DNA of 64,000 nt. Source: Proteiniphilum acetatigenes DSM 18083 (GTDB taxonomy: Bacteria > Bacteroidota > Bacteroidia > Bacteroidales > Dysgonomonadaceae). Shown in pieces: positions 1 through 64,000 of the stretch (the stretch's first letter is position 1; the number at the start of each line of letters is the position of its first letter). The DNA is taken from assembly GCF_000380985.1 (NCBI RefSeq), contig NZ_KB905692.1, positions 124,001-188,000 on the forward strand, read 5' to 3'. A program made the translations under genes and the position numbers. The notes beneath the pieces are model-generated. The model was given only the letters and a program-made list of their open reading frames with translations, was not told the DNA's origin and made no database searches.

Positions 1-1650
1 TCTTTCGTCGCCCTCTCTTTTGTGCCAATGCTCTCATCCAAAATGCTCGCCAGAAGACGGAAAAAGAATAAGCTTTACGAGAAGACCGAGGTAATCTTCG
101 ATAGCATGAATCGGTTTTACGACAAATCACTGCGTTCGTTCCTGCGCCATAAATGGCTGGTAATACCTGTTATTGCAGTTTCTGCCGTGTTTATTGTCTT
201 TTTGTGGAATACGATCCCAGCGGAGATGGCTCCTTTGGAAGACCGCTCTGTAGTGATGGTCAGAAGTTCTGCTCCGGAAGGGGCCACCTACGAATTCATC
301 AGGGACTATACTGATCGCATCTCACAGATAGCCGACTCTGTCGCTCCTGAAAGAGAATCGAACATTAATATAACCCGCGGTGGATTCGGTATGGTCCGTT
401 TAGTATTGCCTGACATGCGCGAACGCGAACGCAGCCAGATGGAAATAGCCGATGCCCTTACCATTGCCGTAAGGAATGAGACCGCTGCCCGCGCATTCGT
501 ACAGCAGCAATCCACTTTTGGTGGCCGGCGTGCCGGTATGCCGATACGTTATGTATTACAGGCACCCAATATTGAAAAATTACAGGAATTTATTCCTCCT
601 TTCATGGACAGGATGAATGCAAGTCCTCACTTCCAGATGAGCGACGTAGACCTGAAGTTTACCAAACCGGAGACGAGGATACTTATTGACCGTGATAAAG
701 CGGCTATGTTGGGAGTAAGCACCCGCGATATCGGACAAACCCTGCAATATGCGCTTAGCGGCCAGCGGATGGGGTATTTCTATATGAACGGAAAACAATA
801 CCAGATCCTGGGTGAGATCAACCGCCAGCAACGCAATACGCCGGTCGACCTAAAAACCATTTACATCAAGAATAACGTCGGACAAATGATCCAGATGGAC
901 AACCTGGTGAAACTGGAAGAATCGGTTGCCCCTCCTCAACTCTATCGGTATAACCGTTTCAATTCGGCTACTATCTCCGCGGGGCTCGCACCCGGTTATT
1001 CATTGGGGCAAGGACTGGAAGAGATGGACAGGATCGCCTCCGAAGTGCTGGACGAAACATTCAGAACTGCCCTCGAGGGCGAATCCAGAAACTTCCGGGA
1101 GAGTTCATCCAGCCTTCTCTTCGCTTTTATTCTGGCCATTGTATTGATTTTCCTTGTGATGGCTGCACAATTCGAGAGTTTCAAAGATCCGTTTGTCATT
1201 ATGTTCACGGTCCCCCTCGCCCTGTTCGGTGCACTTCTGTTCATGTGGCTATTCGGCATCACAATGAATATTTACAGTCAGATCGGGATCATTATGCTTA
1301 TCGGATTGGTTACCAAGAATGGTATCCTTATCGTGGAGTTTGCCAACCAGCGCCAGAATGCCGGCATCAATAAACTCAGAGCGATCATTGATGCGTCATT
1401 ACAGCGGTTACGTCCTATTCTGATGACCAGTATTTCTACTATCCTTGGGTTACTGCCTCTTATGTTCGCTACCGGTGAAGGAGCCAACGGGCGGATCGCA
1501 ATGGGTACGGCCGTAGTGGGTGGATTGCTTATCTCTACCTTGCTCACTCTCTTCCTCATCCCGGCCATGTATATCTATCTCTCTACCGATAGAGAAGTAA
1601 AGGAGATGAAAAGATTGAAGAGAAAACAAAGAGATATGGAGCAAGAATAA
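1..1650 (+). CDS. RND efflux pump permease, C-terminal part (cut by window start)
   Basis: The frame is open to base 1, so this is the last 549 codons of an RND (AcrB-type) proton/drug antiporter, normally about 1,030 residues. The first visible residues (SFVAL..PMLSSKML) match the end of TM6, where the family has LTPxLCAxLL. TM7 is near residues 56-72, followed by the second porter/docking domain and TM8-12 near residues 370-530. The TM10 relay lysine is visible in GLVTKNGILIVEF (Lys about 439 of the visible part). It exports drugs or detergents across the inner membrane into a TolC duct. The TolC gene at 1837 follows, 186 bp downstream, with the spacer filled by word-like repeats. The adaptor gene presumably lies upstream of the window. 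The GTG at base 22 is internal, not a start. Confidence 0.93.
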   Translation, partial: SFVALSFVPMLSSKMLARRRKKNKLYEKTEVIFDSMNRFYDKSLRSFLRHKWLVIPVIAVSAVFIVFLWNTIPAEMAPLEDRSVVMVRSSAPEGATYEFIRDYTDRISQIADSVAPERESNINITRGGFGMVRLVLPDMRERERSQMEIADALTIAVRNETAARAFVQQQSTFGGRRAGMPIRYVLQAPNIEKLQEFIPPFMDRMNASPHFQMSDVDLKFTKPETRILIDRDKAAMLGVSTRDIGQTLQYALSGQRMGYFYMNGKQYQILGEINRQQRNTPVDLKTIYIKNNVGQMIQMDNLVKLEESVAPPQLYRYNRFNSATISAGLAPGYSLGQGLEEMDRIASEVLDETFRTALEGESRNFRESSSSLLFAFILAIVLIFLVMAAQFESFKDPFVIMFTVPLALFGALLFMWLFGITMNIYSQIGIIMLIGLVTKNGILIVEFANQRQNAGINKLRAIIDASLQRLRPILMTSISTILGLLPLMFATGEGANGRIAMGTAVVGGLLISTLLTLFLIPAMYIYLSTDREVKEMKRLKRKQRDMEQE

Positions 1651-1699
1651 TGTAACAAACAACGTTCAACGGAGTGAAACGTAGTTAAATGTGTCAAGA

Positions 1700-1825
1700 A
1701 GACTAATTAATAAAGAAGTCAAGAAGTTTAAAATATTGAATCTTAAATCTTGAATTTCTATAGTCTTAGTTCCTGATTCTTGGCTCCTGGTTCTCAAATA
1801 ATGGTAATTGATAATTTGTAATTGA
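1700..1825 (+). repeat. Word-like intergenic repeat block, including a CTATAGTC core copy
   Basis: The spacer between the RND and TolC genes is built of short degenerate words (AATCTTAAATCTTGAATTT, TGATTCTTGGCTCCTGGTTCT, GGTAATTGATAATTTGTAATTG). Bases 1752-1794 hold a core that reappears at 34998-35032, 37985-38015 (minus) and 56154-56181. There is no coding potential. Confidence 0.7.
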
Positions 1826-1836
1826 AAACAGACTAT

Positions 1837-3156
1837 ATGATGATAAAGAATGTGCCGTTACTGCTCTTTCTCCTGCTTGCTTCCGCTGTATCCGCACAGC
1901 CTGTGATGGACTTGCAGGAATGTCTGAGGATTGGGCTGGAGAACAATTATGATCTGCGTATAGTACGCAATGAAGAGTTGATCTCAGACAATAATGTCAC
2001 ATTGGGAAATGCCGGATTCCTGCCGGAAGTCAGTCTTAACTCCGGTTATAATCTGCGCAACAGCAATTCCGATCAGTATCCTGCAGAAGGAGGAGAGGCT
2101 ATAGAAACTCGTAATTCCAATACACAAACGTTGGATGCCGGACTGAATCTCAATTGGACACTCTTCGAAGGTTTCCGGGTGCAAACCAACTATCAACGAC
2201 TGAAAGAGTTACAAACTGTGGGGGAATTAAATACCCGGTTGGCGGTGGAAGAGTTCATAGCCAACCTTACGGCGGAATATTATAACTATGTGCAACAGCA
2301 GATACGCCTGGGAAATCTCCAATATGCGGTATCCCTTTCCAAAGAAAGATTACGTATAGTGGAAGCCCGCTATCAGGTGGGTTCTCTTTCGCAACTCGAC
2401 TTGCAACAGGCGAAGGTCGATTTCAATGCGGACAGCTCACTGCTTATCCAGCAGTACGAGATACTTAACAGTTCAAGGATACGGTTGAATGAGATGATGG
2501 GAGGTGATGTGGAGCAACACTTCCTGGCAAAAGACACCACTATTCTCTTCGATGCTTCTTTGTCGAAAGAAGAACTGTTCAATCAGGCGATGCAACATAA
2601 TACGGTTCTCTTGCTGACCGGAAAGAACAAAACACTGAGTGAACTGGATCTGAAAAGTCTGAGAAGCCGTAATTATCCTTATCTTCGACTGAATACCGCT
2701 TATGGCTTCACCCACTACAATTACAACACCGGCACATTCGACAGGCAACGTACCTGGGGTCCTAATGTTGGACTCACACTTGGTTATACTATCTTCGACG
2801 GATTCAATCGCCGAAGGGAACAGAAAAATGCCGAGATCACCGTCCAAAACCGTGAATTGCAGGTAGAACGGAACAAATTAGCGCTGGAAAGCGATTTCGC
2901 AAATATGTGGATGGCCTATCAGAATAATATAGAATTGACCAATCTGGAACTCGAAAGTTTAGGAAATGCAGAGTTGAATTACGAAATCGCCATGGAACGG
3001 TACAAAATTGGCGACCTCTCCGGGTTAGAATTACGTGAAGCGCAAAACAGCCTGCTCGAAGCGGAACAACGACTTCTCACCGCACAATACAACACTAAAC
3101 TTTATGAGATATCACTGCTCCAAATTAGCGGAAAAGTCGGAGAATATCTGGAATGA
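1837..3156 (+). CDS. TolC-family outer membrane efflux protein
   Basis: About 439 residues. It has an N-terminal signal peptide (hydrophobic LLLFLLLASAVSA, cleavage near AQP) and then the OEP repeat that begins MDLQECLRIGLENNYDLRI, typical of TolC proteins. A second similar helix-strand repeat lies in the C-terminal half (near LDLKSLRSRNYPYLRLNTAYG). The protein forms the trimeric outer-membrane duct for the RND pump just upstream. I start it at ATG 1837 (1840 is equally possible) because the longer frame begins with a TTG inside the repeat spacer. Operon with the RND gene is likely from the shared strand, although the 186-bp gap is long. It is more distant from the TolC proteins at 13951 and 32281 than those two are from each other. 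Confidence 0.92.
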   Translation: MMIKNVPLLLFLLLASAVSAQPVMDLQECLRIGLENNYDLRIVRNEELISDNNVTLGNAGFLPEVSLNSGYNLRNSNSDQYPAEGGEAIETRNSNTQTLDAGLNLNWTLFEGFRVQTNYQRLKELQTVGELNTRLAVEEFIANLTAEYYNYVQQQIRLGNLQYAVSLSKERLRIVEARYQVGSLSQLDLQQAKVDFNADSSLLIQQYEILNSSRIRLNEMMGGDVEQHFLAKDTTILFDASLSKEELFNQAMQHNTVLLLTGKNKTLSELDLKSLRSRNYPYLRLNTAYGFTHYNYNTGTFDRQRTWGPNVGLTLGYTIFDGFNRRREQKNAEITVQNRELQVERNKLALESDFANMWMAYQNNIELTNLELESLGNAELNYEIAMERYKIGDLSGLELREAQNSLLEAEQRLLTAQYNTKLYEISLLQISGKVGEYLE

Positions 3157-3159
3157 AGA

Positions 3160-3317
3160 GATAAGGGATAATGGACAATGGACAGTTGACAATGGACAGT
3201 TGGCAGTGAATAAGGGACTGGGAAAAGAAGGAGTAAGGGAGACTGAACAACCAATAGTGACCGGGAGAAGGGATGACTGGGGAGATTGGGAAGACTGGGA
3301 GACTGGGGTGAGGAAGA
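3160..3317 (+). repeat. Purine-rich word repeats (GGACAATGGACAG and GGGAGACTGGGGAGA types)
   Basis: The region between the convergent TolC and DUF3810 genes is made of near-repeats: ATGGACAATGGACAGTTGAC, then GACTGGGGAGATTGGGAAGA and GACTGGGAGACTGGGG. The same GGGAGACTGGGG words occur at 9320-9400, and at 54500-54520 in the TCTCCCCAGTCTCCCAGTC orientation. No gene and no clear terminator hairpin. Confidence 0.65.
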
Positions 3318-4394
3318 TTATAGAGGTGACTCCGTAAAAATATCATAACTAGAAATAAGTAAGCCGACTACTTCAGAATAATTATCCTGCCCTGAACTGA
3401 CTTTATTTGTTTTCAGATAAGCATCATATACTCTATCCTGAACATCTGACAAGGATTCGTCTCTCGCCGCAAGCCAATGCTCCCGGTTTCGTCGCAGATC
3501 TGCAATAATCTCCGGCCGGATGGATGAAACCAGCGACTCATATTCCTCAGGAAGAAACTTGTGTGTATCGTTCAATACATACCGAAGCGTAGACAGATAT
3601 GCACTGTATCGGATCTTTTCGTTACCGCTACGGGTACAGACAACAAATGCATACAGATTCGCCTCCGATTCGGTGGCAATACCGAACTGATGCGCCATTT
3701 CATGAGCTAAAGTAAACGGATAGGTAAAATTAAGGCTATAGTTATTTACATGGATTTCATTAAAGAATGGGCCGAAATAGCCGGAAACACCCATTTTCGA
3801 ATAGACCGATTCGAACATCATCGGCTTTGGGTTCCTTTTCCCGTTGGGATAAGATATTCTTAACGTCTCATACATTATACGATACGATAACTCAATTTCT
3901 CGCCGTACTTCTTGCCTGTCCATATCTGTACAATCGGTATAGTAAAGGTTCGCCCGGTCAATAAACCGGACAGCAAAATCTCTGAAGATTTCCGGATCAA
4001 ATGCCATTTCCTCCACATCGCTCCGACCATAGAAGTCTTCCCGGAAATAAGCAATCCCCCAACTAAAATAGAACCAGAAGACGATAACCATCATAAACCG
4101 GATCAGCGAAAAAAGAAACTTCGAAAAGGAGATCTTTCGCATGATGACGAACAGGATCAGTTTTATCAACAGCAGCACCGCCACGATCAGAAATATATCG
4201 TATAACGAAAAGGAGAAAATATTCGAGATAAAAGAGAGCACTATGGCTACAACGGGATAAATCACACGCATATACCATTCCGAAAGCGTTGTGCTAAGGC
4301 TAAACAGAAAAATCATTACAAACAATGCACCAACACTGATCAGTAAAAGCAGAAACTGCTGCTTAGATACTTTATCTCTATGTTTTGATATCAT
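3318..4394 (-). CDS. DUF3810 family membrane protein, putative zinc metallopeptidase
   Basis: About 358 residues. There are three or four N-terminal membrane segments within the first 115 residues (QQFLLLLISVGALFVMIF, VIYPVVAIVLSF, FLIVAVLLLIKLIL, FMMVIVFWFYFSW). A soluble C-terminal domain holds the zincin motif LAHEMAHQFG at about residues 229-238, with an acidic ESEAN about ten residues later that would supply the third ligand. This is the pattern of the Bacteroidetes family DUF3810; its substrate is unknown. I chose ATG 4394 because it lies one base after the stop of the DUF3267 gene (4396-4398), implying translational coupling; the longer frame would overlap that gene by 50 bases. Peptidase activity is inferred from the motif only. 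Confidence 0.82.
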   Translation of the reverse strand: MISKHRDKVSKQQFLLLLISVGALFVMIFLFSLSTTLSEWYMRVIYPVVAIVLSFISNIFSFSLYDIFLIVAVLLLIKLILFVIMRKISFSKFLFSLIRFMMVIVFWFYFSWGIAYFREDFYGRSDVEEMAFDPEIFRDFAVRFIDRANLYYTDCTDMDRQEVRREIELSYRIMYETLRISYPNGKRNPKPMMFESVYSKMGVSGYFGPFFNEIHVNNYSLNFTYPFTLAHEMAHQFGIATESEANLYAFVVCTRSGNEKIRYSAYLSTLRYVLNDTHKFLPEEYESLVSSIRPEIIADLRRNREHWLAARDESLSDVQDRVYDAYLKTNKVSSGQDNYSEVVGLLISSYDIFTESPL

Positions 4395-4395
4395 A

Positions 4396-4944
4396 CTAAC
4401 TCTTCCGGTAAACAAAACACCCCACTTCCGACGAATGATCCTGTACATAAGTTTCAGGATGCTCTTTCCTCAGTACCCATACTATCATAAAATCACCTGC
4501 TGCTGCACCGGTATAAATAATTCCAAACAACAGCATCAGTCCACTGCCGTTGAAAAGCGATATAACGGCCGGCACGATTCCCAGTAGTAGCGCCGGCATC
4601 AATGCACCCAGGAAATAATGCTTTATCTTTAGTGGTTCCTTGCAATGGCAATAAGGTGTAAGCATCTTCCACATCACTCCAAACCGAATGCTTTTAAACC
4701 CCTTCTTGGCAAATAAACCGAAGAAAAAACCGTGGATCAGTTCATGCAGAACAATACCGACTAAGAATAATAATACAAATAACAGACTTTGTTGCAGCGA
4801 TAATGAGAACTCCGGCCTCCATATAAAGTAAAAAGGAATGCCGAACAATATTGCCGCGGCAATGGTAATCGCCAACGAAATACGACTTGCAGTATGGATG
4901 TTGATCGTTTTCAGTTCTTTCTCGTAATCCTCAAAATTTTCCAT
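4396..4944 (-). CDS. DUF3267 family membrane zincin-like protein
   Basis: 182 residues. Four membrane segments are visible, with the motif LHELIHGFFFGLFAKKG at the end of the second (about residues 66-82), giving HELIH as an HEXXH zinc site. This matches DUF3267, a putative intramembrane metallopeptidase-like family. The start is ATG 4944; the longer reading begins with TTG. It is the first gene of a two-gene operon with the DUF3810 gene, which starts one base after this stop. A possible TATCTTTG -7 element on this strand lies at 5115-5122. Function is unknown. Confidence 0.8.
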   Translation of the reverse strand: MENFEDYEKELKTINIHTASRISLAITIAAAILFGIPFYFIWRPEFSLSLQQSLLFVLLFLVGIVLHELIHGFFFGLFAKKGFKSIRFGVMWKMLTPYCHCKEPLKIKHYFLGALMPALLLGIVPAVISLFNGSGLMLLFGIIYTGAAAGDFMIVWVLRKEHPETYVQDHSSEVGCFVYRKS

Positions 4945-5138
4945 TATCAAGATGATAAGTTCAATTGCAGATCTTCCATGTTAGTTCTCTTCCACACCCT
5001 GTAAAAACAGAAAATCCATAAATCATAAGTGTAAAACGATAATTAGGTAATATTTTGAACACGAGTGAGCTTTTTTAGCCTACCATACTATCCATTGTTT
5101 CACATACTTCATAGCAAAGATAAAACTTAACTTCTGAA

Positions 5139-5171
5139 TTGTATACTATGAACAAAAAACTTTTACCTTTG
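5139..5171 (+). promoter_or_regulatory. Candidate promoter for the enolase leader
   Basis: TTG at 5139-5141 and TACCTTTG at 5164-5171 (22 bases apart) match the Bacteroidetes -33/-7 pattern TTTG...TAnnTTTG. Transcription would start near 5177, leaving a leader of about 220 nt before enolase. Confidence 0.55.
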
Positions 5172-5399
5172 CAAAGTATATAAGGGAATGGAACTTCCCT
5201 GTTATAAACCGCTAATATAAATAGCTGATAGTTCCTACTTGATTAATCAATAAAAATAAAGATTATGAGTAGGAATTTTGTATTTGTAGACTTCCCGGTT
5301 GGCGGTAAGACTCCCAGAAATAAAGGAATAATATCTGCTCATGTAGTAACTACATGGGCTATACCTGTTTGTATATATTTATTTTAAAATAATTGACTT
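5172..5399 (+). promoter_or_regulatory. Structured 5' leader of enolase (possible cis-regulatory RNA)
   Basis: No large gene here. Three inverted repeats are visible: AGGGAA/TTCCCT at 5183-5200; TTCCTACT at 5232-5239 against AGTAGGAA at 5268-5275; and a near-perfect hairpin at 5338-5358 whose arms are CATGTAGT and ACTACATG, extended by GC/GC and a G-T pair. A 40-codon frame (next entry) overlaps the second and third hairpins. Whether this is a riboswitch-like leader, a leader-peptide attenuator or neither cannot be decided from sequence alone. Confidence 0.45.
5265..5387 (+). CDS. Possible 40-residue leader peptide upstream of enolase
   Basis: ATG 5265 opens a 40-codon frame (MSRNFVFVDFPVGGK...VCIYLF) that stops 12 bases before the enolase ATG. 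It is not a family I recognise. Its second half is hydrophobic. It overlaps hairpins of the leader RNA, so it could be a leader peptide or simply a chance frame; no codon or ribosome-site evidence settles this. Confidence 0.2.
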   Translation: MSRNFVFVDFPVGGKTPRNKGIISAHVVTTWAIPVCIYLF

Positions 5400-6683
5400 A
5401 TGAAGATTACAAAAGTAGAAGCAATCGAAGTGCTCGATTCAAGAGGAAATCCAACAATAGAAGTAGATTTAACATTAGAAGACAGGGCACATGCCTGTGC
5501 CATGGTTCCCAGCGGTGCATCGACAGGGGAACGGGAAGCAACCGAACTTCGCGATGAAGACAAAAGCCGTTATGGAGGTAACGGAGTTCTCAAAGCGGTA
5601 GAAAATGTAAACGGACTTATTGCCAAAGAAATTACCGGCAGATGCTTTATCAACCAACGGGAACTTGATTCCCTGATGATTGATCTGGACGGCACGCCAA
5701 ACAAGTCCAAACTTGGCGCAAACGCAATACTTGCCGTGTCGATGGCTTATGCCCGTGCAAAAGCAATAAGTATGGGACTGCCGTTGTACCAATACCTTGG
5801 CGGGAGCAATGCCCATATATTGCCCGTACCCTGTATGAATGTGATCAACGGAGGAAGGCATGCCGATAATAATATAGATTTTCAGGAATTTATGATTGCT
5901 CCACATAATGCGCCAACTTTTAAAGAAGCGATACGTATAGGCGAAGAAGTATTTCACTCTCTGAAATCTGTCCTTAATATAAAAGGGTACAGTACGGGAG
6001 TAGGCGATGAAGGCGGCTTTGCCCCTAATTTGAAATCCAATGAGGAAGCAGTGGAAGTTATTCTTGAAGCTATTACCAAAGCGGGATATAACCCTGATAC
6101 AGATATAAGTATCTGTCTTGATCCGGCTACCAGTGAGTTATGGGATAATGGTAAATATAAGTTGTCTAAAAGCACGGGGAAAATTCTGTCGAGCGATGAA
6201 ATGATAAAATTATGGGAAAATTGGATAAAGCAATATCCGATTGTTTTGCTTGAAGACGGACTGGCTGAAAATGACTGGATAGGATGGCAAGCCCTTACCA
6301 AGGAATTGGGTAGTAAAATAGAGCTTGTAGGAGATGACCTGTTTTGTACCAACAAAAAAATATTACAGGAAGGCATTAATAAAGGTGTGGCAAATTCCAT
6401 ACTGATCAAACTAAACCAAATAGGAACGGTAACGGAAACCTTAGAAACAATGGAAATAGCCCGGAATAACGGGTATAACTGTTTCGTTTCACACCGTAGC
6501 GGGGAAACGGTCGATACATTTATTGCCGACCTGACAGTCGGATTAAATGCAGGTCACCTCAAAACAGGTAGCGGATGTCGCGGCGAACGTATCGAAAAAT
6601 TCAATCAATTTCTGCGCATCGAGTATCAACTGAAAGGAAGCTCTGTTTTCGCAGGCAAGAAAACATTTAAGCATGTTCGTTGA
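5400..6683 (+). CDS. eno: Enolase (phosphopyruvate hydratase)
   Basis: 427 residues, the usual bacterial length. It converts 2-phosphoglycerate to phosphoenolpyruvate in glycolysis. Clear family blocks are present: the start [26 protein letters not shown], the GDEGGFAPN loop, the catalytic-lysine region [14 protein letters not shown] (Lys of LIKLNQ), and the C-terminal signature [15 protein letters not shown] followed by [16 protein letters not shown]. Mg2+ ligands lie in [20 protein letters not shown] and LVGDDLF. The gene stands alone, transcribed from a promoter about 230 bp upstream with a hairpin-rich leader. The first methionine is the natural start. Confidence 0.98.
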
Positions 6684-6771
6684 TGTATGGTCAAACATTA
6701 TTCACAACCACCCACACCACATCAACAAATTATCACATCAGCAAATCATATAAACCTTCCCACCTAACCAC

Positions 6772-8061
6772 TTACAACTGTAGCGCTTTCTTCGCCCAGA
6801 ATGTTTGCGTAGCGCCTCGCACAAAAAGGTAGAGGATAAACGCCAGCCAGAGGCCGTTATTTCCCCATAATGGAGTCATGAGAAAATAGCAGGCGAAAAA
6901 GACAATAGACGAAAGGATCATCGCGTTGCGCATCTCGGCGGAAGCGGTCGCACCGATAAAGATGCCGTCCCACAAGAAAGCGGCAAAGCCGACAACAGGA
7001 ATCAGGACTGTCCAGAACATAAAATCTTTGGTGTGCTCGATAATATCAAGGTCGTTGGTCATGATACGCAATATCGGATCGGGAAAGAGCATATAGATCA
7101 CTACAGCAGCAAGACTCACTATCAATCCCCAGAAAAAGACCCTGCGGATCATCCATTGCAGGTACTCCTGGTTCTTTGCTCCATAAAACCGTCCGGTCAA
7201 CGCTTCACCCGCATAGGCAAAACCATCCATAAAATAGGAGAACAGCATAAAGAACTGCATTAGCAAAGCATTCACAGCCAATATAGTCTCTCCCATTCCT
7301 GAAGAGGCGAAGGTGAAAAAGGTAGTCACCAAGGTCAACAAAAAAGTACGGACAAAAATATCACTGTTCACCCTGAAATACTCCCGTATGGCTTGTCTGT
7401 CCCAAATAGTCTCTTTGCGGATGTATTTTCGTAACCGGCGATAGTACTTCCACCAGAAACCGGCTGCCACCATCAGCGAGATAACTTGTGAAAGTGTTGT
7501 TCCTAATGCGATCCCTTCGATCTTCATCCCGAAGCCGAACACAAAAAGTATGCTCAGGACAATATTAAGCAGGTTATTCAATATGGCGATGAGCATCGGG
7601 ATCCTTGCGTTCTGCATACCGATAAACCACCCCTTGAAGGCATACATCCCCAGCACTGCCGGTGCTCCCCACACCACGATACGAAAATAGGTCATCACAT
7701 GTTCCGTTGATTCGGGGCCGGACTGTATCAAACCGGAAGCCAACATTCCGATAGGATATTGCAACAATATGATCAGCAGCCCTGCCCCCAGGCCGATCGC
7801 CAGCGAACGAATAAACGCATTCATCACCTCCGGAAAATTCCGGGCTCCCAATGCCTGGGAGGCAAACCCACTGGAACTCATCCGAAGAAAGCCAAAGTTC
7901 CAGTAGATCATATTAAAGATATTGGCACCGAGTGCAATGGCTCCGATATATACAGCCGACCCAAGCCGGCCGGCAATGGCAATATCAATCATCCCCAGCA
8001 AGGGAACAGTGATATTGGTAATGATATTGGGAAGGGCAAGCCTGAAGATTCTTTTGTCCAT
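6772..8061 (-). CDS. MATE family efflux transporter (DinF-like)
   Basis: 429 residues with about twelve hydrophobic segments and the MATE opening IFRLALPNIITNITVPLLGMIDIAIAGRLGS, in which TM1 carries the conserved Pro-Asn and Asp of the DinF branch. It probably exports cationic drugs or metabolites in exchange for H+ or Na+. ATG 8061 is the start. A TATTTTTG -7-like element (minus strand, 8067-8074) lies immediately upstream, which would give a very short leader. It is monocistronic, convergent with enolase and separated from it by word-like repeats at 6690-6770. Confidence 0.92.
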   Translation of the reverse strand: MDKRIFRLALPNIITNITVPLLGMIDIAIAGRLGSAVYIGAIALGANIFNMIYWNFGFLRMSSSGFASQALGARNFPEVMNAFIRSLAIGLGAGLLIILLQYPIGMLASGLIQSGPESTEHVMTYFRIVVWGAPAVLGMYAFKGWFIGMQNARIPMLIAILNNLLNIVLSILFVFGFGMKIEGIALGTTLSQVISLMVAAGFWWKYYRRLRKYIRKETIWDRQAIREYFRVNSDIFVRTFLLTLVTTFFTFASSGMGETILAVNALLMQFFMLFSYFMDGFAYAGEALTGRFYGAKNQEYLQWMIRRVFFWGLIVSLAAVVIYMLFPDPILRIMTNDLDIIEHTKDFMFWTVLIPVVGFAAFLWDGIFIGATASAEMRNAMILSSIVFFACYFLMTPLWGNNGLWLAFILYLFVRGATQTFWAKKALQL

Positions 8062-8172
8062 TGGCGCAAAAATACGTCAAAAAGGCGATATTCCCGAATT
8101 TTACCGGTTATTATCTTTTTGACCGTATCAACGATCTGATAGTTATTAAACCGCTACCCACCTGATTATTCA

Positions 8173-9066
8173 TTATGCCGTCCTATTTATATTCCTGTAT
8201 CTTTTGGGAGTTACCCCGGTTCGTTTTTTGAAAAATTGCGTAAAAAAGGATGGGTTGGCAAAATTCAGTTCATCCGATATCTGGAGAATGGTCATATCGG
8301 TTGTGGTAAGCAAAATACGCGCATTGATCATGGTATGAAGGTCAATACATTCTTTGGCTGTAAACCCGCTGATTTCTTTACATACCACCGATAAATACCG
8401 GGAGGTGATGCATAGTTGTTCGGCGTAAAATTCAATATCCTTTTGCTCCCGGTAGTGTTTTGTTATCAATTGTATAAATTCAAAGTATAAAGTTTGTTTC
8501 CGGGAATAAGGCTGTTGATGTAATGGTTCTTTTTTCTTGTAGATCCCAATCACCTCATAAATAATGGCATACCCTAAGTTTCTTGTGATCTCTTCTCTAC
8601 ATGGATGATCTTTTCTGGAGTCATGCTCCTTCAGAAATTCACACATCTTTATCAGTTCTTCCAGCTCTTTCTCTTTCAATGAGATACATGGATTATCTTT
8701 GATAAAGAGGTAGAGAGGTGTCCTGGAGGGAATAGGAATCTCGGAATTGATCAAGAAATCGGGTGTACACGCTAGGGTATATCCCCTAAAGTCCGGACTT
8801 TTTCTTCTTATATATAGAATGTCATTGGGAAGGATTACGCCCATATCCCCCTTCTTCATATGATAACCCTGCGCTCCGATAACTATCTCTACCTCCCCTT
8901 CCAAACAAATGCACAAACCTGCGGCATCAACAATACGCGGGAACTGTTCTGCACCCAGCATATCGTATTCACTCCCGTTCAATACAAAACTTTCATAAAG
9001 GATATTATCCCCCTCTGCAAAGGAGAGGCGTTCAAAAGTATTCTGTTTTGAGAAACCTTGTTGCAT
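8173..9066 (-). CDS. AraC family transcriptional regulator
   Basis: 297 residues. The N-terminal half is a cupin-like ligand domain (LCICLEGEVEIVIGAQGYHMKKGDMGVILP, about residues 50-82). The C-terminal 100 residues form the double helix-turn-helix of AraC/XylS proteins: first HTH near YAEQLCITSRYLSVVCKE, second in ILQISDELNFANPSFFTQFFKKRTGVTPKRYR. It is divergent from the adaptor-RND-TolC operon at 9490 with a 423-bp shared upstream region, so it most likely controls that pump; this is inference from position. The inducer is unknown. Confidence 0.92.
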   Translation of the reverse strand: MQQGFSKQNTFERLSFAEGDNILYESFVLNGSEYDMLGAEQFPRIVDAAGLCICLEGEVEIVIGAQGYHMKKGDMGVILPNDILYIRRKSPDFRGYTLACTPDFLINSEIPIPSRTPLYLFIKDNPCISLKEKELEELIKMCEFLKEHDSRKDHPCREEITRNLGYAIIYEVIGIYKKKEPLHQQPYSRKQTLYFEFIQLITKHYREQKDIEFYAEQLCITSRYLSVVCKEISGFTAKECIDLHTMINARILLTTTDMTILQISDELNFANPSFFTQFFKKRTGVTPKRYRNINRTA

Positions 9067-9489
9067 GTTATTATTACTTTTTCAACTTTCTCAAGCATAT
9101 CCGACGGAGTATATGTAACTAAATCATATAGTACACTTGCAAAAGTCAGTCATACATATTCCAAAAATAAACATTATTTAGACAAAAAACACTCAAGCTA
9201 AACGAATAGTTCCGAATTTAAACATTTTCAATGAAAGAACGGACATATTTATTCAAAACCGAACCCATACCTTTGTCGGCGAAAGAAAAAGAAGATGCAG
9301 GATGTGAGATTTAGGATTGGGAGACTGGGGAGATTGGGAGACAGAGATTGGGAGACAGAGATTGGGAGACAGAGATTGGGAGATTAGGAGACTGGAGTTT
9401 GATAGTTTTGAAATCCTGGAATCCTGAATTGAAAATCGACGTAGTCAAATCCTGAAATCTTGAATCTTGAATTTTGAATTTAAAATAAT
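9067..9489. other. Divergent regulatory region between AraC regulator and RND operon
   Basis: 423 bp without a gene. TACCTTTG at 9268-9275 (plus) fits the Bacteroidetes -7 element and would give a transcript with a leader of about 210 nt. No good TTG box sits 20 bases before it, as expected for an activator-dependent promoter. From 9300 onward the leader is entirely word-like repeats, including three tandem 14-bp units and an ATCGAC-GTAGTCAAAT element. Confidence 0.5.
9333..9374 (+). repeat. Three tandem copies of a 14-bp unit (ATTGGGAGACAGAG)
   Basis: Exact copies start at 9333, 9347 and 9361; degenerate copies flank them (from 9315 and 9375). The words match the GGGAGACTGGGGAGA blocks at 3265-3310. 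The array lies inside the probable leader of the RND operon. It has no spacers, so it is not CRISPR. Confidence 0.9.
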
Positions 9490-10557
9490 ATGAAAAAGAT
9501 TGTAATTATGTCCTTGTGCGGATTGCTTCTGATCACTACCGGATGCAAGCAGCAAAAAGAACAGAAAGAGGTTATCAAAACAGTAAAAGTCGATATGGCT
9601 GCCACTTATGGTGAAAAGAAAACTGTTTCCTTTCCGGGTAAGGTAAAGGCGGCATCGGAGGTGAATCTGGCTTTTCGTATAAGTGGACCGATCACAAAGG
9701 TCAATGTGACGGAAGGACAATTTGTCCGCAAAGACCAGGTGCTGGCCGAAATGGACTCACGCGATTATGCCGTACAGCTTTCGGCTACGGAAGCGGAATA
9801 CAAACAGGTAAAAGCAGAGGCGGAGCGCATTATCCAATTGTATGAGAAGCAGAGCATATCGGAAAACGATTATGACAAAGCCGTGTCGGGTCTGCAACAG
9901 ATTATGGCAAAATATAATGCCCATCAGAATGCCTTGTCCGATACCAAACTGAGAGCGCCTTTCGACGGTTATATTCAAAAGCGTTATTTTGATAGAAACG
10001 AAACGGTAAGTGCCGGGATGCCTCTCTTTTCAATGATCAGCGCTGAAACACCGGAAGTGGAGATCAATATTCCTGCCGGTGAATTCATTCAACGCGATCA
10101 ATTCGATTCCTATAGTTGTTATTTTGAACTCTATCCTGACCGGACTTTCCCGTTGGAGCTGATATCCATTAACCGGAAAGCAAATCTCAACCAGCTTTAC
10201 ACCGTCCGACTCCGGTTCAAAGAGAATCCTCATTCTTCAATGCCTTCGCCCGGAATGTCGACGATGGTGACGATCCGGTACAAGCCGGAAAACACAACCA
10301 TGGTTTCCATCCCCCTTACAGCCATGTTTGAGGTCGATAACACACCTACTGTATGGGTGTATGATGAACGGCTACAAATAATCAATGCCCGTACTATCCG
10401 CATATCCGAGATATTGACCGACGGCACGATGATTGTGTCCGAAGGATTAAATGTGGGTGAGCAGGTAGTTTCGGCGGGAGTCCACAAATTATCGGACGGT
10501 GAAAAAGTGAAACTGTTGCCCCAGGCTACCAAAACCAATGTGGGAGGGTTGTTATGA
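9490..10557 (+). CDS. RND efflux periplasmic adaptor (membrane fusion lipoprotein)
   Basis: 355 residues. It has a lipoprotein signal peptide with lipobox ITTGC (Cys19). Family blocks: the barrel-sandwich half VKAASEVNLAFRISGPITKVNVTEGQFVRKDQVLAEMD, a helical hairpin about 70 residues long, then LRAPFDGYIQKRYFDRNETV, the second lipoyl half. It anchors in the outer leaflet of the inner membrane and joins the RND permease to TolC. It overlaps the RND start by 4 bases (ATGA), so the two are translationally coupled. It is the first gene of the operon and probably under the divergent AraC regulator. Confidence 0.95.
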   Translation: MKKIVIMSLCGLLLITTGCKQQKEQKEVIKTVKVDMAATYGEKKTVSFPGKVKAASEVNLAFRISGPITKVNVTEGQFVRKDQVLAEMDSRDYAVQLSATEAEYKQVKAEAERIIQLYEKQSISENDYDKAVSGLQQIMAKYNAHQNALSDTKLRAPFDGYIQKRYFDRNETVSAGMPLFSMISAETPEVEINIPAGEFIQRDQFDSYSCYFELYPDRTFPLELISINRKANLNQLYTVRLRFKENPHSSMPSPGMSTMVTIRYKPENTTMVSIPLTAMFEVDNTPTVWVYDERLQIINARTIRISEILTDGTMIVSEGLNVGEQVVSAGVHKLSDGEKVKLLPQATKTNVGGLL

Positions 10558-13500
10558 ATGATATAGGAAACTGGGCGTTGGGTAACCGGAAACTGGTTTA
10601 TTTTCTGATAGTCGTACTGATAATCGGCGGGATATTCGCTTACTATAATATGAGTAAGCTGGAAGATCCGGAGTTAAAAGTCAAACAAGCAACAGTCATC
10701 ACGCTTTACCCGGGCGCTTCGTCCCATCAGGTAGAGCTGGAAGTGACCGATATATTGGAGAAAAGCATCCGTTCGATGAAAGGGATCGGGGATGTTTACA
10801 GCCGCTCGATGAGCGATATGTCAATGATTACAGTCGAACTGTCGACATTGGTGCAGAACGATGAAGTAGAGCAGTACTGGGATCTGCTTCGCCGCAAGGT
10901 AAACGACGTACAGGGAAATTTGCCGGAAGGCGCTTCCCCGTCTATTGTAATGGATGATTTCGGCGATGTGTACGGAATGGTATATGCCCTCACCTTTGAC
11001 GGGTATGATAACCTGGAGGCGGGGAAATATGCGGAACTGATAAAAAAGGAGATACTGAAGATAGACGGTATATCTAACGTAACCATCTACGGAAAACGGG
11101 AAGCATCTATCGATATAGAACTCTATGAGGATAAGCTGGCCAACCTGGGTGTCCATCCGACAGAAGTACTTTCTACGCTGAACGGGCAGAACCGCACCAT
11201 CTATTCCGGTTATTACGAAAGTGGTGATGCACGGATACGGGTATCGGTCAACGACAGGTACCGGACGGTGGATGATATCGGAGATCTTCTGTTACAGGGG
11301 CATGAGAACGACCAGTTACGGCTGCGCGATATTGCCCGCATCACCGAAAATTATACAAGTCCTGTCCGTAACGAGTTGAGATATGATAAAAAACAAGCAC
11401 TGGGTATCTCTATCTCAGCTTTAAGCGAAACGGACATCACCAAAATCGGTAAACAGGTAGACAGGCTGATGGAAACATTGGAAGAGGAACGCCTGCCTGC
11501 CGGGATGGAGGTAAATAAGGTATTCTACCAGCCGGAAAGAGTCAATGAAGCCCTGAATGCATTTATCATTAACCTGATCGAATCGGTACTTATCGTAGTA
11601 CTCCTACTGATCTTTTCGATGGGGTTCAAGAGCGGGCTTATTCTCGGTTTAAGTCTGGTCGTTACGGTATTCGGTTCGCTGATGATACTGGAGATATTCG
11701 ACGGTACGCTGCAACGTGTCTCATTGGCTTCATTCGTATTAGCCATGGGGATGCTGGTCGACAACGCCATTGTGATACTCGACGGTATCCAGATTGACCT
11801 GCAACGGGGAGTGGAACGAAAAAAGGCGTTGACCGGCATTGGCAAGAAGACGGCAATGCCGCTGCTCGGGGCTACATTGATCGCGGTATTGGCATTCCTT
11901 CCTATCTTCCTGTCGCCCGACACGGCGGGCATTTATGTACGCGACCTGTTTATCGTACTGGCGGTTTCGCTTCTGTTGAGTTGGGTACTCGCGTTGACAA
12001 TGATCCCTATCCTGGCAGACAGGTCGATAAAGATAAAAGAAGGTCAGGACCAAAAAGATCCTTACGACAACAAATATTACCGGGCTTTACGCAGAGTGCT
12101 GAACTGGACATTGTCGCACCGCATCATCACATTGGGCACAGGGCTCGTGCTGGTGCTTATCAGCGCATACTGTTACCGGTTCCTGCCGCAGGGATTCTTC
12201 CCCGACATGGACTACGACCAGCTCTACATCGAGTATAAATTGCAGGAAGGGCTCAACAGTACACGGACAAAAGCCGACCTGAGCGAGATAGAAGACTATC
12301 TGATTGCACGCGAAGATGTTACCCATGTAACCACATCTATTGGTGGTACACCCAGCCGATATAATCTCGTCAGAAGTATCGCCGACCCTTCGCTTTCATA
12401 CGGGGAGCTAATTGTGGACTACACTTCGCCCAAAGCCCTGGTTTCTTCTATTGACGAGATACAGGGTTATCTCAATGAGCATTACCCCGATGCCTATATC
12501 CGGGTAAAACGCTACAACCTGATGTACAAGAAATTCCCTATCGAAATTGAGTTCCGGGGACCCGATCCCGAAGTACTCAGGGAGTTGTCGGCACAGGCAA
12601 CCGGGATCATCAACGGCAGCCCCGTGCTATATATGCCCACGACCGACTGGGAACCCAAAGTACCGGTATTGATGATCGATTATAACCAGCCGGTCGCCCG
12701 GAATATCGGGTTAAGCCGACAGGATGTAGGATTATCGATCATGAGTGCGACGGACGGAATCCCTACGGGTGCCTTCTATGATGGAATCGAAAGCAAGACC
12801 ATTACCGTTAAAAGTGTCGATAAAGACGGTAATCCGATAGAGTCGATCGAACATACACCTGTATTCAGCATGATACCTTCATTGACAGGTTTAGACAGGC
12901 AAACACTACAGGGATTAATCACCGGGGCTGTCTCGGAAGAAGAGGTGCTGGCTTCGGTGTTACAGACCGTTCCTTTAAGCCAGGCCTCCAACAGAGTCTA
13001 TATCGACTGGGAAGAACCGGTGGTTATCCGCAGCAACGGCGAACGTGCAATGCGTGTGCAATGCTATCCGGTGCCCGGACAGGCCGTGGAAAACGCCCGG
13101 CAAACTATCGCACAGCAAATAGAAAATATCGACCTACCCACAGGATACAGCATGAAATGGGAAGGGGAACGAAGTGCGAGCGACGAATCGATGAAATACC
13201 TCTTCATGTATTATCCCCTGACGGTTATACTGATGATCGCCATTCTGATCATGCTTTTTAAGGACTATAAAAAGCCAATGATCATCATTCTATGTATGCC
13301 TCTACTGTTTATCGGGATCATCGCCGCCATTCTCTTATCCGGTAAAACATTCGGATTCGTCGCTATGGTGGCGGCATTGGGGCTGGTAGGCATGCTTATC
13401 AAAAACGGGATTGTACTGATGGATGAGATCACTTTGCAGATATCAGACGGAGTGGAACCGGTCAAAGCATTGATGGACAGTTCCGAAAATCGTTTCCGTC

Positions 13501-13673
13501 CCGTGATGCTCGCCTCATTGACAACCATTTTAGGGATGATACCCCTACTGGGCGATTCGCTGTTCGGCCCCGCTGCTGTGGTTATTATGGGGGGACTGCT
13601 GGTCGGTACACTGATCACATTGCTCTTCATCCCGGTGCTATATGCACTGTTCTTTAAGATTAAGATAAAATGA
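10554..13673 (+). CDS. RND family multidrug efflux permease
   Basis: 1,039 residues, full length for the HAE1/AcrB family. It has twelve TMs in two repeats with two large periplasmic loops. The TM4 proton-relay segment reads GMLVDNAIVILD, with Asp403 kept and the second aspartate of AcrB replaced by Asn404, a common variation outside the AcrB branch. The TM10 Lys950 is present in GMLIKNGIVLMDE. It uses proton influx to extrude amphiphilic compounds. Its start overlaps the adaptor stop, and the TolC gene follows after 277 bp. Substrate cannot be told from sequence. Confidence 0.96.
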   Translation: MNDIGNWALGNRKLVYFLIVVLIIGGIFAYYNMSKLEDPELKVKQATVITLYPGASSHQVELEVTDILEKSIRSMKGIGDVYSRSMSDMSMITVELSTLVQNDEVEQYWDLLRRKVNDVQGNLPEGASPSIVMDDFGDVYGMVYALTFDGYDNLEAGKYAELIKKEILKIDGISNVTIYGKREASIDIELYEDKLANLGVHPTEVLSTLNGQNRTIYSGYYESGDARIRVSVNDRYRTVDDIGDLLLQGHENDQLRLRDIARITENYTSPVRNELRYDKKQALGISISALSETDITKIGKQVDRLMETLEEERLPAGMEVNKVFYQPERVNEALNAFIINLIESVLIVVLLLIFSMGFKSGLILGLSLVVTVFGSLMILEIFDGTLQRVSLASFVLAMGMLVDNAIVILDGIQIDLQRGVERKKALTGIGKKTAMPLLGATLIAVLAFLPIFLSPDTAGIYVRDLFIVLAVSLLLSWVLALTMIPILADRSIKIKEGQDQKDPYDNKYYRALRRVLNWTLSHRIITLGTGLVLVLISAYCYRFLPQGFFPDMDYDQLYIEYKLQEGLNSTRTKADLSEIEDYLIAREDVTHVTTSIGGTPSRYNLVRSIADPSLSYGELIVDYTSPKALVSSIDEIQGYLNEHYPDAYIRVKRYNLMYKKFPIEIEFRGPDPEVLRELSAQATGIINGSPVLYMPTTDWEPKVPVLMIDYNQPVARNIGLSRQDVGLSIMSATDGIPTGAFYDGIESKTITVKSVDKDGNPIESIEHTPVFSMIPSLTGLDRQTLQGLITGAVSEEEVLASVLQTVPLSQASNRVYIDWEEPVVIRSNGERAMRVQCYPVPGQAVENARQTIAQQIENIDLPTGYSMKWEGERSASDESMKYLFMYYPLTVILMIAILIMLFKDYKKPMIIILCMPLLFIGIIAAILLSGKTFGFVAMVAALGLVGMLIKNGIVLMDEITLQISDGVEPVKALMDSSENRFRPVMLASLTTILGMIPLLGDSLFGPAAVVIMGGLLVGTLITLLFIPVLYALFFKIKIK

Positions 13674-13675
13674 TG

Positions 13676-13929
13676 TGATGATTTAGCGATTTAACGATGT
13701 GATGATTTTTTAAATGTGAATAATGTGTCAATGAGAATAATGTGACAGAAATTAGAACTAAGAAGTGGAAAGGTGGAAAAGTGATTAGGAATTTTGTGAA
13801 ATCATAGAATCTTGAATTGAATTGTAAAACGACGCAGTCAAAATCAGCACAGCGAAATACTGAATTGAATTAACAATCGAGGTAGTCAATTCCCAAATCC
13901 CAATTCCCAAATCTTGGTTCTTGGGTCTT
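13676..13929 (+). repeat. Word-like intergenic repeats between RND and TolC genes
   Basis: The spacer consists of near-repeats: GATGATTTAGCGATTTAACG, GTGGAAAGGTGGAAAAGTG, two copies of an element with a CGACGCAGTCAAAAT / CGAGGTAGTCAATT core (13812-13845 and 13861-13899), and CCCAAATCCCAATTCCCAAA. Related elements lie at 9425-9456 and 38011-38060. There is no terminator hairpin, so read-through to TolC is plausible. Confidence 0.65.
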
Positions 13930-13950
13930 ATGTCTAAAAAACAAACAAAT

Positions 13951-15393
13951 ATGAAACTAAAAATTATAATCATACTGATTTTCTTTTCTTTCTCTGTCCC
14001 CTCTGTGTTAATTGGACAAGAAATGACTTCTGTGCCCGGACAGGCAATGACCCTCGAACAATGTCGGGAATTGGCATTGGAGAACAATAAGGCAATATCT
14101 GTCGCATCACGTAACAAAGAGAAGGCCGAATATACCGTAAAGGCATACAGGGCCAATTTCTTCCCTAAGATTTCCGCATCGGGCAACTATCTCTATTCTG
14201 ATACGAAGCTGAATAGTAGCCTGCCGGGAGGTTATCTTCCTACATTTGTTCCCGATCCTTCTACCGGACAATTGACACCGAATATTCTTAGGGGACCGGA
14301 CGGGAATCCTGTCATAGGCACGGATGGCAATCCTATCTTCAACCAATATGCCTACTTTCCCGATATGGATATTTCAATGAATGTAAGAAATACCTGGATG
14401 GCGGGGCTACATGCTGAACAACCCATTTATACCGGTGGGAAAATAATCTCTGCTTACCGGATGGCGCAGATCGGAGATAAAATCGCCGGCCTGAACCAAC
14501 AACTTTCCCGTACAGAGATTATTGTAAAAGCAGATGAAGCATACTGGACTTATGTAAAGACAAGAGAACTGATCATCCTGGCATTATCTTATCAACGGGT
14601 GGTCTCTGAACTTTTGCGGGATGTACAAAATGCGTGTGAAGTCGGCATGAAACATCATAACGATGTGTTAAAAGTGCAGGTAAAGGTCAATGAAGCCGAA
14701 TTACAATTGCGACAGGCAGAAAACGGTCACAGGCTGGCACGCAAAAATCTTTGTTATGTAACGGGACTTCCACTCGATAGTGAAATTACACTACCCGAAT
14801 CATTTGACCACTCCGTCGGTTTAGAAAGAAGATTTATGGGTGATTACACCTCCCGTCCCGAATATGCCATGCTCGAACAGCAGATACAACTGAAAGAACA
14901 GGAGATTAAACTCACTCGTAGTGATTTTCTTCCCAAAGTAGGTGTTGCAGCTAATTACGGCTATATAAACGGACTGGAATTAAACGGTTATAAACTCTTA
15001 GACGGTGCATCATTCTCTGCCATGATGTCCGTCAACATTCCTCTTTTCCAATGGGGAGAAGGACGTAATAAGATTCGTGCAGCTGAAACCGAACGGGCTA
15101 TTGTCCAATTGCAACGTGATGATATTGCCCAACAGATGGAACTCGAACTGGCACAGGCCTTCGATAAATGGGATGAATCCGCTCTTGACGTACGACTGAC
15201 AACCCGGTCACTGGAACAGGCACAGGAAAATATGCGGGTTAGTCAAGACCGTTACAAAGCCGGAATGGAAACGCTGACCGACTACATGGAGGCACAAACC
15301 GTCTGGCAGCGTGCGTGGATGGAACATGTCGAGGCATTGATCCGTTTACGACTGAACGAAACCTATTATTTGAAGGCGGCTGGAAAGTTATAG
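13951..15393 (+). CDS. TolC-family outer membrane efflux protein
   Basis: About 480 residues from ATG 13951, which begins a textbook signal peptide (MKLKIIIILIFFSFSVPSV..GQE); ATG 13930 and TTG 13921 give longer N-termini ahead of the signal. Its OEP repeat begins MTLEQCRELALENNKAIS. An insertion near residues 75-125 carries DPSTGQL and DGNPVIGTDGNP turns, a Bacteroidales variation of the extracellular loop. It is the duct of the adaptor-RND pump encoded just upstream. It closely resembles the TolC at 32281, which has the same QC/EC-R-LALENNK start and similar insertion. A long hairpin (15418-15454) follows. Confidence 0.94.
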   Translation: MKLKIIIILIFFSFSVPSVLIGQEMTSVPGQAMTLEQCRELALENNKAISVASRNKEKAEYTVKAYRANFFPKISASGNYLYSDTKLNSSLPGGYLPTFVPDPSTGQLTPNILRGPDGNPVIGTDGNPIFNQYAYFPDMDISMNVRNTWMAGLHAEQPIYTGGKIISAYRMAQIGDKIAGLNQQLSRTEIIVKADEAYWTYVKTRELIILALSYQRVVSELLRDVQNACEVGMKHHNDVLKVQVKVNEAELQLRQAENGHRLARKNLCYVTGLPLDSEITLPESFDHSVGLERRFMGDYTSRPEYAMLEQQIQLKEQEIKLTRSDFLPKVGVAANYGYINGLELNGYKLLDGASFSAMMSVNIPLFQWGEGRNKIRAAETERAIVQLQRDDIAQQMELELAQAFDKWDESALDVRLTTRSLEQAQENMRVSQDRYKAGMETLTDYMEAQTVWQRAWMEHVEALIRLRLNETYYLKAAGKL

Positions 15394-15750
15394 TACCATA
15401 TCATTACTGTGAACAACTTTTGGGTACTGATATTGCAAAGTTCAGTACCCAAAACTTTCATTTCGGCAAGTTGGTATAAACAGGGTACAATATATACCAT
15501 AACTTTGTATGATCGGAATAACAACTCCGAAAGATAAAGATATGGTTGTGTAATTCTCGCTTATGCAAAAAACAAGCTAAAATCTATTTTTAATAAAAGA
15601 TTCTGTTTTTTTGAAATAAGAAAATGACAATTATACATTCTTTTTTGTAAATTTGTAAATTCACTTTACATTTTTCAAAACAGCTTGGCTATCAATATCC
15701 CATAGGGGGAAGAGGTCAATTTGCAGGAAAAACTCATTACAAACTAATAT
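15394..15750. other. Intergenic region before the V-ATPase operon
   Basis: 357 bp without a gene. It holds the hairpin after TolC (next entry). TAACTTTG at 15500-15507 is a possible -7 element, but the nearest TTG (15471-15473) is 26 bases away, more than usual. The rest is AT-rich. Confidence 0.5.
15418..15454 (+). terminator. Hairpin after the RND-TolC operon
   Basis: A perfect 13-bp stem, TTTTGGGTACTGA (15418-15430) with TCAGTACCCAAAA (15442-15454), loop of 11. The downstream run is only T-rich (CTTTCATTTC), so it may end transcription weakly or protect the 3' end. Confidence 0.6.
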
Positions 15751-16338
15751 ATGGATAAGATTCAGGAACTTACTTCAAAACTTTATGCGGAAGGCGTGGA
15801 AAAAGGCAAAGAAGAAGCCGAAAGAATTATTGCCGCAGCACGGGCTCAGGAGCAACAAATACTAGATGCTGCACGTGCTAAAGCTGAAGAACTGCTTTCT
15901 TCGGCCGAAAAGGAGAGCGCAGAACTGAAAAAAAACACAGAAGCGGAACTGAAACTCTATGCTACCCAATCTTCCGAAGCACTAAAAACAGAAATCATCA
16001 ATCTGATGACCGACAAGTTATCCACAACCCAGGTAAAAACAGCCGTGGAAGACAAAACTTTCATGCAAAAATTAATTGTGGAACTGGTACAAAACTGGTC
16101 GAAAAACGACACATTGACTGTTGGTGTGGAAAACCCGGAAGATCTGAAATCCTATATTGCCTCACACGCGAAAAACCTACTGGACAAAGGATTAAAGATC
16201 GAATCGGTGAACGGCATCAAAACCGGGTTCACCCTCGCACCTGAAGATGGTTCCTACAAAGTAAAATTCGGTGAAGAAGAGTTTGTCAACTATTTCAGGG
16301 AATTTTTACGGCCCCAGATCCAACAACTTCTTTTTTAG
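15751..16338 (+). CDS. V-type ATPase subunit E (peripheral stalk)
   Basis: 195 residues. The N-terminal half is a long charged helix (LTSKLYAEGVEKGKEEAERI, then AAARAQEQQILDAARAKAEE), typical of subunit E/NtpE. The C-terminal half is a compact domain (LRPQIQQLLF at the end). It is a peripheral stalk protein that holds the A3B3 head to subunit I. It is the first gene of the operon E-DUF2764-A-B-D-I-K. The partner stalk subunit G/H of other V-ATPases is not recognisable in this operon. Confidence 0.88.
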   Translation: MDKIQELTSKLYAEGVEKGKEEAERIIAAARAQEQQILDAARAKAEELLSSAEKESAELKKNTEAELKLYATQSSEALKTEIINLMTDKLSTTQVKTAVEDKTFMQKLIVELVQNWSKNDTLTVGVENPEDLKSYIASHAKNLLDKGLKIESVNGIKTGFTLAPEDGSYKVKFGEEEFVNYFREFLRPQIQQLLF

Positions 16339-16384
16339 AAACTGAAAATTTTCATCGATCTCTTTCAGGAGATTGGCTTTGCCT

Positions 16385-17236
16385 ATGATTTTCAAGAATC
16401 AATATTACTATTTCATATCCGGGCTACCCGATTTTTCTTTCGATAGCATGAAACTACCCTTCTCCGTAGAGGAATTCAGGGAGATGCTCGACGAAGCCCT
16501 TGAACCGGAAGATAAAAAGCTTTTATACAGTTATTTTCTCTCTTACGACAACGACAATCTTTTCAGGTTGCTGGAAAAGAAGGAAAGTGAATTGGAAAAG
16601 CAGGGAATACTCTCACGTGCCGAACTGGAAGAGGTGATCCGGCAGGTGAAAGAGGGAGATACCATAGAGAACAAACAGGTACCGCCGTATTTCGAAAAGA
16701 CCGTCAGGGCATGGCTCGATGAAGAGATACCCGGATACCTGAAAACGCTGGAGGATCTTATCAGTTCTTTATATGCAGACTACGGGATGGAGGTAAAGAA
16801 TAGCCTGATCTCCGAATGGTTTGAAATGAATCTCAACATCGGCAATATCCTTGCTGCTATCTTCGCAAGGAAATACGGAATGGATGTAAGCCAGGTGGTT
16901 GTCGGAAACAACGAAATTGCCAACCTCATCAGAGAAAATGCCAATACACGCGATTTCGGCATCAGCCGCGAACTCGATTATTACGATGACATCCTGCGGA
17001 TAGCGGAAGAACCCGATATTTACGAGAGGGAACGCAAGATCGATAAATTCCGCTGGGACTGGTTAGAGGACAACACCCTGTTCGACTATTTCAATATCGA
17101 ATATATCTTCGCCTATCTTTGTAAACTCAGGATATTGGAGCGGTGGGTAAGCCTTAACGCCGAAGAGGGGGAGCGTGTTTTCCGGGAACTGATCACACAA
17201 TTAAAGAATGAGATACAGAAACCGGAAGATATCTGA
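16385..17236 (+). CDS. DUF2764 family protein; probable V-ATPase C-type subunit
   Basis: 283 residues, soluble and helix-rich, with no signal peptide. It is the DUF2764 family found in Bacteroidetes V-ATPase operons. It sits between subunits E and A, exactly where archaeal A-type and Enterococcus operons place subunit C (AC39/d). Two stretches look like that family: NIGNILAAIFARKYGMD near residues 150-166, and NIEYIFAYLCKLRILERW near 240-257, which recalls the C-terminal AYLxxKExEIxxLR block of subunit C. I therefore read it as the central socket between rotor and c-ring; this is inference. The start is ATG 16385; the longer reading begins with TTG 16373. Confidence 0.75.
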   Translation: MIFKNQYYYFISGLPDFSFDSMKLPFSVEEFREMLDEALEPEDKKLLYSYFLSYDNDNLFRLLEKKESELEKQGILSRAELEEVIRQVKEGDTIENKQVPPYFEKTVRAWLDEEIPGYLKTLEDLISSLYADYGMEVKNSLISEWFEMNLNIGNILAAIFARKYGMDVSQVVVGNNEIANLIRENANTRDFGISRELDYYDDILRIAEEPDIYERERKIDKFRWDWLEDNTLFDYFNIEYIFAYLCKLRILERWVSLNAEEGERVFRELITQLKNEIQKPEDI

Positions 17237-17266
17237 CATTGAAGAAGAAAAAATAAACAATCATAT

Positions 17267-19027
17267 ATGCTAACAAAAGGAACAGTTAAAGGGATTATCT
17301 CTAATCTCGTTATTGTGGAAGTGGACGGTGCGGTGGCCCAGAATGAGATCGCCTATATCGATCTCAATGGCACCCGTTTAATGTCGGAAGTTATCAAGGT
17401 GGTCGGAAACAACGTTTACGTGCAGGTATTCGAAAGTACCCGCGGGTTGACCGTCGGTACGGAGGTGGAATTTCAGGGACATATGCTCGAGGTGGTACTG
17501 GGACCGGGACTACTGCAACGCAACCTCGACGGATTAGAAAACGACCTCGACAAGATGGATGGAATCTTCCTGAAACGGGGTGATTACACCTTCCCTCTCG
17601 ATGAAGAGAAATTATGGCATTTTCAACCGATGGTCCAGCCGGGTGATAAAGTGACCGCCGGATCGTGGCTGGGAGAAGTGGATGAGAATTTCCAACCTCA
17701 CAAGATCATGGTGCCGTTCATCATGAAGGGGGAATATACTGTAAAAAGCATTACGGAAGAGGGTGATTACAATATTTACAAAACCATCGCCGTAGTGGAA
17801 GACAATAACGGTCAGGAAACCGAACTAAACATGATCCAGCGTTGGCCGGTAAAGATGCCGCTTACGGCTTACAAAGAGAAACCCCGTCCTTTCAAATTAT
17901 TGGAAACGGGAGTACGCTCTATCGATACCCTGAATCCCATCGTGGAAGGAGGAACAGGATTTATCCCGGGAGCATTCGGCACGGGTAAAACGGTATTACA
18001 GCATGCCATCTCCAAACAGGCGGAAGCAGATATTGTGATTATTGCCGCCTGTGGTGAACGTGCCAACGAAGTTGTGGAAATCTTTACCGAATTTCCGGAA
18101 CTGATCGATCCTCATACCGGCCGCAAACTGATGGAGCGTACCATCATCGTTGCCAATACTTCCAATATGCCGGTAGCCGCCCGCGAGGCATCGGTATATA
18201 CTGCCATGACGATCGGAGAATATTACCGCTCTATGGGGTTGAAAGTGTTGCTGATGGCTGACTCCACCTCACGCTGGGCACAGGCACTCCGTGAAATGAG
18301 TAATCGTCTCGAAGAACTCCCTGGTCCCGATGCGTTCCCAATGGACCTGTCGGCCATCATTTCCAATTTCTACGGCCGTGCGGGACATGTGACCCTGAAC
18401 AATGGAAAAGAGGGCTCTATCACCTTTATTGGGACAGTATCCCCTGCAGGGGGAAATCTCAAGGAGCCGGTAACCGAAAATACCAAGAAGGTGGCTCGTT
18501 GCTTCTACGCGCTGGAACAGGATCGTGCCGATAAAAAACGCTATCCGGCCATCAATCCGATCGATTCCTATTCTAAATACATCGAATACCCTGAGTTTGA
18601 AGAGTATATCTCGGAACATATATCGGACGACTGGACAGAGAAGGTGAATGAAGCCAAAACCCGCCTATTACGCGGGAAGGAAATCGCAGAACAGATCAAT
18701 ATTTTGGGGGACGACGGGGTACCGACCGAATATCATATTACTTTCTGGAAATCTGAGTTGATCGATTTTATCGTATTACAACAGGACGCTTTCGACGATA
18801 TTGACGCAGTAACTCCCATCGAGCGGCAGAAATATATCCTGGATATGGTGACGGATATCTGCCGCACCGATTTCGAGTTCGATAACTTTAACAAAGTTGC
18901 CGACTTTTTCAAGGAGTTAATCAATATAGGAAGACAGATGAACTACTCGGAATTCCAGTCAGAAAGGTTTCATAAATACAGAACACAATTAGATGAATTG
19001 ATATCCCGGAAAAAAGTATCTGACTAA
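17267..19027 (+). CDS. V-type ATPase catalytic subunit A
   Basis: 586 residues, usual for NtpA. It carries the P-loop GAFGTGKT at residues 235-242, the non-homologous bulge region near residues 100-190 that marks V/A-type A subunits, and STSRWAQALREMSNRLEELPG with SPAGG downstream. It hydrolyses or makes ATP in alternation with B in the A3B3 head. ATG 17267 is 30 bp after the DUF2764 stop. Subunit B follows after 90 bp of word-like repeats, so the operon continues through them. Confidence 0.97.
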   Translation: MLTKGTVKGIISNLVIVEVDGAVAQNEIAYIDLNGTRLMSEVIKVVGNNVYVQVFESTRGLTVGTEVEFQGHMLEVVLGPGLLQRNLDGLENDLDKMDGIFLKRGDYTFPLDEEKLWHFQPMVQPGDKVTAGSWLGEVDENFQPHKIMVPFIMKGEYTVKSITEEGDYNIYKTIAVVEDNNGQETELNMIQRWPVKMPLTAYKEKPRPFKLLETGVRSIDTLNPIVEGGTGFIPGAFGTGKTVLQHAISKQAEADIVIIAACGERANEVVEIFTEFPELIDPHTGRKLMERTIIVANTSNMPVAAREASVYTAMTIGEYYRSMGLKVLLMADSTSRWAQALREMSNRLEELPGPDAFPMDLSAIISNFYGRAGHVTLNNGKEGSITFIGTVSPAGGNLKEPVTENTKKVARCFYALEQDRADKKRYPAINPIDSYSKYIEYPEFEEYISEHISDDWTEKVNEAKTRLLRGKEIAEQINILGDDGVPTEYHITFWKSELIDFIVLQQDAFDDIDAVTPIERQKYILDMVTDICRTDFEFDNFNKVADFFKELINIGRQMNYSEFQSERFHKYRTQLDELISRKKVSD

Positions 19028-19117
19028 TGTGCCGATGTGATAATCCCGACAAGTCGGGACATGTAGTGATGATTGAATCATCACATCAGTAAATCAACAA
19101 ATCAACAAATCAATTTT
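19021..19117 (+). repeat. Word-like repeat between subunits A and B
   Basis: The spacer reads ATGTGCCGATGTGATAA, a small CCCGAC-aag-GTCGGG hairpin (19044-19058), then TCACATCAGTAAATCAACAA-like words ending at the ATG of subunit B. Matching ATCA/AATCA word strings sit before folD (26745-26808) and after enolase (6690-6770). Confidence 0.6.
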
Positions 19118-20434
19118 ATGGCAAAAGCATTTCAGAAAATATATACAAAAATTACCCAGATCACTAAAGCCACCTGTTCGGTAAAGGCGACCAATGTAGG
19201 GTACGATGAACTGGCTACGGTGGAAGGTCGTCTGGCACAGGTGGTAAAAATCATCGGCGATGAGGTAACTCTCCAGATTTTCGAAGGGACTGAGGGTATT
19301 CCTACCAACGCCGAAGTGATCTTTATGGGGAAATCTCCTTCATTGAAGGTGAGTGAACAACTGGCGGGTCGCTTTTTCAACGCCTATGGTGATCCCATTG
19401 ACGGCGGCCCTGTACCCGAAGGGGAGGAACGCCCCATCGGCGGACCTTCCGTCAATCCGGTACGCCGGAAGCAACCCTCGGAACTGATTGCCACCGGTAT
19501 CTCGGGCATCGACCTGAATAATACGCTGGTATCGGGACAAAAGATCCCTTTCTTTGCCGACCCGGACCAGCCGTTTAACCAGGTGATGGCTACTGTGGCG
19601 CTTCGTGCGCAGACCGACAAGATCATCCTGGGCGGTATGGGGATGACCAACGACGACTACCTCTACTTTAAGAATGTATTCAGCAACGCAGGGGCTCTGG
19701 ACAGGATCATCAGCTTTATGAACACCACTGAAGATCCGGCCGTGGAACGTCTGCTGATACCCGATATGGCACTGACGGCCGCTGAATATTTTGCAGTGGA
19801 TAAAAACGAAAAGGTGTTGGTATTGCTTACCGATATGACATCTTATGCCGATGCACTCTCTATCGTATCTAACCGTATGGATCAGATCCCGTCGAAAGAC
19901 TCGATGCCCGGTTCTCTTTATTCCGACCTGGCAAAAATCTACGAGAAAGCGGCTCAATTCCCCTCGGGTGGCTCCATCACTATTGTAGCGGTGACGACCC
20001 TTTCAGGAGGCGATATCACCCATGCTGTACCTGATAATACGGGATATATTACGGAAGGACAGCTCTTCCTGCGCCGCGACAGCGATGTAGGGAAAGTGGT
20101 GGTGGATCCGTTCCGCTCGCTCTCCCGTCTGAAACAACTGGTGCAGGGCAAGAAGACCCGCGAAGATCATCCACAGGTGATGAACGCTGCCGTACGCCTC
20201 TATGCCGATGCTGCCAATGCGAAAACAAAAATGGAGAACGGATTCGACCTGACCGATTATGACACCCGGGCGCTCTCGTTTGCCCTGGACTATTCGGAAA
20301 AGATACTCGCTATCGATGTGAACCTCGATACCACCGAGATGCTGGACAACACATGGAAGCTGCTGTCAAGGCATTTCAAACCGGCCGAGGTAAATATGAA
20401 ACAGGAATTGATAGATACCTACTGGCAACAATAA
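19118..20434 (+). CDS. V-type ATPase regulatory subunit B
   Basis: 438 residues from ATG 19118 (MAKAFQKIYTKITQITKATC); the longer reading starts with a TTG in the repeat spacer. It aligns by eye with NtpB: no intact P-loop (SGQKIPFFADPDQP replaces it), then GMTNDDYLYFKN, TDMTSYADALSIVSNRMDQIPSKDSMPG and the C-terminal domain. It is non-catalytic and pairs with A in the head. The stop codon shares one base with the start of subunit D (TAATG), a coupled junction. Confidence 0.96.
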   Translation: MAKAFQKIYTKITQITKATCSVKATNVGYDELATVEGRLAQVVKIIGDEVTLQIFEGTEGIPTNAEVIFMGKSPSLKVSEQLAGRFFNAYGDPIDGGPVPEGEERPIGGPSVNPVRRKQPSELIATGISGIDLNNTLVSGQKIPFFADPDQPFNQVMATVALRAQTDKIILGGMGMTNDDYLYFKNVFSNAGALDRIISFMNTTEDPAVERLLIPDMALTAAEYFAVDKNEKVLVLLTDMTSYADALSIVSNRMDQIPSKDSMPGSLYSDLAKIYEKAAQFPSGGSITIVAVTTLSGGDITHAVPDNTGYITEGQLFLRRDSDVGKVVVDPFRSLSRLKQLVQGKKTREDHPQVMNAAVRLYADAANAKTKMENGFDLTDYDTRALSFALDYSEKILAIDVNLDTTEMLDNTWKLLSRHFKPAEVNMKQELIDTYWQQ

Positions 20435-21048
20435 TGGCTATTCGATTTCAATATAATAAAACGTCACGCCAGCAGTTGGAAAAACAACTGGCTGTACGTG
20501 AAAGGGCGCTTCCCACGCTGCAGAACAAAGAATCGGCGCTGCGGATGGAAGTGAAAAAGACCAAAGCGGAGATAGAGGAACTCGACAAGGAACTCGAAGC
20601 AAAGATCAAATCGTACGATAAGATGGTGAGCATGTGGACAGAGTTCGACCCTACCCTTCTCCGTGTAAAGGATGTGCATCTATCAAAGAGAAAAATTGCG
20701 GGTGTACTTCTGCCGATGCTCGACAAGGTAGATTTTGAGATCCGGCCGTTCAGTCTTTTCAACCGCCCCAAATGGTTTCTCGATGGGGTAAAAACCCTCG
20801 AAGGACTGGCTGAAATAGGGATCCACCGCGATTTTCAGGAGATAAGGCTCTCCCGGCTTGAGTATGCAAGGAAAAAAACTACGCAGAAGGTCAACCTCTT
20901 CGAAAAAGTACAGATACCGGGCTATCAGGAAGCCATCCTGAAAATAAAACGCTATCTGGAAGATGAGGAAAATCTTTCCAAATCGTCGCAGAAGATCATG
21001 CGTGCTCATCAGGAACAACGTAGACAACAGGAGGGAAGCGTATGGTAG
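20434..21048 (+). CDS. V-type ATPase subunit D (central rotor stalk)
   Basis: 204 residues from ATG 20434 (MAIRFQYNKTSRQQLEKQLA), which overlaps the B stop by one base; the longer frame runs into B. It is two long amphipathic helices: an N-terminal coil (residues 10-65) and a C-terminal one (residues 140-200, rich in K, Q and E). That is the coiled-coil axle of the rotor. No recognisable F partner gene is present in the operon. It overlaps the start of subunit I by 7 bases. Confidence 0.93.
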   Translation: MAIRFQYNKTSRQQLEKQLAVRERALPTLQNKESALRMEVKKTKAEIEELDKELEAKIKSYDKMVSMWTEFDPTLLRVKDVHLSKRKIAGVLLPMLDKVDFEIRPFSLFNRPKWFLDGVKTLEGLAEIGIHRDFQEIRLSRLEYARKKTTQKVNLFEKVQIPGYQEAILKIKRYLEDEENLSKSSQKIMRAHQEQRRQQEGSVW

Positions 21049-22859
21049 CTACAATGAAGAAATTTGTTTTTATCTCTTTCCATAAGGACTATGACCGGTT
21101 CCTTCATGCACTGCGCGACCTGGGCATGATACACGTGGCAGAGCAGGATAATAGGATGGTAGATGAAGAGAAATTACAGGACTATCTCTCGGCATCAAAA
21201 CGACTGAGTGAATCAATCAAAAAGCTCAAGCAACTGCGGGATAAGAAGACAGTCGTTCCCTTTCACGTAGCCGATGTGGAAAGGGGAATGGATATCCCGG
21301 CGGAGATAGAGAAGATCGAAAACAAAAAGTCAGCCCTCAACCAGCAGTTACAGGTGAGCAGCAAGGAACGCGAGACCTTGCGCCCCTGGGGAAATTTTGA
21401 TCCGGAGAATATCCACCGACTGAAAGAAGCAGGATATCATATCCGGTTCTTTATCGTTCCCGACAAGGAATATGATCCCGAATGGGAAATGCTGTATAAT
21501 GCTATCGTCATTCGAAAGGAAGGATCCAAAACCTATTTTATTACAGTAACAAAAGGCTCACAACCCGCTGATGAATTACAACTCGAGGAGATGAAAGTTC
21601 CTGAGGTATCATTAGACGCCCTCGACAATCTCATCGACTCGCTACGTGAAAAGATACACGAAAAAGAGGAAATATTAAAAGCGCTCTCAGCCGAAATCCC
21701 CTCCGCAGAGGCTGCCCTGAAAGCACTGGAATCAGATATTTTCTTCACCAGGGTAGCCCGCAGTGCTACACCCGCAGCGGAAGATAAACTACTGCTCCTT
21801 CAGGGATGGGCACCGGAAGAGAATGTGGCCGAGATCACGAACTATCTGGAATCGCAGGATGTCTATTTCCGGGTATCCGACCCCACACCTGAAGACGACG
21901 TGCCGATCAAATTCAGGAATAACCGTTTTATGCGGCTCTTTGAACCGATCGCTGAACTCTATATGCTGCCCAAATACAACGAGATAGACCTCACCCCTTT
22001 CTTCGCTCCTTTCTATATGATCTTCTTCGGATTATCACTCGGGGATATTGGTTACGGAGCCTTTTTATTGATAGGGGCTACATTGGCAAGAATTTTCGGA
22101 AAAGAAAAGATAGCCGGCTCGATGCGGGGCATACTCGCACTGGTACAGATACTGGGGATCTCGACTATGGTATGCGGCCTGCTTACCGGCGGATTTTTCG
22201 GTTTCAGCATCTACGAGACCAATATCCCCTTTTTCCGGAATATGAAGGATCAGGTCTATTTTGATAATGAACAGATGTTCATGCTTTCCCTTATATTGGG
22301 GGTCGTGCAGATCATGTTCGCCATGTTCCTGAAAATCGTGAACCGCATCAAGCAGTTCGGATGGATGCAGACACTCTCAACTATCGGCTGGTTCGTGTTG
22401 CTTCTGAGCGTGATTGTGGCCTATCTGTTCCCGGATTTTATGCCGATGGGAGGTACGACACACCTTATCGTGATGGGGCTCTCAGCCATATTGATCTTCT
22501 TCCTGAACTCTCCCGGAAAGAATCCGTTCATGAACGTGGGGCTTGGCTTATGGGATACCTATAACATGGCGACCGGCCTGTTGGGCGATGTGTTGTCGTA
22601 TGTACGCCTCTTCGCGTTAGGCCTGTCCGGAGGTATCCTGGCAAGTGTATTCAATAGCCTGGCTTTGGGACTGCGTCCCGATAATATGGTTGGGGGAGCG
22701 GTTGTCTTCCTGCTTATCTTCCTCTTCGGACATGCTATCAATATGTTCATGAACGTGCTTGGCGCTTTTGTCCACCCACTGCGTCTTACTTTTGTGGAAT
22801 TCTATAAAAATGCAGAATTTGAAGGAGGAGGAAAAAAATATACCCCTTTCAGGAAATAG
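21042..22859 (+). CDS. V-type ATPase membrane subunit I (a-type)
   Basis: 605 residues. The first 300 or so form the cytosolic dumbbell with coiled coils (residues 65-105 and 185-235). The rest has about seven or eight TMs, starting near FAPFYMIFFGLSLGDIGYGAFLL. The helix LGDVLSYVRLFALGLSGGILASVFN carries the essential arginine facing the c-ring, and the last helix has HPLRLTFVEFYKNAEFEGGG, the usual C-terminus. It is the stator ion channel. ATG 21042 overlaps the D stop; an internal ATG at 21054 is an alternative start. Confidence 0.96.
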   Translation: MVATMKKFVFISFHKDYDRFLHALRDLGMIHVAEQDNRMVDEEKLQDYLSASKRLSESIKKLKQLRDKKTVVPFHVADVERGMDIPAEIEKIENKKSALNQQLQVSSKERETLRPWGNFDPENIHRLKEAGYHIRFFIVPDKEYDPEWEMLYNAIVIRKEGSKTYFITVTKGSQPADELQLEEMKVPEVSLDALDNLIDSLREKIHEKEEILKALSAEIPSAEAALKALESDIFFTRVARSATPAAEDKLLLLQGWAPEENVAEITNYLESQDVYFRVSDPTPEDDVPIKFRNNRFMRLFEPIAELYMLPKYNEIDLTPFFAPFYMIFFGLSLGDIGYGAFLLIGATLARIFGKEKIAGSMRGILALVQILGISTMVCGLLTGGFFGFSIYETNIPFFRNMKDQVYFDNEQMFMLSLILGVVQIMFAMFLKIVNRIKQFGWMQTLSTIGWFVLLLSVIVAYLFPDFMPMGGTTHLIVMGLSAILIFFLNSPGKNPFMNVGLGLWDTYNMATGLLGDVLSYVRLFALGLSGGILASVFNSLALGLRPDNMVGGAVVFLLIFLFGHAINMFMNVLGAFVHPLRLTFVEFYKNAEFEGGGKKYTPFRK

Positions 22860-22923
22860 TGAAGAGTGAAGAATAAAAAGTGAAAAAATAAACGAAAAAA
22901 TTCAAATCAATCACAAATAATAA

Positions 22924-23391
<468 letters not shown>

Positions 23392-23431
23392 TAAACTGGG
23401 GAGAACGAATAAGAAAAGTAAATTCTATGAG

Positions 23432-23459
23432 GCTGTCGCATACTGCGGCAGCTTTTTTT
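23432..23459 (+). terminator. Rho-independent terminator of the V-ATPase operon
   Basis: Stem GCTGTCGCA / TGCGGCAGC (23432-23440 with 23444-23452, one T-G pair), loop TAC, then seven T. Confidence 0.92.
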
Positions 23460-23498
23460 GGTTATAAAAGGGTCAATACCGTAAAACAGGAAAGCAAT

Positions 23499-24431
23499 CT
23501 ATAAATGATAATCGATCTCCTGCCGGTCGAGACCGATATCTTTCATCGAAGCAGGATCCTCCACCGGTTCAAGGTGTGTATGCACTGTCACCGGCTCATC
23601 GAACATATCCACAATGGTCTCTTCTATATCATCCGCATGGTCATGGGCTTGCTTGACCGTCCATTTACCCGGAACCAGCACGTGCAGGGTGATAAATTTA
23701 CGCCGGCCCGCCACACGGGTCAGCAGGGAATGGTACTCTATCTGCTGGTCTTTCAGTGAATCGAGATAGGCGGTAATCTTTTCCAGGTCCTCTTCGGGAA
23801 TGGTAGCATCCATCAGGCCGCTGGCGGAGCGGCTGATCAGCCTGTATCCTGTATAGATAATATTGAGTGCCACAAGAATGGCAATAATAGGGTCGACGAT
23901 AAACCATCCGGTAAACTTCACGATCACGATGGCTATGATTACCCCCGCCGAAGTCCATACGTCGGCCATCAGATGTTTACCATCCGCCTCTAATAACAGA
24001 GATTTCCTTTTTTTTCCGCGACGAATCAGCGTAAGGCCTACTCCCAGATTGACCAGCGATGCCAACAACGAAAACAGTAAACCTGTATGGATATTTTCAA
24101 TGGGCCGGGGATCGATAAGCCGGGGAACAGCCGACCAGATAATGGTGAAAGCAGCCACCAGGATAAGGGCACCCTCTGTCGCACTGGAGAAATACTCCGC
24201 TTTACTATGTCCGAATTCATGTTCTTTATCGGCCGGTTTCAGCGATATATTGAACATGATCAGGGCAAAGATCGCTGCGAACAGATTCACAAACGACTCT
24301 AATGCATCCGAAAGGAAGCCCATGGAACCGGTAATAAGGTAAGCGTAAAATTTCAGTAAAATGGTTACTATTGCAGCGGCAATAGAGAGATATATAAATT
24401 TACGGAGTGGATTTTTTTTCATTGCAGCCAT
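23499..24431 (-). CDS. Cation diffusion facilitator (CDF) family metal transporter
   Basis: About 310 residues. There are six TMs in the first 210 residues and a C-terminal cytosolic ferredoxin-like metal-sensing domain (EEDLEKITAYLDSLKD through HVLVPGKWTVKQAHDHADDIE). Metal-site segments: SDALESFVNLFAA in TM2 and KHLMADVWTSAGVI in TM5 (H-x3-D). It exports a divalent metal such as Zn2+, Fe2+ or Mn2+ by proton exchange; the metal is not certain. I start at ATG 24431; the longer frame begins with TTG and ATG 24422 is also possible. Convergent with the V-ATPase operon. Confidence 0.93.
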   Translation of the reverse strand: MAAMKKNPLRKFIYLSIAAAIVTILLKFYAYLITGSMGFLSDALESFVNLFAAIFALIMFNISLKPADKEHEFGHSKAEYFSSATEGALILVAAFTIIWSAVPRLIDPRPIENIHTGLLFSLLASLVNLGVGLTLIRRGKKRKSLLLEADGKHLMADVWTSAGVIIAIVIVKFTGWFIVDPIIAILVALNIIYTGYRLISRSASGLMDATIPEEDLEKITAYLDSLKDQQIEYHSLLTRVAGRRKFITLHVLVPGKWTVKQAHDHADDIEETIVDMFDEPVTVHTHLEPVEDPASMKDIGLDRQEIDYHL

Positions 24432-24645
24432 GCTTAGAGACAACAAAAATAGTCAATTAAAATGAACTATTTCGATAAATGAGAGCAGAAACAAAGTTTA
24501 CTTTGATCAGATGGTCCGACCTCCTTATTGATTTGATTTCATTTAAATTTAAATACATTAAATCTGATTTTTTATAATATATTTGGGGTTCAGGAAATTA
24601 TTCAATACATTTGGAGTGTAGATATAAACCATAAATTATTATCAA

Positions 24646-25155
24646 ATGAAATCAACTTTAACAGCACTATTGTTGTCCCTTTGTTCTTTTATATTGAATG
24701 CACAAACAACCAATGATGTAAGTAATAAACATGCACTACAGGGTGTCTGGCAAATGTGTAACCCAACAGGGAACTATTTAACCACGAATCGGCAAACCGG
24801 TGAAATAGAACTGGACACGACTAAACTTCAACCTGTTTACTTTTATAAAGTTTTCGGGAACAAAGATGAACTCACAGCTATGTTTATCACTCCGGTCCTG
24901 TCGCTTATTACTATTTCAGGTACTTATGAGGTATTATCATCTAACCAATATATTGAGCACGTGGATTATCATTCCAATCCGAATTATGCAGACAGGGATG
25001 TAACCCTGGATTATACCTTCATTGCAAACGACTATTTGCTCTCATCATATAAAAATGAACTGGGAATGACGGCACAGGAAGTTTGGAAACGATTAAAACA
25101 CGGTAATCCTGCTACGGAATTAAACAAACTCAAAGAAGCCGGTGTAATCAAATAA
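24646..25155 (+). CDS. Secreted lipocalin-like protein (DUF4488-like)
   Basis: 169 residues with a clear signal peptide (MKSTLTALLLSLCSFILNAQ). The mature part is beta-rich and begins LQGVWQMCNPTGNY, similar to DUF4488-like Bacteroidales proteins that fold as small beta-barrels; the family call is tentative. Single-gene unit: TATATTTG at 24578-24585 is a possible -7 element, and ffh has its own promoter downstream. Function unknown. Confidence 0.7.
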   Translation: MKSTLTALLLSLCSFILNAQTTNDVSNKHALQGVWQMCNPTGNYLTTNRQTGEIELDTTKLQPVYFYKVFGNKDELTAMFITPVLSLITISGTYEVLSSNQYIEHVDYHSNPNYADRDVTLDYTFIANDYLLSSYKNELGMTAQEVWKRLKHGNPATELNKLKEAGVIK

Positions 25156-25245
25156 CACGACACTTCAGTGGGAAGACTCCCCTATTTCCATCTGTAAAGA
25201 TTTAATAGCAGACAGATTCCATATATAGTTTTTCATTTCACTTAC

Positions 25246-25276
25246 TTGGAAATACATCGATTTTCATGTACTTTTG
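25246..25276 (+). promoter_or_regulatory. Promoter of ffh
   Basis: TTG at 25246-25248 and TACTTTTG at 25269-25276 with exactly 20 bases between, a full match to the Bacteroidetes -33/-7 consensus. It gives a leader of about 130 nt. Confidence 0.7.
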
Positions 25277-25414
25277 TATCTTCTAAGCAGAACTGCGTAT
25301 GCGCCAAAGGATGGTCCAGATAATGAACTGTTTCCATACCGTGCCTATATACCGGAACTTGGCGTTTGCGTACCGTTTACCGGAAATGCGGAATAAAAAA
25401 CAGAGTAAAGAATT

Positions 25415-26740
25415 ATGTTTGAAAATTTAAGTGAAAGACTTGAGAGGTCGTTCAAAATACTAAAAGGTCAGGGCAAGATCACCGAGATCAATGTAGCCGA
25501 AACATTAAAAGATGTACGTCGCGCGCTATTGGATGCCGACGTAAACTATAAAACCGCCAAAGAATTCACCGAAACGGTAAAAGAAAAGGCGATGGGACAG
25601 GATGTGCTCAACGCTGTGAAGCCGGAGCAGATGATGGTGAAGATCGTGCACGATGAACTGGCTCTTCTGATGGGAGGTAGTGCTGCCGAATTCAATATCA
25701 AAGGGAATCCCGCCATTATCCTTATGTCAGGTCTGCAAGGATCGGGAAAAACCACCTTCTCAGGTAAACTGGCCAATCTACTCAAAAGTAAGCGAGGTAA
25801 AAATCCGTTGCTGGTCGCCGGCGACGTTTATCGCCCTGCAGCTATCGAACAGTTAAAAGTACTGGGGGAACAGATCGGAGTTTCGGTCTATGCGGAAGAA
25901 GATAACAAGATTCCGGTCAAGATCGCGCAGAACGCCATACAGTATGCCCGTCAGCACGGGAAAGATCTGATCATTATCGACACTGCCGGGCGTCTTGCTA
26001 TCGACGAAGAGATGATGAATGAGATTGAATCGATCAAGAAGGCAGTCAATCCACAGGAAATCCTCTTTGTGGTCGACTCCATGACCGGACAAGATGCGGT
26101 GAATACTGCCAAAGAATTCAATCAGCGCCTCGATTTCGACGGTGTGGTACTGACCAAACTGGATGGAGATACCCGGGGCGGGGCGGCTTTATCTATCCGC
26201 TCAGTGGTAAATAAACCGATCAAATTCGTCGGTACCGGTGAGAAACTGGATGCTATCGATGTGTTCCACCCTGATCGTATGGCTGACCGTATCCTCGGTA
26301 TGGGTGATATTGTCTCACTTGTGGAAAAGGCGCAGGAGCAATATGATGAAGAAGAGGCACGCCGACTGCAAAAGAAGATTGCCAAAAACCAGTTTGATTT
26401 CAACGATTTCATTGCCCAGATCCAACAGATCAAGAAGATGGGTAATCTGAAAGATCTTGCGTCAATGATCCCCGGAGTAGGTAAACAAATCAAAGATCTG
26501 GATATCGACGACGATGCTTTCAAAGGTATTGAAGCCATTATCCGCTCCATGACTCCCCAGGAACGTACCAATCCCGAGATACTGAATGGAAGTCGCCGCG
26601 CCCGTATTGCCAAAGGCAGCGGTACCAACGTACAGGAAGTGAATAAACTCCTCAAGCAGTTCGACGAGACCCGCAAAATGATGCGCATGATGACCACCGG
26701 TGGAGGACGTCAGGCAATGCGCAATATGAGACGCAGATAA
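25415..26740 (+). CDS. ffh: Signal recognition particle protein Ffh
   Basis: 441 residues. N domain (residues 1-95), then the GTPase G domain with P-loop GLQGSGKT at 106-113, DTAGRLAID near 190 and [14 protein letters not shown] near 245. The methionine-rich M domain (from about 300) binds 4.5S RNA and signal sequences and ends in [19 protein letters not shown]. It targets membrane proteins co-translationally with FtsY. Its RNA partner gene lies 4.7 kb downstream at 31431. folD follows on the same strand after 68 bp of word-like repeats, so they may be co-transcribed. Confidence 0.98.
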
Positions 26741-26808
26741 ATCGGTGTGATGATTTAACAATTAATAATCATCAAATCAATGAATTAGAAAATCAGCAAA
26801 TCAACTTT

Positions 26809-27690
26809 ATGCAATTAATTGACGGGAAAGCGGTAGCCGCACAGATAAAAAAAGAGATAGCCGAAGAGGTGGCGAAGATAAAAGCTAACGGCGGTAAAAC
26901 ACCTCATCTGGCGGCAGTATTGGTCGGTCATGACGGAGGAAGTGAGACCTATGTAGCCAACAAAGTAAAAGCTTGTGAAGAGGTTGGATTCCGCTCCTCA
27001 CTGATCCGTTACGAAGATGATGTCACCGAGGAAGAGCTACTCGCTTGTGTAGACCGACTGAATAACGATGTCGATCTCGACGGGTTTATTGTACAATTGC
27101 CTCTCCCGAAACATATTTCTGAAACAAAAGTAACTGAAGCCATCGATTTTCGTAAGGATGTCGACGGTTTTCATCCCGTAAATGTGGGACGCATGTCGCT
27201 CGGTATGCCCTGTTTCCTTTCGGCCACACCTTCCGGCATCGTGGAGTTGCTCAGAAGGTATGAAATAGAAACCAGGGGAAAACATTGTGTAGTGCTGGGT
27301 CGCAGCAATATTGTCGGTAAGCCGGTATCCATGCTGATGTTGCAGAAAGCCTATCCCGGTGACTGCACCGTCACCGTCTGCCACAGCCGCACTCCGAATA
27401 TCAAAGAGATCACACTGCAGGCAGATATTATTATCGCAGCACTGGGTGTACCCGAATTCCTGAAAGGTGATATGGTAAAAGAAGGTGCTGTGGTAATCGA
27501 TGTGGGTACCACCCGTGTTCCCAGTGATAAGACCAAATCAGGCTTCAAACTCACAGGAGACGTACTATTCGACGAGGTCGCTCCCAAGTGCTCCTATATC
27601 ACTCCCGTTCCCGGCGGCGTAGGACCAATGACCATCGTCTCTTTGCTAAAGAATACCCTTCTGGCAGGGAAAAAGGAGATTTACAGATGA
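26809..27690 (+). CDS. folD: Bifunctional methylene-THF dehydrogenase / cyclohydrolase FolD
   Basis: 293 residues, usual length. Family blocks: [16 protein letters not shown] with the catalytic Lys, [27 protein letters not shown], and the NADP-site segment [17 protein letters not shown], then [11 protein letters not shown] near the C-terminus. It interconverts methylene-, methenyl- and formyl-tetrahydrofolate for one-carbon metabolism. The glycine-cleavage T protein that makes methylene-THF is encoded nearby on the other strand (28771), a functional but not operonic neighbour. Confidence 0.98.
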
Positions 27691-27714
27691 GATAAGTAAT
27701 ATCCAGCCAGGACC

Positions 27715-27739
27715 AGGCTAGCGGCCGCCAGCTTAGCCT
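27715..27739. other. GC-rich hairpin between convergent folD and YbhN-like genes
   Basis: AGGCTA (27715-27720) and TAGCCT (27734-27739) flank a GCGGCCGC-containing loop. No T-run on either side, so terminator function is doubtful. The 27700-27755 spacer is richer in G and C than the flanking genes. Confidence 0.4.
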
Positions 27740-27755
27740 CCTAACCGGGGCGTTA

Positions 27756-28754
27756 CTACCCTCCTTGTTTTATCTGGATCAACAGCAGGCCGGCTAAAGT
27801 CCAAAACAGTTCACGGATACGCTTGCACAAGCTGGTGAACACACCGAAAGCAACCGGTATCGATAGAATACGGTAGACGAGTACAAATCCTCCTTCACGT
27901 GCCCCCATCTGCATCGGCATAAAGAAAAACAGGTTGGAGACCAACGACTGAATAGATTCGATCAATACGCTTTGTCCAAAATCAACAGGTCGCCCGACCG
28001 CCTGCATGATCAGTATTATCTCCACACAAATAAACACCCGGGCTAAAAGTTCCAGGGAAAGTGATATAATAAAGTCTTTTTTACGGTTCCTGTAGAGATC
28101 GGCAATCAGGCCGTCCATTTGACTGAGTCTCTCTTGATTCTGCCAGTAAAAAGCCCTTATTCGCCCCCCTATGAAAGGGAGGCCGATAGCCAGCCGTACA
28201 GCCCTGTCCACCCCGCCCCGGGTATATACCCTGAAAGCCCAGAAAAGGAACAAGACCGAGCCGATAGTGGCCAGTATCATAGACCACTCCACCATTCCGG
28301 AAAGCACCGGCACCAGAAAAAGCAATAGTGGGATCGAAACCATCCAGAAGATAAAATGCGCCACAAGGTGCATCATCGTAGAGAGCAGTACGGTAGAAGT
28401 CGCCTTCTCTATCCCCAATGGCCCCTTCAGTTCAATGATCTTATACGGCTCTCCTCCCATCAATCCGAAAGGGGTGATGTAATTGACCGCAAAACCGCTT
28501 ATGACTAACTTAAAGAGTCGCAGGAAACCTATTCTCTTCGCTTCTTCACTTCCGTCATTCACAATGACATAAAAGGAATAAGTATTCATAAGATAGACAA
28601 TAATCCACATCCCGATAATCGGGACAAACCACCAACCAGTCTGTTTTATGTTACTTAAGATGTGATTAAACCCTGTTTTGTAGATCATTATCCCCAGCGC
28701 CAATCCACCGAGAAGAAAAAACAGATTCCGGACGATCTTCGTTTTTTTCACCAT
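27756..28754 (-). CDS. UPF0104 / lysylphosphatidylglycerol synthase TM-region family protein
   Basis: 332 residues with about seven or eight membrane segments and the family block SGFAVNYITPFGLMGGEPYKI (near residues 88-110), typical of the YbhN/AglD group (flippase-like membrane part of LPG synthases). The C-terminal soluble catalytic domain of MprF is absent, so it is not an aminoacyl-lipid synthase. A role in lipid or glycolipid translocation is only inferred. It ends a minus-strand run pepT-gcvT-this gene, 16 bp after gcvT. Confidence 0.85.
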   Translation of the reverse strand: MVKKTKIVRNLFFLLGGLALGIMIYKTGFNHILSNIKQTGWWFVPIIGMWIIVYLMNTYSFYVIVNDGSEEAKRIGFLRLFKLVISGFAVNYITPFGLMGGEPYKIIELKGPLGIEKATSTVLLSTMMHLVAHFIFWMVSIPLLLFLVPVLSGMVEWSMILATIGSVLFLFWAFRVYTRGGVDRAVRLAIGLPFIGGRIRAFYWQNQERLSQMDGLIADLYRNRKKDFIISLSLELLARVFICVEIILIMQAVGRPVDFGQSVLIESIQSLVSNLFFFMPMQMGAREGGFVLVYRILSIPVAFGVFTSLCKRIRELFWTLAGLLLIQIKQGG

Positions 28755-28770
28755 AAGGTAAGTGAGAGAG

Positions 28771-29856
28771 TTACTTTCTGAAAGGCGGCTTTACTACATT
28801 TGCTTTCAGATTTCTGTTGCGTACCTTTATATAGATTTCGGTGCCAGGTTTCGCAAACTCCGGTTTCACATATCCCATGCCGACACCTATTTTCAATACG
28901 GGTGACATAGTTCCGGAAGTGACATTTCCGATCACCTCATCCTCTGCATTTACAATCTCGTACCCGTGGCGGGGAATTCCTTTATCTACCAGCTCAAAGC
29001 AACAGAGTTTACGCGACACACCTTCTGCTTTCTCTTTTTCCAACACTTCACGGCCTACGAACGGCTTATTCTCAGCAAACCTGGTGATCCATCCCAGACC
29101 GGCCTGCAACGGTGTGGTGCTGTCATCCAGATCGTTTCCATAAAGACAGTATCCCATCTCTAACCGCAACGTATCACGTGCACCCAGCCCGACAGGTTTG
29201 ATGCCGTACTCTGCACCTGCTTCAAAAATGGCATCCCAGATTTTCTTGCCATATTCGGGATAGAAATAAAGTTCAAAACCTCCGGCTCCGGTGTATCCCG
29301 TGTTGGAAATGATCACATTGTCCACTCCTGCCAATCTGCCTGTTGTAAAAGCATAAAAGGGGATGTCCGACAGATCCTGGTCCGTCAGTTTTTGTAAAGT
29401 CGCTGTTGCTTTGGGACCCTGGATTGCCAATTGGGCCATATGATCCGAGGCATTCTCCAATTCGGCGCCCATAGTGTTCCATTGTTGGCACCAAGCCCAG
29501 TCCTTTTCGATATTGGCGGCATTTACCACTAAAAGGTATTTCTCCGGTTCGTAATGGTAGACGATAAAATCATCCACTATCCCACCCTTTTCATTTACGA
29601 AACAGGTGTATTGCGCTTTTCCCTGTTTTAGCACGGAAACATCGTTACTGGTTACGCGCTGCAGAAATTCCACCGCATCTGGGCCTTTCACCCAAAATTC
29701 ACCCATATGTGATACGTCGAACACACCCACGGAATTCACTACCGTCAGGTGTTCATCTATAATTCCGGAATATTCAATGGGCATATTATATCCGGCAAAC
29801 TCATGCATCCTGGCTCCCAGCCCGATATGTAAATCTGTAAATGGAGTTGTCTTCAT
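28771..29856 (-). CDS. gcvT: Glycine cleavage system T protein (aminomethyltransferase)
   Basis: 361 residues. Family landmarks: [93 protein letters not shown], and the C-terminal [19 protein letters not shown]. It transfers the aminomethyl carbon of glycine to tetrahydrofolate. The P and H genes are not in this window. It starts one base after the pepT stop, so it is transcribed with pepT. No glycine riboswitch is visible upstream. Confidence 0.97.
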
Positions 29857-29857
29857 A

Positions 29858-31087
29858 TTATATTTTTTCCTCTCTGGCTACTATTTCGGCTATCTTCACA
29901 ATCACTTCCGATGCTTTTTTCATGGAAGGAACAGGTAAAAACTCATATTTGCCGTGGAAATTCATCCCTCCGGCAAAGATATTGGGACAAGGGAGTCCCA
30001 TAAACGACAAACGTGCACCGTCGGTTCCTCCACGAATAGGTTTTACATTGGGTTTTACCCCTATTTCCTCCATAGCCTGATAGGCATAATCCACTATGTA
30101 TTTCACCGGTTCCACCTTTTCCCGCATGTTATAATACTGGTCTTTCATCTGCAGTGTTAGCCGGTCCCCATATTTTCTGTTTAACGCGTCCACAGCTCTC
30201 ACCATTAACCGTTTGCGCTCTTCAAATTTCTCCCGATCGTGATCGCGGATAATGAATGACAGGTTAGCTTCCTCCACAGTACCATTCAAAGAGATGAGAT
30301 GGAAAAATCCTTCATAACCTACAGTATGTTCGGGCCGCTCATTCTCCGGCAGCAGGGCAATCAGTTCGTTGGCCAGATGTAATGCATTGACCATCTTTCC
30401 TTTTGCATATCCGGGATGGACATTTCTTCCTTGTATCTCTATTTTGGCTGAAGCGGCATTAAAGTTCTCATATTCCAACTCTCCCACTTCACTTCCATCT
30501 ATCGTATATGCCCAATCGGCACCGAATTTGGCAACATCGAACTTATCAGCCCCCCGGCCAATCTCCTCATCCGGGGTGAAACCGATGCGGATCTTACCAT
30601 GTTCAATTTCAGGATGATCAATCAGATACTGCATAGCGTTCATGATCGCCGCAATACCGGCCTTATCGTCAGCTCCCAACAAGGTAGTTCCATCGGTCAC
30701 AATGATGTCCTCGCCCACATGATGGAGTAGTTCGGGGAAATCGGCAGGTGACAACACTACCTCTTTCGACTCATTCAATATGATTTCCTTTCCATCATAA
30801 TTCTTTATAATTCTCGGATTCACATTCTTGCCACTCATGTCAGGACTGGTATCGAAATGAGCGATAAAACCGATCACCGGCAGTTTCTTCTGTGTATTGG
30901 CTGGTAGAGTGGCCATCAGATAGCAATTGTTATCGAGACTTACGTCTGTCAACCCCATTTCCAGCGCTTCCTGCTCCACCTCTTTGGCAAGATTGAATTG
31001 TTTTTGTGTACTCGGAGTTTGTGTATTGTTCTCATCCGATTGTGTATCGATGCGAGCATACTTTATAAACCTATCTACAATATCCAT
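29858..31087 (-). CDS. pepT: Peptidase T (tripeptide aminopeptidase)
   Basis: 409 residues, M20B family. Zinc ligands sit in [23 protein letters not shown] and [15 protein letters not shown]; the dimer/lid domain contains [13 protein letters not shown]; the C-terminal ligand histidine is in [12 protein letters not shown]. It cleaves the N-terminal residue of tripeptides in the cytosol. Two tandem promoter cassettes (31138-31275) point at this gene, with a predicted leader of about 47 nt. It is the first gene of pepT-gcvT-YbhN. Confidence 0.97.
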
Positions 31088-31137
31088 GATTATTTATATT
31101 TGGTAATATTCTTTGTATAGTTAAAATCGTACTCACC

Positions 31138-31349
31138 CTACAAAGATAATGAAAGCCGAGAGAAAAGCCAAGCTTGCTTAGGCTTTTCCGAGGTGCATCT
31201 TATATTCTACAAATATAATGAAAGCCGAAGGGTGAGCCAAGCTTGCTTGCGCTTGCCTAAGGCGCATCTTATATTCTACAAAGATAGTGAAAATCGAGAG
31301 CAACCGTGAGAGTTTACTCTCTAAAGATTGCCGAGATGTATCCTATCTT
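31138..31349 (-). repeat. Tandem 69-bp repeats carrying promoter elements for pepT
   Basis: Units start at 31138, 31207 and 31276, each opening CTACAAA(G/T)ATA. On the minus strand, the first two carry TATCTTTG (31141-31148) and TATATTTG (31210-31217), each with TTG exactly 20 bases upstream (31169-31171 and 31238-31240): two complete Bacteroidetes promoters aimed at pepT. The third has TATCTTTG at 31279-31286 but no TTG at the right distance. The middle of each unit is an inverted repeat (GAAAAGCC/GGCTTTTC in unit 1; GAGAG/CTCTC in unit 3) with different sequence but kept position. Confidence 0.8.
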
Positions 31350-31397
31350 CTTTAAATATAAAAAAAGGGACTGAATAGTAAAAATCTATTTCACCAT

Positions 31398-31427
31398 TTT
31401 GTAACTCGAAAAAAAGCCTTATCTTTG
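31398..31427 (+). promoter_or_regulatory. Promoter of the 4.5S RNA gene
   Basis: TTTG at 31398-31401 and TATCTTTG at 31420-31427, 18 bases apart, ending just before the RNA's terminal helix. Confidence 0.75.
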
Positions 31428-31430
31428 CAG

Positions 31431-31534
31431 TCGGGTAAGTCCTATACGGCCAGCTCCCATTGAATCCCCCAGGTCTTGATCGAAGCAAGGGTATTTGGTT
31501 GTAGCGGCGCGATATAGTAAGCTTACCCTTTTTT
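31431..31534 (+). ncRNA. ffs: Signal recognition particle 4.5S RNA (small bacterial SRP RNA)
   Basis: About 100 nt. The 5' end GGGTAAG (31433-31439) pairs with the 3' CTTACCC (31522-31528), which is followed by six T: terminal helix plus terminator. The apical part has CCCCCAGGTCTTGATCGAAG and then CAAGGG: the CCAGGTC ... GAAGCA ... AAGG arrangement that binds the Ffh M domain. GGCCAGCTCCC and TTGGTTGTAGCGG form the intermediate helix. No open frame fits. Ffh is encoded at 25415. Confidence 0.85.
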
Positions 31535-31721
31535 ATTACCTATTGCGATCGAATACCAGAAAGCATAACAGACTTTAACATAATCTCATCCGGTAGGAAT
31601 TTGCTATATAATATGAGTATTACCGGTTCTCTTGCCTATTTTTTATCTGTCTGGTCTTCCATAAAAAAGTTAAAACAGGATAAAGAATTTCAATTCAGGA
31701 ACAACTATTCAATGAAAAATA

Positions 31722-31756
31722 TATCTTTGCGGCCAATTAGTTGTCTATGCAACTAA
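31722..31756 (+). promoter_or_regulatory. marR promoter and candidate MarR operator
   Basis: TATCTTTG at 31722-31729 is a -7 element. Just after it is a perfect palindrome TTAGTTG (31737-31743), six bases, CAACTAA (31750-31756), ten bases before the marR ATG. AACAACTATT at 31700-31709 covers the -33 position and repeats the half-site found before the TolC gene. Arrangement suggests autorepression. Confidence 0.6.
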
Positions 31757-31765
31757 AAAACATCT

Positions 31766-32206
31766 ATGATAAAAGTAACAGAAAGGGAAATATTCGATAT
31801 TCTTTCCGGAAAAATTTCGGGGGTTATCAATCGCACTGTACTGAAGGCATTCGCCCAGAAAGGAATCGATATCACGACCGAGCAATGGACAGTATTATCT
31901 TGTTTATGGGAAAAAGACAAAATTATACAACAAGTAATTTGTGATCTTACTCAGAAAGATAAACCCAGTGTAACACGATTGATAGACAATCTGGAAAAAA
32001 AGGATCTCGTCAAACGAATACCCGATCCGGCAGACCGGCGCAATAATCATATCCATCTCACTCTCCGGGGAGCTGCACTAAAGAAAAAAACAACCGAAGT
32101 AGTGCATGATATTGTCAATCATGCACTGGAAGGAATATCAGATGAGGAACTGAGTGGGGCTAAAGATGTTCTGCTACGTATCATGCACAATTTAAGAGAA
32201 TATTAA
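31766..32206 (+). CDS. MarR family transcriptional regulator
   Basis: 146 residues, all-helical. The winged HTH is visible: TTEQWTVLSCLWEKDKIIQQ, then LTQKDKPSVTRLIDNLEKKDLVKRI (recognition helix), and the wing PDPADRRNNHIHLT. MarR proteins are dimeric repressors released by small phenolic or drug-like ligands. It is the first gene before a TolC-HlyD-ABC permease set, and matching inverted repeats stand before both marR and tolC, so it most likely represses itself and the exporter. Confidence 0.94.
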   Translation: MIKVTEREIFDILSGKISGVINRTVLKAFAQKGIDITTEQWTVLSCLWEKDKIIQQVICDLTQKDKPSVTRLIDNLEKKDLVKRIPDPADRRNNHIHLTLRGAALKKKTTEVVHDIVNHALEGISDEELSGAKDVLLRIMHNLREY

Positions 32207-32252
32207 ATTGTTTTTAGGTTATTGATTATATAATAAGAGTTACATTGAAACA

Positions 32253-32274
32253 AATAGTTGTTTAACTAACTATT
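32253..32274 (+). promoter_or_regulatory. Candidate MarR operator before the exporter operon
   Basis: Inverted repeat AATAGTT (32253-32259), eight bases, AACTATT (32268-32274), six bases before the TolC ATG. It shares the AATAGTTGTT half-site (reverse complement) with 31700-31709 upstream of marR. Confidence 0.55.
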
Positions 32275-32280
32275 CAAATT

Positions 32281-33807
32281 ATGAAGAAAATACTATTCAT
32301 TACCTGTTGCATATGTTGCATTCCTTACGTGCAAGCACAAAAACTGGTAGATTTGCAAGAATGCCGGCAATTAGCGTTGGAGAACAACAAGAGTTTAAAA
32401 GTAGCCGAAGAAAATGTGCGTGCAGCCAAGTCTTTATCAAAGGCTGCATTTGCGGAATTCTTCCCGAATATCTCGGCTTACGGAACGTATCGGTATAATC
32501 AGAAGAATATTTCTCTCCTGAGTGAAGATGCACATTTACCGGTAGGCGTTCTGGATGCAAATGGCAACTTCGGCACCGGTATCGGGCCGAATTCCCGTCC
32601 TACTCCCAATGCAGACGGAACTTTTACTTTTGAAGAATCGGCCATCAATAATAAATTTATGTTGATCGACGGAAAACCTGTTCCACTGGATGCGCAAGGC
32701 AACCCATTTGATCCTGAAGAAAATCCTGAGAATTTACAATGGAAAAATCATGCTATCCTTCCGAAAGACGCGATGGAATTCGATATGCATAATATTTTCG
32801 TAGGAGGTATCAGTTTCGTACAGCCGGTTTTTATGGGTGGTAAGATTGTCCAGCTCAATAACATTGCAAAATCTAATCAGGCAATCGCCGAAGCACGTGT
32901 GCAGGAGAAAACCGAAGAACTTATCGTGAATGTCGATGAAGCCTACTGGCGCGTGGTATCATTAGAAAATAAAGTGCAGTTGGCAAAAGAGTATCGCAAT
33001 CTCGTTGCCGAGCTCGATAAAAACATGGAAGCTCTTCAGGAGGAGGGATTGGCAACTAAAGCGGATGCACTGAAGATAAAGGTTAAATTGAACGAAGCAG
33101 ATGTTTCGCTGACTAAAGCCGGGAACGGATTAAATCTTTCCCGGATGGCACTGAATCAATTATGCGGTTTACCGTTGGAAGAACGCATGGAATTGAAAGA
33201 TGCCAATCTGAAGGAAACACTTGAATTACAGCCATCTGTTTCGATCGAACAGGCCTGGGCAAACCGTACGGAGATCAAAATGCTGACGCAGGTGGGCAGC
33301 ATAGCTGAAGCAAACAGTAAGATCATGGCTTCACGCTTTATGCCTACTATCGCCCTCACCGGAGGATATGTCACTACCAATCCTAACGTTTTTAATGGAT
33401 ACGAAAAAAAATTCAACGGTATGTTTACTGTAGGAGTAACCGCCGTTGTCCCCTTGTTTCATTTCGGCGAAAAGGTTCACACACTCAATGCTGCACGCAC
33501 TCAGGCCGTAATAGCAAAACTTGAACTGGAAGAAGCAAAGGAAAAGATAGAACTTCAAATACACCAGAATAGCTACAGGATCAATGAAAGCCTGAAAAAG
33601 CAGGAAATGACCCGTAAGAATGTGGAAAATGCCAAAGAAAACCTTTTTTATGCCCAGGAGGGTTTTGATGCGGGAGTAATCACTTCTACCGATTTGTTGA
33701 TGGCGCAGACAGCCTGGTTATCGGCTGAATCGGAATATCTCGACGCAACCGTCGATGTAAAGTTAAATAATTTGTACTTGAAGAAATCGACTGGAAATCT
33801 TTATTGA
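32281..33807 (+). CDS. TolC-family outer membrane efflux protein
   Basis: 508 residues with a signal peptide (MKKILFITCCICCIPYVQAQ). OEP repeat starts at LVDLQECRQLALENNKSLKV; an insertion near residues 85-150 (DGKPVPLDAQGNPFDPEENPENLQ) parallels the one in the TolC at 13951. The second OEP repeat begins at about residue 310 (VSIEQAWANRTEIKML). It is the duct for the HlyD/ABC-2 exporter downstream. The gap to hlyD is 99 bp of word-like repeats. Likely repressed by the upstream MarR protein. Confidence 0.94.
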   Translation: MKKILFITCCICCIPYVQAQKLVDLQECRQLALENNKSLKVAEENVRAAKSLSKAAFAEFFPNISAYGTYRYNQKNISLLSEDAHLPVGVLDANGNFGTGIGPNSRPTPNADGTFTFEESAINNKFMLIDGKPVPLDAQGNPFDPEENPENLQWKNHAILPKDAMEFDMHNIFVGGISFVQPVFMGGKIVQLNNIAKSNQAIAEARVQEKTEELIVNVDEAYWRVVSLENKVQLAKEYRNLVAELDKNMEALQEEGLATKADALKIKVKLNEADVSLTKAGNGLNLSRMALNQLCGLPLEERMELKDANLKETLELQPSVSIEQAWANRTEIKMLTQVGSIAEANSKIMASRFMPTIALTGGYVTTNPNVFNGYEKKFNGMFTVGVTAVVPLFHFGEKVHTLNAARTQAVIAKLELEEAKEKIELQIHQNSYRINESLKKQEMTRKNVENAKENLFYAQEGFDAGVITSTDLLMAQTAWLSAESEYLDATVDVKLNNLYLKKSTGNLY

Positions 33808-33906
33808 AGAAGTTCAAGAAGAGGAGAATTAAGAAATTAGAACTAAGAAGATGGAGGAGGTTAAGTTAGAACTGAGTAATTAGTAATTGAAATAATATAT
33901 ACTGAA

Positions 33907-34905
33907 ATGGAAAGAGAAAAAACAGAAAACATACGCAATCTGCAAATTGCATTGGTCGGACTTATCGTTGTGATAACTATTCTTTTTATCATCGGATGGA
34001 TCATTTATAAACCGGAGCCGGTCGTTATTCAAGGGTCTGCCGAAGCCAACGAGGTACGTGTCTCGGGAAAAGTCGCCGGACGCATTCAACAGTTCCTGGC
34101 AGAAGAAGGACAACATGTTGAACGAGGAGACACACTGGTATTCATCGACAGTCCTGAAATTTACGCGAAGCTTGCACAGGCTACGGCTGCACAAAATGCG
34201 GCAATGGCACAAGATCGCAAAGCACAAAAAGGGGCTCGTAGTGAAGTGATTCAGGGAGCTTATGAGATGTGGCAAAAAGCTGAAGTGGGTGCCGATATTG
34301 CCAAGAAATCATACGACCGTGTACAACGACTTTTCGAAAAAGGAGTAGTCACAGCTCAAAAGCGGGATGAAGCCGAAGCACAGTATCAGGCAGCGGTTGC
34401 ACAAGCCGCAGCAGCCAGATCGCAATACGATATGGCTAAAAACGGTGCCGAAGCGGAAGACAAGGCTGCCGCACTGGCGCTGGTAGATCGTGCACAGGGA
34501 GCTGTACAAGAAGTGGAAGCCTATATGAAAGAAATAACCCTTATTGCTCCTATTTCGGGTGAGGTGACGGATATATTTCCTAAACAGGGAGAGTTGGTCG
34601 GCACAGGAGCGCCTATTATGAATATTGTAGATTTGGATGATATCTGGTTCACTTTCAATGTACGTGAAGATTTACTTAACGACATGAAAAAGGGTGCAGT
34701 AATCACTGTAAAGATTCCGGCTTTAAATAACCGTGAAGCCAAATTGGAAATTACTTACATAAAGGCGATGGCTTCGTTTGCTACCTGGAAGACCACAAAA
34801 ACCACCGGTGATTTCGATCTGAAAACATTTGAGATCCGGGCAAAGCCGGTAGAGCCGATTAAAGACCTTCGCCCGGGAATGACGGCGTTGGTTGTAAGAG
34901 ATTAA
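33907..34905 (+). CDS. HlyD family secretion protein (membrane fusion adaptor)
   Basis: 332 residues. One N-terminal TM anchor (LVGLIVVITILFIIGWIIY, residues 19-37) without a lipobox, so it is of the EmrA/HlyD/YhiI type. First lipoyl half VRVSGKVAGRIQQFLAEEGQHVERGDTLVFID, then an alpha-hairpin (residues 80-195, rich in Ala and Gln), then LIAPISGEVTDIFPKQGELVGTGAP and the barrel with DLRPGMTALVVRD at the end. It bridges the two ABC-2 permeases and the TolC of this operon. Confidence 0.94.
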   Translation: MEREKTENIRNLQIALVGLIVVITILFIIGWIIYKPEPVVIQGSAEANEVRVSGKVAGRIQQFLAEEGQHVERGDTLVFIDSPEIYAKLAQATAAQNAAMAQDRKAQKGARSEVIQGAYEMWQKAEVGADIAKKSYDRVQRLFEKGVVTAQKRDEAEAQYQAAVAQAAAARSQYDMAKNGAEAEDKAAALALVDRAQGAVQEVEAYMKEITLIAPISGEVTDIFPKQGELVGTGAPIMNIVDLDDIWFTFNVREDLLNDMKKGAVITVKIPALNNREAKLEITYIKAMASFATWKTTKTTGDFDLKTFEIRAKPVEPIKDLRPGMTALVVRD

Positions 34906-35063
34906 TTACCAATCACTAATTACCAATTAGAAGTGGAGAAGTCAAGAAGTTTGAAAATCTTGAATATTGAATCTTAAATATTGAATCTTAAATCTTAAAT
35001 TTCTATAGTCTTGGTTCTTGACTCTTGGTTCTAATTCACTTTTAATTTTTCACTTTTAATCAG
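34906..35063 (+). repeat. Word-like repeat spacer between hlyD and the ABC permease
   Basis: Words include ACCAATCACTAATTACCAATT, AGTCAAGAAGTTTGAAAATCT, TTGAATATTGAATCTTAAAT, and the core with TTTCTATAGTC, TTGGTTCTTGACTCTTGG at 34998-35032. Order and content closely parallel 1700-1825, which precedes another efflux gene. Confidence 0.7.
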
Positions 35064-36275
35064 ATGTCAAATTCAATTATACAACAGATAAGAAATGTGG
35101 CACGCAGGGAATGGAAGCGGATGCTATCGCGCCCCATCTATCTCCTCTCTTCGGTCATCGCGATGCTTTTCTGCTATCTCTTCTTCCTGACGCTTATGTC
35201 GGAAGGGTTACCCGAACAGCTTCCCATCGGGATTATTGATAACGACAACTCATCATTGTCGCGCACTTTAGAACGGAATATAAATGCTTCTCCGCAGGTA
35301 AAAATCGTCGGTAAATATGCTTCATTTACCGAAGCTCGCAAAGATATGCAAAAGGGACGCATTTATGCTATCATCGACATTGCACCGGGGTTTCAGGCTG
35401 ACTTGCTTGCCAACCGACAACCGGCCATCGCCTATTATGTAAACGATGTCTATCTTGTGGCCGGATCGCTATCCTATAAAGACCTGACCTATATCAGTGA
35501 GTTAATGTCGGGTTTCATTCTGCAACAATCGCTGCAGGCAAAGGGAATTACAGGTGAAGAGAACCTGATGCCTATCTTACAACCTGTCGCCATCGATACA
35601 CACCAGATAGCCAATCCACAGGCAAACTACAATGTTTATCTGTCGAATGTATTGCTGCCCGGTGTATTGCAATTGCTGATCATCATGTTTACGATCTACA
35701 GTATAGGTATAGAAATGAAGCAAAACACCACACGTGAATGGCTTTCTACGGGTAATGAATCGGTACTTGCAGCCCTCACCGGCAAGGTATTGCCACACAC
35801 CTTTCTGTTTACGTTATTAGGTTTGATGGGAGTATTTCTGTTATATGAAGGGATGGAGTTTCCTATGAACGGCAGTATCGCATGGATGTCTCTGGCCATG
35901 TTTCTATTCGTAATGGCACACCAGGCCATCGGTATATTTATTATCGGCCTGTTCCCGCGATTGCGTGACGCCATCAGTTTAGGGGTATTCTATGGGTTAT
36001 TGAGTTTTACATATGCAGGCTTCACCTTTCCCATAGAAGCCATGCCCCGGGGAGCACAAATTTTTGCATGGTTTTTCCCTATCCGTCATTATTTCAGAAT
36101 ATATGTGAATGAAGCACTGAATGGTGTGGATATACGCTATTCGCTTATTTACTTTACAGGGATGGTTACATTTTTGATATTACCTTTCCTGGTTTATATC
36201 CGGTTAAGAAAAGCCATCGTCCATCATGACAGAGAAGAAACAAAAAACAGTAGATTCAATGAACAACTCCAATAA
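35064..36275 (+). CDS. ABC-2 type exporter permease (YhhJ/YbhR-like)
   Basis: 403 residues. TM1 near residues 25-45, then a large extracytoplasmic domain (residues 50-185: LPIGIIDNDNSSLSRTLERNI and PGFQADLLANRQPAIAYYVNDVY), and five TMs in the C-terminal half with the ABC-2 signature region AISLGVFYGLLSFTYAGFTFPIEAMP. Probably forms a heterodimer with the permease that follows, whose start overlaps this gene's end. No ATP-binding subunit is encoded in the operon. Confidence 0.92.
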   Translation: MSNSIIQQIRNVARREWKRMLSRPIYLLSSVIAMLFCYLFFLTLMSEGLPEQLPIGIIDNDNSSLSRTLERNINASPQVKIVGKYASFTEARKDMQKGRIYAIIDIAPGFQADLLANRQPAIAYYVNDVYLVAGSLSYKDLTYISELMSGFILQQSLQAKGITGEENLMPILQPVAIDTHQIANPQANYNVYLSNVLLPGVLQLLIIMFTIYSIGIEMKQNTTREWLSTGNESVLAALTGKVLPHTFLFTLLGLMGVFLLYEGMEFPMNGSIAWMSLAMFLFVMAHQAIGIFIIGLFPRLRDAISLGVFYGLLSFTYAGFTFPIEAMPRGAQIFAWFFPIRHYFRIYVNEALNGVDIRYSLIYFTGMVTFLILPFLVYIRLRKAIVHHDREETKNSRFNEQLQ

Positions 36276-37467
36276 ACCCAATTTCTTTTTCCGGCTTTTA
36301 CATGAGTTAAGACGGGTTATCTACATTATGCTGGATGAATACCGGGTGATTTTAAAAGATTCGGGACTGACAGTCGTTTTTCTTGGGGCGACACTTGTTT
36401 ATCCAATCCTCTATTCATCTATATATCGTAACGAGACGATACGTGATATGCCAATTGCCGTGATCGATGAGTCACAAAGTGTCCGGTCACGAGAACTGGT
36501 GAGACGATTAGATGCAACTCCGGATCTAAAAGTAGCTTACCAGTTTAATAATCTCGAAGAAGCCAAAGAACCGTTTTACAAGCATAAAATACATGGAGTC
36601 ATATATATTCCGAAAGATTTCAATCAAAAGATCAATCGTAATGAACAGGCTACAGTATCGATTTATTGCGATATGAGTAGTTTTATGTACTACCGCACCA
36701 TGATGTTGGGAGCCAATTTCGGCATACTCGAAGCAGGTAACGATATCAAAGTAGAACGGATGAATGCAGCCGGAATAACGGGTAGATCGGCTGAAATATC
36801 GGCAAGTCCTTTCCGCTATGAAAAGAATATTCTGTTCAACGAACCGATGGGTTTTGCCAGTTTTCTTATGCCGGTAGTGCTTGTACTGATTATTCATCAA
36901 ACACTCTTTTTCGGGATCACCATGCTGACCGGATCATTGCGTGAGGAGAAACTGGTAACTATTGATCCGCAATTGCGGCAGCGAGGCAAGTTCTTTCCCA
37001 CCATCTTCGGCAAAACATTGTGCTATTTTACCTTGTATATAGTGGTTTGCTCCTATATATTACTGGTAGTCCCCCGATTCTTCCAATTTCCCCATATAGG
37101 CAATCCCTTGGATATTATCCGTTTTTTTATCCCGTTCCTTTTAGCCGTCATTTTCTTTTCAATGTTGGTATCGGTATTTATACGCAACCGGGAAACAGCA
37201 TTGGTTATTTTTCCGTTTTTCTCAGTCATATTACTGTTTTTGAGTGGGTTTTCATGGCCGCAATCCAATATACCCTGGCTTTGGAAAACATTCGGGATGA
37301 TCTTTCCAAGCACATTCGGTATCCAGGGATATCTCAAGATCAATTCGATGGGAGCCGGACTACCTCAAGTGCAATTCGAATATATCGCTTTATGGATTCA
37401 AACAGCGGTATACTTTCTGGCAACGGTTTTTGCTTATCGAATACAAATGCGCACAACTGAAAGATGA
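36226..37467 (+). CDS. ABC-2 type exporter permease, second subunit
   Basis: 413 residues with the same plan as the preceding gene: TM1 (LTVVFLGATLVYPILYSSIY), extracytoplasmic domain (MPIAVIDESQSVRSRELVRRL, YIPKDFNQKINRNEQATVSIYCD), then five C-terminal TMs (ETALVIFPFFSVILLFLSGFSWPQSNIPW). ATG 36226 overlaps the first permease by 50 bases; ATG 36259 (17-base overlap) is an alternative. The pair is coupled in translation. No Walker A or ABC signature occurs between 31766 and 37467, so the ATPase, if needed, is encoded elsewhere. Confidence 0.92.
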   Translation: MTEKKQKTVDSMNNSNKPNFFFRLLHELRRVIYIMLDEYRVILKDSGLTVVFLGATLVYPILYSSIYRNETIRDMPIAVIDESQSVRSRELVRRLDATPDLKVAYQFNNLEEAKEPFYKHKIHGVIYIPKDFNQKINRNEQATVSIYCDMSSFMYYRTMMLGANFGILEAGNDIKVERMNAAGITGRSAEISASPFRYEKNILFNEPMGFASFLMPVVLVLIIHQTLFFGITMLTGSLREEKLVTIDPQLRQRGKFFPTIFGKTLCYFTLYIVVCSYILLVVPRFFQFPHIGNPLDIIRFFIPFLLAVIFFSMLVSVFIRNRETALVIFPFFSVILLFLSGFSWPQSNIPWLWKTFGMIFPSTFGIQGYLKINSMGAGLPQVQFEYIALWIQTAVYFLATVFAYRIQMRTTER

Positions 37468-37481
37468 AGTAAAATTTGAAA

Positions 37482-37510
37482 CCCCTTCTTCTCGTATTGA
37501 GAGGAAGGGG
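37482..37510 (-). terminator. Hairpin between the exporter operon and doxX
   Basis: Stem CCCCTTCTTCTC / GAGAGGAAGGGG with loop GTATT. On the minus strand it is followed by TTTCAAATTTT, which fits termination of doxX; on the plus strand the tail is weaker. Confidence 0.65.
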
Positions 37511-37551
37511 ATCTTTATACGATTGGCAAATTTCTTATTCAGTTTGCTGTC

Positions 37552-37965
37552 TTATGCAATCTTCGGCAGGAATTTTGCGTCGAATGAATACTTACCTGCA
37601 CCGATCAGGATAGAAGCGGCAAAAACAATCAACAGATCAAGCGCATGCCCGAATCGCATAAAGTCGTCTCCCGCAGCAAGATGCGTCCCCAGAGCAACCA
37701 TCATCGTCCCGGTAAGCATAATAGCTGCAGGCCGGAAGAATAGTCCGAGGGCAAAAAGAAGTCCACCCACCGATTCAGCCACAGCAGCCAGAAACCCCCA
37801 AAAAGTCGGAGCAAAATTGATACCGAATACCCCCATACTGCCTCCTATGGCTGTCCACATTTCCGTTCCACCGGTAATTTTAGGAAAACCATGGAGAAAA
37901 ATCGATATACCTATACCTACTCTTAATATTAACCAACCCCACTGTAATAAATTTTCTTTCTTCAT
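37552..37965 (-). CDS. DoxX family membrane protein
   Basis: 137 residues with four TMs and the DoxX blocks LILRVGIGISIFLHGFPKI and FGINFAPTFWGFLAAVAESVGGLLFALGLFFRPAA. DoxX-like proteins are small inner-membrane proteins sometimes linked to quinone or thiol redox steps; the role here is unknown. It stands alone between two word-like repeat blocks. ATG 37965 is the only reasonable start. Confidence 0.88.
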   Translation of the reverse strand: MKKENLLQWGWLILRVGIGISIFLHGFPKITGGTEMWTAIGGSMGVFGINFAPTFWGFLAAVAESVGGLLFALGLFFRPAAIMLTGTMMVALGTHLAAGDDFMRFGHALDLLIVFAASILIGAGKYSFDAKFLPKIA

Positions 37966-37979
37966 ATGATTTTTTTATT

Positions 37980-38100
37980 AGAATCCAGAACCAAGAGCCA
38001 GGACTATAGAAATTCAAGATTTGACTATGTCGATTTTCAATTCAATTCAAGATTTCAAATTCAAAATCATCAAATCAAAAATTCACCTTTCCACCTTCTT
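37980..38100 (-). repeat. Word-like repeat block with both major core elements
   Basis: Read on the minus strand this block contains the ATCGACATAGTCAAAT element (38011-38060) followed by the TTTCTATAGTC-CTGGCTCTTGGTTCTGG element (37985-38015), joining in one place the two cores found separately at 9425/13812 and 1752/34998/56154. Confidence 0.7.
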
Positions 38101-38166
38101 ATATTCTTATATCCGGCTCAATGTTCAAAATTTTTCTCTTTAAACCTCCTAATCTTATAAATTGTT

Positions 38167-38174
38167 TATCTTTG
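38167..38174 (+). promoter_or_regulatory. -7 element upstream of the anSME gene
   Basis: TATCTTTG matches TAnnTTTG, 19 bases before the ATG; no clear TTG box at 20 bases upstream. Confidence 0.45.
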
Positions 38175-38193
38175 CTTTATAAATAATATCAAT

Positions 38194-39432
38194 ATGTCGA
38201 CTTTTGCTCCCTTTGCCAAACCGATGTACGTAATGCTCAAACCAGTAGGTTCGAAGTGTAATCTCGATTGTGATTACTGTTACTATCTGGAAAAGGCAAT
38301 CCTGTATGGCAGGAAAAACCAGGTAATGAGCGAAGAACTTCTCGAACGGTTTATCCAACAATATATCGAATCCCAGACTATGCCTCAGGTAATGTTCACC
38401 TGGCATGGAGGTGAAACGCTGATGCGCCCCCTTGCGTTCTATAAAAAAGCAGTAGAGTTACAAAAAAAATATGCGGGCGGACGGCAGATCGATAATTCCA
38501 TTCAAACTAACGGCACACTACTCAACGACGAATGGTGTGCTTTCTTCAAAGAGAATAATTTCCTGGTAGGAATATCGATCGATGGGCCACAGGATTTCCA
38601 TGATGAATACCGCCGCGACAAGATGGGTCGACCCTCATTCCACCGTGTAATGAAGGGAATACAACTCCTGCAGAAACATGGAGTGGAGTTCAACTGCATG
38701 GCGGTGGTCAACGATTATAATGTAGATTATCCTTTGGAATTCTACCGGTTCTTCAAAGAGATCGGTTGCCAATTTGTACAATTCACCCCAATTGTGGAGC
38801 GCTTACGCAAAAACAACCGGGAACTGAAACTGGCTACTGCACAAGAGAAAGAGGAGGAAGTGGAGTTAGCCCCTTTCACTGTGGATGCTGAAAAATGGGG
38901 TGATTTCCTCTGTGCCATTTTCGATGAATGGGTAAAGCAGGATGTGGGCAAAATGTTTATTCAGATATTCGATTCCACACTTGCCAACTGGGTAGGAGAA
39001 CAACCGGGAGTATGTACCATGGCCAGGACCTGCGGACATGCGGGTGTTATGGAATTTAACGGGGATGTCTATTCATGCGATCATTTCGTTTTTCCGGAAT
39101 ATAAGTTAGGAAATATTTACAGTAGAACACTCACTTCGATGATGTATTCAGAAGAACAACTGAAATTCGGAAATGACAAATTCGACAAACTTCCGCGACA
39201 ATGCCGTGAATGTGATATGCTTTTTGCCTGCTATGGCGAGTGTCCCAAGAACAGGTTCATTAAGGATAAATACGGTAATGAAGGATTAAATTACCTTTGT
39301 AAAGGATATTACAAGTTTTTCTCCCATGTGGCTCCCTATATGGACTTTATGAAACGTGAACTGCTGGCAAAACGTCCGCCTGCCAACGTGATGGAATGGG
39401 CACGTAATAAAGGTGGAAAAGTGGGAAGGTGA
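38194..39432 (+). CDS. Anaerobic sulfatase-maturating enzyme (radical SAM, SPASM)
   Basis: 412 residues. The radical SAM cluster motif is CNLDCDYCYYLEK (Cys22, Cys26, Cys29). TWHGGETLMRPLAFY and VGISIDGPQDFHDEYRRDKMGRPSF are typical of anSME. The C-terminal SPASM domain holds the auxiliary-cluster cysteines (ARTCGHAG..YSCDHFVFPEYKLGNI and CRECDMLFACYGECPKNRF). It oxidises an active-site Cys or Ser of sulfatases to formylglycine without oxygen. No sulfatase lies in the window, so it acts on distant targets, probably for host or marine sulfated glycans. Own promoter and terminator. Confidence 0.95.
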   Translation: MSTFAPFAKPMYVMLKPVGSKCNLDCDYCYYLEKAILYGRKNQVMSEELLERFIQQYIESQTMPQVMFTWHGGETLMRPLAFYKKAVELQKKYAGGRQIDNSIQTNGTLLNDEWCAFFKENNFLVGISIDGPQDFHDEYRRDKMGRPSFHRVMKGIQLLQKHGVEFNCMAVVNDYNVDYPLEFYRFFKEIGCQFVQFTPIVERLRKNNRELKLATAQEKEEEVELAPFTVDAEKWGDFLCAIFDEWVKQDVGKMFIQIFDSTLANWVGEQPGVCTMARTCGHAGVMEFNGDVYSCDHFVFPEYKLGNIYSRTLTSMMYSEEQLKFGNDKFDKLPRQCRECDMLFACYGECPKNRFIKDKYGNEGLNYLCKGYYKFFSHVAPYMDFMKRELLAKRPPANVMEWARNKGGKVGR

Positions 39433-39450
39433 AAAGATGGAATGTAAAAA

Positions 39451-39483
39451 AACCGGATCACTTGAAGTGATCCGGTTTTTTAA
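39451..39483 (+). terminator. Bidirectional terminator between anSME and exbD
   Basis: Stem AACCGGATCACT / AGTGATCCGGTT, loop TGA, followed by T4 or more and preceded by a run of A, so it can serve both convergent units. Confidence 0.92.
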
Positions 39484-39500
39484 AATATTCTTTTCAGTTA

Positions 39501-39959
39501 TTAATTCTCTCCCTTGCGGGCCGAGTAACTGATTTTTAATGCATAAGCCTGTCTTAATGCCTGTTTCACCTCTGTAATATACTGCATCCGCGTATCTTCG
39601 TCTGCTTTGATAGAAACGGTCATCAGTGGTTGATCAGCTTCATTCATACTGGCCTTTTCCTGTGCGATATAATCCTGAATCTCCGATACCTGAGCGAACC
39701 TGTCGTTCAACTGCATCTGTGTACCGGTACCCAGTCTTGTATCCGTAGGGGGACCAATATTGATATAGGTCACCAGCGACTTTTTCTCTAATTTCTGAAC
39801 TTCCGAAGCGGTAGGTATTTTCACCCTCACCATCAATGTTTCCGAACGCATAGTGGTAGTAACCATAAAGAAAAACAAGATGGCGAAAACGATGTCAGGC
39901 ATAGATGCCGTATTCATTTCAGGCATCTCTCTTTTACCGCTTTTATTAAATTTTCCCAT
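39501..39959 (-). CDS. exbD: ExbD/TolR family biopolymer transport protein
   Basis: 152 residues. Short cytosolic N-terminus, one TM carrying the essential aspartate (ASMPDIVFAILFFFMVTTTM), then a periplasmic domain ending KQALRQAYALKISYSARKG. It works with ExbB as the proton-driven motor for TonB. Last gene of exbB-(4-TM)-exbD-exbD; starts two bases after the upstream exbD stop. Confidence 0.93.
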   Translation of the reverse strand: MGKFNKSGKREMPEMNTASMPDIVFAILFFFMVTTTMRSETLMVRVKIPTASEVQKLEKKSLVTYINIGPPTDTRLGTGTQMQLNDRFAQVSEIQDYIAQEKASMNEADQPLMTVSIKADEDTRMQYITEVKQALRQAYALKISYSARKGEN

Positions 39960-39961
39960 TT

Positions 39962-40597
39962 TTATTGTCCTCCTCCATAATTTTTAGGTTCTGCTTCAGA
40001 AATACGCTGAGGATAGAGATCGTTGATCTGAGTTTTCTGTTCTTCCGTCAACTCCCCATATGAAGTATTGAAATATTTCCTTGCTCCCTCTTCCCTCAAC
40101 TCATTGTATGCCCTCACCACTTCGTTCTGCACAGCGATATACGCCTTATAACTAGTGGTAGCATCGTTCTGTATAGAAACCACGTGGGATGCAGTGACAG
40201 GAACAACACCTATCGGGGCACCGAAATCCTGTTCCTCCAGTTCGGGCAATTCAGAACTGTTAGATGTATTCAAAACAAACTCTTTCACCTTATCTTTCAA
40301 TGCAGGCTTTCCTCCTACTTCACCCCTTAACTCGGCCTCATTAGCGTACCACTCGGTACCCTGCTGGTTTGTCACCATGGTCTCATTCTGGGCATTCACC
40401 AGAACAACCAACAGGTTCCTACGCTGTACATCCACAGAGGTCTGTTCCTCTGATTGTGGCGGCGGCGGTAGTCGGCGTGCCAAACCCGAGTCGACGTCCA
40501 TATTCGAAACAAGCAAGAAAAAGGTCAGCAAAAGGAATGAAACGTCAGCCATTGAACTTGCATTAAGTCCCGGAACTTTTCTATTTGACTTTGCCAT
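39962..40597 (-). CDS. ExbD/TolR family protein, longer paralogue
   Basis: 211 residues. TM with the conserved Asp: NASSMADVSFLLLTFFLLVSNMD. The periplasmic part is larger than in the paired ExbD (about 165 residues) with a YEL/ARKYFNTSYGELTEEQ helical insertion. Paired long/short ExbD genes are usual in Bacteroidetes TonB motors. Sits between the 4-TM gene (40637) and the short exbD. Confidence 0.9.
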   Translation of the reverse strand: MAKSNRKVPGLNASSMADVSFLLLTFFLLVSNMDVDSGLARRLPPPPQSEEQTSVDVQRRNLLVVLVNAQNETMVTNQQGTEWYANEAELRGEVGGKPALKDKVKEFVLNTSNSSELPELEEQDFGAPIGVVPVTASHVVSIQNDATTSYKAYIAVQNEVVRAYNELREEGARKYFNTSYGELTEEQKTQINDLYPQRISEAEPKNYGGGQ

Positions 40598-40636
40598 AAA
40601 AAAACCTTTCTTTAAATTGACCTTTGATCGGGTCGA

Positions 40637-41119
40637 TTATTTTTTTCTTCCTCCAACCAATGGTAAGATAATCATTGCCAATATTGTCACAACAAACATG
40701 ACATACATACTGTATAGCCACATATCTGTCATTTTTAACATTGGCGGGCGATTGTCAGTCCCTTCGTATCCAGGAATATTTAAAAGCGTCCCATCACCTA
40801 TTACATAAGTAATCACCAGCAGTGCAGCCAGTCCCAGAAGGGCCAGAAATCCGCCCAACGTTTTTTTAGGACTCTCTTTCAACTGTTTCAGGGAAGATGC
40901 TATTATAAATAGTACCCAAACAACAACTGTAATCGCCAGGAGTGCATAAGCCCAGTACAACAGAAGATCCGTAAATCTAGGCTGATCCATATCGGCGACA
41001 AGCTGTTCATGCGCCGGCACCTGCCCTCCCAGATAGAATAACCCCAACACTATAAGAGTAATCAAAACTCCTATATAAAGGGTAAATCTGGCAGTCCTGC
41101 TTATTTTTGTTACAGCCAT
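40637..41119 (-). CDS. Four-TM membrane protein of the ExbBD operon, function unknown
   Basis: 160 residues with four TMs (FTLYIGVLITLIVLGLFYLGG, LLYWAYALLAITVVVWVLFII, GGFLALLGLAALLVITYVIG, MWLYSMYVMFVVTILAMIILPLV). It starts 5 bases after the exbB stop and precedes two exbD genes, so it is probably an accessory subunit of the motor. No catalytic motif. Not related in sequence to ExbB or TonB as far as I can see. Confidence 0.8.
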   Translation of the reverse strand: MAVTKISRTARFTLYIGVLITLIVLGLFYLGGQVPAHEQLVADMDQPRFTDLLLYWAYALLAITVVVWVLFIIASSLKQLKESPKKTLGGFLALLGLAALLVITYVIGDGTLLNIPGYEGTDNRPPMLKMTDMWLYSMYVMFVVTILAMIILPLVGGRKK

Positions 41120-41124
41120 AATAA

Positions 41125-41919
41125 TTACAAGTTTTTGTATTTAACGTTATATTTGATCACCTGATCCAGAAAAGAAATAGAAGCATCTTCCATCTTGTTG
41201 AGGATACCTTCCATCTTAGAGAGGATGTAGTTGTAAATGATCTGAAGAATAATAGCTACGATCAAACCACCTACGGTCGTGATCAAAGCCACCTTCATAC
41301 CTCCGGCAACAATCGTCGGACTCATGTCTCCTGCTCTCTGGATATCATCGAAAGCCATAACCATACCTACTACTGTTCCCAAGAATCCGAGTGAAGGGGC
41401 AATAGCGATAAACAGAGTGATCCATGAAAGGTTTCTTTCGAGAAGACCCGACTGTACACCACCGTAAGAAACGATGGAGCGTTCTACTGCATCGGGACCC
41501 TGGTCAAGACGAAGCAATCCCTGATATACAATAGATGCTACAGGACCTCTGGTATTGCGTGCAATATCTTTTGCAGCTTCTACGTCACCTCTGTCGAGTG
41601 CATCGCCTACTTTATTCAGGAAAGGATCAGGATTTACATCTGCCAAACTCAGATAGATAATTCTTTCGAGACAGAAAGCCAAACCCAGAATTAAACAGAT
41701 AGCAATCGTGCTCATAAAGCCAGCTCCACCCTCAATAAATTTCACTTTCAGCGCCTGGTGGAAACCACCTGATGTTTCCTGAACGGCAGCCTGTGTTGTC
41801 TCAACCGAAGTAGTGGCAACTTGTTCTGTTTCTCCAGCAGTATCTTGCGCCAAAAGAACCGACGACAATCCTACGGACATCATTCCGAAGATCGCTAAAA
41901 TTGCAAATAACTTTTTCAT
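41125..41919 (-). CDS. exbB: ExbB/TolQ/MotA family proton channel protein
   Basis: 264 residues with a signal-like N-terminus (MKKLFAILAIFGMMSVGLSS..LAQ) preceding the ExbB core, a common Bacteroidetes extension. Core: TM with AGFMSTIAICLILGLAFCLERIIYLS, a cytosolic loop (residues 95-145), then LSWITLFIAIAPSLGFLGTVVGMVMAFDDIQRAGDMSPTIVAGGMKVALITTVGGLIVAIILQ with the pore threonines. First gene of this motor operon. A separate tonB lies at 44880. Confidence 0.93.
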   Translation of the reverse strand: MKKLFAILAIFGMMSVGLSSVLLAQDTAGETEQVATTSVETTQAAVQETSGGFHQALKVKFIEGGAGFMSTIAICLILGLAFCLERIIYLSLADVNPDPFLNKVGDALDRGDVEAAKDIARNTRGPVASIVYQGLLRLDQGPDAVERSIVSYGGVQSGLLERNLSWITLFIAIAPSLGFLGTVVGMVMAFDDIQRAGDMSPTIVAGGMKVALITTVGGLIVAIILQIIYNYILSKMEGILNKMEDASISFLDQVIKYNVKYKNL

Positions 41920-42032
41920 TGTGTGTTCAATTTTTTGATTAATGATCTTTACTTGTTTGTTTTTAATATTTAAATTTCAGTTTTTCTGTCTATACCTTAT
42001 AATAATAGTGACTTTTTTCTTTTATCTGGGAG

Positions 42033-42120
42033 CGGAGAGAGCGGGATTCGAACCCGCGATACACTTTTGGCGTATACACGCTTTCCAGGCGTGCCTCTTC
42101 AACCACTCGAGCATCTCTCC
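42033..42120 (-). tRNA. tRNA-Ser (anticodon GGA)
   Basis: 88 nt class II tRNA. The acceptor GGAGAGA (42114-42120) pairs with TCTCTCC (42034-42040), discriminator G at 42033, CCA not encoded. Anticodon arm CACGC-CTGGAAA-GCGTG gives GGA; long variable arm (TATACGCC-AAAA-GTGTA-like); T-loop GCGGGTTCGAATCCCGC. The same arrangement as E. coli tRNA-Ser(GGA). Confidence 0.97.
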
Positions 42121-42307
42121 CTAAAGAGAACGGAGATCTCTTCTGAAAGAGATTTTTCTGAAAACGGGTGCAAATTACAAAAAATATTTCATTCCCGCTC
42201 CATTCAGGAAACAAAATTACAGAATTTATCAAATATATACTACTTCTATCACAATAATTTTAATAAAAACCCATTTTCATACCTTAGGTTGATAAACGAG
42301 GGCCCGC

Positions 42308-43084
42308 TTAATCACCCAATTTGAATAATTCACGGGCATTTCGACTGGTGATCCGTGCGACTGATTCCTGACTCTCATTCCATATCCCGGCCAGTTGCGT
42401 AATAACATGCAACAGATAGGCCGACTCGTTTCTCTTTCCCCTGTAAGGCACTGGTGCCAGATAAGGAGAGTCGGTTTCAAGTACTACCCGGTTGAAGGGA
42501 CAATGTTTCAGCGTTTCAGACAAACCGGAGTTCCTGAAAGTCACCACTCCGTTGATCCCTATCAGGAAATTGTCCAACTCCAATATCGCTTCTAATTCTG
42601 CTTTTGTACCCCCAAAACTGTGAAATACACCTTTCAATGATGACGCCCCCACCCTTCGAATACTTTGTATCACCTCTTCGGTTGCATTCCTGAAATGGAT
42701 GGACACAGGCAAATCTTTCTCAATGCTCCATTTCAATTGTTCTTCAAAAGCATGCATCTGAACTTCCCGCAGCGAAGTATCCCAATAGAGATCAATCCCT
42801 ATCTCTCCCACGGCTATATAATCTCCGGAGTTTAACTCCCGGTAAATAATATCTAACTGCTTTCCCCAGTTTCCGGTCACACTAGTGGGATGAAGTCCCA
42901 TCATCGGATAAAAAAAACCGGGGTAATCCAATACGCATTGCTTCAGGTGTACAATAGAGGTTTCATCGATATTAGGCAGCAATACTTTCTCTACCCCCAC
43001 CTCTTTTGCGCGAATCACTACATCAGACAGATCATCCTTAAATTCTTCCACAAACAGATGAGCGTGCGTATCAATGAGATTCAT
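42308..43084 (-). CDS. TatD family metal-dependent hydrolase (DNase)
   Basis: 258 residues, amidohydrolase-like TIM barrel. Metal ligands: DTHAHLF at residues 5-11, GEIGIDLYWD near 92-101, ISIHFRNA and HSFGG, then VLETDSPYLAPVPYRGKRN, the family C-terminal signature. TatD proteins are Mg2+-dependent 3'-5' DNases or quality-control hydrolases. Its start overlaps the stop of the 231-residue gene at 43081 by 4 bases, so the two are co-expressed. Confidence 0.94.
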   Translation of the reverse strand: MNLIDTHAHLFVEEFKDDLSDVVIRAKEVGVEKVLLPNIDETSIVHLKQCVLDYPGFFYPMMGLHPTSVTGNWGKQLDIIYRELNSGDYIAVGEIGIDLYWDTSLREVQMHAFEEQLKWSIEKDLPVSIHFRNATEEVIQSIRRVGASSLKGVFHSFGGTKAELEAILELDNFLIGINGVVTFRNSGLSETLKHCPFNRVVLETDSPYLAPVPYRGKRNESAYLLHVITQLAGIWNESQESVARITSRNARELFKLGD

Positions 43085-43776
43085 TCCGCGATTTCTCCTT
43101 TTCTATAATAATAAACGATACCATATTCCCTATTACGGGCAAGTCGTTTTTCGGGAGATAAACCACTGTTGTGCTTTTCCACCTCTTCCCATATCTCAAA
43201 AATAATCTTATCCACTTTTTCCCGGTAGGCAGCAACGTCCTCTAAGACACGGGCCGTAGCCTTCTGATGTAATTTCTGGGTCTGGTATCCTTCTTTAAAA
43301 AGGGTGAACATGACCTTCACCTTGGCAATGGAGGGATTATAAATGGGGACTCCACCCTGTATGCTACGTTGATGCTCCCCATCAATGATTTTTTGGCCCC
43401 ATTCCAACAGTTGCTCGTTAGAGGTTAAATCAGGAACAACCATATTGGCTTCTTCCAACCCATACAGAGCTAGCTGTTCTTCTTTAATCTCGGAGCGCAT
43501 CACACACATATATAGTACCTGTATAAAATGGGAAATATACATACGGGCATTTTTCGTTTTTCCGGCAAAGGATTTCCCGGCTTTTACCTGTGTATCGTAC
43601 AACTGCTGATAACGGGCAGACAAATGTTCGAAATGAGTCAATACACTCTTAGCCTCATCAAGAGTTCCCGTGGAGAATAAGAGTTCCTGAAAATCCGTAT
43701 CGGCCGCTTTTTCAACTGCCGATCTCAAGGCCCTGATACGGGCGCTGTCTGTATTTGGTAATCTGCGATAGGGCAT
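43081..43776 (-). CDS. Uncharacterised helical protein coupled to tatD
   Basis: 231 residues, no signal peptide or TM, rich in charged helices. I do not recognise the family. Visible pattern: LRSAVEKAADTDFQELLFSTG, ARMYISHFIQVLYMCVMRSEIK, GGVPIYNPSIAKVKVMFTLFKEG, and C-terminal ENREYGIVYYYR-like ending. It overlaps tatD by 4 bases (ATGA), so a shared role with TatD is possible. Confidence 0.75.
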   Translation of the reverse strand: MPYRRLPNTDSARIRALRSAVEKAADTDFQELLFSTGTLDEAKSVLTHFEHLSARYQQLYDTQVKAGKSFAGKTKNARMYISHFIQVLYMCVMRSEIKEEQLALYGLEEANMVVPDLTSNEQLLEWGQKIIDGEHQRSIQGGVPIYNPSIAKVKVMFTLFKEGYQTQKLHQKATARVLEDVAAYREKVDKIIFEIWEEVEKHNSGLSPEKRLARNREYGIVYYYRKGEIAE

Positions 43777-43830
43777 GTAACTAACGGCTATGCTTCATCA
43801 ATAAGCCTCTTCTTTTTTCTTTTTTTATTA

Positions 43831-44808
43831 TTACTTCTCTCTGTACATCAGATTTTCCGCTAAAGAGATCAGATCCCTTTTATGATCATCGGTAATATTG
43901 ATTGATGACAGATAATCAAGCGACGCAAGGTAATACTTTTCGATAAGATTTTCAACGGCAAATTTCAAATTTAATTCATCATAAACATTTTTAACAAACC
44001 TGATTTTTTCGTCGGGATCATATTCGGTTGCTGTCAACCATCTGTTCAATTCCTCTCTCTGCATATCGTTTGCATTCTTCAAGCATCTGATCAGCAGAAA
44101 GGTTTTCTTATTGCATAGGATATCTCCCCCTATTTTCTTTCCAAATGTCTCGGGATTGCCATATACATCCAGCAGGTCGTCCTTTAACTGAAATGCCAGC
44201 CCTATATTGATCCCGAATTCATAAAGCAAATCGGCATCCTCAGCCGGAGCTCCGGCTATGATGGCACCGATCTTCAAGGCACAACCGATGAGTACCGCCG
44301 TTTTCAGGTGTATCATCTCGATATATTCCTCTTCTGTCACGTCGAGACGCTGTTCAAAATCCATATCGTATTGTTGTCCCTTACATATCTCCATGGCTGT
44401 AGTTGTGAACAACTCCAAAATATCGGGCAGCACACTGACAGGAACTTTAGCGATATATTTATAAGCTTCTATTACTAAAGCATCACCTGACAGGATTGCA
44501 CTGTTTTCGCTCCATTTTTTGTGTACAGTCGGATATCCGCGCCTCAAATCGGCATTGTCCATCAAATCGTCATGCACAAGGGAGAAATTATGGAATATTT
44601 CTACTGCCAATGCGGCATCTATAACCTCTTCGGCATTTTTTCCGAAAAGGTCTGCCGCCATCAATGTCAATAGCGGCCTGAGCCGCTTTCCCCCCAGCGA
44701 TAATATATATTCGGCGGGAGCGAAAAGTGTACGGGGTTGACAGTCTTTTAATACCTTCCTGGCGGCCTCATCGATGAGTTTCTCGAAAACAGATATTTTA
44801 TGCATCAT
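43831..44808 (-). CDS. Polyprenyl (geranylgeranyl/octaprenyl-type) diphosphate synthase
   Basis: 325 residues, all-helical. First Asp-rich motif SLVHDDLMDNADLRRGYPTVHKKW, second motif FQLKDDLLDVYGNPETFGKKIGGDI. Upstream GGKRLRPLLTLMAADL binds IPP. It condenses IPP units onto allylic diphosphate for quinone side chains or related lipids; chain length cannot be fixed here. The first reading start is GTG 44811; ATG 44808 or 44805 is more likely. A terminator (44831-44862) separates it from tonB. Confidence 0.94.
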   Translation of the reverse strand: MMHKISVFEKLIDEAARKVLKDCQPRTLFAPAEYILSLGGKRLRPLLTLMAADLFGKNAEEVIDAALAVEIFHNFSLVHDDLMDNADLRRGYPTVHKKWSENSAILSGDALVIEAYKYIAKVPVSVLPDILELFTTTAMEICKGQQYDMDFEQRLDVTEEEYIEMIHLKTAVLIGCALKIGAIIAGAPAEDADLLYEFGINIGLAFQLKDDLLDVYGNPETFGKKIGGDILCNKKTFLLIRCLKNANDMQREELNRWLTATEYDPDEKIRFVKNVYDELNLKFAVENLIEKYYLASLDYLSSINITDDHKRDLISLAENLMYREK

Positions 44809-44830
44809 CACGATTGACTTAAGTAAAAAA

Positions 44831-44862
44831 GCTGCTTTTGGGAGTCAAAAGCAGCTTTTTTT
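44831..44862 (-). terminator. Rho-independent terminator after tonB
   Basis: GCTGCTTTTG / CAAAAGCAGC stem, loop GGAGT, flanked by runs of A and T so it could work in both directions; on the minus strand it closes tonB. Confidence 0.9.
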
Positions 44863-44879
44863 ATATTTTTATAATCATT

Positions 44880-45578
44880 TTAGTTCTGCAAGCGGAATAC
44901 CACCGGCAGTGTAAATCGAACACGTACCGCAGATCCGCGTTGTTTTCCGGGTTTCCAACGAGGCATCTGCTGGATCACACGGATAGCCTCTCTATCGAGT
45001 GACGGGTCTACCCCGCGTACCACCTGCACGTCGGTGATGCTACCATCTCTCTCAACAACAAAGTTACAGATTACACGCCCGGAGATACCGTTTTCCTGTG
45101 CGATGACCGGATACCTGATATTATCACTCAGGAACTTCATCATGGCTGCATTCCCACCGGGGAATTCCGGCTGTTCTTCCACCACAACGAAGATCTCTTC
45201 GGTCACCTCTTCCTGTTTCGGTTTAGGTGGTGGAGGTGGAATATAGACTTCCGTTTGTCTCTGACTCTGATCGTCTTCACTCTTTATCTCCATCTTGGTG
45301 TCCACTTTCTCTTCTACCACCTCGATAATCTCGGGTGCTTCGGGTTCAGGCGGAGGAGGAGGTGGCGGAGGTGTCGGGTCACGACGAGTGATCTCGATTT
45401 CCTCTTCGGCCAAAACATCCTGAACAAGAACAGTCTCATCCAGTTTCCGTGTTTCGGTCGACCATTCAAAAGCGAAGAAAAGGATAGAAACACCAAGCAC
45501 CATTCCCATCAGGATATATGTGCCTCGATGTCTTTCCAGATTCGCTTTCGGCGTTTTTTTTACTTCATCTTTGTTCAT
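44880..45578 (-). CDS. tonB: TonB-family energy transducer
   Basis: 232 residues. Cytosolic tail, TM at residues 21-38 (TYILMGMVLGVSILFFAF), proline-rich periplasmic spacer (PPPPPPPEPEAPEI) and a C-terminal TonB domain (FPGGNAAMMKFLSDNIRYPV to MPRWKPGKQRGSAVRVRFTLPV). It connects the ExbBD motor to outer-membrane TonB-dependent transporters. The C-terminal domain is nearly the same as in the TonB at 60494. Minus-strand TATTTTTG at 45628-45635 with CAA (TTG) at 45658-45660 is a possible promoter. Confidence 0.94.
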   Translation of the reverse strand: MNKDEVKKTPKANLERHRGTYILMGMVLGVSILFFAFEWSTETRKLDETVLVQDVLAEEEIEITRRDPTPPPPPPPPEPEAPEIIEVVEEKVDTKMEIKSEDDQSQRQTEVYIPPPPPKPKQEEVTEEIFVVVEEQPEFPGGNAAMMKFLSDNIRYPVIAQENGISGRVICNFVVERDGSITDVQVVRGVDPSLDREAIRVIQQMPRWKPGKQRGSAVRVRFTLPVVFRLQN

Positions 45579-45847
45579 TGTGAATCTTTTTTTATCTACT
45601 GCTTGTTTTTATCACTCTGTTTAAATGCAAAAATAGCTATTTTTTTATTCCGTACCGCAATTTATAAAGAAAATTCCGAAAAAAAGAACTTTTTAATTTC
45701 TTTTATGCGATTATCACAGTTTTCATATGTGTTTACTCAACAACCCATATGAAATCGATAAACCTCCTAATCATCACATCTCCCAAATGCCGGCATCATC
45801 TTTAAAAATAGGACAATATAATCTAGCCAAGGTTTAACGAAAAGCGT

Positions 45848-46384
45848 TTATTTTACTTTATAAATATCTTTAAGGTTTCTGCCATATCCATCATAATCCA
45901 GCCCGTAACCGACAATAAAGTCATTGGGGATTTCCAATGCCACATAATCGATATGGAGTTTCTGCCGCAATGCAGCAGGTTTAAACAGCAAAGTAGCAAC
46001 CTTTACCTCCAATGGATTGTATCTCTCCAACTCCTTTTTGAGCGCTACCATAGTATTCCCGCTATCTACAATATCTTCCACAATCACCACATTACGGCCT
46101 TCGATGCTTTCATTCAGGCCCAGCACTTCCTGTACCTTGTTTGTGGTAGATGTTCCATGATAGGAGGCAAGACGTACAAATGTAATTTCACTGGGGATGG
46201 AAACCTCCTTCATTAACTCTCCGGCAAACATAAAAGCACCGTTGAGCACAGCCAGAAAGATCGGATCCTTTCCTCTCAGGTCGGAGTTTATACGTTCGGC
46301 AATCCGTTTTATTCCCTGTTCAATGATCTCTTGTTCAATAAACAATTCAAACTGTTTATCCTTGATGGTTATGACTTCTTTCAC
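45848..46384 (-). CDS. hpt: Hypoxanthine phosphoribosyltransferase
   Basis: 178 residues, type I PRTase. PRPP loop VVIVEDIVDSGNTMVALK near residues 93-110; KVATLLFKPAALRQ and the hood/active-site segment YVALEIPNDFIVGYGLDYDGYGR. It salvages hypoxanthine (and guanine) to IMP/GMP. The start codon is GTG at 46384; no in-frame ATG lies near. Monocistronic with a preceding unknown gap. Confidence 0.95.
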   Translation of the reverse strand: MKEVITIKDKQFELFIEQEIIEQGIKRIAERINSDLRGKDPIFLAVLNGAFMFAGELMKEVSIPSEITFVRLASYHGTSTTNKVQEVLGLNESIEGRNVVIVEDIVDSGNTMVALKKELERYNPLEVKVATLLFKPAALRQKLHIDYVALEIPNDFIVGYGLDYDGYGRNLKDIYKVK

Positions 46385-46459
46385 TATTCCGGATTTTTTA
46401 AAGCGTCAAAATTACTACTTTTTATGATTTTACAAAAATGAAAATAACTTTTTCAGTAT

Positions 46460-46891
46460 TTATAATGGATAATTCTCAGATAACCACTCCGGGAAATCAA
46501 CATCGTTCAGAAAAAGCATTTTCTCTTCACTGTTAAACACACGGCAGGTACGCATTTTAATTTTTTTTCGAATTGCTGCAATACAATTATATCCTATATC
46601 TGAAAGGAAGCGGGGAAATACTTTCAACATTTTGTAGAAAACGGAACCAGGATTCAATTGAGAGAAGATATAGGAAACTGCTTCCGATTTGGTTAAAAAT
46701 TCCGTCTCATTTTTAAAGATGACGATGGAGTTATAAGTCATCTTCTTATTAAAATGCAAGAATAAATCGTTGGCGAAATCTGATTGCAACGACGCAAACC
46801 TGAAAACCCGGCCGGCATCTCTATCTATGATCCATTTCACCCAACGATGACAGACATCGCATTCTCCGTCGTAAAAAACAATGGGTTTCAT
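46460..46891 (-). CDS. DCC family thiol-disulfide oxidoreductase-like protein (DUF393)
   Basis: 143 residues from ATG 46891 (MKPIVFYDGECDVCHRWVKW); the longer frame has a poor N-terminus. The family signature is YDGECDVC with the two cysteines of a CxxC motif, followed by DRDAGRVFRFASLQSD. Such proteins are small thioredoxin-like oxidoreductases of unknown substrate. It contains the usual hydrophobic C-terminal half. Word-like repeats occur just upstream (46957-46983). Confidence 0.88.
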   Translation of the reverse strand: MKPIVFYDGECDVCHRWVKWIIDRDAGRVFRFASLQSDFANDLFLHFNKKMTYNSIVIFKNETEFLTKSEAVSYIFSQLNPGSVFYKMLKVFPRFLSDIGYNCIAAIRKKIKMRTCRVFNSEEKMLFLNDVDFPEWLSENYPL

Positions 46892-46956
46892 TTTTCTATT
46901 GATTATGAAACGAGCATGAGAACTATATCCACACAAGAAGATAATTAAAGTGTCTT

Positions 46957-46983
46957 GTGTCTTGATTCTTGGCTCTTGTCTCT
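46957..46983 (-). repeat. Partial word-like repeat (TTGATTCTTGGCTCTTG)
   Basis: Reads TGTCTTGATTCTTGGCTCTT and resembles the tail of the 1752-1794 core. Lies between the DCC gene start and trmN6. Confidence 0.55.
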
Positions 46984-47069
46984 AAATTGAACAAAGATAA
47001 ATATAATTCAGCAAAAGGGGGCCAATGCAATTGTTTAAAAATATTTTCGAGAAAGACCTGACAAAGATG

Positions 47070-47786
47070 TCAGAGGTGAATATAAAAACTGTTTACCAGG
47101 TTGGAAAAATCTTCAGTGTATTGATGCCGGCTATTTTCAATGATGAGCGAACTTGTTTCTGTATGATCAGTTGGTTGCATCGTCAACTCAACCAATAGCC
47201 GTTTCGGTTCGATATCCGGCAAAGGATATACAATGGTTTTCCGTTTCATGCAAAACATATGTTTTTCACACAAGTAGTCTAACTCACCCCTCTTATCGTA
47301 AGGGAGGATAAGGGAGAGCGTTCCGTGGTTTTTAAGGCAGCCCCGGGCGGAAAGCAACAAATCATCCAATGTCAGCGAAACGGAATGTCTTGCTCTTGCC
47401 CGTCCTTTATCCGGCGGCAAAAGAGAACCGGAAAAATAAGGTGGATTGGAAACAATCAGATCAAAACGTTTCGAACTGTCTCGGACAAACTGCCGGAAAG
47501 CCACCAATTCTATACCAATTCTGTCAGAAAAAGGGGAATTCCCTATATTCTCTTTCGCCTGCTCCACTGCATGTTCATCTACATCAATAGCAACCACTTT
47601 TGCCTGCGGGTTGCGTTGTGCCACCATCAATGCAATGAGGCCGGTACCTGTGCCTACATCCAGTACTTCTGCCGCGTTATCCACATTCGTCCAAGCACCA
47701 AGCAGCACCCCATCTGTTCCGACTTTCATTGCACATTTATCGTGAAAAACAGTGAATTGCTTGAACCGAAAATAGGAATTACTCAT
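47070..47786 (-). CDS. tRNA1(Val) (adenine37-N6)-methyltransferase (TrmN6/YfiC family)
   Basis: 238 residues from ATG 47786 (MSNSYFRFKQFTVFHDKCAMKVGTDG); the longer frame begins in the repeat spacer. SAM-binding motif VLDVGTGTGLIALMVAQRNP, adenine-N6 motif LIVSNPPYFSGS (NPPY). Transfers methyl groups to A37 of tRNA-Val in gamma-proteobacteria; the same specificity is likely but not shown for this phylum. Divergent from lon. Confidence 0.92.
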   Translation of the reverse strand: MSNSYFRFKQFTVFHDKCAMKVGTDGVLLGAWTNVDNAAEVLDVGTGTGLIALMVAQRNPQAKVVAIDVDEHAVEQAKENIGNSPFSDRIGIELVAFRQFVRDSSKRFDLIVSNPPYFSGSLLPPDKGRARARHSVSLTLDDLLLSARGCLKNHGTLSLILPYDKRGELDYLCEKHMFCMKRKTIVYPLPDIEPKRLLVELTMQPTDHTETSSLIIENSRHQYTEDFSNLVNSFYIHL

Positions 47787-47840
47787 ATTAATTGATAATT
47801 GGCAATTGGTAATTACTAATTTGCAATTGCAATAACTTTG
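47785..47840. repeat. Word-like repeat (TTGGCAATTGGTAATTACTAA)
   Basis: TTGATAATTGGCAATTGGTA then ATTACTAATTTGCAATTGC; the same TAATTG/CAATTG words sit at 1801-1825 and 34906-34930. Confidence 0.55.
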
Positions 47841-47932
47841 GCACGGATTTTGAACATTACTATTCAATTATTCAATACAAAACCAAAAACAAAAGTAAAT
47901 ATTTTTCTGTTCTGATAACAGAAACAAATACA

Positions 47933-50410
47933 ATGATGAATCCATTCAAAAAATATATGGCCCCTGAAGAGTATCCCGAGACAAATGTAATATCTTTTAT
48001 TACCAGTGATTTCGTTGACGGGAACCAGGAGATCGACGAATCCCAGTTGGAAGAAACCCTTCCCCTCCTTCCCTTACGGAATACAATCGTTTTTCCGGGA
48101 AGTACACTACCCATATCAGTAGGACGGAAAAAATCGCTGGATCTGATCAGATCGCTTGGCAAGAAACAAAAGTACATCGGATTGGTATGTCAGAAAGATG
48201 CTGCTATTGACGATCCACAAGATGGAGATCTTTATCCTGTCGGTGTAATTGCCGAAGTGATCCGTGTCATTGAATTGGGAGATAATAATCTCAGTATCAT
48301 TGTACAGGCAAGGAAACGGTTCGAGTGGCAACAGATCACACAGACCGAACCCTATATGAGGGCAACATTCAAACTAAGGGAATATGTGAAAGCATCAAAA
48401 GATGACAAAGAATTCAAGGCAATCCTGGATTCTATCCGTGATTCTCTGCTCCATATGCTTCACATGCTGGGTGAACCTCCCCGTGAGTTGATACAGACCA
48501 TCAGCAGTGAATCTTTCTCCGATATGCTAATAAGCTATAGTGGCACCAACCTGCCCATCGAAGGACATGAAAAGCAGGAACTGCTTAGCATCAACGACGA
48601 GAAAGAGCAAGCCTATCGCCTGCTGATGATCCTGAACCGCGAGTCCCAGGTACTGGAACTAAAAATGAATATCCAGATGAAAACCCGGGAAGATTTGAAT
48701 CAACAACAGAAAGAGTATTTTCTTCAGCAGCAGATTAAAACCATCCAGGAAGAACTGGGAGGAAATACCCAACAGATAGAGATTGACGAATTCAGGAAAA
48801 AAGCAAAAGAGAAAAAATGGAGTGATGAGGTAGCGAAAACATTCGAGAAGGAGGTTCAGAAGCTGGAACGATTGAACCCACAGTCACCTGACTATTCGGT
48901 ACAGTTCGGATACCTTCAGACCATTCTCGAGCTACCGTGGGGTGTGTATACCAAAGACAATTTCAATTTGAAGAATGCCCAAAAGGTGCTCGACAAAGAC
49001 CACTTCGGCATGGAAAAAGTAAAGGAGCGTATTATTGAACACCTGGCCGTACTGAAACTGAAAGGCGACCTGAAATCTCCCATCCTCTGCCTTTATGGTC
49101 CTCCGGGTGTAGGAAAGACCTCATTGGGCAAATCCGTTGCCGAGGCGATCAACCGCAAATACGTGCGTGTTTCGCTCGGCGGGCTGCATGATGAAGCCGA
49201 GATCCGCGGGCACCGCCGTACCTATATCGGCGCTATCCCGGGCAGGATCATACAAAACATACAGAAAGCCGGCTCATCCAATCCTGTTTTCGTACTGGAT
49301 GAAGTGGATAAGATAGGGAATGATTTCCGGGGCGATCCCTCCTCGGCATTACTCGAAGTACTGGATCCGGAACAGAATTCTGCATTTCACGACAACTATC
49401 TTTCGATCGATTATGATCTGTCGAAAGTACTTTTCATTGCCACTGCAAACAACCTGAATTCCGTCCCTCAGCCGCTGCTCGACCGAATGGAGTTAATCAA
49501 CGTGGGTGGCTATATCACGGAAGAGAAAATCGAGATCGCCCATCGCCATCTTATACCCAAAGAACTTCAGAACCACGGTATCAAGAAAGGTGCTTTCTCC
49601 ATCTCCAAGTCTGCCTTGCAGAAGATTATTGAAAATTACACAAGAGAGTCGGGTGTACGTGAACTGAATAAGAAAATCGCCAAGATCATGCGGAAAGTAG
49701 CTCGAAGAATTGCGGCGGAAGAACCTTATCCGAAAACGCTCAGGATATCCGATCTGAAAGAGTATTTAGGTATTGAAGAATACAGCAGGGACAGCTATCA
49801 GGGCAACCAGTACGCCGGGGTGGTAACCGGATTGGCATGGACTGCCGTAGGTGGCGAGATCCTTTTTGTGGAAAGTTCACTCAGCAGGGGAAAAGGTGCC
49901 AAGCTTACCCTTACCGGAAATCTGGGTGATGTGATGAAAGAATCGGCCATGCTCGCCATGGAATATATACATTCACATGCGCAGGAATTGAATATTGATC
50001 CGGAAATTTTTGAAAACTGGAATACTCATATCCATGTACCGGAAGGCGCTATGCCCAAAGACGGACCTTCGGCAGGTATCACAATGATCACTTCTCTGGC
50101 GTCGGCTTATACACAACGGAAAGTACGTCCCAACCTGGCCATGACCGGCGAGATCACCCTACGTGGGAAGGTGCTCCCCGTTGGCGGTATCCGCGAAAAG
50201 ATCCTGGCTGCCAAACGGGCGGGTATCAAAGAAATTGTCCTTTGCAAGGAGAATAAGAAAGATATCGATGAGATCAATCCGCAATATGTGGAAGGACTCA
50301 TCTTTCACTATGTAAGCGACGTGAAAGAAGTGCTGGATTTGGCGCTTATGAACGAGAAGGTAGATCAGCCGAAAAACTTTTCAACAATAAAGGAGAAATC
50401 TCAAAAGTAA
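47933..50410 (+). CDS. lon: Lon ATP-dependent protease
   Basis: 825 residues. N-terminal LON substrate-binding domain ([19 protein letters not shown]), coiled-coil region near residues 240-300, AAA+ module with Walker [10 protein letters not shown] near residue 389 and Walker [13 protein letters not shown], and the Ser-Lys protease domain with the catalytic Ser713 in [10 protein letters not shown] and Lys756 in [12 protein letters not shown]. Degrades damaged and regulatory proteins. Begins MMNPFKKYM; the second ATG is an alternative. Followed by a terminator. Not an archaeal type: it lacks a membrane anchor. Confidence 0.98.
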
Positions 50411-50438
50411 ATAACGATTTTCAATTTTTTGATGACAT

Positions 50439-50485
50439 CAGCGTATCCTATTGGCATGGAAGCCTCTTCGGATACGCTGTTTTTT
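50439..50485 (+). terminator. Terminator after lon
   Basis: Stem CAGCGTATCC (50439-50448) / GGATACGCTG (50470-50479), then six T. The 21-base loop can form a second short stem (GGC..GCC). Confidence 0.88.
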
Positions 50486-50491
50486 CATCTT

Positions 50492-51433
50492 TTACATCGT
50501 GGAGAGTTTGACAGAAAAGTAGACCAGATAAAACAGGATAAAAGCACCTCCCTGCCATCTTCCAAGGCGGGTACTCATTTTCATAAAGAGCCATAACAGC
50601 AAACTGATCCCGATCACGAAGAGGCTATCGACATAGTTAATATCAGATGTACTGATGGGCTGGATCAGTCCTGCCACTCCCAGAATAAAAAGGATATTGA
50701 AGATATTTGATCCCACCACGTTACCTATCGCTATATCAGCCCGCTTCTTGATGGCTGCTACCACCGAAGTAGCCAACTCCGGCATACTGGTTCCTGCCGC
50801 CACAATAGTGAGCCCTATCATTGCTTCCGACATTCCCAGCCGCCCGGCGATAATGACCGCATTTTCCACTAAAAGGTCGGAACCATATACCAAACCGGCT
50901 AAACCCACCCCGATAAACAGCACATCCAGCATCCAGTGCTTACTCAAACGTATCTCGTCTTCTTCACCACGATCCTTTGCTTCATGGGTTTTCTTTTTTG
51001 AAGAGATCAGGAGATATCCCGTATAAGAGACAAAAAGAAGAATAAAAACCAATGCCTCAATCCCGGAAATCCTGGAGTCGAGAAATAACAGGAAAAATAA
51101 CACTGATACCAGCACCATTACAGGTACATCCAGCTTTAACAGTTGCCTTTTTACTGCCAAGGGGTAGATAAGAGCCGATAATCCCAGAATAATCCCTATA
51201 TTAAAAAAATTAGAACCCAGCACATTGCCGATAGAGAGTGCGCTTTGCCCGTTCATAGCAGCCTTCACACTCACTACCAGTTCCGGTGCACTGGTACCTA
51301 TCGAAACAATGGTCAGCCCGATCACCAACGGACTGATACCGATACGTTTTGCCAACGATGATGCTCCGGAAACCAAACCTTCCGCGCCAAAATACAAAAT
51401 CACCAGCGAAACCAATAACCAAACAATCTCCAT
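50492..51433 (-). CDS. Calcium/sodium antiporter (CaCA family, YrbG-like)
   Basis: 313 residues, ten TMs in two inverted repeats. Both alpha-repeat signatures are visible: VIGLTIVSIGTSAPELVVSVKAAMNGQSALSIGNVLGSNFFNI near residues 36-79, and MIGLTIVAAGTSMPELATSVVAAIKKRADIAIGNVVGSNIFNI near 203-246, with the Glu of each (SAPEL, SMPEL) being ion ligands. It exchanges Na+ for Ca2+. In a genome with a likely Na+-pumping V-ATPase this could use the sodium gradient. Convergent with lon. Confidence 0.95.
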   Translation of the reverse strand: MEIVWLLVSLVILYFGAEGLVSGASSLAKRIGISPLVIGLTIVSIGTSAPELVVSVKAAMNGQSALSIGNVLGSNFFNIGIILGLSALIYPLAVKRQLLKLDVPVMVLVSVLFFLLFLDSRISGIEALVFILLFVSYTGYLLISSKKKTHEAKDRGEEDEIRLSKHWMLDVLFIGVGLAGLVYGSDLLVENAVIIAGRLGMSEAMIGLTIVAAGTSMPELATSVVAAIKKRADIAIGNVVGSNIFNILFILGVAGLIQPISTSDINYVDSLFVIGISLLLWLFMKMSTRLGRWQGGAFILFYLVYFSVKLSTM

Positions 51434-51503
51434 AATCTAATCTATCTTTTTCTCAAATATGGTACAAATATAGCCTGTTCTCCCAAAATATCCTGTCTAC
51501 CCA

Positions 51504-51531
51504 TAAAAAAACCCCTTTGTATAAAAGGGGT
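51504..51531 (-). terminator. Terminator after the ECF sigma gene
   Basis: On the minus strand: ACCCCTTTT, short loop, AAAGGGGT followed by seven T. It lies 30 bases after the sigma stop. Confidence 0.88.
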
Positions 51532-51559
51532 CTTTACTCTTTATTCTTTACTCTTCCAA

Positions 51560-52078
51560 TTATTCAGAATAAAATCTAAAATCCTTGAGTAACTCCTGAA
51601 GCCGTTTTCTGGCGAAAAATATTCTACTCTTTACAGTACCGATCGGCAACCCAAGATGTTTCGCGATCTCTTCATACTTGTATCCCGAAACGTGCATTGA
51701 GAAAGGCACCTTATATTCATCGGTAAAACTATTGATCGCCTTGTTGATCTCTTTGATCGTATAAGCTCCGTCAGGCGTGTCAAAACCGGAATCCTGCGGT
51801 AAATTCAGATGATACAGATTCTCTGTCTTGTCAATGATAGTCTGGCTCCTGACGATCTTACGATAATTATTCACGAAAATATTATGCATGATGGTGAAAA
51901 CCCATCCTTTAAAATTGACATTCTCATAATATTTTTCCTTGTTATCCAGTACACGAAGAGTTGTTTCCTGCAACAGATCTTTAGCTTCTTCCCTGTCGGC
52001 TGTCAATGTCAATGCGAAGTTGAACATGTTGTCCTGCAGCCCCAATAGCTGTTTTTCGAAAGAAATCTTTGTTTTCAT
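51560..52078 (-). CDS. ECF-type RNA polymerase sigma factor
   Basis: 172 residues. Region 2: LLGLQDNMFNFALTLTADREEAKDLLQETTLRVLDN and FKGWVFTIMHNIFVNNYRK; region 4 HTH: VPFSMHVSGYKYEEIAKHLGLPIGTVKSRIFFARKRLQELL. The most common Bacteroidetes RpoE-like group. No anti-sigma gene adjoins it, so it is not an iron-type FecI/FecR pair. Minus-strand TATATTTG at 52120-52127 is a possible promoter. Confidence 0.93.
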   Translation of the reverse strand: MKTKISFEKQLLGLQDNMFNFALTLTADREEAKDLLQETTLRVLDNKEKYYENVNFKGWVFTIMHNIFVNNYRKIVRSQTIIDKTENLYHLNLPQDSGFDTPDGAYTIKEINKAINSFTDEYKVPFSMHVSGYKYEEIAKHLGLPIGTVKSRIFFARKRLQELLKDFRFYSE

Positions 52079-52579
52079 AAGCGATGTGCTTTAGTTGTGT
52101 TAAATGATCGTTGTCCTTGCAAATATAAAGAGATATATTTAAAAACTACTCCCTTTATGCACCCAAAAACGATTAATTAGTGTTAACAAATAAAGAATCG
52201 CTAAAAATATACTGATAAACAGACAAATAAACATCAAAAAAAACATACCTAAAACCCTCGATAACTGATAAAAAAAATTTATGTCTTAAATCATTGAATA
52301 AATGATTACAATAGATTTAAAGCCATGGATTTTTTTAGACCGATTCTAAATAATTTTTTCAGATGACAAGCAAATATTCCATATGTTAATCCCCCGGTTT
52401 AACACAACTGGTTAATTATCGGGAAAGAAAGAAAAATTCCAATTCCCCGACCCTGCCAATCGGGCTTTATGGCATACAATTTGTATTGAAAAATGAAGAA
52501 TGAAAAGTGAATAATGAAGAATGGAGAGTGAGGAGCTAATTTTTCATTCTTAATTCTTAATTTTTTAATTTATATATAT
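52079..52579. other. Divergent intergenic region between sigma factor and htpG
   Basis: 501 bp, AT-rich, no gene. The minus-strand TATATTTG (52120-52127) probably serves the sigma gene. Bases 52491-52566 are word-like (GAATGAAAAGTGAATAATGA, AGAATGGAGAGTGAGG, CATTCTTAATTCTTAATT) just before htpG. I find no inverted repeat of the CIRCE heat-shock type. Confidence 0.6.
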
Positions 52580-54475
52580 ATGGTACAAAAAGGACAGATA
52601 GGGGTAACAACTGACAATATTTTCCCCATTATCAAGAAGTTTCTCTACAGCGATCATGAGATTTTTATCCGTGAGATCGTATCGAACGCAGTGGATGCCA
52701 CACAGAAAATGAAAACCTTAGCCGATGTGGGTGATTTTAAAGGTGAGCTGGGAGATCTATCGGTACATATCTCCATTGACAAGAAAAATAAAACGCTTAC
52801 CGTATCCGACCGTGGTATCGGGATGACCGCCGAAGAGGTGGATAAGTACATCAATCAGATAGCACTCTCCTCCGCCAATGATTTTCTGGATAAATACAAA
52901 GAGAATGCAAACGCCATTATCGGCCATTTCGGTTTAGGATTCTACTCTTCCTTTATGGTATCCAAAAAAGTGGAGATTATCACCAAATCTTATAAAGAGG
53001 ATGCACAAGCCGTGAAATGGTCTTGCGACGGCACGCCGGAATTCACGATGGAAGAGACTACCAAAGAGGATCGCGGTACCGACATCATTCTCCATATAGA
53101 TGAAGACAACAAGGAATTTTTAGAAAAGGATAAGATTGAATCATTACTCAAAAAATATTGCAGATTCCTTGCTGTGCCGATCGTTTTCGGAAAGAAACAG
53201 GAATGGAAAGAGGGTAAATATGTAGATACGGAAGAAGATAATGTTGTCAATGACACCAATCCGCTATGGCGACAGAAGCCGGCAGGATTAAAAGAGGAAG
53301 ATTACCTGAAATTCTACCGCGAGCTATATCCATTCTCCATAAGCGACGAGCCCATGTTCTGGATCCATTTGAACGTGGATTATCCTTTCCATCTCACCGG
53401 TATCCTCTATTTCCCGAAAATAAAGAATAATCTCGATCTGCAACGCAATAAGATACAGCTTTACAGCAATCAGGTTTTTGTGACCGACTCAGTGGAAGGC
53501 ATAGTGCCTGAATTTCTTACATTGCTGCACGGTGTAATCGATTCGCCCGATATCCCGCTGAACGTCTCCCGCTCCTATCTGCAAAGCGACCAAAACGTGA
53601 AGAAAATATCGAACCACATCACCAAAAAAGTGGCCGATAAGCTGGAAGAACTGTTCAAAAAAGAGCGTACCCGGTATGAAGAGAAGTGGGACAGTCTGAA
53701 ACTGTTTATTGAATACGGAATGCTTTCCGACGAAAAATTCTGTGACAGAGCTCTCAAATTTGCCTTGTTGAAAAATATGGAGGGCAAATATTTCACTTCA
53801 GAAGAATACAAAACGCTAATCGAATCGGCCCAAACCGACAAGAATGGAAACCTTGTCTACCTCTATGCAAACGACAGACAGGAGCAATACAGCCACATCG
53901 AGGCAGCGAAAGAGAAGGGTTATGATGTACTTCTGATGGACGGACAACTCGACACTCACTGGATGGGACTTCTGGAACAAAAATCCGACAAGACCCGGTT
54001 TGTGAGAGTGGACAGCGACACTATTGAACATATCATCGAGAAAGAAGAGACTGCAAAAGTGGAATTGACCGACCAACAGAAAGAAAATGTGTCGGAGGCA
54101 GTGAAATCACAACTCCCGGTTATGGAAAAAACGGAATTCAGCGTCGATTTCAAAGCGCTTGGAGAAACTACCCGACCGATTCAAATCACCCAAAACGAAT
54201 TCTCCAGAAGAATGAAAGAGATGGCTGCCATGCAGCAACAAATGGCTTTCTATGGTGAAATGCCCGACACATACCAGATTGTACTGAATGTGCAGCATCC
54301 GTTCGTCAAAGAACTTATCAATGAGAGTGAGCATAAGGATAAAGAAGCGCTTATCGCAAAAGTGGCATCCGACAAGCGTTTAAAGCAGTTAATCGACCTG
54401 GCCCTGCTCTCCAACGGGATGCTCAAAGGGGAAGCATTGAATAACTTCGTGAAAAGAAGTTTCGAAATGATTTAA
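52580..54475 (+). CDS. htpG: HtpG, bacterial Hsp90 molecular chaperone
   Basis: 631 residues. The N-terminal GHKL ATPase domain has IREIVSNAVDATQK (Glu and Asn of the nucleotide site), VSDRGIGMTAEEV and GHFGLGFYSSFMV; the middle domain includes WRQKPAGLKEEDYLKFYRELYPF and SRSYLQSDQNVKKI; the C-terminal dimerisation domain ends in LIDLALLSNGMLKGEALNNFVKRSFEMI. No MEEVD tail, as expected for bacteria. It helps fold clients in the cytosol. SNAVDA instead of the usual SNASDA is common in this phylum. Confidence 0.97.
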   Translation: MVQKGQIGVTTDNIFPIIKKFLYSDHEIFIREIVSNAVDATQKMKTLADVGDFKGELGDLSVHISIDKKNKTLTVSDRGIGMTAEEVDKYINQIALSSANDFLDKYKENANAIIGHFGLGFYSSFMVSKKVEIITKSYKEDAQAVKWSCDGTPEFTMEETTKEDRGTDIILHIDEDNKEFLEKDKIESLLKKYCRFLAVPIVFGKKQEWKEGKYVDTEEDNVVNDTNPLWRQKPAGLKEEDYLKFYRELYPFSISDEPMFWIHLNVDYPFHLTGILYFPKIKNNLDLQRNKIQLYSNQVFVTDSVEGIVPEFLTLLHGVIDSPDIPLNVSRSYLQSDQNVKKISNHITKKVADKLEELFKKERTRYEEKWDSLKLFIEYGMLSDEKFCDRALKFALLKNMEGKYFTSEEYKTLIESAQTDKNGNLVYLYANDRQEQYSHIEAAKEKGYDVLLMDGQLDTHWMGLLEQKSDKTRFVRVDSDTIEHIIEKEETAKVELTDQQKENVSEAVKSQLPVMEKTEFSVDFKALGETTRPIQITQNEFSRRMKEMAAMQQQMAFYGEMPDTYQIVLNVQHPFVKELINESEHKDKEALIAKVASDKRLKQLIDLALLSNGMLKGEALNNFVKRSFEMI

Positions 54476-54543
54476 ATCAGTTATCTCCATTTCACCTCGT
54501 CTCCCCAGTCTCCCAGTCATAGTCAGAGATCAATCGAGTAAAA

Positions 54544-54575
54544 AACCGGTAAACAACTACTGTTTACCGGTTTTT
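54544..54575 (+). terminator. Terminator after htpG
   Basis: Stem AACCGGTAAACA / TGTTTACCGGTT with loop ACTAC, followed by T3; preceded by A5. Stands directly before the coaA promoter. Confidence 0.92.
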
Positions 54576-54579
54576 ACTT

Positions 54580-54587
54580 TATCTTTG
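54580..54587 (+). promoter_or_regulatory. -7 element of coaA
   Basis: TATCTTTG, 17 bases before the coaA ATG, giving a very short leader. No TTG at the expected spacing, because the terminator occupies that space. Confidence 0.55.
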
Positions 54588-54604
54588 CAGCAAAAAGTTG
54601 TGCA

Positions 54605-55555
54605 ATGAACAAAGCCTACGAGGTGACCTTTTCCCCTTTTCGTTCCTTCACCCGTGAGGAGTGGAGTAAGTTAGAGGAACACCCTATGTTTCCTGTTTCC
54701 GATATTGATCTCACTAAACTGCAGGCGCTCAATGAGCCACTTACCCTCAAAGAAGTCGAAGATATCTATATTCCTTTGATCCGGCTACTCCAGATCCATC
54801 TCACCCACTATCGCAATCTGCACAATGAACGGGATCAGTTTTTCTCCAATAAAAGTAAACCTATCCCCTATATTATCGGTATTGCCGGAAGTGTGGCAGT
54901 CGGGAAAAGCACCACTGCCCGGGTATTACAGAAACTGCTCTCGATGACGCCTGAGCAGCCAAAAGTAGAATTGATTACTACCGACGGATTCCTGTATTCC
55001 AATGATGAATTGCAGAAACGGGGGCTGCTGAACAAAAAAGGATTCCCTGAGAGTTATGATGCCAAACAATTGTTGGCATTCCTTGCAAGTGTAAAATCGG
55101 GACGTGACATATTTGAGATACCTGTCTATTCGCACCTCTATTATGATGTGATCAAGGGACAGATGCAAATCATTGAACGGCCTGATATCCTTATCGTGGA
55201 AGGGATCAACGTGCTGCAAGTCTCACCCGGCAAAAAAATACGGAAGAGAGTCTTTGTCTCCGATTTCTTCGATTTCTCTATTTATGTGGATGCGAGCGAG
55301 AAAGATTTGCGGGAATGGTATATCGAACGATTTAAAAAACTACAACAGACTGCCTTTCAGGATCCGGATTCCTATTTTCATCAATATGCTTCTTATTCGG
55401 AAAAAAAATTGCTGAAATTTGCCAACGAGGTATGGGATGAGATCAACTTACCCAATCTGCTGCAAAATATTCTTCCAACCCGTTTCCGGGCCGACCTCAT
55501 TCTTGAGAAGGGAGAATGTCATTTTGTCAGAGGTGTCCGTATCAGGAAAATATAA
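54605..55555 (+). CDS. coaA: Type I pantothenate kinase (CoaA)
   Basis: 316 residues. P-loop GIAGSVAVGKSTTAR near residues 92-106; VELITTDGFLYSN, ESYDAKQLLAFLASVKSG, YDVIKGQMQIIERPDILIVEGINVLQ, and HQYASYSEKKLLKFANEVWDEINLPNLLQNI at the end are the CoaA blocks. It phosphorylates pantothenate, the first step of CoA synthesis, and is feedback-inhibited by CoA in this family. Many Bacteroidetes use type III CoaX instead, so the type I gene is of note. Confidence 0.95.
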   Translation: MNKAYEVTFSPFRSFTREEWSKLEEHPMFPVSDIDLTKLQALNEPLTLKEVEDIYIPLIRLLQIHLTHYRNLHNERDQFFSNKSKPIPYIIGIAGSVAVGKSTTARVLQKLLSMTPEQPKVELITTDGFLYSNDELQKRGLLNKKGFPESYDAKQLLAFLASVKSGRDIFEIPVYSHLYYDVIKGQMQIIERPDILIVEGINVLQVSPGKKIRKRVFVSDFFDFSIYVDASEKDLREWYIERFKKLQQTAFQDPDSYFHQYASYSEKKLLKFANEVWDEINLPNLLQNILPTRFRADLILEKGECHFVRGVRIRKI

Positions 55556-55646
55556 AACAACTCACATCCGAAATATTAGAAACTAAAAAGATGAACCTCC
55601 GGGGAAGCCCATCTTATATTATTGTAGTGTAAATTTACGTTTCAGA

Positions 55647-56036
55647 TCAAAATGCTTTGCGGATCTTTTCTGCAATTTCTTCGAATTCCTCTGCCGACAG
55701 TTGCAACTTCGGATTGGCAAGGCTCATATCACCCTCTTTTTGGATAGGAATCAGGTGAATATGCGCGTGAGGCACTTCCAGGCCGATTACCATCATCCCT
55801 ACCCTTTTACAGGAAACCGCATTCTCTATCGCCTTTGCCACTTTTTTGGCAAAAACAGCCATATCACCCAAAAGGGTATCGTCCAGATCAAAGAGATAAT
55901 CAATCTCCTGCTTTGGAACAACTAAGGTATGCCCTTTCGACATCGGACGGATATCGAGAAAGGCATAAAACCGGTCGTTTTCGGCGATCTTGTAAGAGGG
56001 GATCTCACCTGCGATAATTCTGCTGAAAATAGTCAT
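55647..56036 (-). CDS. HIT family nucleotide-binding hydrolase
   Basis: 129 residues. The catalytic triad HAHIHLIPI (near residues 92-100) is preceded by GMMVIGLEVPHA. N-terminal FSRIIAGEIPSYKIAENDRFYAFLDIRPMSKGHTLVVPK is typical of the HINT branch. Hydrolyses phosphoramidate-type nucleotides. It lies 148 bp downstream of greA on the same strand with a word-like repeat between; joint transcription is likely. Confidence 0.94.
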   Translation of the reverse strand: MTIFSRIIAGEIPSYKIAENDRFYAFLDIRPMSKGHTLVVPKQEIDYLFDLDDTLLGDMAVFAKKVAKAIENAVSCKRVGMMVIGLEVPHAHIHLIPIQKEGDMSLANPKLQLSAEEFEEIAEKIRKAF

Positions 56037-56153
56037 CTTTTAGTGAAAAATTAAAAGTGAAATCTGCGAGTAAACAAGTGCAAAAACAAACTTGTTTGGA
56101 TTTGCCGAGCGGGAGCAGATTGCACAAAGTGAAAAATCAAAAATCCACTATCC

Positions 56154-56181
56154 CTAGTCTTGGTTCTTGAATCCTGGTTCT
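56154..56181 (+). repeat. Copy of the CTAGTC-TTGGTTCTTG core repeat
   Basis: CTAGTCTTGGTTCTTGAATC then CTGGTTCT, matching 1757-1794 and 34998-35032. Between HIT and greA genes, three bases from the greA stop. Upstream (56041-56060) are GTGAAAAATTAAAAGTGAAA words. Confidence 0.65.
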
Positions 56182-56183
56182 AT

Positions 56184-56654
56184 TCAAACCGATATTTCAA
56201 CGACCTCAAACGTCATCGTGCCTGAGGGTACTTTTATTTCGGCTATATCGCCTACTTTCTTACCCATTAAACCCTGGGCAATAGGAGTACTGACAGCAAT
56301 TTTACCGTTCTTCAGATCAGCTTCGCTTTCCGATACGAGCATATAGGTCATCAACTTTTTCGTTTGCAGATTCCTGATCGTCACCTTGTTCATAATCTGC
56401 ACTTCATCCGTACCAATAGCACTCTCATCGATAAGGCGGGCATTTGCGATAAGGTTTTTCAACTGGGAAATCTTCGCTTCCAGCATCCCTTGCGCCTCTT
56501 TCGCCGCATCATATTCCGCATTTTCCGACAAGTCACCCTTGTCTCTTGCTTCAGCAATCTGGCGAGATATTTCAGGTCTCTGCACAGATTCCAACTCTAT
56601 CAATTCTTCTTTCAATTTCCGAAGACCTTCTTCGGTCATATACGTTACAGCCAT
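56184..56654 (-). CDS. greA: Transcription elongation factor GreA
   Basis: 156 residues. N-terminal coiled coil (EGLRKLKEELIELESVQRPEISRQIAEARDKGDLSENAEYDAAKEAQ) with the catalytic acidic tip DLSENAEY, and C-terminal FKBP-like domain (VSTPIAQGLMGKKVGDIAEIKVPSGTMTFEVVEI). It enters the RNA polymerase channel to cleave backtracked RNA. Usual length, ATG 56654 start. First gene of a probable greA-HIT unit. Confidence 0.97.
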   Translation of the reverse strand: MAVTYMTEEGLRKLKEELIELESVQRPEISRQIAEARDKGDLSENAEYDAAKEAQGMLEAKISQLKNLIANARLIDESAIGTDEVQIMNKVTIRNLQTKKLMTYMLVSESEADLKNGKIAVSTPIAQGLMGKKVGDIAEIKVPSGTMTFEVVEISV

Positions 56655-56689
56655 AGTCTCTTTTTTTATACTTTAAACTCGACGTAAAG

Positions 56690-56723
56690 AAAAAGAATTC
56701 CGGCCTTTACTACAAGACCGGAA
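56690..56723 (-). terminator. Terminator after the thioredoxin-fold lipoprotein gene
   Basis: Minus-strand hairpin TTCCGG...CCGGAA extended by CTT/AAG, followed by TTCTTTTTCTT. Confidence 0.7.
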
Positions 56724-56796
56724 CCCCTTTTTTCCATGTTTATACTTTTACAAAAGTAATGCTTTATTCCAATTATGCAAAATTTTCAGGTATGTT

Positions 56797-57957
56797 TTAC
56801 AACACCTTATCCAACTCGCCGGTCAACTGGGCATAGTTCTCGATCCGGGCTACAATGTCTCCTTCACGGTTAATAAGGAACGCCGTCGGTATCTGCCGCA
56901 CATTATAAGTGGCTAATAATGTGGAGTTAACCGATCGCGAATCTCTGACGGTAAGCCAGGGGAGGTTGGCGGCCGATGTTTTCCAGAAATGTTCATCCGA
57001 ATCGAACGATATCTGATATATTTCAAACCCTCTCGATTGATAACGGGCATATAGATTATTCAGATCCATATTGTGCTTCGGAGAGAAATCGGCACCATAC
57101 ACCACAAAGTCGAGTAATACTACCTTCCCGGTAAGCGATGACAACGCCATTTTACGTCCGTCCACTCCTGACAAGACTATATCGGGTAAACCCGCCCCCT
57201 CTTCCACCGGTATGTTCTCTAACAGTTTCGCCTGTTGTTCCTGCAGCCTCCTTGTCTTCAATGCATTCATAGTAAACTCATACAGATGTTTTGTTCTTTC
57301 TGTATCAGGATAATAACGGTTCCATGAAGTAGCTACAGCACCGAACATCGCATAATCCTGCCTGTTATAGGGATCAAAAATCAGGTAATTATTTATTTTT
57401 TGGAAAACCGCATAATAAGCCGTCGCACCAGAAGGATTTCCAAGGATCAACCGTGACACCTCTCTCTTATAGTCCTGCAATGCACTATCCAGTTGTTCGA
57501 TAAAAGCCATTTCATCAATTAATCCGGATTTGTGGTTCTTCTCCAACTCGTCAATCTTACGAGCAGCCGATCTGGTAAGGAGGTCTACCTCTTTCATCTG
57601 GTCATTGGTAGGCGAGTCCTCTACAGTAAAAGAATTATACCAATCCGACGCATTAGCACTGATACGGAGCGTCTCTGTGGAATCCACGGCAAAAGCGGCA
57701 ATCCGCTTCCCGATACGTAATTGATAGAATTCCGGATTTTCGGGAGCGGATTGCTTGAAAGCAAAAGCCCCGTCTTTTTTCAAGACTGTGGAATCAAGCG
57801 CTCTGACACCCGCCAGGGCCCGATGTTCCAGATACAATGTATCTCCTTCCGCAGATCCGATATTCCCTGTCACTTTAAATGTCTCTCCCTGTTTACAGGA
57901 GAAAAGTACTGCACCGACCAACAAGACCGGTAGCCATTTTCTCAATAAATTCTTCAT
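56797..57957 (-). CDS. Thioredoxin-fold (TlpA/DUF4369-type) lipoprotein lacking CXXC
   Basis: 386 residues. Lipoprotein signal peptide with a Cys in VLFSCKQGE (about residue 21). N-terminal DUF4369-like beta domain (FKVTGNIGSAEGDTLYLEH, about 25-110), a helical spacer (110-230), and a TlpA/AhpC-type thioredoxin domain (KMALSSLTGKVVLLDFVVYGADFSPKHNMDLNNLY, about 265-386). The place of the usual WCGPC active site reads FSPKHN, so it has no redox cysteines and cannot work as an ordinary thiol oxidoreductase. ATG 57957 begins the signal peptide; the longer frame adds four residues. Confidence 0.85.
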   Translation of the reverse strand: MKNLLRKWLPVLLVGAVLFSCKQGETFKVTGNIGSAEGDTLYLEHRALAGVRALDSTVLKKDGAFAFKQSAPENPEFYQLRIGKRIAAFAVDSTETLRISANASDWYNSFTVEDSPTNDQMKEVDLLTRSAARKIDELEKNHKSGLIDEMAFIEQLDSALQDYKREVSRLILGNPSGATAYYAVFQKINNYLIFDPYNRQDYAMFGAVATSWNRYYPDTERTKHLYEFTMNALKTRRLQEQQAKLLENIPVEEGAGLPDIVLSGVDGRKMALSSLTGKVVLLDFVVYGADFSPKHNMDLNNLYARYQSRGFEIYQISFDSDEHFWKTSAANLPWLTVRDSRSVNSTLLATYNVRQIPTAFLINREGDIVARIENYAQLTGELDKVL

Positions 57958-58327
57958 ATATATTTCCAAAAATTCGCAGCAAATTTACGTGATTTTCTTT
58001 TTAAACCGGCATGATTCGGATAAATTATTATTTTAAGTGTTTAATAATTGACCAGCCCAACATAGTTAATATTAGTTAAATTATTTCTCTCCAACCTGTC
58101 AGCGATATGATATGATTTTTTAACATAAAAAAACTATGGAATAAATGCAAAAAAAAGTCTTATCATTGTACTCGATTTTGACGCGTATTTCAATGAAACT
58201 ATATATTTAAACTACCCGCCTCCACAGTCAGGGGGCTCTTTGTAGTGTCCACAGGCAATGCGCATGACTGAACTATTAAATATAAACTAAATTCACAATC
58301 AAAACTAAAACTAAATTGAATTGCATT
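57958..58327. other. Intergenic region before the second ExbBDD-TonB operon
   Basis: 370 bp, AT-rich, no gene. TATCATTG at 58161-58168 is a near match to a -7 element. CCGCCTCCACAGTCAGGGGGC (58216 on) is a short GC-rich patch. No strong inverted repeat seen. Confidence 0.5.
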
Positions 58328-59134
58328 ATGGAGACAAAAAGACAATCAAAAAGTAAAGGAGTTTCAGCCGGTTTAATTATCCTTGGAAGTGCGATTATCG
58401 CTTCGGTTTTCTTCTTCTGGGTGTGTGGTCATCCAAGCCATTTCGACGACAAAGGCCATCCGCTGCAAGGGGACGTGTTCGGTATCCTTTACCAGGGAGG
58501 TTATGTAATTCCCCTGGTCATCACCCTGTTATTAACCGTACTGACCCTCTCCATCGAGCGTTTGTTTGCAATGAACAGGGCCAGCGGAAAGGACAAGAAC
58601 GAACGGTTCGTATTACAGGCAAAGAAATTGATCGACAAGGGAGATATCAATGGGGCAACCGAACTCTGTGACGATCAGAAAGGCTCCATCGCCAATATCG
58701 TGAGGGAAGGACTGGTACGCTACAAGGACGTGGAAGACATCCCCAACATCACCAACGCCGACAAGGCCGAACTCATCCAGAAGGAGATCGACGAGGCCAC
58801 CACCCTCGAGTTGCCATACCTCGAGAAGAACCTCAACATCATCGCAGCCATTTCCACGCTGGGGACGCTCTTCGGCCTGTTCGGTACCGTATTGGGGATG
58901 ATCAGGGCCTTCTCGGCGATGGGACACGAGGGCGCGCCCGACTCAACTGCCCTGGCCGTCGGTATCTCGGAAGCACTGATGAACACCGCACTGGGTATCG
59001 GTACCGGCGCCCTGGCAATCATCACCTACACCTATTTCTCGGGAAGGATCCAACAAATGACCAATGCAATCGATGAAATAGGATTCGCCATAGGACAGTC
59101 GTTCGTCAAAACCCACGGGGGCTTGATTAAATAA
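58328..59134 (+). CDS. exbB: ExbB/TolQ/MotA family proton channel (second set)
   Basis: 268 residues from ATG 58328; the longer frame begins with TTG. N-terminal TM (GLIILGSAIIASVFFFWVCG), a second TM near GYVIPLVITLLLTVLTLSIERLFA, cytosolic loop (about residues 90-160), and the ExbB core LPYLEKNLNIIAAISTLGTLFGLFGTVLGMIRAF with GISEALMNTALGIGTGALAIITYTYF. First gene of exbB-exbD-exbD-tonB-small TM-PstS-like. GC content and codon choice here are higher than in most of the window. Confidence 0.94.
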   Translation: METKRQSKSKGVSAGLIILGSAIIASVFFFWVCGHPSHFDDKGHPLQGDVFGILYQGGYVIPLVITLLLTVLTLSIERLFAMNRASGKDKNERFVLQAKKLIDKGDINGATELCDDQKGSIANIVREGLVRYKDVEDIPNITNADKAELIQKEIDEATTLELPYLEKNLNIIAAISTLGTLFGLFGTVLGMIRAFSAMGHEGAPDSTALAVGISEALMNTALGIGTGALAIITYTYFSGRIQQMTNAIDEIGFAIGQSFVKTHGGLIK

Positions 59135-59176
59135 CATGGCTGTTTTATTTCGGGTTAAGTAATTAAAAAAACAACA

Positions 59177-59779
59177 ATGGCTAAAGTAAAGAAACATAGC
59201 GTCTATATCGACATGACCGCCATGAGCGATGTGACGGTGCTCCTGCTCACGTTCTTCATGCTTACTTCAACCTTCCTCCCCCTGGAACCGGTAAGGGTCA
59301 CCGCCCCGGCTTCCGTGATGGAGATAAAGGTCCCGGATTACAACGTGATCAATATACTGGTGGACCTGCGGGGAAAGGTATTCGTGAACATCGACCGCCC
59401 CGAGGTACGCCTCGAGGCACTGGAGAAGATGTCGGCAGAATATGGCGTGGCGCTGGACGACAGGCAGAAGAAGGCTTTCCTGGAACAGCCTTATATCGGG
59501 GTCCCGATGAACCGCCTGCCGGCTTTCCTGGACCTGCCTTTCGCGGAACAGGACGCGGCCATGAGGGAGTACGGCATTCCAAACGACAGCACCGACAACC
59601 AGTTCATCAACTGGGTACGGAAGGCAAGGGAAATAGACAGTGAAATGAAGATAACGATAAAGGCCGACCAGACCACCCCCTACCCCCTCGTGGAGGGCGT
59701 GATGAAGGACCTGGTGAAGATAAAGGCCAACCGTTACAGCCTGGTGACCGTCCTCAGGGGCGCGCCGGAAGGGTTTTAA
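59177..59779 (+). CDS. exbD: ExbD/TolR family protein (second set, first ExbD)
   Basis: 200 residues. TM with conserved Asp: DMTAMSDVTVLLLTFFMLTSTFLP. Periplasmic region about 160 residues. Long/short ExbD pairing as in the first set, here with similar sizes. Codon use strongly favours C- and G-ending codons (for example CTG, GTC, AAG), unlike 39501-40597, where the paralogues are encoded. Confidence 0.92.
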   Translation: MAKVKKHSVYIDMTAMSDVTVLLLTFFMLTSTFLPLEPVRVTAPASVMEIKVPDYNVINILVDLRGKVFVNIDRPEVRLEALEKMSAEYGVALDDRQKKAFLEQPYIGVPMNRLPAFLDLPFAEQDAAMREYGIPNDSTDNQFINWVRKAREIDSEMKITIKADQTTPYPLVEGVMKDLVKIKANRYSLVTVLRGAPEGF

Positions 59780-59796
59780 CTTTTATTTGAAAAGAT

Positions 59797-60480
59797 ATGG
59801 CAAGTATTGATACAGGCGGGGGAGAAGTAAAGAAAGGAAAACCCAAACAGGAGACCCTACGGGTCGATTTCACCCCCATGGTGGACATGAACATGTTGCT
59901 AATCACGTTCTTCATGCTCGTCACCACGCTTTCAAAACCGCAGGTGATGGAGATAGCGATGCCCTCCGACCAGAAAGTGGAGGACGAAGAGGCGCCAAAG
60001 GTGAAGGAATCGAAGGCGGTCACCCTTTTGTTGGGGGAAGACGACAAGGTATATTATTACTTCGGGAAGCTCAACGAGAGCGCCTACAGCGATTATACGG
60101 TCCTGAAGGAAACCACCTATTCGTCCAACACCTCCAATGAAGGGCTCAGGAGCATCCTGCTGGAAAGGAACGCGGATGCGGTGACCAAGATTCGCGACCT
60201 GAAACTCGAACGGGCGGAAAAGGGAAACAGGATGACGGAAGAGGAGTTCCGCGAACGCTCAAAGGAGATAAAAGGCGATGTGGACGCGCTCACGGTGATC
60301 ATCAAGCCGATGGAGACGTCCAACTACAAGAACTTGGTGGACGCGCTGGACGAGATGCAGATATGCAGCGTCGGGAAATACGCCATCGTGGATGTGACCG
60401 AAGGGGACCTTTTCCTTGTGGAGAACTACAGGACCCAGGGGGCATTCGGCGACGCGAATTTAGCGCCCAGCAACCAATAA
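59797..60480 (+). CDS. exbD: ExbD/TolR family protein (second set, second ExbD)
   Basis: 227 residues. TM with conserved Asp: FTPMVDMNMLLITFFMLVTTLSKP. Large periplasmic domain with charged coils near residues 120-170 and the conserved MKDLV-like helix NLVDALDEMQICSVGKYAIVDV. Starts 17 bp after the first ExbD and 13 bp before tonB. Second half of the paired ExbD arrangement. Confidence 0.9.
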   Translation: MASIDTGGGEVKKGKPKQETLRVDFTPMVDMNMLLITFFMLVTTLSKPQVMEIAMPSDQKVEDEEAPKVKESKAVTLLLGEDDKVYYYFGKLNESAYSDYTVLKETTYSSNTSNEGLRSILLERNADAVTKIRDLKLERAEKGNRMTEEEFRERSKEIKGDVDALTVIIKPMETSNYKNLVDALDEMQICSVGKYAIVDVTEGDLFLVENYRTQGAFGDANLAPSNQ

Positions 60481-60493
60481 AAAAAGACACGAT

Positions 60494-61330
60494 ATGGATA
60501 AATTCATAAACTTAAACTCTCAGGAATGGTGCGACCTGGTATTCGAGGGGAGGAACAAACGGTACGGGGCGTACAGGCTGCGCCAGACTTCCTCCAAAAG
60601 GTACGCCTACGCATTTTTTGTTGTATTGGTCATTACGGCTATCGTCGCCATGCTGCCCCGACTGTACGGGGTGGTGGAGGACTTGACAAAAAAAGACCTC
60701 GGCCCCATGGAAGAAACGGTCGAGTTGTCGGTACTCCCGATTGAAGAGCAGGTTCCCGAGGAAAGCATTATCAAACAGGAAGATGCTCCCCCACCCCCTC
60801 CGATGAAGTCGACCATCCAGTTCGTACCGCCCGTGATCGCCAAAGACGAAGAAGTAACGGACAATGATTTTATGAAAACCCAGGAAGAATTGAAGTCTTC
60901 CACCCTCCAGATTTCCATCGCGGATGTCATGGGTACGGATGAGCAGCACGGGATCGATATCAGCGACTTGCGACAGACCAAAGTGGTAGTGGAGGAAAAG
61001 ATCCAAGATGATAAACCGCTTGAATTTGCAGAGCAGGCGCCCTCCTTTCCGGGCGGACTGGAAGCTTTAAGTAAATTTTTGTCAGAAAATATCAGATATC
61101 CGGTCATGGCCCAGGAGAACGGTATCCAGGGCAAGGTAATCGTAAAATTCGTGGTCTCCAAGACCGGGGACATATCGAATATCCAGATCTTTCGCGGCGT
61201 TGATACTTCGCTTGACAGTGAAGCGGTCAGGGTAGTACAGGCAATGCCGAAATGGATCCCGGGGAAACAGAAAGGGAAAGCGGTTGCGGTCTATTTTACC
61301 CTTCCGGTAGAATTCAGGCTGCATAGTTAG
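60494..61330 (+). CDS. tonB: TonB-family energy transducer (second set)
   Basis: 278 residues. The N-terminus starts LNSQEWCDLVFEGRNKRYGAYRLRQ, the usual cytosolic domain of Bacteroidetes TonB proteins; TM near residues 36-55; spacer with PPPPPPMKSTIQ; C-terminal TonB domain FPGGLEALSKFLSENIRYPVMAQENGIQGKVIVKFVVSKTG to MPKWIPGKQKGKAVAVYFTLPVEFRL. Its C-terminal domain closely resembles that of the TonB at 44880, which points to duplication. Couples this ExbBDD motor to outer-membrane receptors. Confidence 0.95.
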   Translation: MDKFINLNSQEWCDLVFEGRNKRYGAYRLRQTSSKRYAYAFFVVLVITAIVAMLPRLYGVVEDLTKKDLGPMEETVELSVLPIEEQVPEESIIKQEDAPPPPPMKSTIQFVPPVIAKDEEVTDNDFMKTQEELKSSTLQISIADVMGTDEQHGIDISDLRQTKVVVEEKIQDDKPLEFAEQAPSFPGGLEALSKFLSENIRYPVMAQENGIQGKVIVKFVVSKTGDISNIQIFRGVDTSLDSEAVRVVQAMPKWIPGKQKGKAVAVYFTLPVEFRLHS

Positions 61331-61377
61331 CTTTTCATTGTCTGTTCAAAATTGATCAAAGGGTAAAGAACAAAATA

Positions 61378-61590
61378 ATGCAAAACAGGAAACAGTCCGG
61401 TAATTTTAAGAGAGGCTTTTCACTGGTCCGGGGCATAATGATGGTCATCGTCTATGTATCGGTTGCTTATTTATTGGTCTTTACCCCTTTGTTCCGGGGA
61501 AGCATTCCTGCAGGGATAAGGATTGCATTTGGAGTAATCTTTACAGCTTATGGGATATTAAGAGGTTACAGGTTATGGAAAGAGCAATGA
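61378..61590 (+). CDS. Small two-TM membrane protein in the TonB operon
   Basis: 70 residues, two TMs (LVRGIMMVIVYVSVAYLLVF, AGIRIAFGVIFTAYGILRGY). No known motif. Its TGA stop overlaps the ATG of the PstS-like gene (ATGA), so translation is coupled. Function unknown; position suggests an accessory to the TonB motor or the binding lipoprotein. Confidence 0.7.
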   Translation: MQNRKQSGNFKRGFSLVRGIMMVIVYVSVAYLLVFTPLFRGSIPAGIRIAFGVIFTAYGILRGYRLWKEQ

Positions 61591-62606
61591 ATCGCATAAA
61601 ACCGGCACTTCTATTATTCTTAATTACCGGTACGCTTATTCTATCATCTTGCTATCAAAAGAATAGCAGATCCGATACGCCGACGTCAGGCATTGCCCAG
61701 ATAGCGGTAGACGAGAGTTTTGCTCCCATTATTGAGGCAGGGATCAATGTGTTTGAGTCGCTGAACAGTGATGCTACGATCATCCCCGTTTATACTTCCG
61801 AATGGAATGCGTATGATTTGCTGATGCAAGACAGCATCCGGCTGGTCATTGGGACCCGTTTGTTAACGGAGCAGGAGCAAGCCATCCTCAAGGAACGGAA
61901 ACAGCGGGTACGCAGCCAGAAAATCGCGATTGATGCTATTGCCCTGGTCACCCACAAAGAGAACAAAGACACTCTTTTGACGATCAACGATATAAGGGAT
62001 ATCTTGACAGGTAAGATCAAGAGCTGGAAACAGATAAATCCGGATTCCCCATTAGATTCTCTGACCGTAATGTTCGACACCCCTTATTCGGGTATGGTCC
62101 GCTACATACAGGACTCGTTTTGCGACAACCGTCCCTTCGGAAAGAATGTGAAGGCGTTGTCGTCAGACAGTTCGTCAGTCGATATAACCCGGGTACACTC
62201 ACATGACAAAGTGATCGAATATGTCGCTTCGCACCCGGACGCGCTGGGATTTGTGGGTGTGAACTGGATCGCCAATCCTGTCGATACCACAAACCTCAGT
62301 TTTATCGATAACGTGAACGTCGTATCCGTGAGCGGTTCGGCGCAGGCTACTCCCGGCAACAGCCATAAGCCCTATCCTTACCAGCTGGCGCTGGAATTGG
62401 CGCACCGGGAATCCCCGCTTGAATTCCCGTCAGGCGGTTACCCGTTGATCCGCGATATATATATTATCATCACGGATGCTACCGGCGGCTTACCGTCCGG
62501 ATTCTTTAACTTTATTGCCGGTGACCGGGGACAACGGATCATATTGAAATCGGGCATCCTGCCCGCAAACCGGCCAATCAGATTAATTCAGGTAACACAA
62601 GACTAA
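61587..62606 (+). CDS. PstS-like phosphate/substrate-binding lipoprotein
   Basis: 339 residues. Lipobox near residue 20 (LILSSCYQK). The PstS/PBP fold is visible: IAQIAVDESFAPIIEAGINVFESL, GTRLLTEQEQAILKER, KIAIDAIALVTHKENKDTLLTINDIRDILTGKIKSWKQI, and the C-terminal PSGFFNFIAGDRGQRIILKSGILP. It binds an anion, perhaps phosphate, in the envelope. No Pst ABC permease or ATPase adjoins it. ATG 61587 overlaps the preceding stop; ATG 61575 is 4 codons longer. It ends an operon that couples a binding protein with a TonB motor. Confidence 0.87.
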   Translation: MNRIKPALLLFLITGTLILSSCYQKNSRSDTPTSGIAQIAVDESFAPIIEAGINVFESLNSDATIIPVYTSEWNAYDLLMQDSIRLVIGTRLLTEQEQAILKERKQRVRSQKIAIDAIALVTHKENKDTLLTINDIRDILTGKIKSWKQINPDSPLDSLTVMFDTPYSGMVRYIQDSFCDNRPFGKNVKALSSDSSSVDITRVHSHDKVIEYVASHPDALGFVGVNWIANPVDTTNLSFIDNVNVVSVSGSAQATPGNSHKPYPYQLALELAHRESPLEFPSGGYPLIRDIYIIITDATGGLPSGFFNFIAGDRGQRIILKSGILPANRPIRLIQVTQD

Positions 62607-62638
62607 AATCCGCGACTAAATAGCGGTAAACATGCGCT

Positions 62639-64000
62639 ATGGATCTATTTTTCTTTCATTTATCCGGTATATTGCCGGATAACTCTTTATTATTCCAGGT
62701 TCCGGCTGCGGCCATTACCCTGCCCACATTAAGCATATTTCCTTTTGAGACTTATTCAGAAAGAACAGGCTTATATATCGGGGCGCTCCTACTGTTGGTC
62801 ATCACAATGATATTGCTACGTTTTTTTGAACGGATAAAGAGTAACCGCATGCTGCAACAAACAGAGCAGCGGCACAACGATATTTTCAAGAAGATCACCC
62901 ATGAGTTCCGTGCTCCGCTCACCATTATCCTCGGATTAAGCAAACAGCTCCAGGAGCAGAAAGATTTCTCCAACAACAACTCGCTCACCTATCTTAATGC
63001 AATTGAGCGACAAGGGAGGTATCTCTCCGAGATGGTCAACCAGTTGCTCGATGTGGCCAATCTGTATGCGGCCGAAAAGACAGAAGAATGGAAAACCGGC
63101 AATATCGTCGCTTTTGTTGAGATGGTATCGGAAACCTTCCGTCTCTATGCCGGACAGAAGGAGATCGACCTGTACTTCTTCAGCGATGAAAAGGAGATCC
63201 AGACTGATTTTGTACCCGATTATCTCAATAAGATACTGCACAACCTTCTCTCTAACGCCGTCAAGTACAGCGACGAGGGTAGCCGTATCTATCTTACTCT
63301 GGAAAGGAACAAAAAAGACCGGAAAAAGGTAATCATCAAAGTGGTCGATCATGGAAAAGGGATCAGTAAGGAGATGCTGCCCCATATCTTTAAACTGCAT
63401 TACACACGCCCGAACGTGGGCACGGAAACGCCCGCCGGCGAAGGAATAGGACTCGCCATTGCCAAACAGCTGACGGAAATCTCAGGCGGAACCATCCGTG
63501 TGGAGAGTGAAGAAGGGAAAGGGACGACATTTACGGTTGAAATGCCTGTCCGGAGAAACGAAAAGCAGCTATTCCCCCACTGGAAACCCGAAAAGGATAC
63601 TCCTGCGACCATGGCCATTGTGAAGCCCCCGGTAAAGACGGAACACAAGGAACTTATCACACCCGAAGCCAATGAAAATGATCCCCGTCCTACCATCTTA
63701 TTGGTGGAAGACAATAAGGATACTGCACTCTATATCCGATCCATGTTCCATCAGGAGCAATACAACATAATTTATGCCTCAAACGGGGAAAAAGCATGGA
63801 ATATTCTGAATAAACAACTCCCCGATATCGTGATTACCGATGCAGTCATGCCGAAAAAAAGCGGTATTGAATTATGCAAAGAGATGAAGGCGTCGCCGCT
63901 GCTCAACCATATCCCCGTTATCATTATCTCCGCAAAAAACAGGGAATCCGATCTGATCGAAGGGTTAAAAAGCGGCGCCGACAGTTATATCCGAAAGCCT
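62639..64000 (+). CDS. Hybrid two-component histidine kinase / response regulator (cut by window end)
   Basis: The frame is open to the window end: 454 codons from ATG 62639. One TM (residues 44-63), no periplasmic sensor domain. HisKA with the phospho-acceptor His88 in KKITHEFRAPLTIIL; HATPase with N-box LHNLLSNAVKYS (about 200), DHGKGIS (238) and GEGIGLAIAKQL (267); a linker; and a receiver domain with VEDNKD at 357, the phospho-Asp401 in VITDAVMPKKSG, and Lys453. In Bacteroidetes such proteins usually continue into an AraC-type HTH, so I expect one beyond the window. It lies 32 bp after the PstS-like gene and is probably co-transcribed. Confidence 0.92.
   Translation, partial: MDLFFFHLSGILPDNSLLFQVPAAAITLPTLSIFPFETYSERTGLYIGALLLLVITMILLRFFERIKSNRMLQQTEQRHNDIFKKITHEFRAPLTIILGLSKQLQEQKDFSNNNSLTYLNAIERQGRYLSEMVNQLLDVANLYAAEKTEEWKTGNIVAFVEMVSETFRLYAGQKEIDLYFFSDEKEIQTDFVPDYLNKILHNLLSNAVKYSDEGSRIYLTLERNKKDRKKVIIKVVDHGKGISKEMLPHIFKLHYTRPNVGTETPAGEGIGLAIAKQLTEISGGTIRVESEEGKGTTFTVEMPVRRNEKQLFPHWKPEKDTPATMAIVKPPVKTEHKELITPEANENDPRPTILLVEDNKDTALYIRSMFHQEQYNIIYASNGEKAWNILNKQLPDIVITDAVMPKKSGIELCKEMKASPLLNHIPVIIISAKNRESDLIEGLKSGADSYIRKP

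Follow-up and report, generated by a model that had tools for sequence, protein, structure and literature searches.

A dispersed core element of Proteiniphilum acetatigenes as one dialect of genome-wide, fast-changing spacer DNA made of imperfect seven-nucleotide words

Layout of the core and its copies

The spacer considered here lies between a HlyD-family gene (33907-34905) and an ATG at 35064; the window means the whole 64-kb stretch of DNA that was analysed. All of the features of this spacer were mapped on the plus strand. An array of word I (TTACCAATCACTAATTACCAATTA, 34906-34929) stands directly 3' of the stop codon of the HlyD-family gene, as placed by the word map and Pfam. It is followed by the purine-rich word E (GAAGTGGAGAAGTCAAGAAGTTTGA, 34930-34954), which is common to three further loci, and by heptad array F, with about 6.6 copies of AATCTTG/AATATTG units (34955-35002; called by TRF at 34955-35000 with period 7). 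The core named in the first-pass annotation comes next, as CTATAGTC and then heptad array H (TTGGTTC TTGACTC TTGGTTCT), at 35003-35032. Finally, the pyrimidine-rich word J (TTCACTTTTAATTTTTCACTTTTA, 35035-35060) ends a few bases 5' of the ATG. The core itself amounts to two adjacent heptad arrays, (AATCTTG)n and (TTGGTTC)n, linked by CTATAGTC or, in the copies, by one of its relatives (CCATAGTC, CCCTAGTC and AAACAGTC).

The first-pass annotation had listed four copies, at 1752-1794, 34998-35032, 37985-38015 (minus strand) and 56154-56181, and all four are present there or a few bases away; its two partial copies, at 13911-13928 and 46957-46983, were also recovered, as heptad arrays. The limits that it gave to the core were too narrow: four loci have a phrase of 75-95 bp in common, in the same order (AAGTCAAGAAGTTTGAAAATCTTGAAT..AATTTCTATAGTCTTGGTTCTTG), and the true repeating unit is 7 nt. 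A copy E-F-CTATAGTC-H (1717-1794, plus) has an AcrB-family gene on one side and an OEP gene on the other, and a minus-strand copy (37980-38080, words h-f-l-d-e in plus-strand order) lies 5' of a radical-SAM gene. The copy CCCTAGTC-TTGGTTCTTGAATCCTGGTTCT (56126-56181, plus) adjoins a GreA/GreB gene and is identical in the sister genome G015, with 100% identical flanks, and the word H array (CTTGTGTCTTGATTCTTGGCTCTTGTCTC, 46947-46983, plus) is missing from the orthologous G015 spacer. The fullest word set of the window is the chain D-A-O-E-F-L-G-H (13680-13935, plus).

Further plus-strand arrays were mapped at 9330-9480 (GGGAGATT/GAGACA array, then GAAAATCGACGTAGTC and AATCTTG heptads, 5' of a HlyD-family gene), 3166-3202 (heptad/14-mer array GGACAATGGACAGTTG) and 47789-47829 (heptad array TAATTGG). 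At 52487-52562 a purine-rich TGAAGAA array is followed by a pyrimidine-rich TAATTCT array, a polarity within one spacer. Copies had been placed in spacers, inside probable operons and before efflux genes. This context stands (OEP, HlyD and ABC-2 proteins by Pfam), but arrays also lie by the radical-SAM and GreA/GreB genes and throughout the genome.

In the window alone, 11 matches to TTGGTTCTTG at up to one mismatch, against 5.2 expected, are only suggestive of an excess, because 3 of 100 shuffles reach 11. Genome-wide (4.78 Mb), there are 35 occurrences of CTTGGTTCTTG, where the reversed control has 3, and the full core (CTATAGTC+TTGRTTCYTG) is weaker, with 56 against 35 at up to three mismatches and 15 copies at up to two. 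A profile made from three copies and iterated over 1.65 Mb of this genome (G000) and 0.4 Mb of its relative G015 returned 41 members at E ≤ 0.01 in these 2.05 Mb, against one in reversed DNA (E 0.0099). The repeat is real, and it extends well past the copies first listed.

A known RNA family was rejected for the arrays: Rfam matches in the window were SRP RNA, a tRNA and a fluoride riboswitch only, none of them in array spacers. The fluoride riboswitch (5175-5244) scored over gathering. Just 5' of the SRP RNA (31426-31532), a 69-bp unit occurs in two tandem copies (AAAGCCGA..AAGCCAAGCTTGCTT..GCGCATCTTATATT, 31138-31292), and related units are found in other spacers.

Seven-nucleotide register, word order and polarity

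Degenerate tandem words of 7 nt, and in part of 8 nt, make up the repeat as a mosaic; they include TTGAATC, TTGGTTC, TAATTAC, TTCACTT and AAGTGGAGAAG. Around the core lie further low-complexity words, mostly of period 7 and some of period 8 (TAATTACC, AAGTGGAGAAGTCAAGAAG, AGAACTAAGAAG, GGGAGACTGGG, GGACAATGGACAGTTG, AATGTGCCAATGAGAC, TGATGATTTAAC, CCCAAATCCCAAATC, ATCGACGTAGTC, TTCACTTTTAATTTTTCAC, TTATTCTTTACTC and TTCTTAGTTCTTAA). The autocorrelation of spacers has peaks at lag 7 (z 8.4 and 10.8) and also at 8, 14 and 21, and coding DNA has no such peaks. Relative to dinucleotide shuffles, TRF array coverage of spacers is raised 11.6-fold for period 7, 8.0-fold for period 8 and 6.1-fold for period 14; the remaining periods to 16 stay at or below 3.2-fold, the value of period 16, and periods 9-13 at or below 1.8-fold. 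About one spacer in five is partly taken up by arrays of 7/8-nt words, and 139 of 779 contain a period-7 array. Genes were taken as longest-ORF calls and not from curated annotation.

Words, and phrases of several words (75-150 bp), are found again in spacers unrelated to one another. Individual 14-mers are found across 4-19 of them, and 502 14-mers occur in at least four spacers against 0 in shuffles, a count that includes other dispersed repeats. At least 45 bp are common to the members of 963 spacer pairs, 244 of which join word-bearing spacers. Matches per kb amount to 3.9 in codirectional, 3.0 in convergent and 1.9 in divergent spacers, and the share of word matches that falls within ORFs of more than 200 aa depends on the word, from 7/53 to 33/54. 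Within the genus, TTGGTTC/TTGATTC arrays are abundant in some species and missing in others, and the shorter word AATCTTGAATCTTGAAT is patchy in the order (7/198 genomes). We also found AATCTTGAATYTTGAATYTTGAAT in at least 114 genome-contig stretches from Bacteroidota, Gammaproteobacteria, Nitrospirota, Patescibacteria, Acidobacteriota and others; among the matches listed, the closest named one is Proteiniphilum sp. X52.

Words were mapped as 14-mers with at most one mismatch, exact-word regular expressions being too strict for the order test. The order of the words is fixed, with purine-rich words 3' of the upstream stop codon (median distances 5-15 nt) and pyrimidine-rich words 5' of the next start codon (12-30 nt). 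The order matrix is near-triangular, for example E before F 15:0, E before H 12:0, E before J 16:0 and I before F 10:0. Moreover, the order learned on contig C1 and G015 predicts that on C2-C4 at 105:26 (80%), where 500 within-chain shuffles of word order gave 0.495 ± 0.050 and none reached 0.80; the hold-out is not perfectly blind, because copies on C2-C3 had already been seen when the words were defined, mainly on the window and the first contig.

Word order mostly reduces to base content. The rule of purine-rich left and pyrimidine-rich right holds for 132:38 same-strand and 117:46 opposite-strand word pairs, and it reads identically on either strand; inverted pairs of word F always have the form GATTCAA..TTGAATC (26:0). 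In forward codirectional spacers with words the purine fraction drops from 0.61-0.65 to 0.43-0.53, and in those without words it is flat. Register, word order and purine-to-pyrimidine polarity had all been missed in the first-pass annotation.

In an unsupervised test, TRF arrays of period 7, 8, 14 or 21 in spacers were paired with neighbours up to 200 bp apart. Purine content was higher in the left array for 85 of 114 G000 pairs (85:29, p 1.5e-7) and for 17 of 20 in G015, where a separate count of array pairs gave 24:6 at period 7 and 43:17 at periods 7/8. The same was true of 131 of 204 pairs (131:73, p 6e-5) from mixed-phyla loci, which were retrieved with a single word and so are not a random genome sample, several of them sharing a genome; control arrays of period 3/6/9/12 in this set had no polarity (85:75). 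Purine content also fell with position in codirectional spacers (rho -0.32, p 5e-5), and control periods 3/6/9/12 and 5/10 gave no such correlation. In G015 the trend was weak for periods 7/8 (rho -0.19, p 0.014) and fell short of significance with period 7 by itself (rho -0.12, p 0.18).

By group, the mixed-phyla pairs divide into Thioalkalivibrio and its relatives (32:10), Bacteroidota (36:22, p 0.09) and unlisted loci (45:23), with no polarity in phyla outside Bacteroidota and the Thioalkalivibrio group (18:18). None was seen among 13 array pairs from other families of the order (6:7). For this genus and the Thioalkalivibrio group the polarity is firm, and for other Bacteroidota it is suggestive. 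In addition, inverted GATTCAA..TTGAATC heptad arrays in Thioalkalivibrio-type loci (L131, L137, L149, L162, L199, L207, L208 and others) sit in gene gaps and bracket unrelated interiors of 35-90 bp.

Turnover of array spacers and possible origins

Parts of G000 align collinearly with G015 at 80-99% identity. Replacement is much faster in array spacers than in the rest. Where the flanks have diverged, spacer identity is below 60% in 50/75 array spacers against 30/112 others (p 9e-8); where the flanks are at least 96% identical, it is below 90% in 12/29 against 5/52 (p 0.001). Array length changes in excess steps of 7, 14 or 21 (26/96 indels against 8/64, p 0.03), for which the evidence is modest. 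In the G015 counterpart of the spacer described above, the outer words TTACCAATGACCAATGACTAATTATCAATTAGAAGTTGAGAAG .. TTTCACTTTTAATTTTTCAC are kept and the middle F-CTATAGTC-H block is missing. Growth from the middle of array spacers is only suggested, identity being 0.65 at the edges against 0.58 at the centre (p 0.05), with no significant departure from the pattern of other spacers (p 0.19).

Spacer DNA of imperfect 7-nt words is genome-wide and fast-changing here, and the core element is one dialect of it. The element had been described as possibly a relic of a mobile element, a degenerating microsatellite with long words or a DNA/RNA signal; the microsatellite fits best, with its period-7/8 arrays, 7-step indels and fast turnover, and a bounded mobile element has no support.

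The comparison of the two genomes revealed other features. At G000:C1:171066-239178, identity to G015 forms a sharp mosaic between the two species of 97-99% and 80-88% blocks, one of them 40 kb long, a sign of recent large recombination or transfer. A dispersed repeat of another kind, about 100-260 bp long (..CGTTTTGAGTCGCCTTCGCTCCTCGATTTTCAATTCTACGCTCAACATAGT..) and found at G000:C1:245650-245933, at C1:260200-260305 (L040, L041) and in many other spacers, with 14-mers in up to 16 of them, is cleanly missing at the orthologous G015 sites and is a true insertion-type element. Another dispersed element, palindromic and of about 130-200 bp (GACGATATTTTGTGACCCATTATAG..CTATGGGTCCCCACAAAATATC; G000:C1:312400-312608, L044, and G015 1086694-1088154), differs in presence between the sister genomes.

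We consider it probable that the core represents one piece of a degenerate heptad spacer DNA, a filler built by slippage and dispersed through ectopic copying. At gene borders, replication slippage with a 7-nt register would make the arrays; phrases would be spread by short events of ectopic copying, or by recombination, anchored on shared words, which would also keep word order. Such copying of phrases to unrelated loci is suggested by present-day similarity, no copying event having been directly seen. Slippage alone does not account for the recurrence of the same words at unrelated loci or for the occurrence of TTGAATC arrays in many phyla. Array DNA may be mostly filler that selection mainly tolerates, most readily between codirectional genes, where it has little structure. 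The polarity would most likely come from a strand-polar step in array growth off both gene borders and not from a protein-specific site, which is the weakest step of this account.

It is possible, if somewhat unlikely, that the arrays are instead selected RNA-level signals, purine-rich and C-poor after the stop codon and pyrimidine-rich before the start codon, which might aid read-through of untranslated operon gaps (e.g., by denying Rho loading) or Shine-Dalgarno-free initiation. Enrichment of arrays in codirectional spacers agrees with this, as do the composition near the stop codon in forward codirectional array spacers (C down to 0.10, G up to 0.24), the sense-strand preference of words A (16:2), E (28:12) and L (24:9), and a sense RNA that folds more strongly than the antisense in array spacers only. 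Words F, H, J, K and N, however, have no strand preference, and the very fast turnover, with wholesale replacement of orthologous spacers, also argues against selected signals. In divergent spacers 7 of 8 chains follow the polarity, as the RNA model also predicts; the data cannot separate an RNA-level from a DNA-level rule, because the geometry expected from them is the same whichever way the genes are arranged.

Filler added to 3' ends in end joining at gene borders, purine-rich on both strands, would yield exactly a strand-symmetric purine-to-pyrimidine order. The inverted TTGAATC arrays, always in one order and pointing outward to flanking DNA, are consistent with such an origin, as is the middle position of the block that G015 lacks. 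We nevertheless judge it very unlikely, since the centre is not clearly younger and Ku does not track arrays across the genus: the complete G015 genome bears arrays without a Ku match, and Ku is found in array-poor relatives. A Ku homologue lies at G000:C6:37420-37953, and in the genus it is patchy (10 of 61 searched genomes over the cut-off).

A decayed bounded mobile element, MITE-like or REP-like and of about 90-400 bp, would account for 75-95 bp in the same order at four loci and for a conserved word order, which would be ancestral. This is highly improbable. As in the earlier remark, no terminal repeats or target duplications were seen; the copies with flanks have inner words in common and not ends, and constant ends were not seen either. 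Copies vary in the words that they retain, and orthologous spacers with and without the block show replacement with no clean target-site duplication. Moreover, the order is symmetric under reverse complement and tracks base content, opposite-strand pairs included, and unsupervised arrays of other words in mixed phyla follow it too.

A long RNA or DNA hairpin (terminator, attenuator or cruciform) built from the purine and pyrimidine arms is extremely improbable. Single spacers, the present one included, do fold into long hairpins, and GATTCAA and TTGAATC arrays are inverted pairs in Thioalkalivibrio-type loci. As a group, however, array spacers are less structured than others (mean folding z -0.69 against -1.38), and convergent spacers are not enriched. 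Pairing between the left and right halves of one array spacer is also no better than between left and right halves taken from different array spacers (p 0.58), whereas in ordinary spacers it is better (p 0.014).

Returning to slippage-built filler, its polar step could apply to bacteria generally, with strand-polar DNA synthesis in a 7-nt register laying purine-rich words inward from each gene border, a generalisation that we regard as quite unlikely. If it were true, a single mechanism would have produced the intergenic heptads of many phyla, quadruplex-forming ones included, and these would not be regulatory sites.

Comparison with known intergenic repeats

REP/BIME, ERIC and other bounded dispersed repeats are likewise short, dispersed and intergenic. 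Unlike them, the arrays described here have no constant ends or palindromic unit and are defined by period and base polarity. Among the short tandem repeats of spacers, period 7 prevails in many species (SPADE survey, PMC6344855; Mrazek et al. 2007, as cited in PMC4679880). The SPADE survey describes heptamers as the most abundant tandem repeats of prokaryotic spacers, with no clear clue to their function and no accepted cause for this commonest period. These surveys appear to deal with long or regular arrays, whereas the units here are degenerate, mixed and ordered. A polarity over many words and more than one phylum offers a handle on this unsolved periodicity of bacterial genomes, and the question is now testable on any annotated genome set.

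TAACTGA direct repeats occur close to start codons in Beggiatoaceae, where they lie before them, in Cyanobacteria and in some Bacteroidetes and differ by 7-nt indels between strains, and some Bacteroidetes spacers carry several heptamer families (MacGregor 2015, PMC4679880). They resemble the present arrays as intergenic heptads that are common to several phyla and change by 7-nt indels. TAACTGA is, however, a single near-exact word oriented toward start codons, with rare one-base variants, whereas here variants are the rule; it is not among the words that we found as TRF arrays or recurrent 14-mers. In the open-access literature, we found no paper describing an ordered, polar heptad mosaic and nothing on point for Proteiniphilum or Thioalkalivibrio repeats.

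There is also a close likeness to the heptamer repeats GGGAATC / GGGGA(C/T)T of Xanthomonas and Nostoc, which are intergenic, mostly codirectional and rare between divergent genes (PMC4692102, 2015). Their purine-rich strand lies within 50 bp after the stop codon (sense) or before the start codon (antisense), which is the same polarity as here. Some form inverted pairs, and unit number differs between relatives (PMC4692102). The 7-nt unit, intergenic position, codirectional bias, polarity, inverted pairs and unit-number variation are all shared with our arrays. In contrast to one G-rich, quadruplex-forming word per lineage, the present genome has about a dozen, mostly A/T-rich and degenerate. 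Most of these families (TTGAATC, TTGGTTC, TAATTAC, TTCACTT) have no runs of three G on either strand, GGGAGAYT being a minority, and quadruplexes cannot explain their polarity. Word-specific functions are argued against, because the polarity spans many unrelated words, outlives rapid replacement and matches that of the quadruplex repeats (PMC4692102). In Xanthomonas and Nostoc, 83% of repeats held their position between species and the loci were stabler than controls (PMC4692102), whereas array spacers here turn over faster than other spacers. Taken as first described, the element is unremarkable, but the rule that underlies it may not be. New here are a polarity that one genome shows for about a dozen distinct words, most of them not G-rich, and that an unsupervised test also finds elsewhere, and words that are ordered and mosaic, in spacers whose fast turnover contrasts with the stability of the Xanthomonas repeats.
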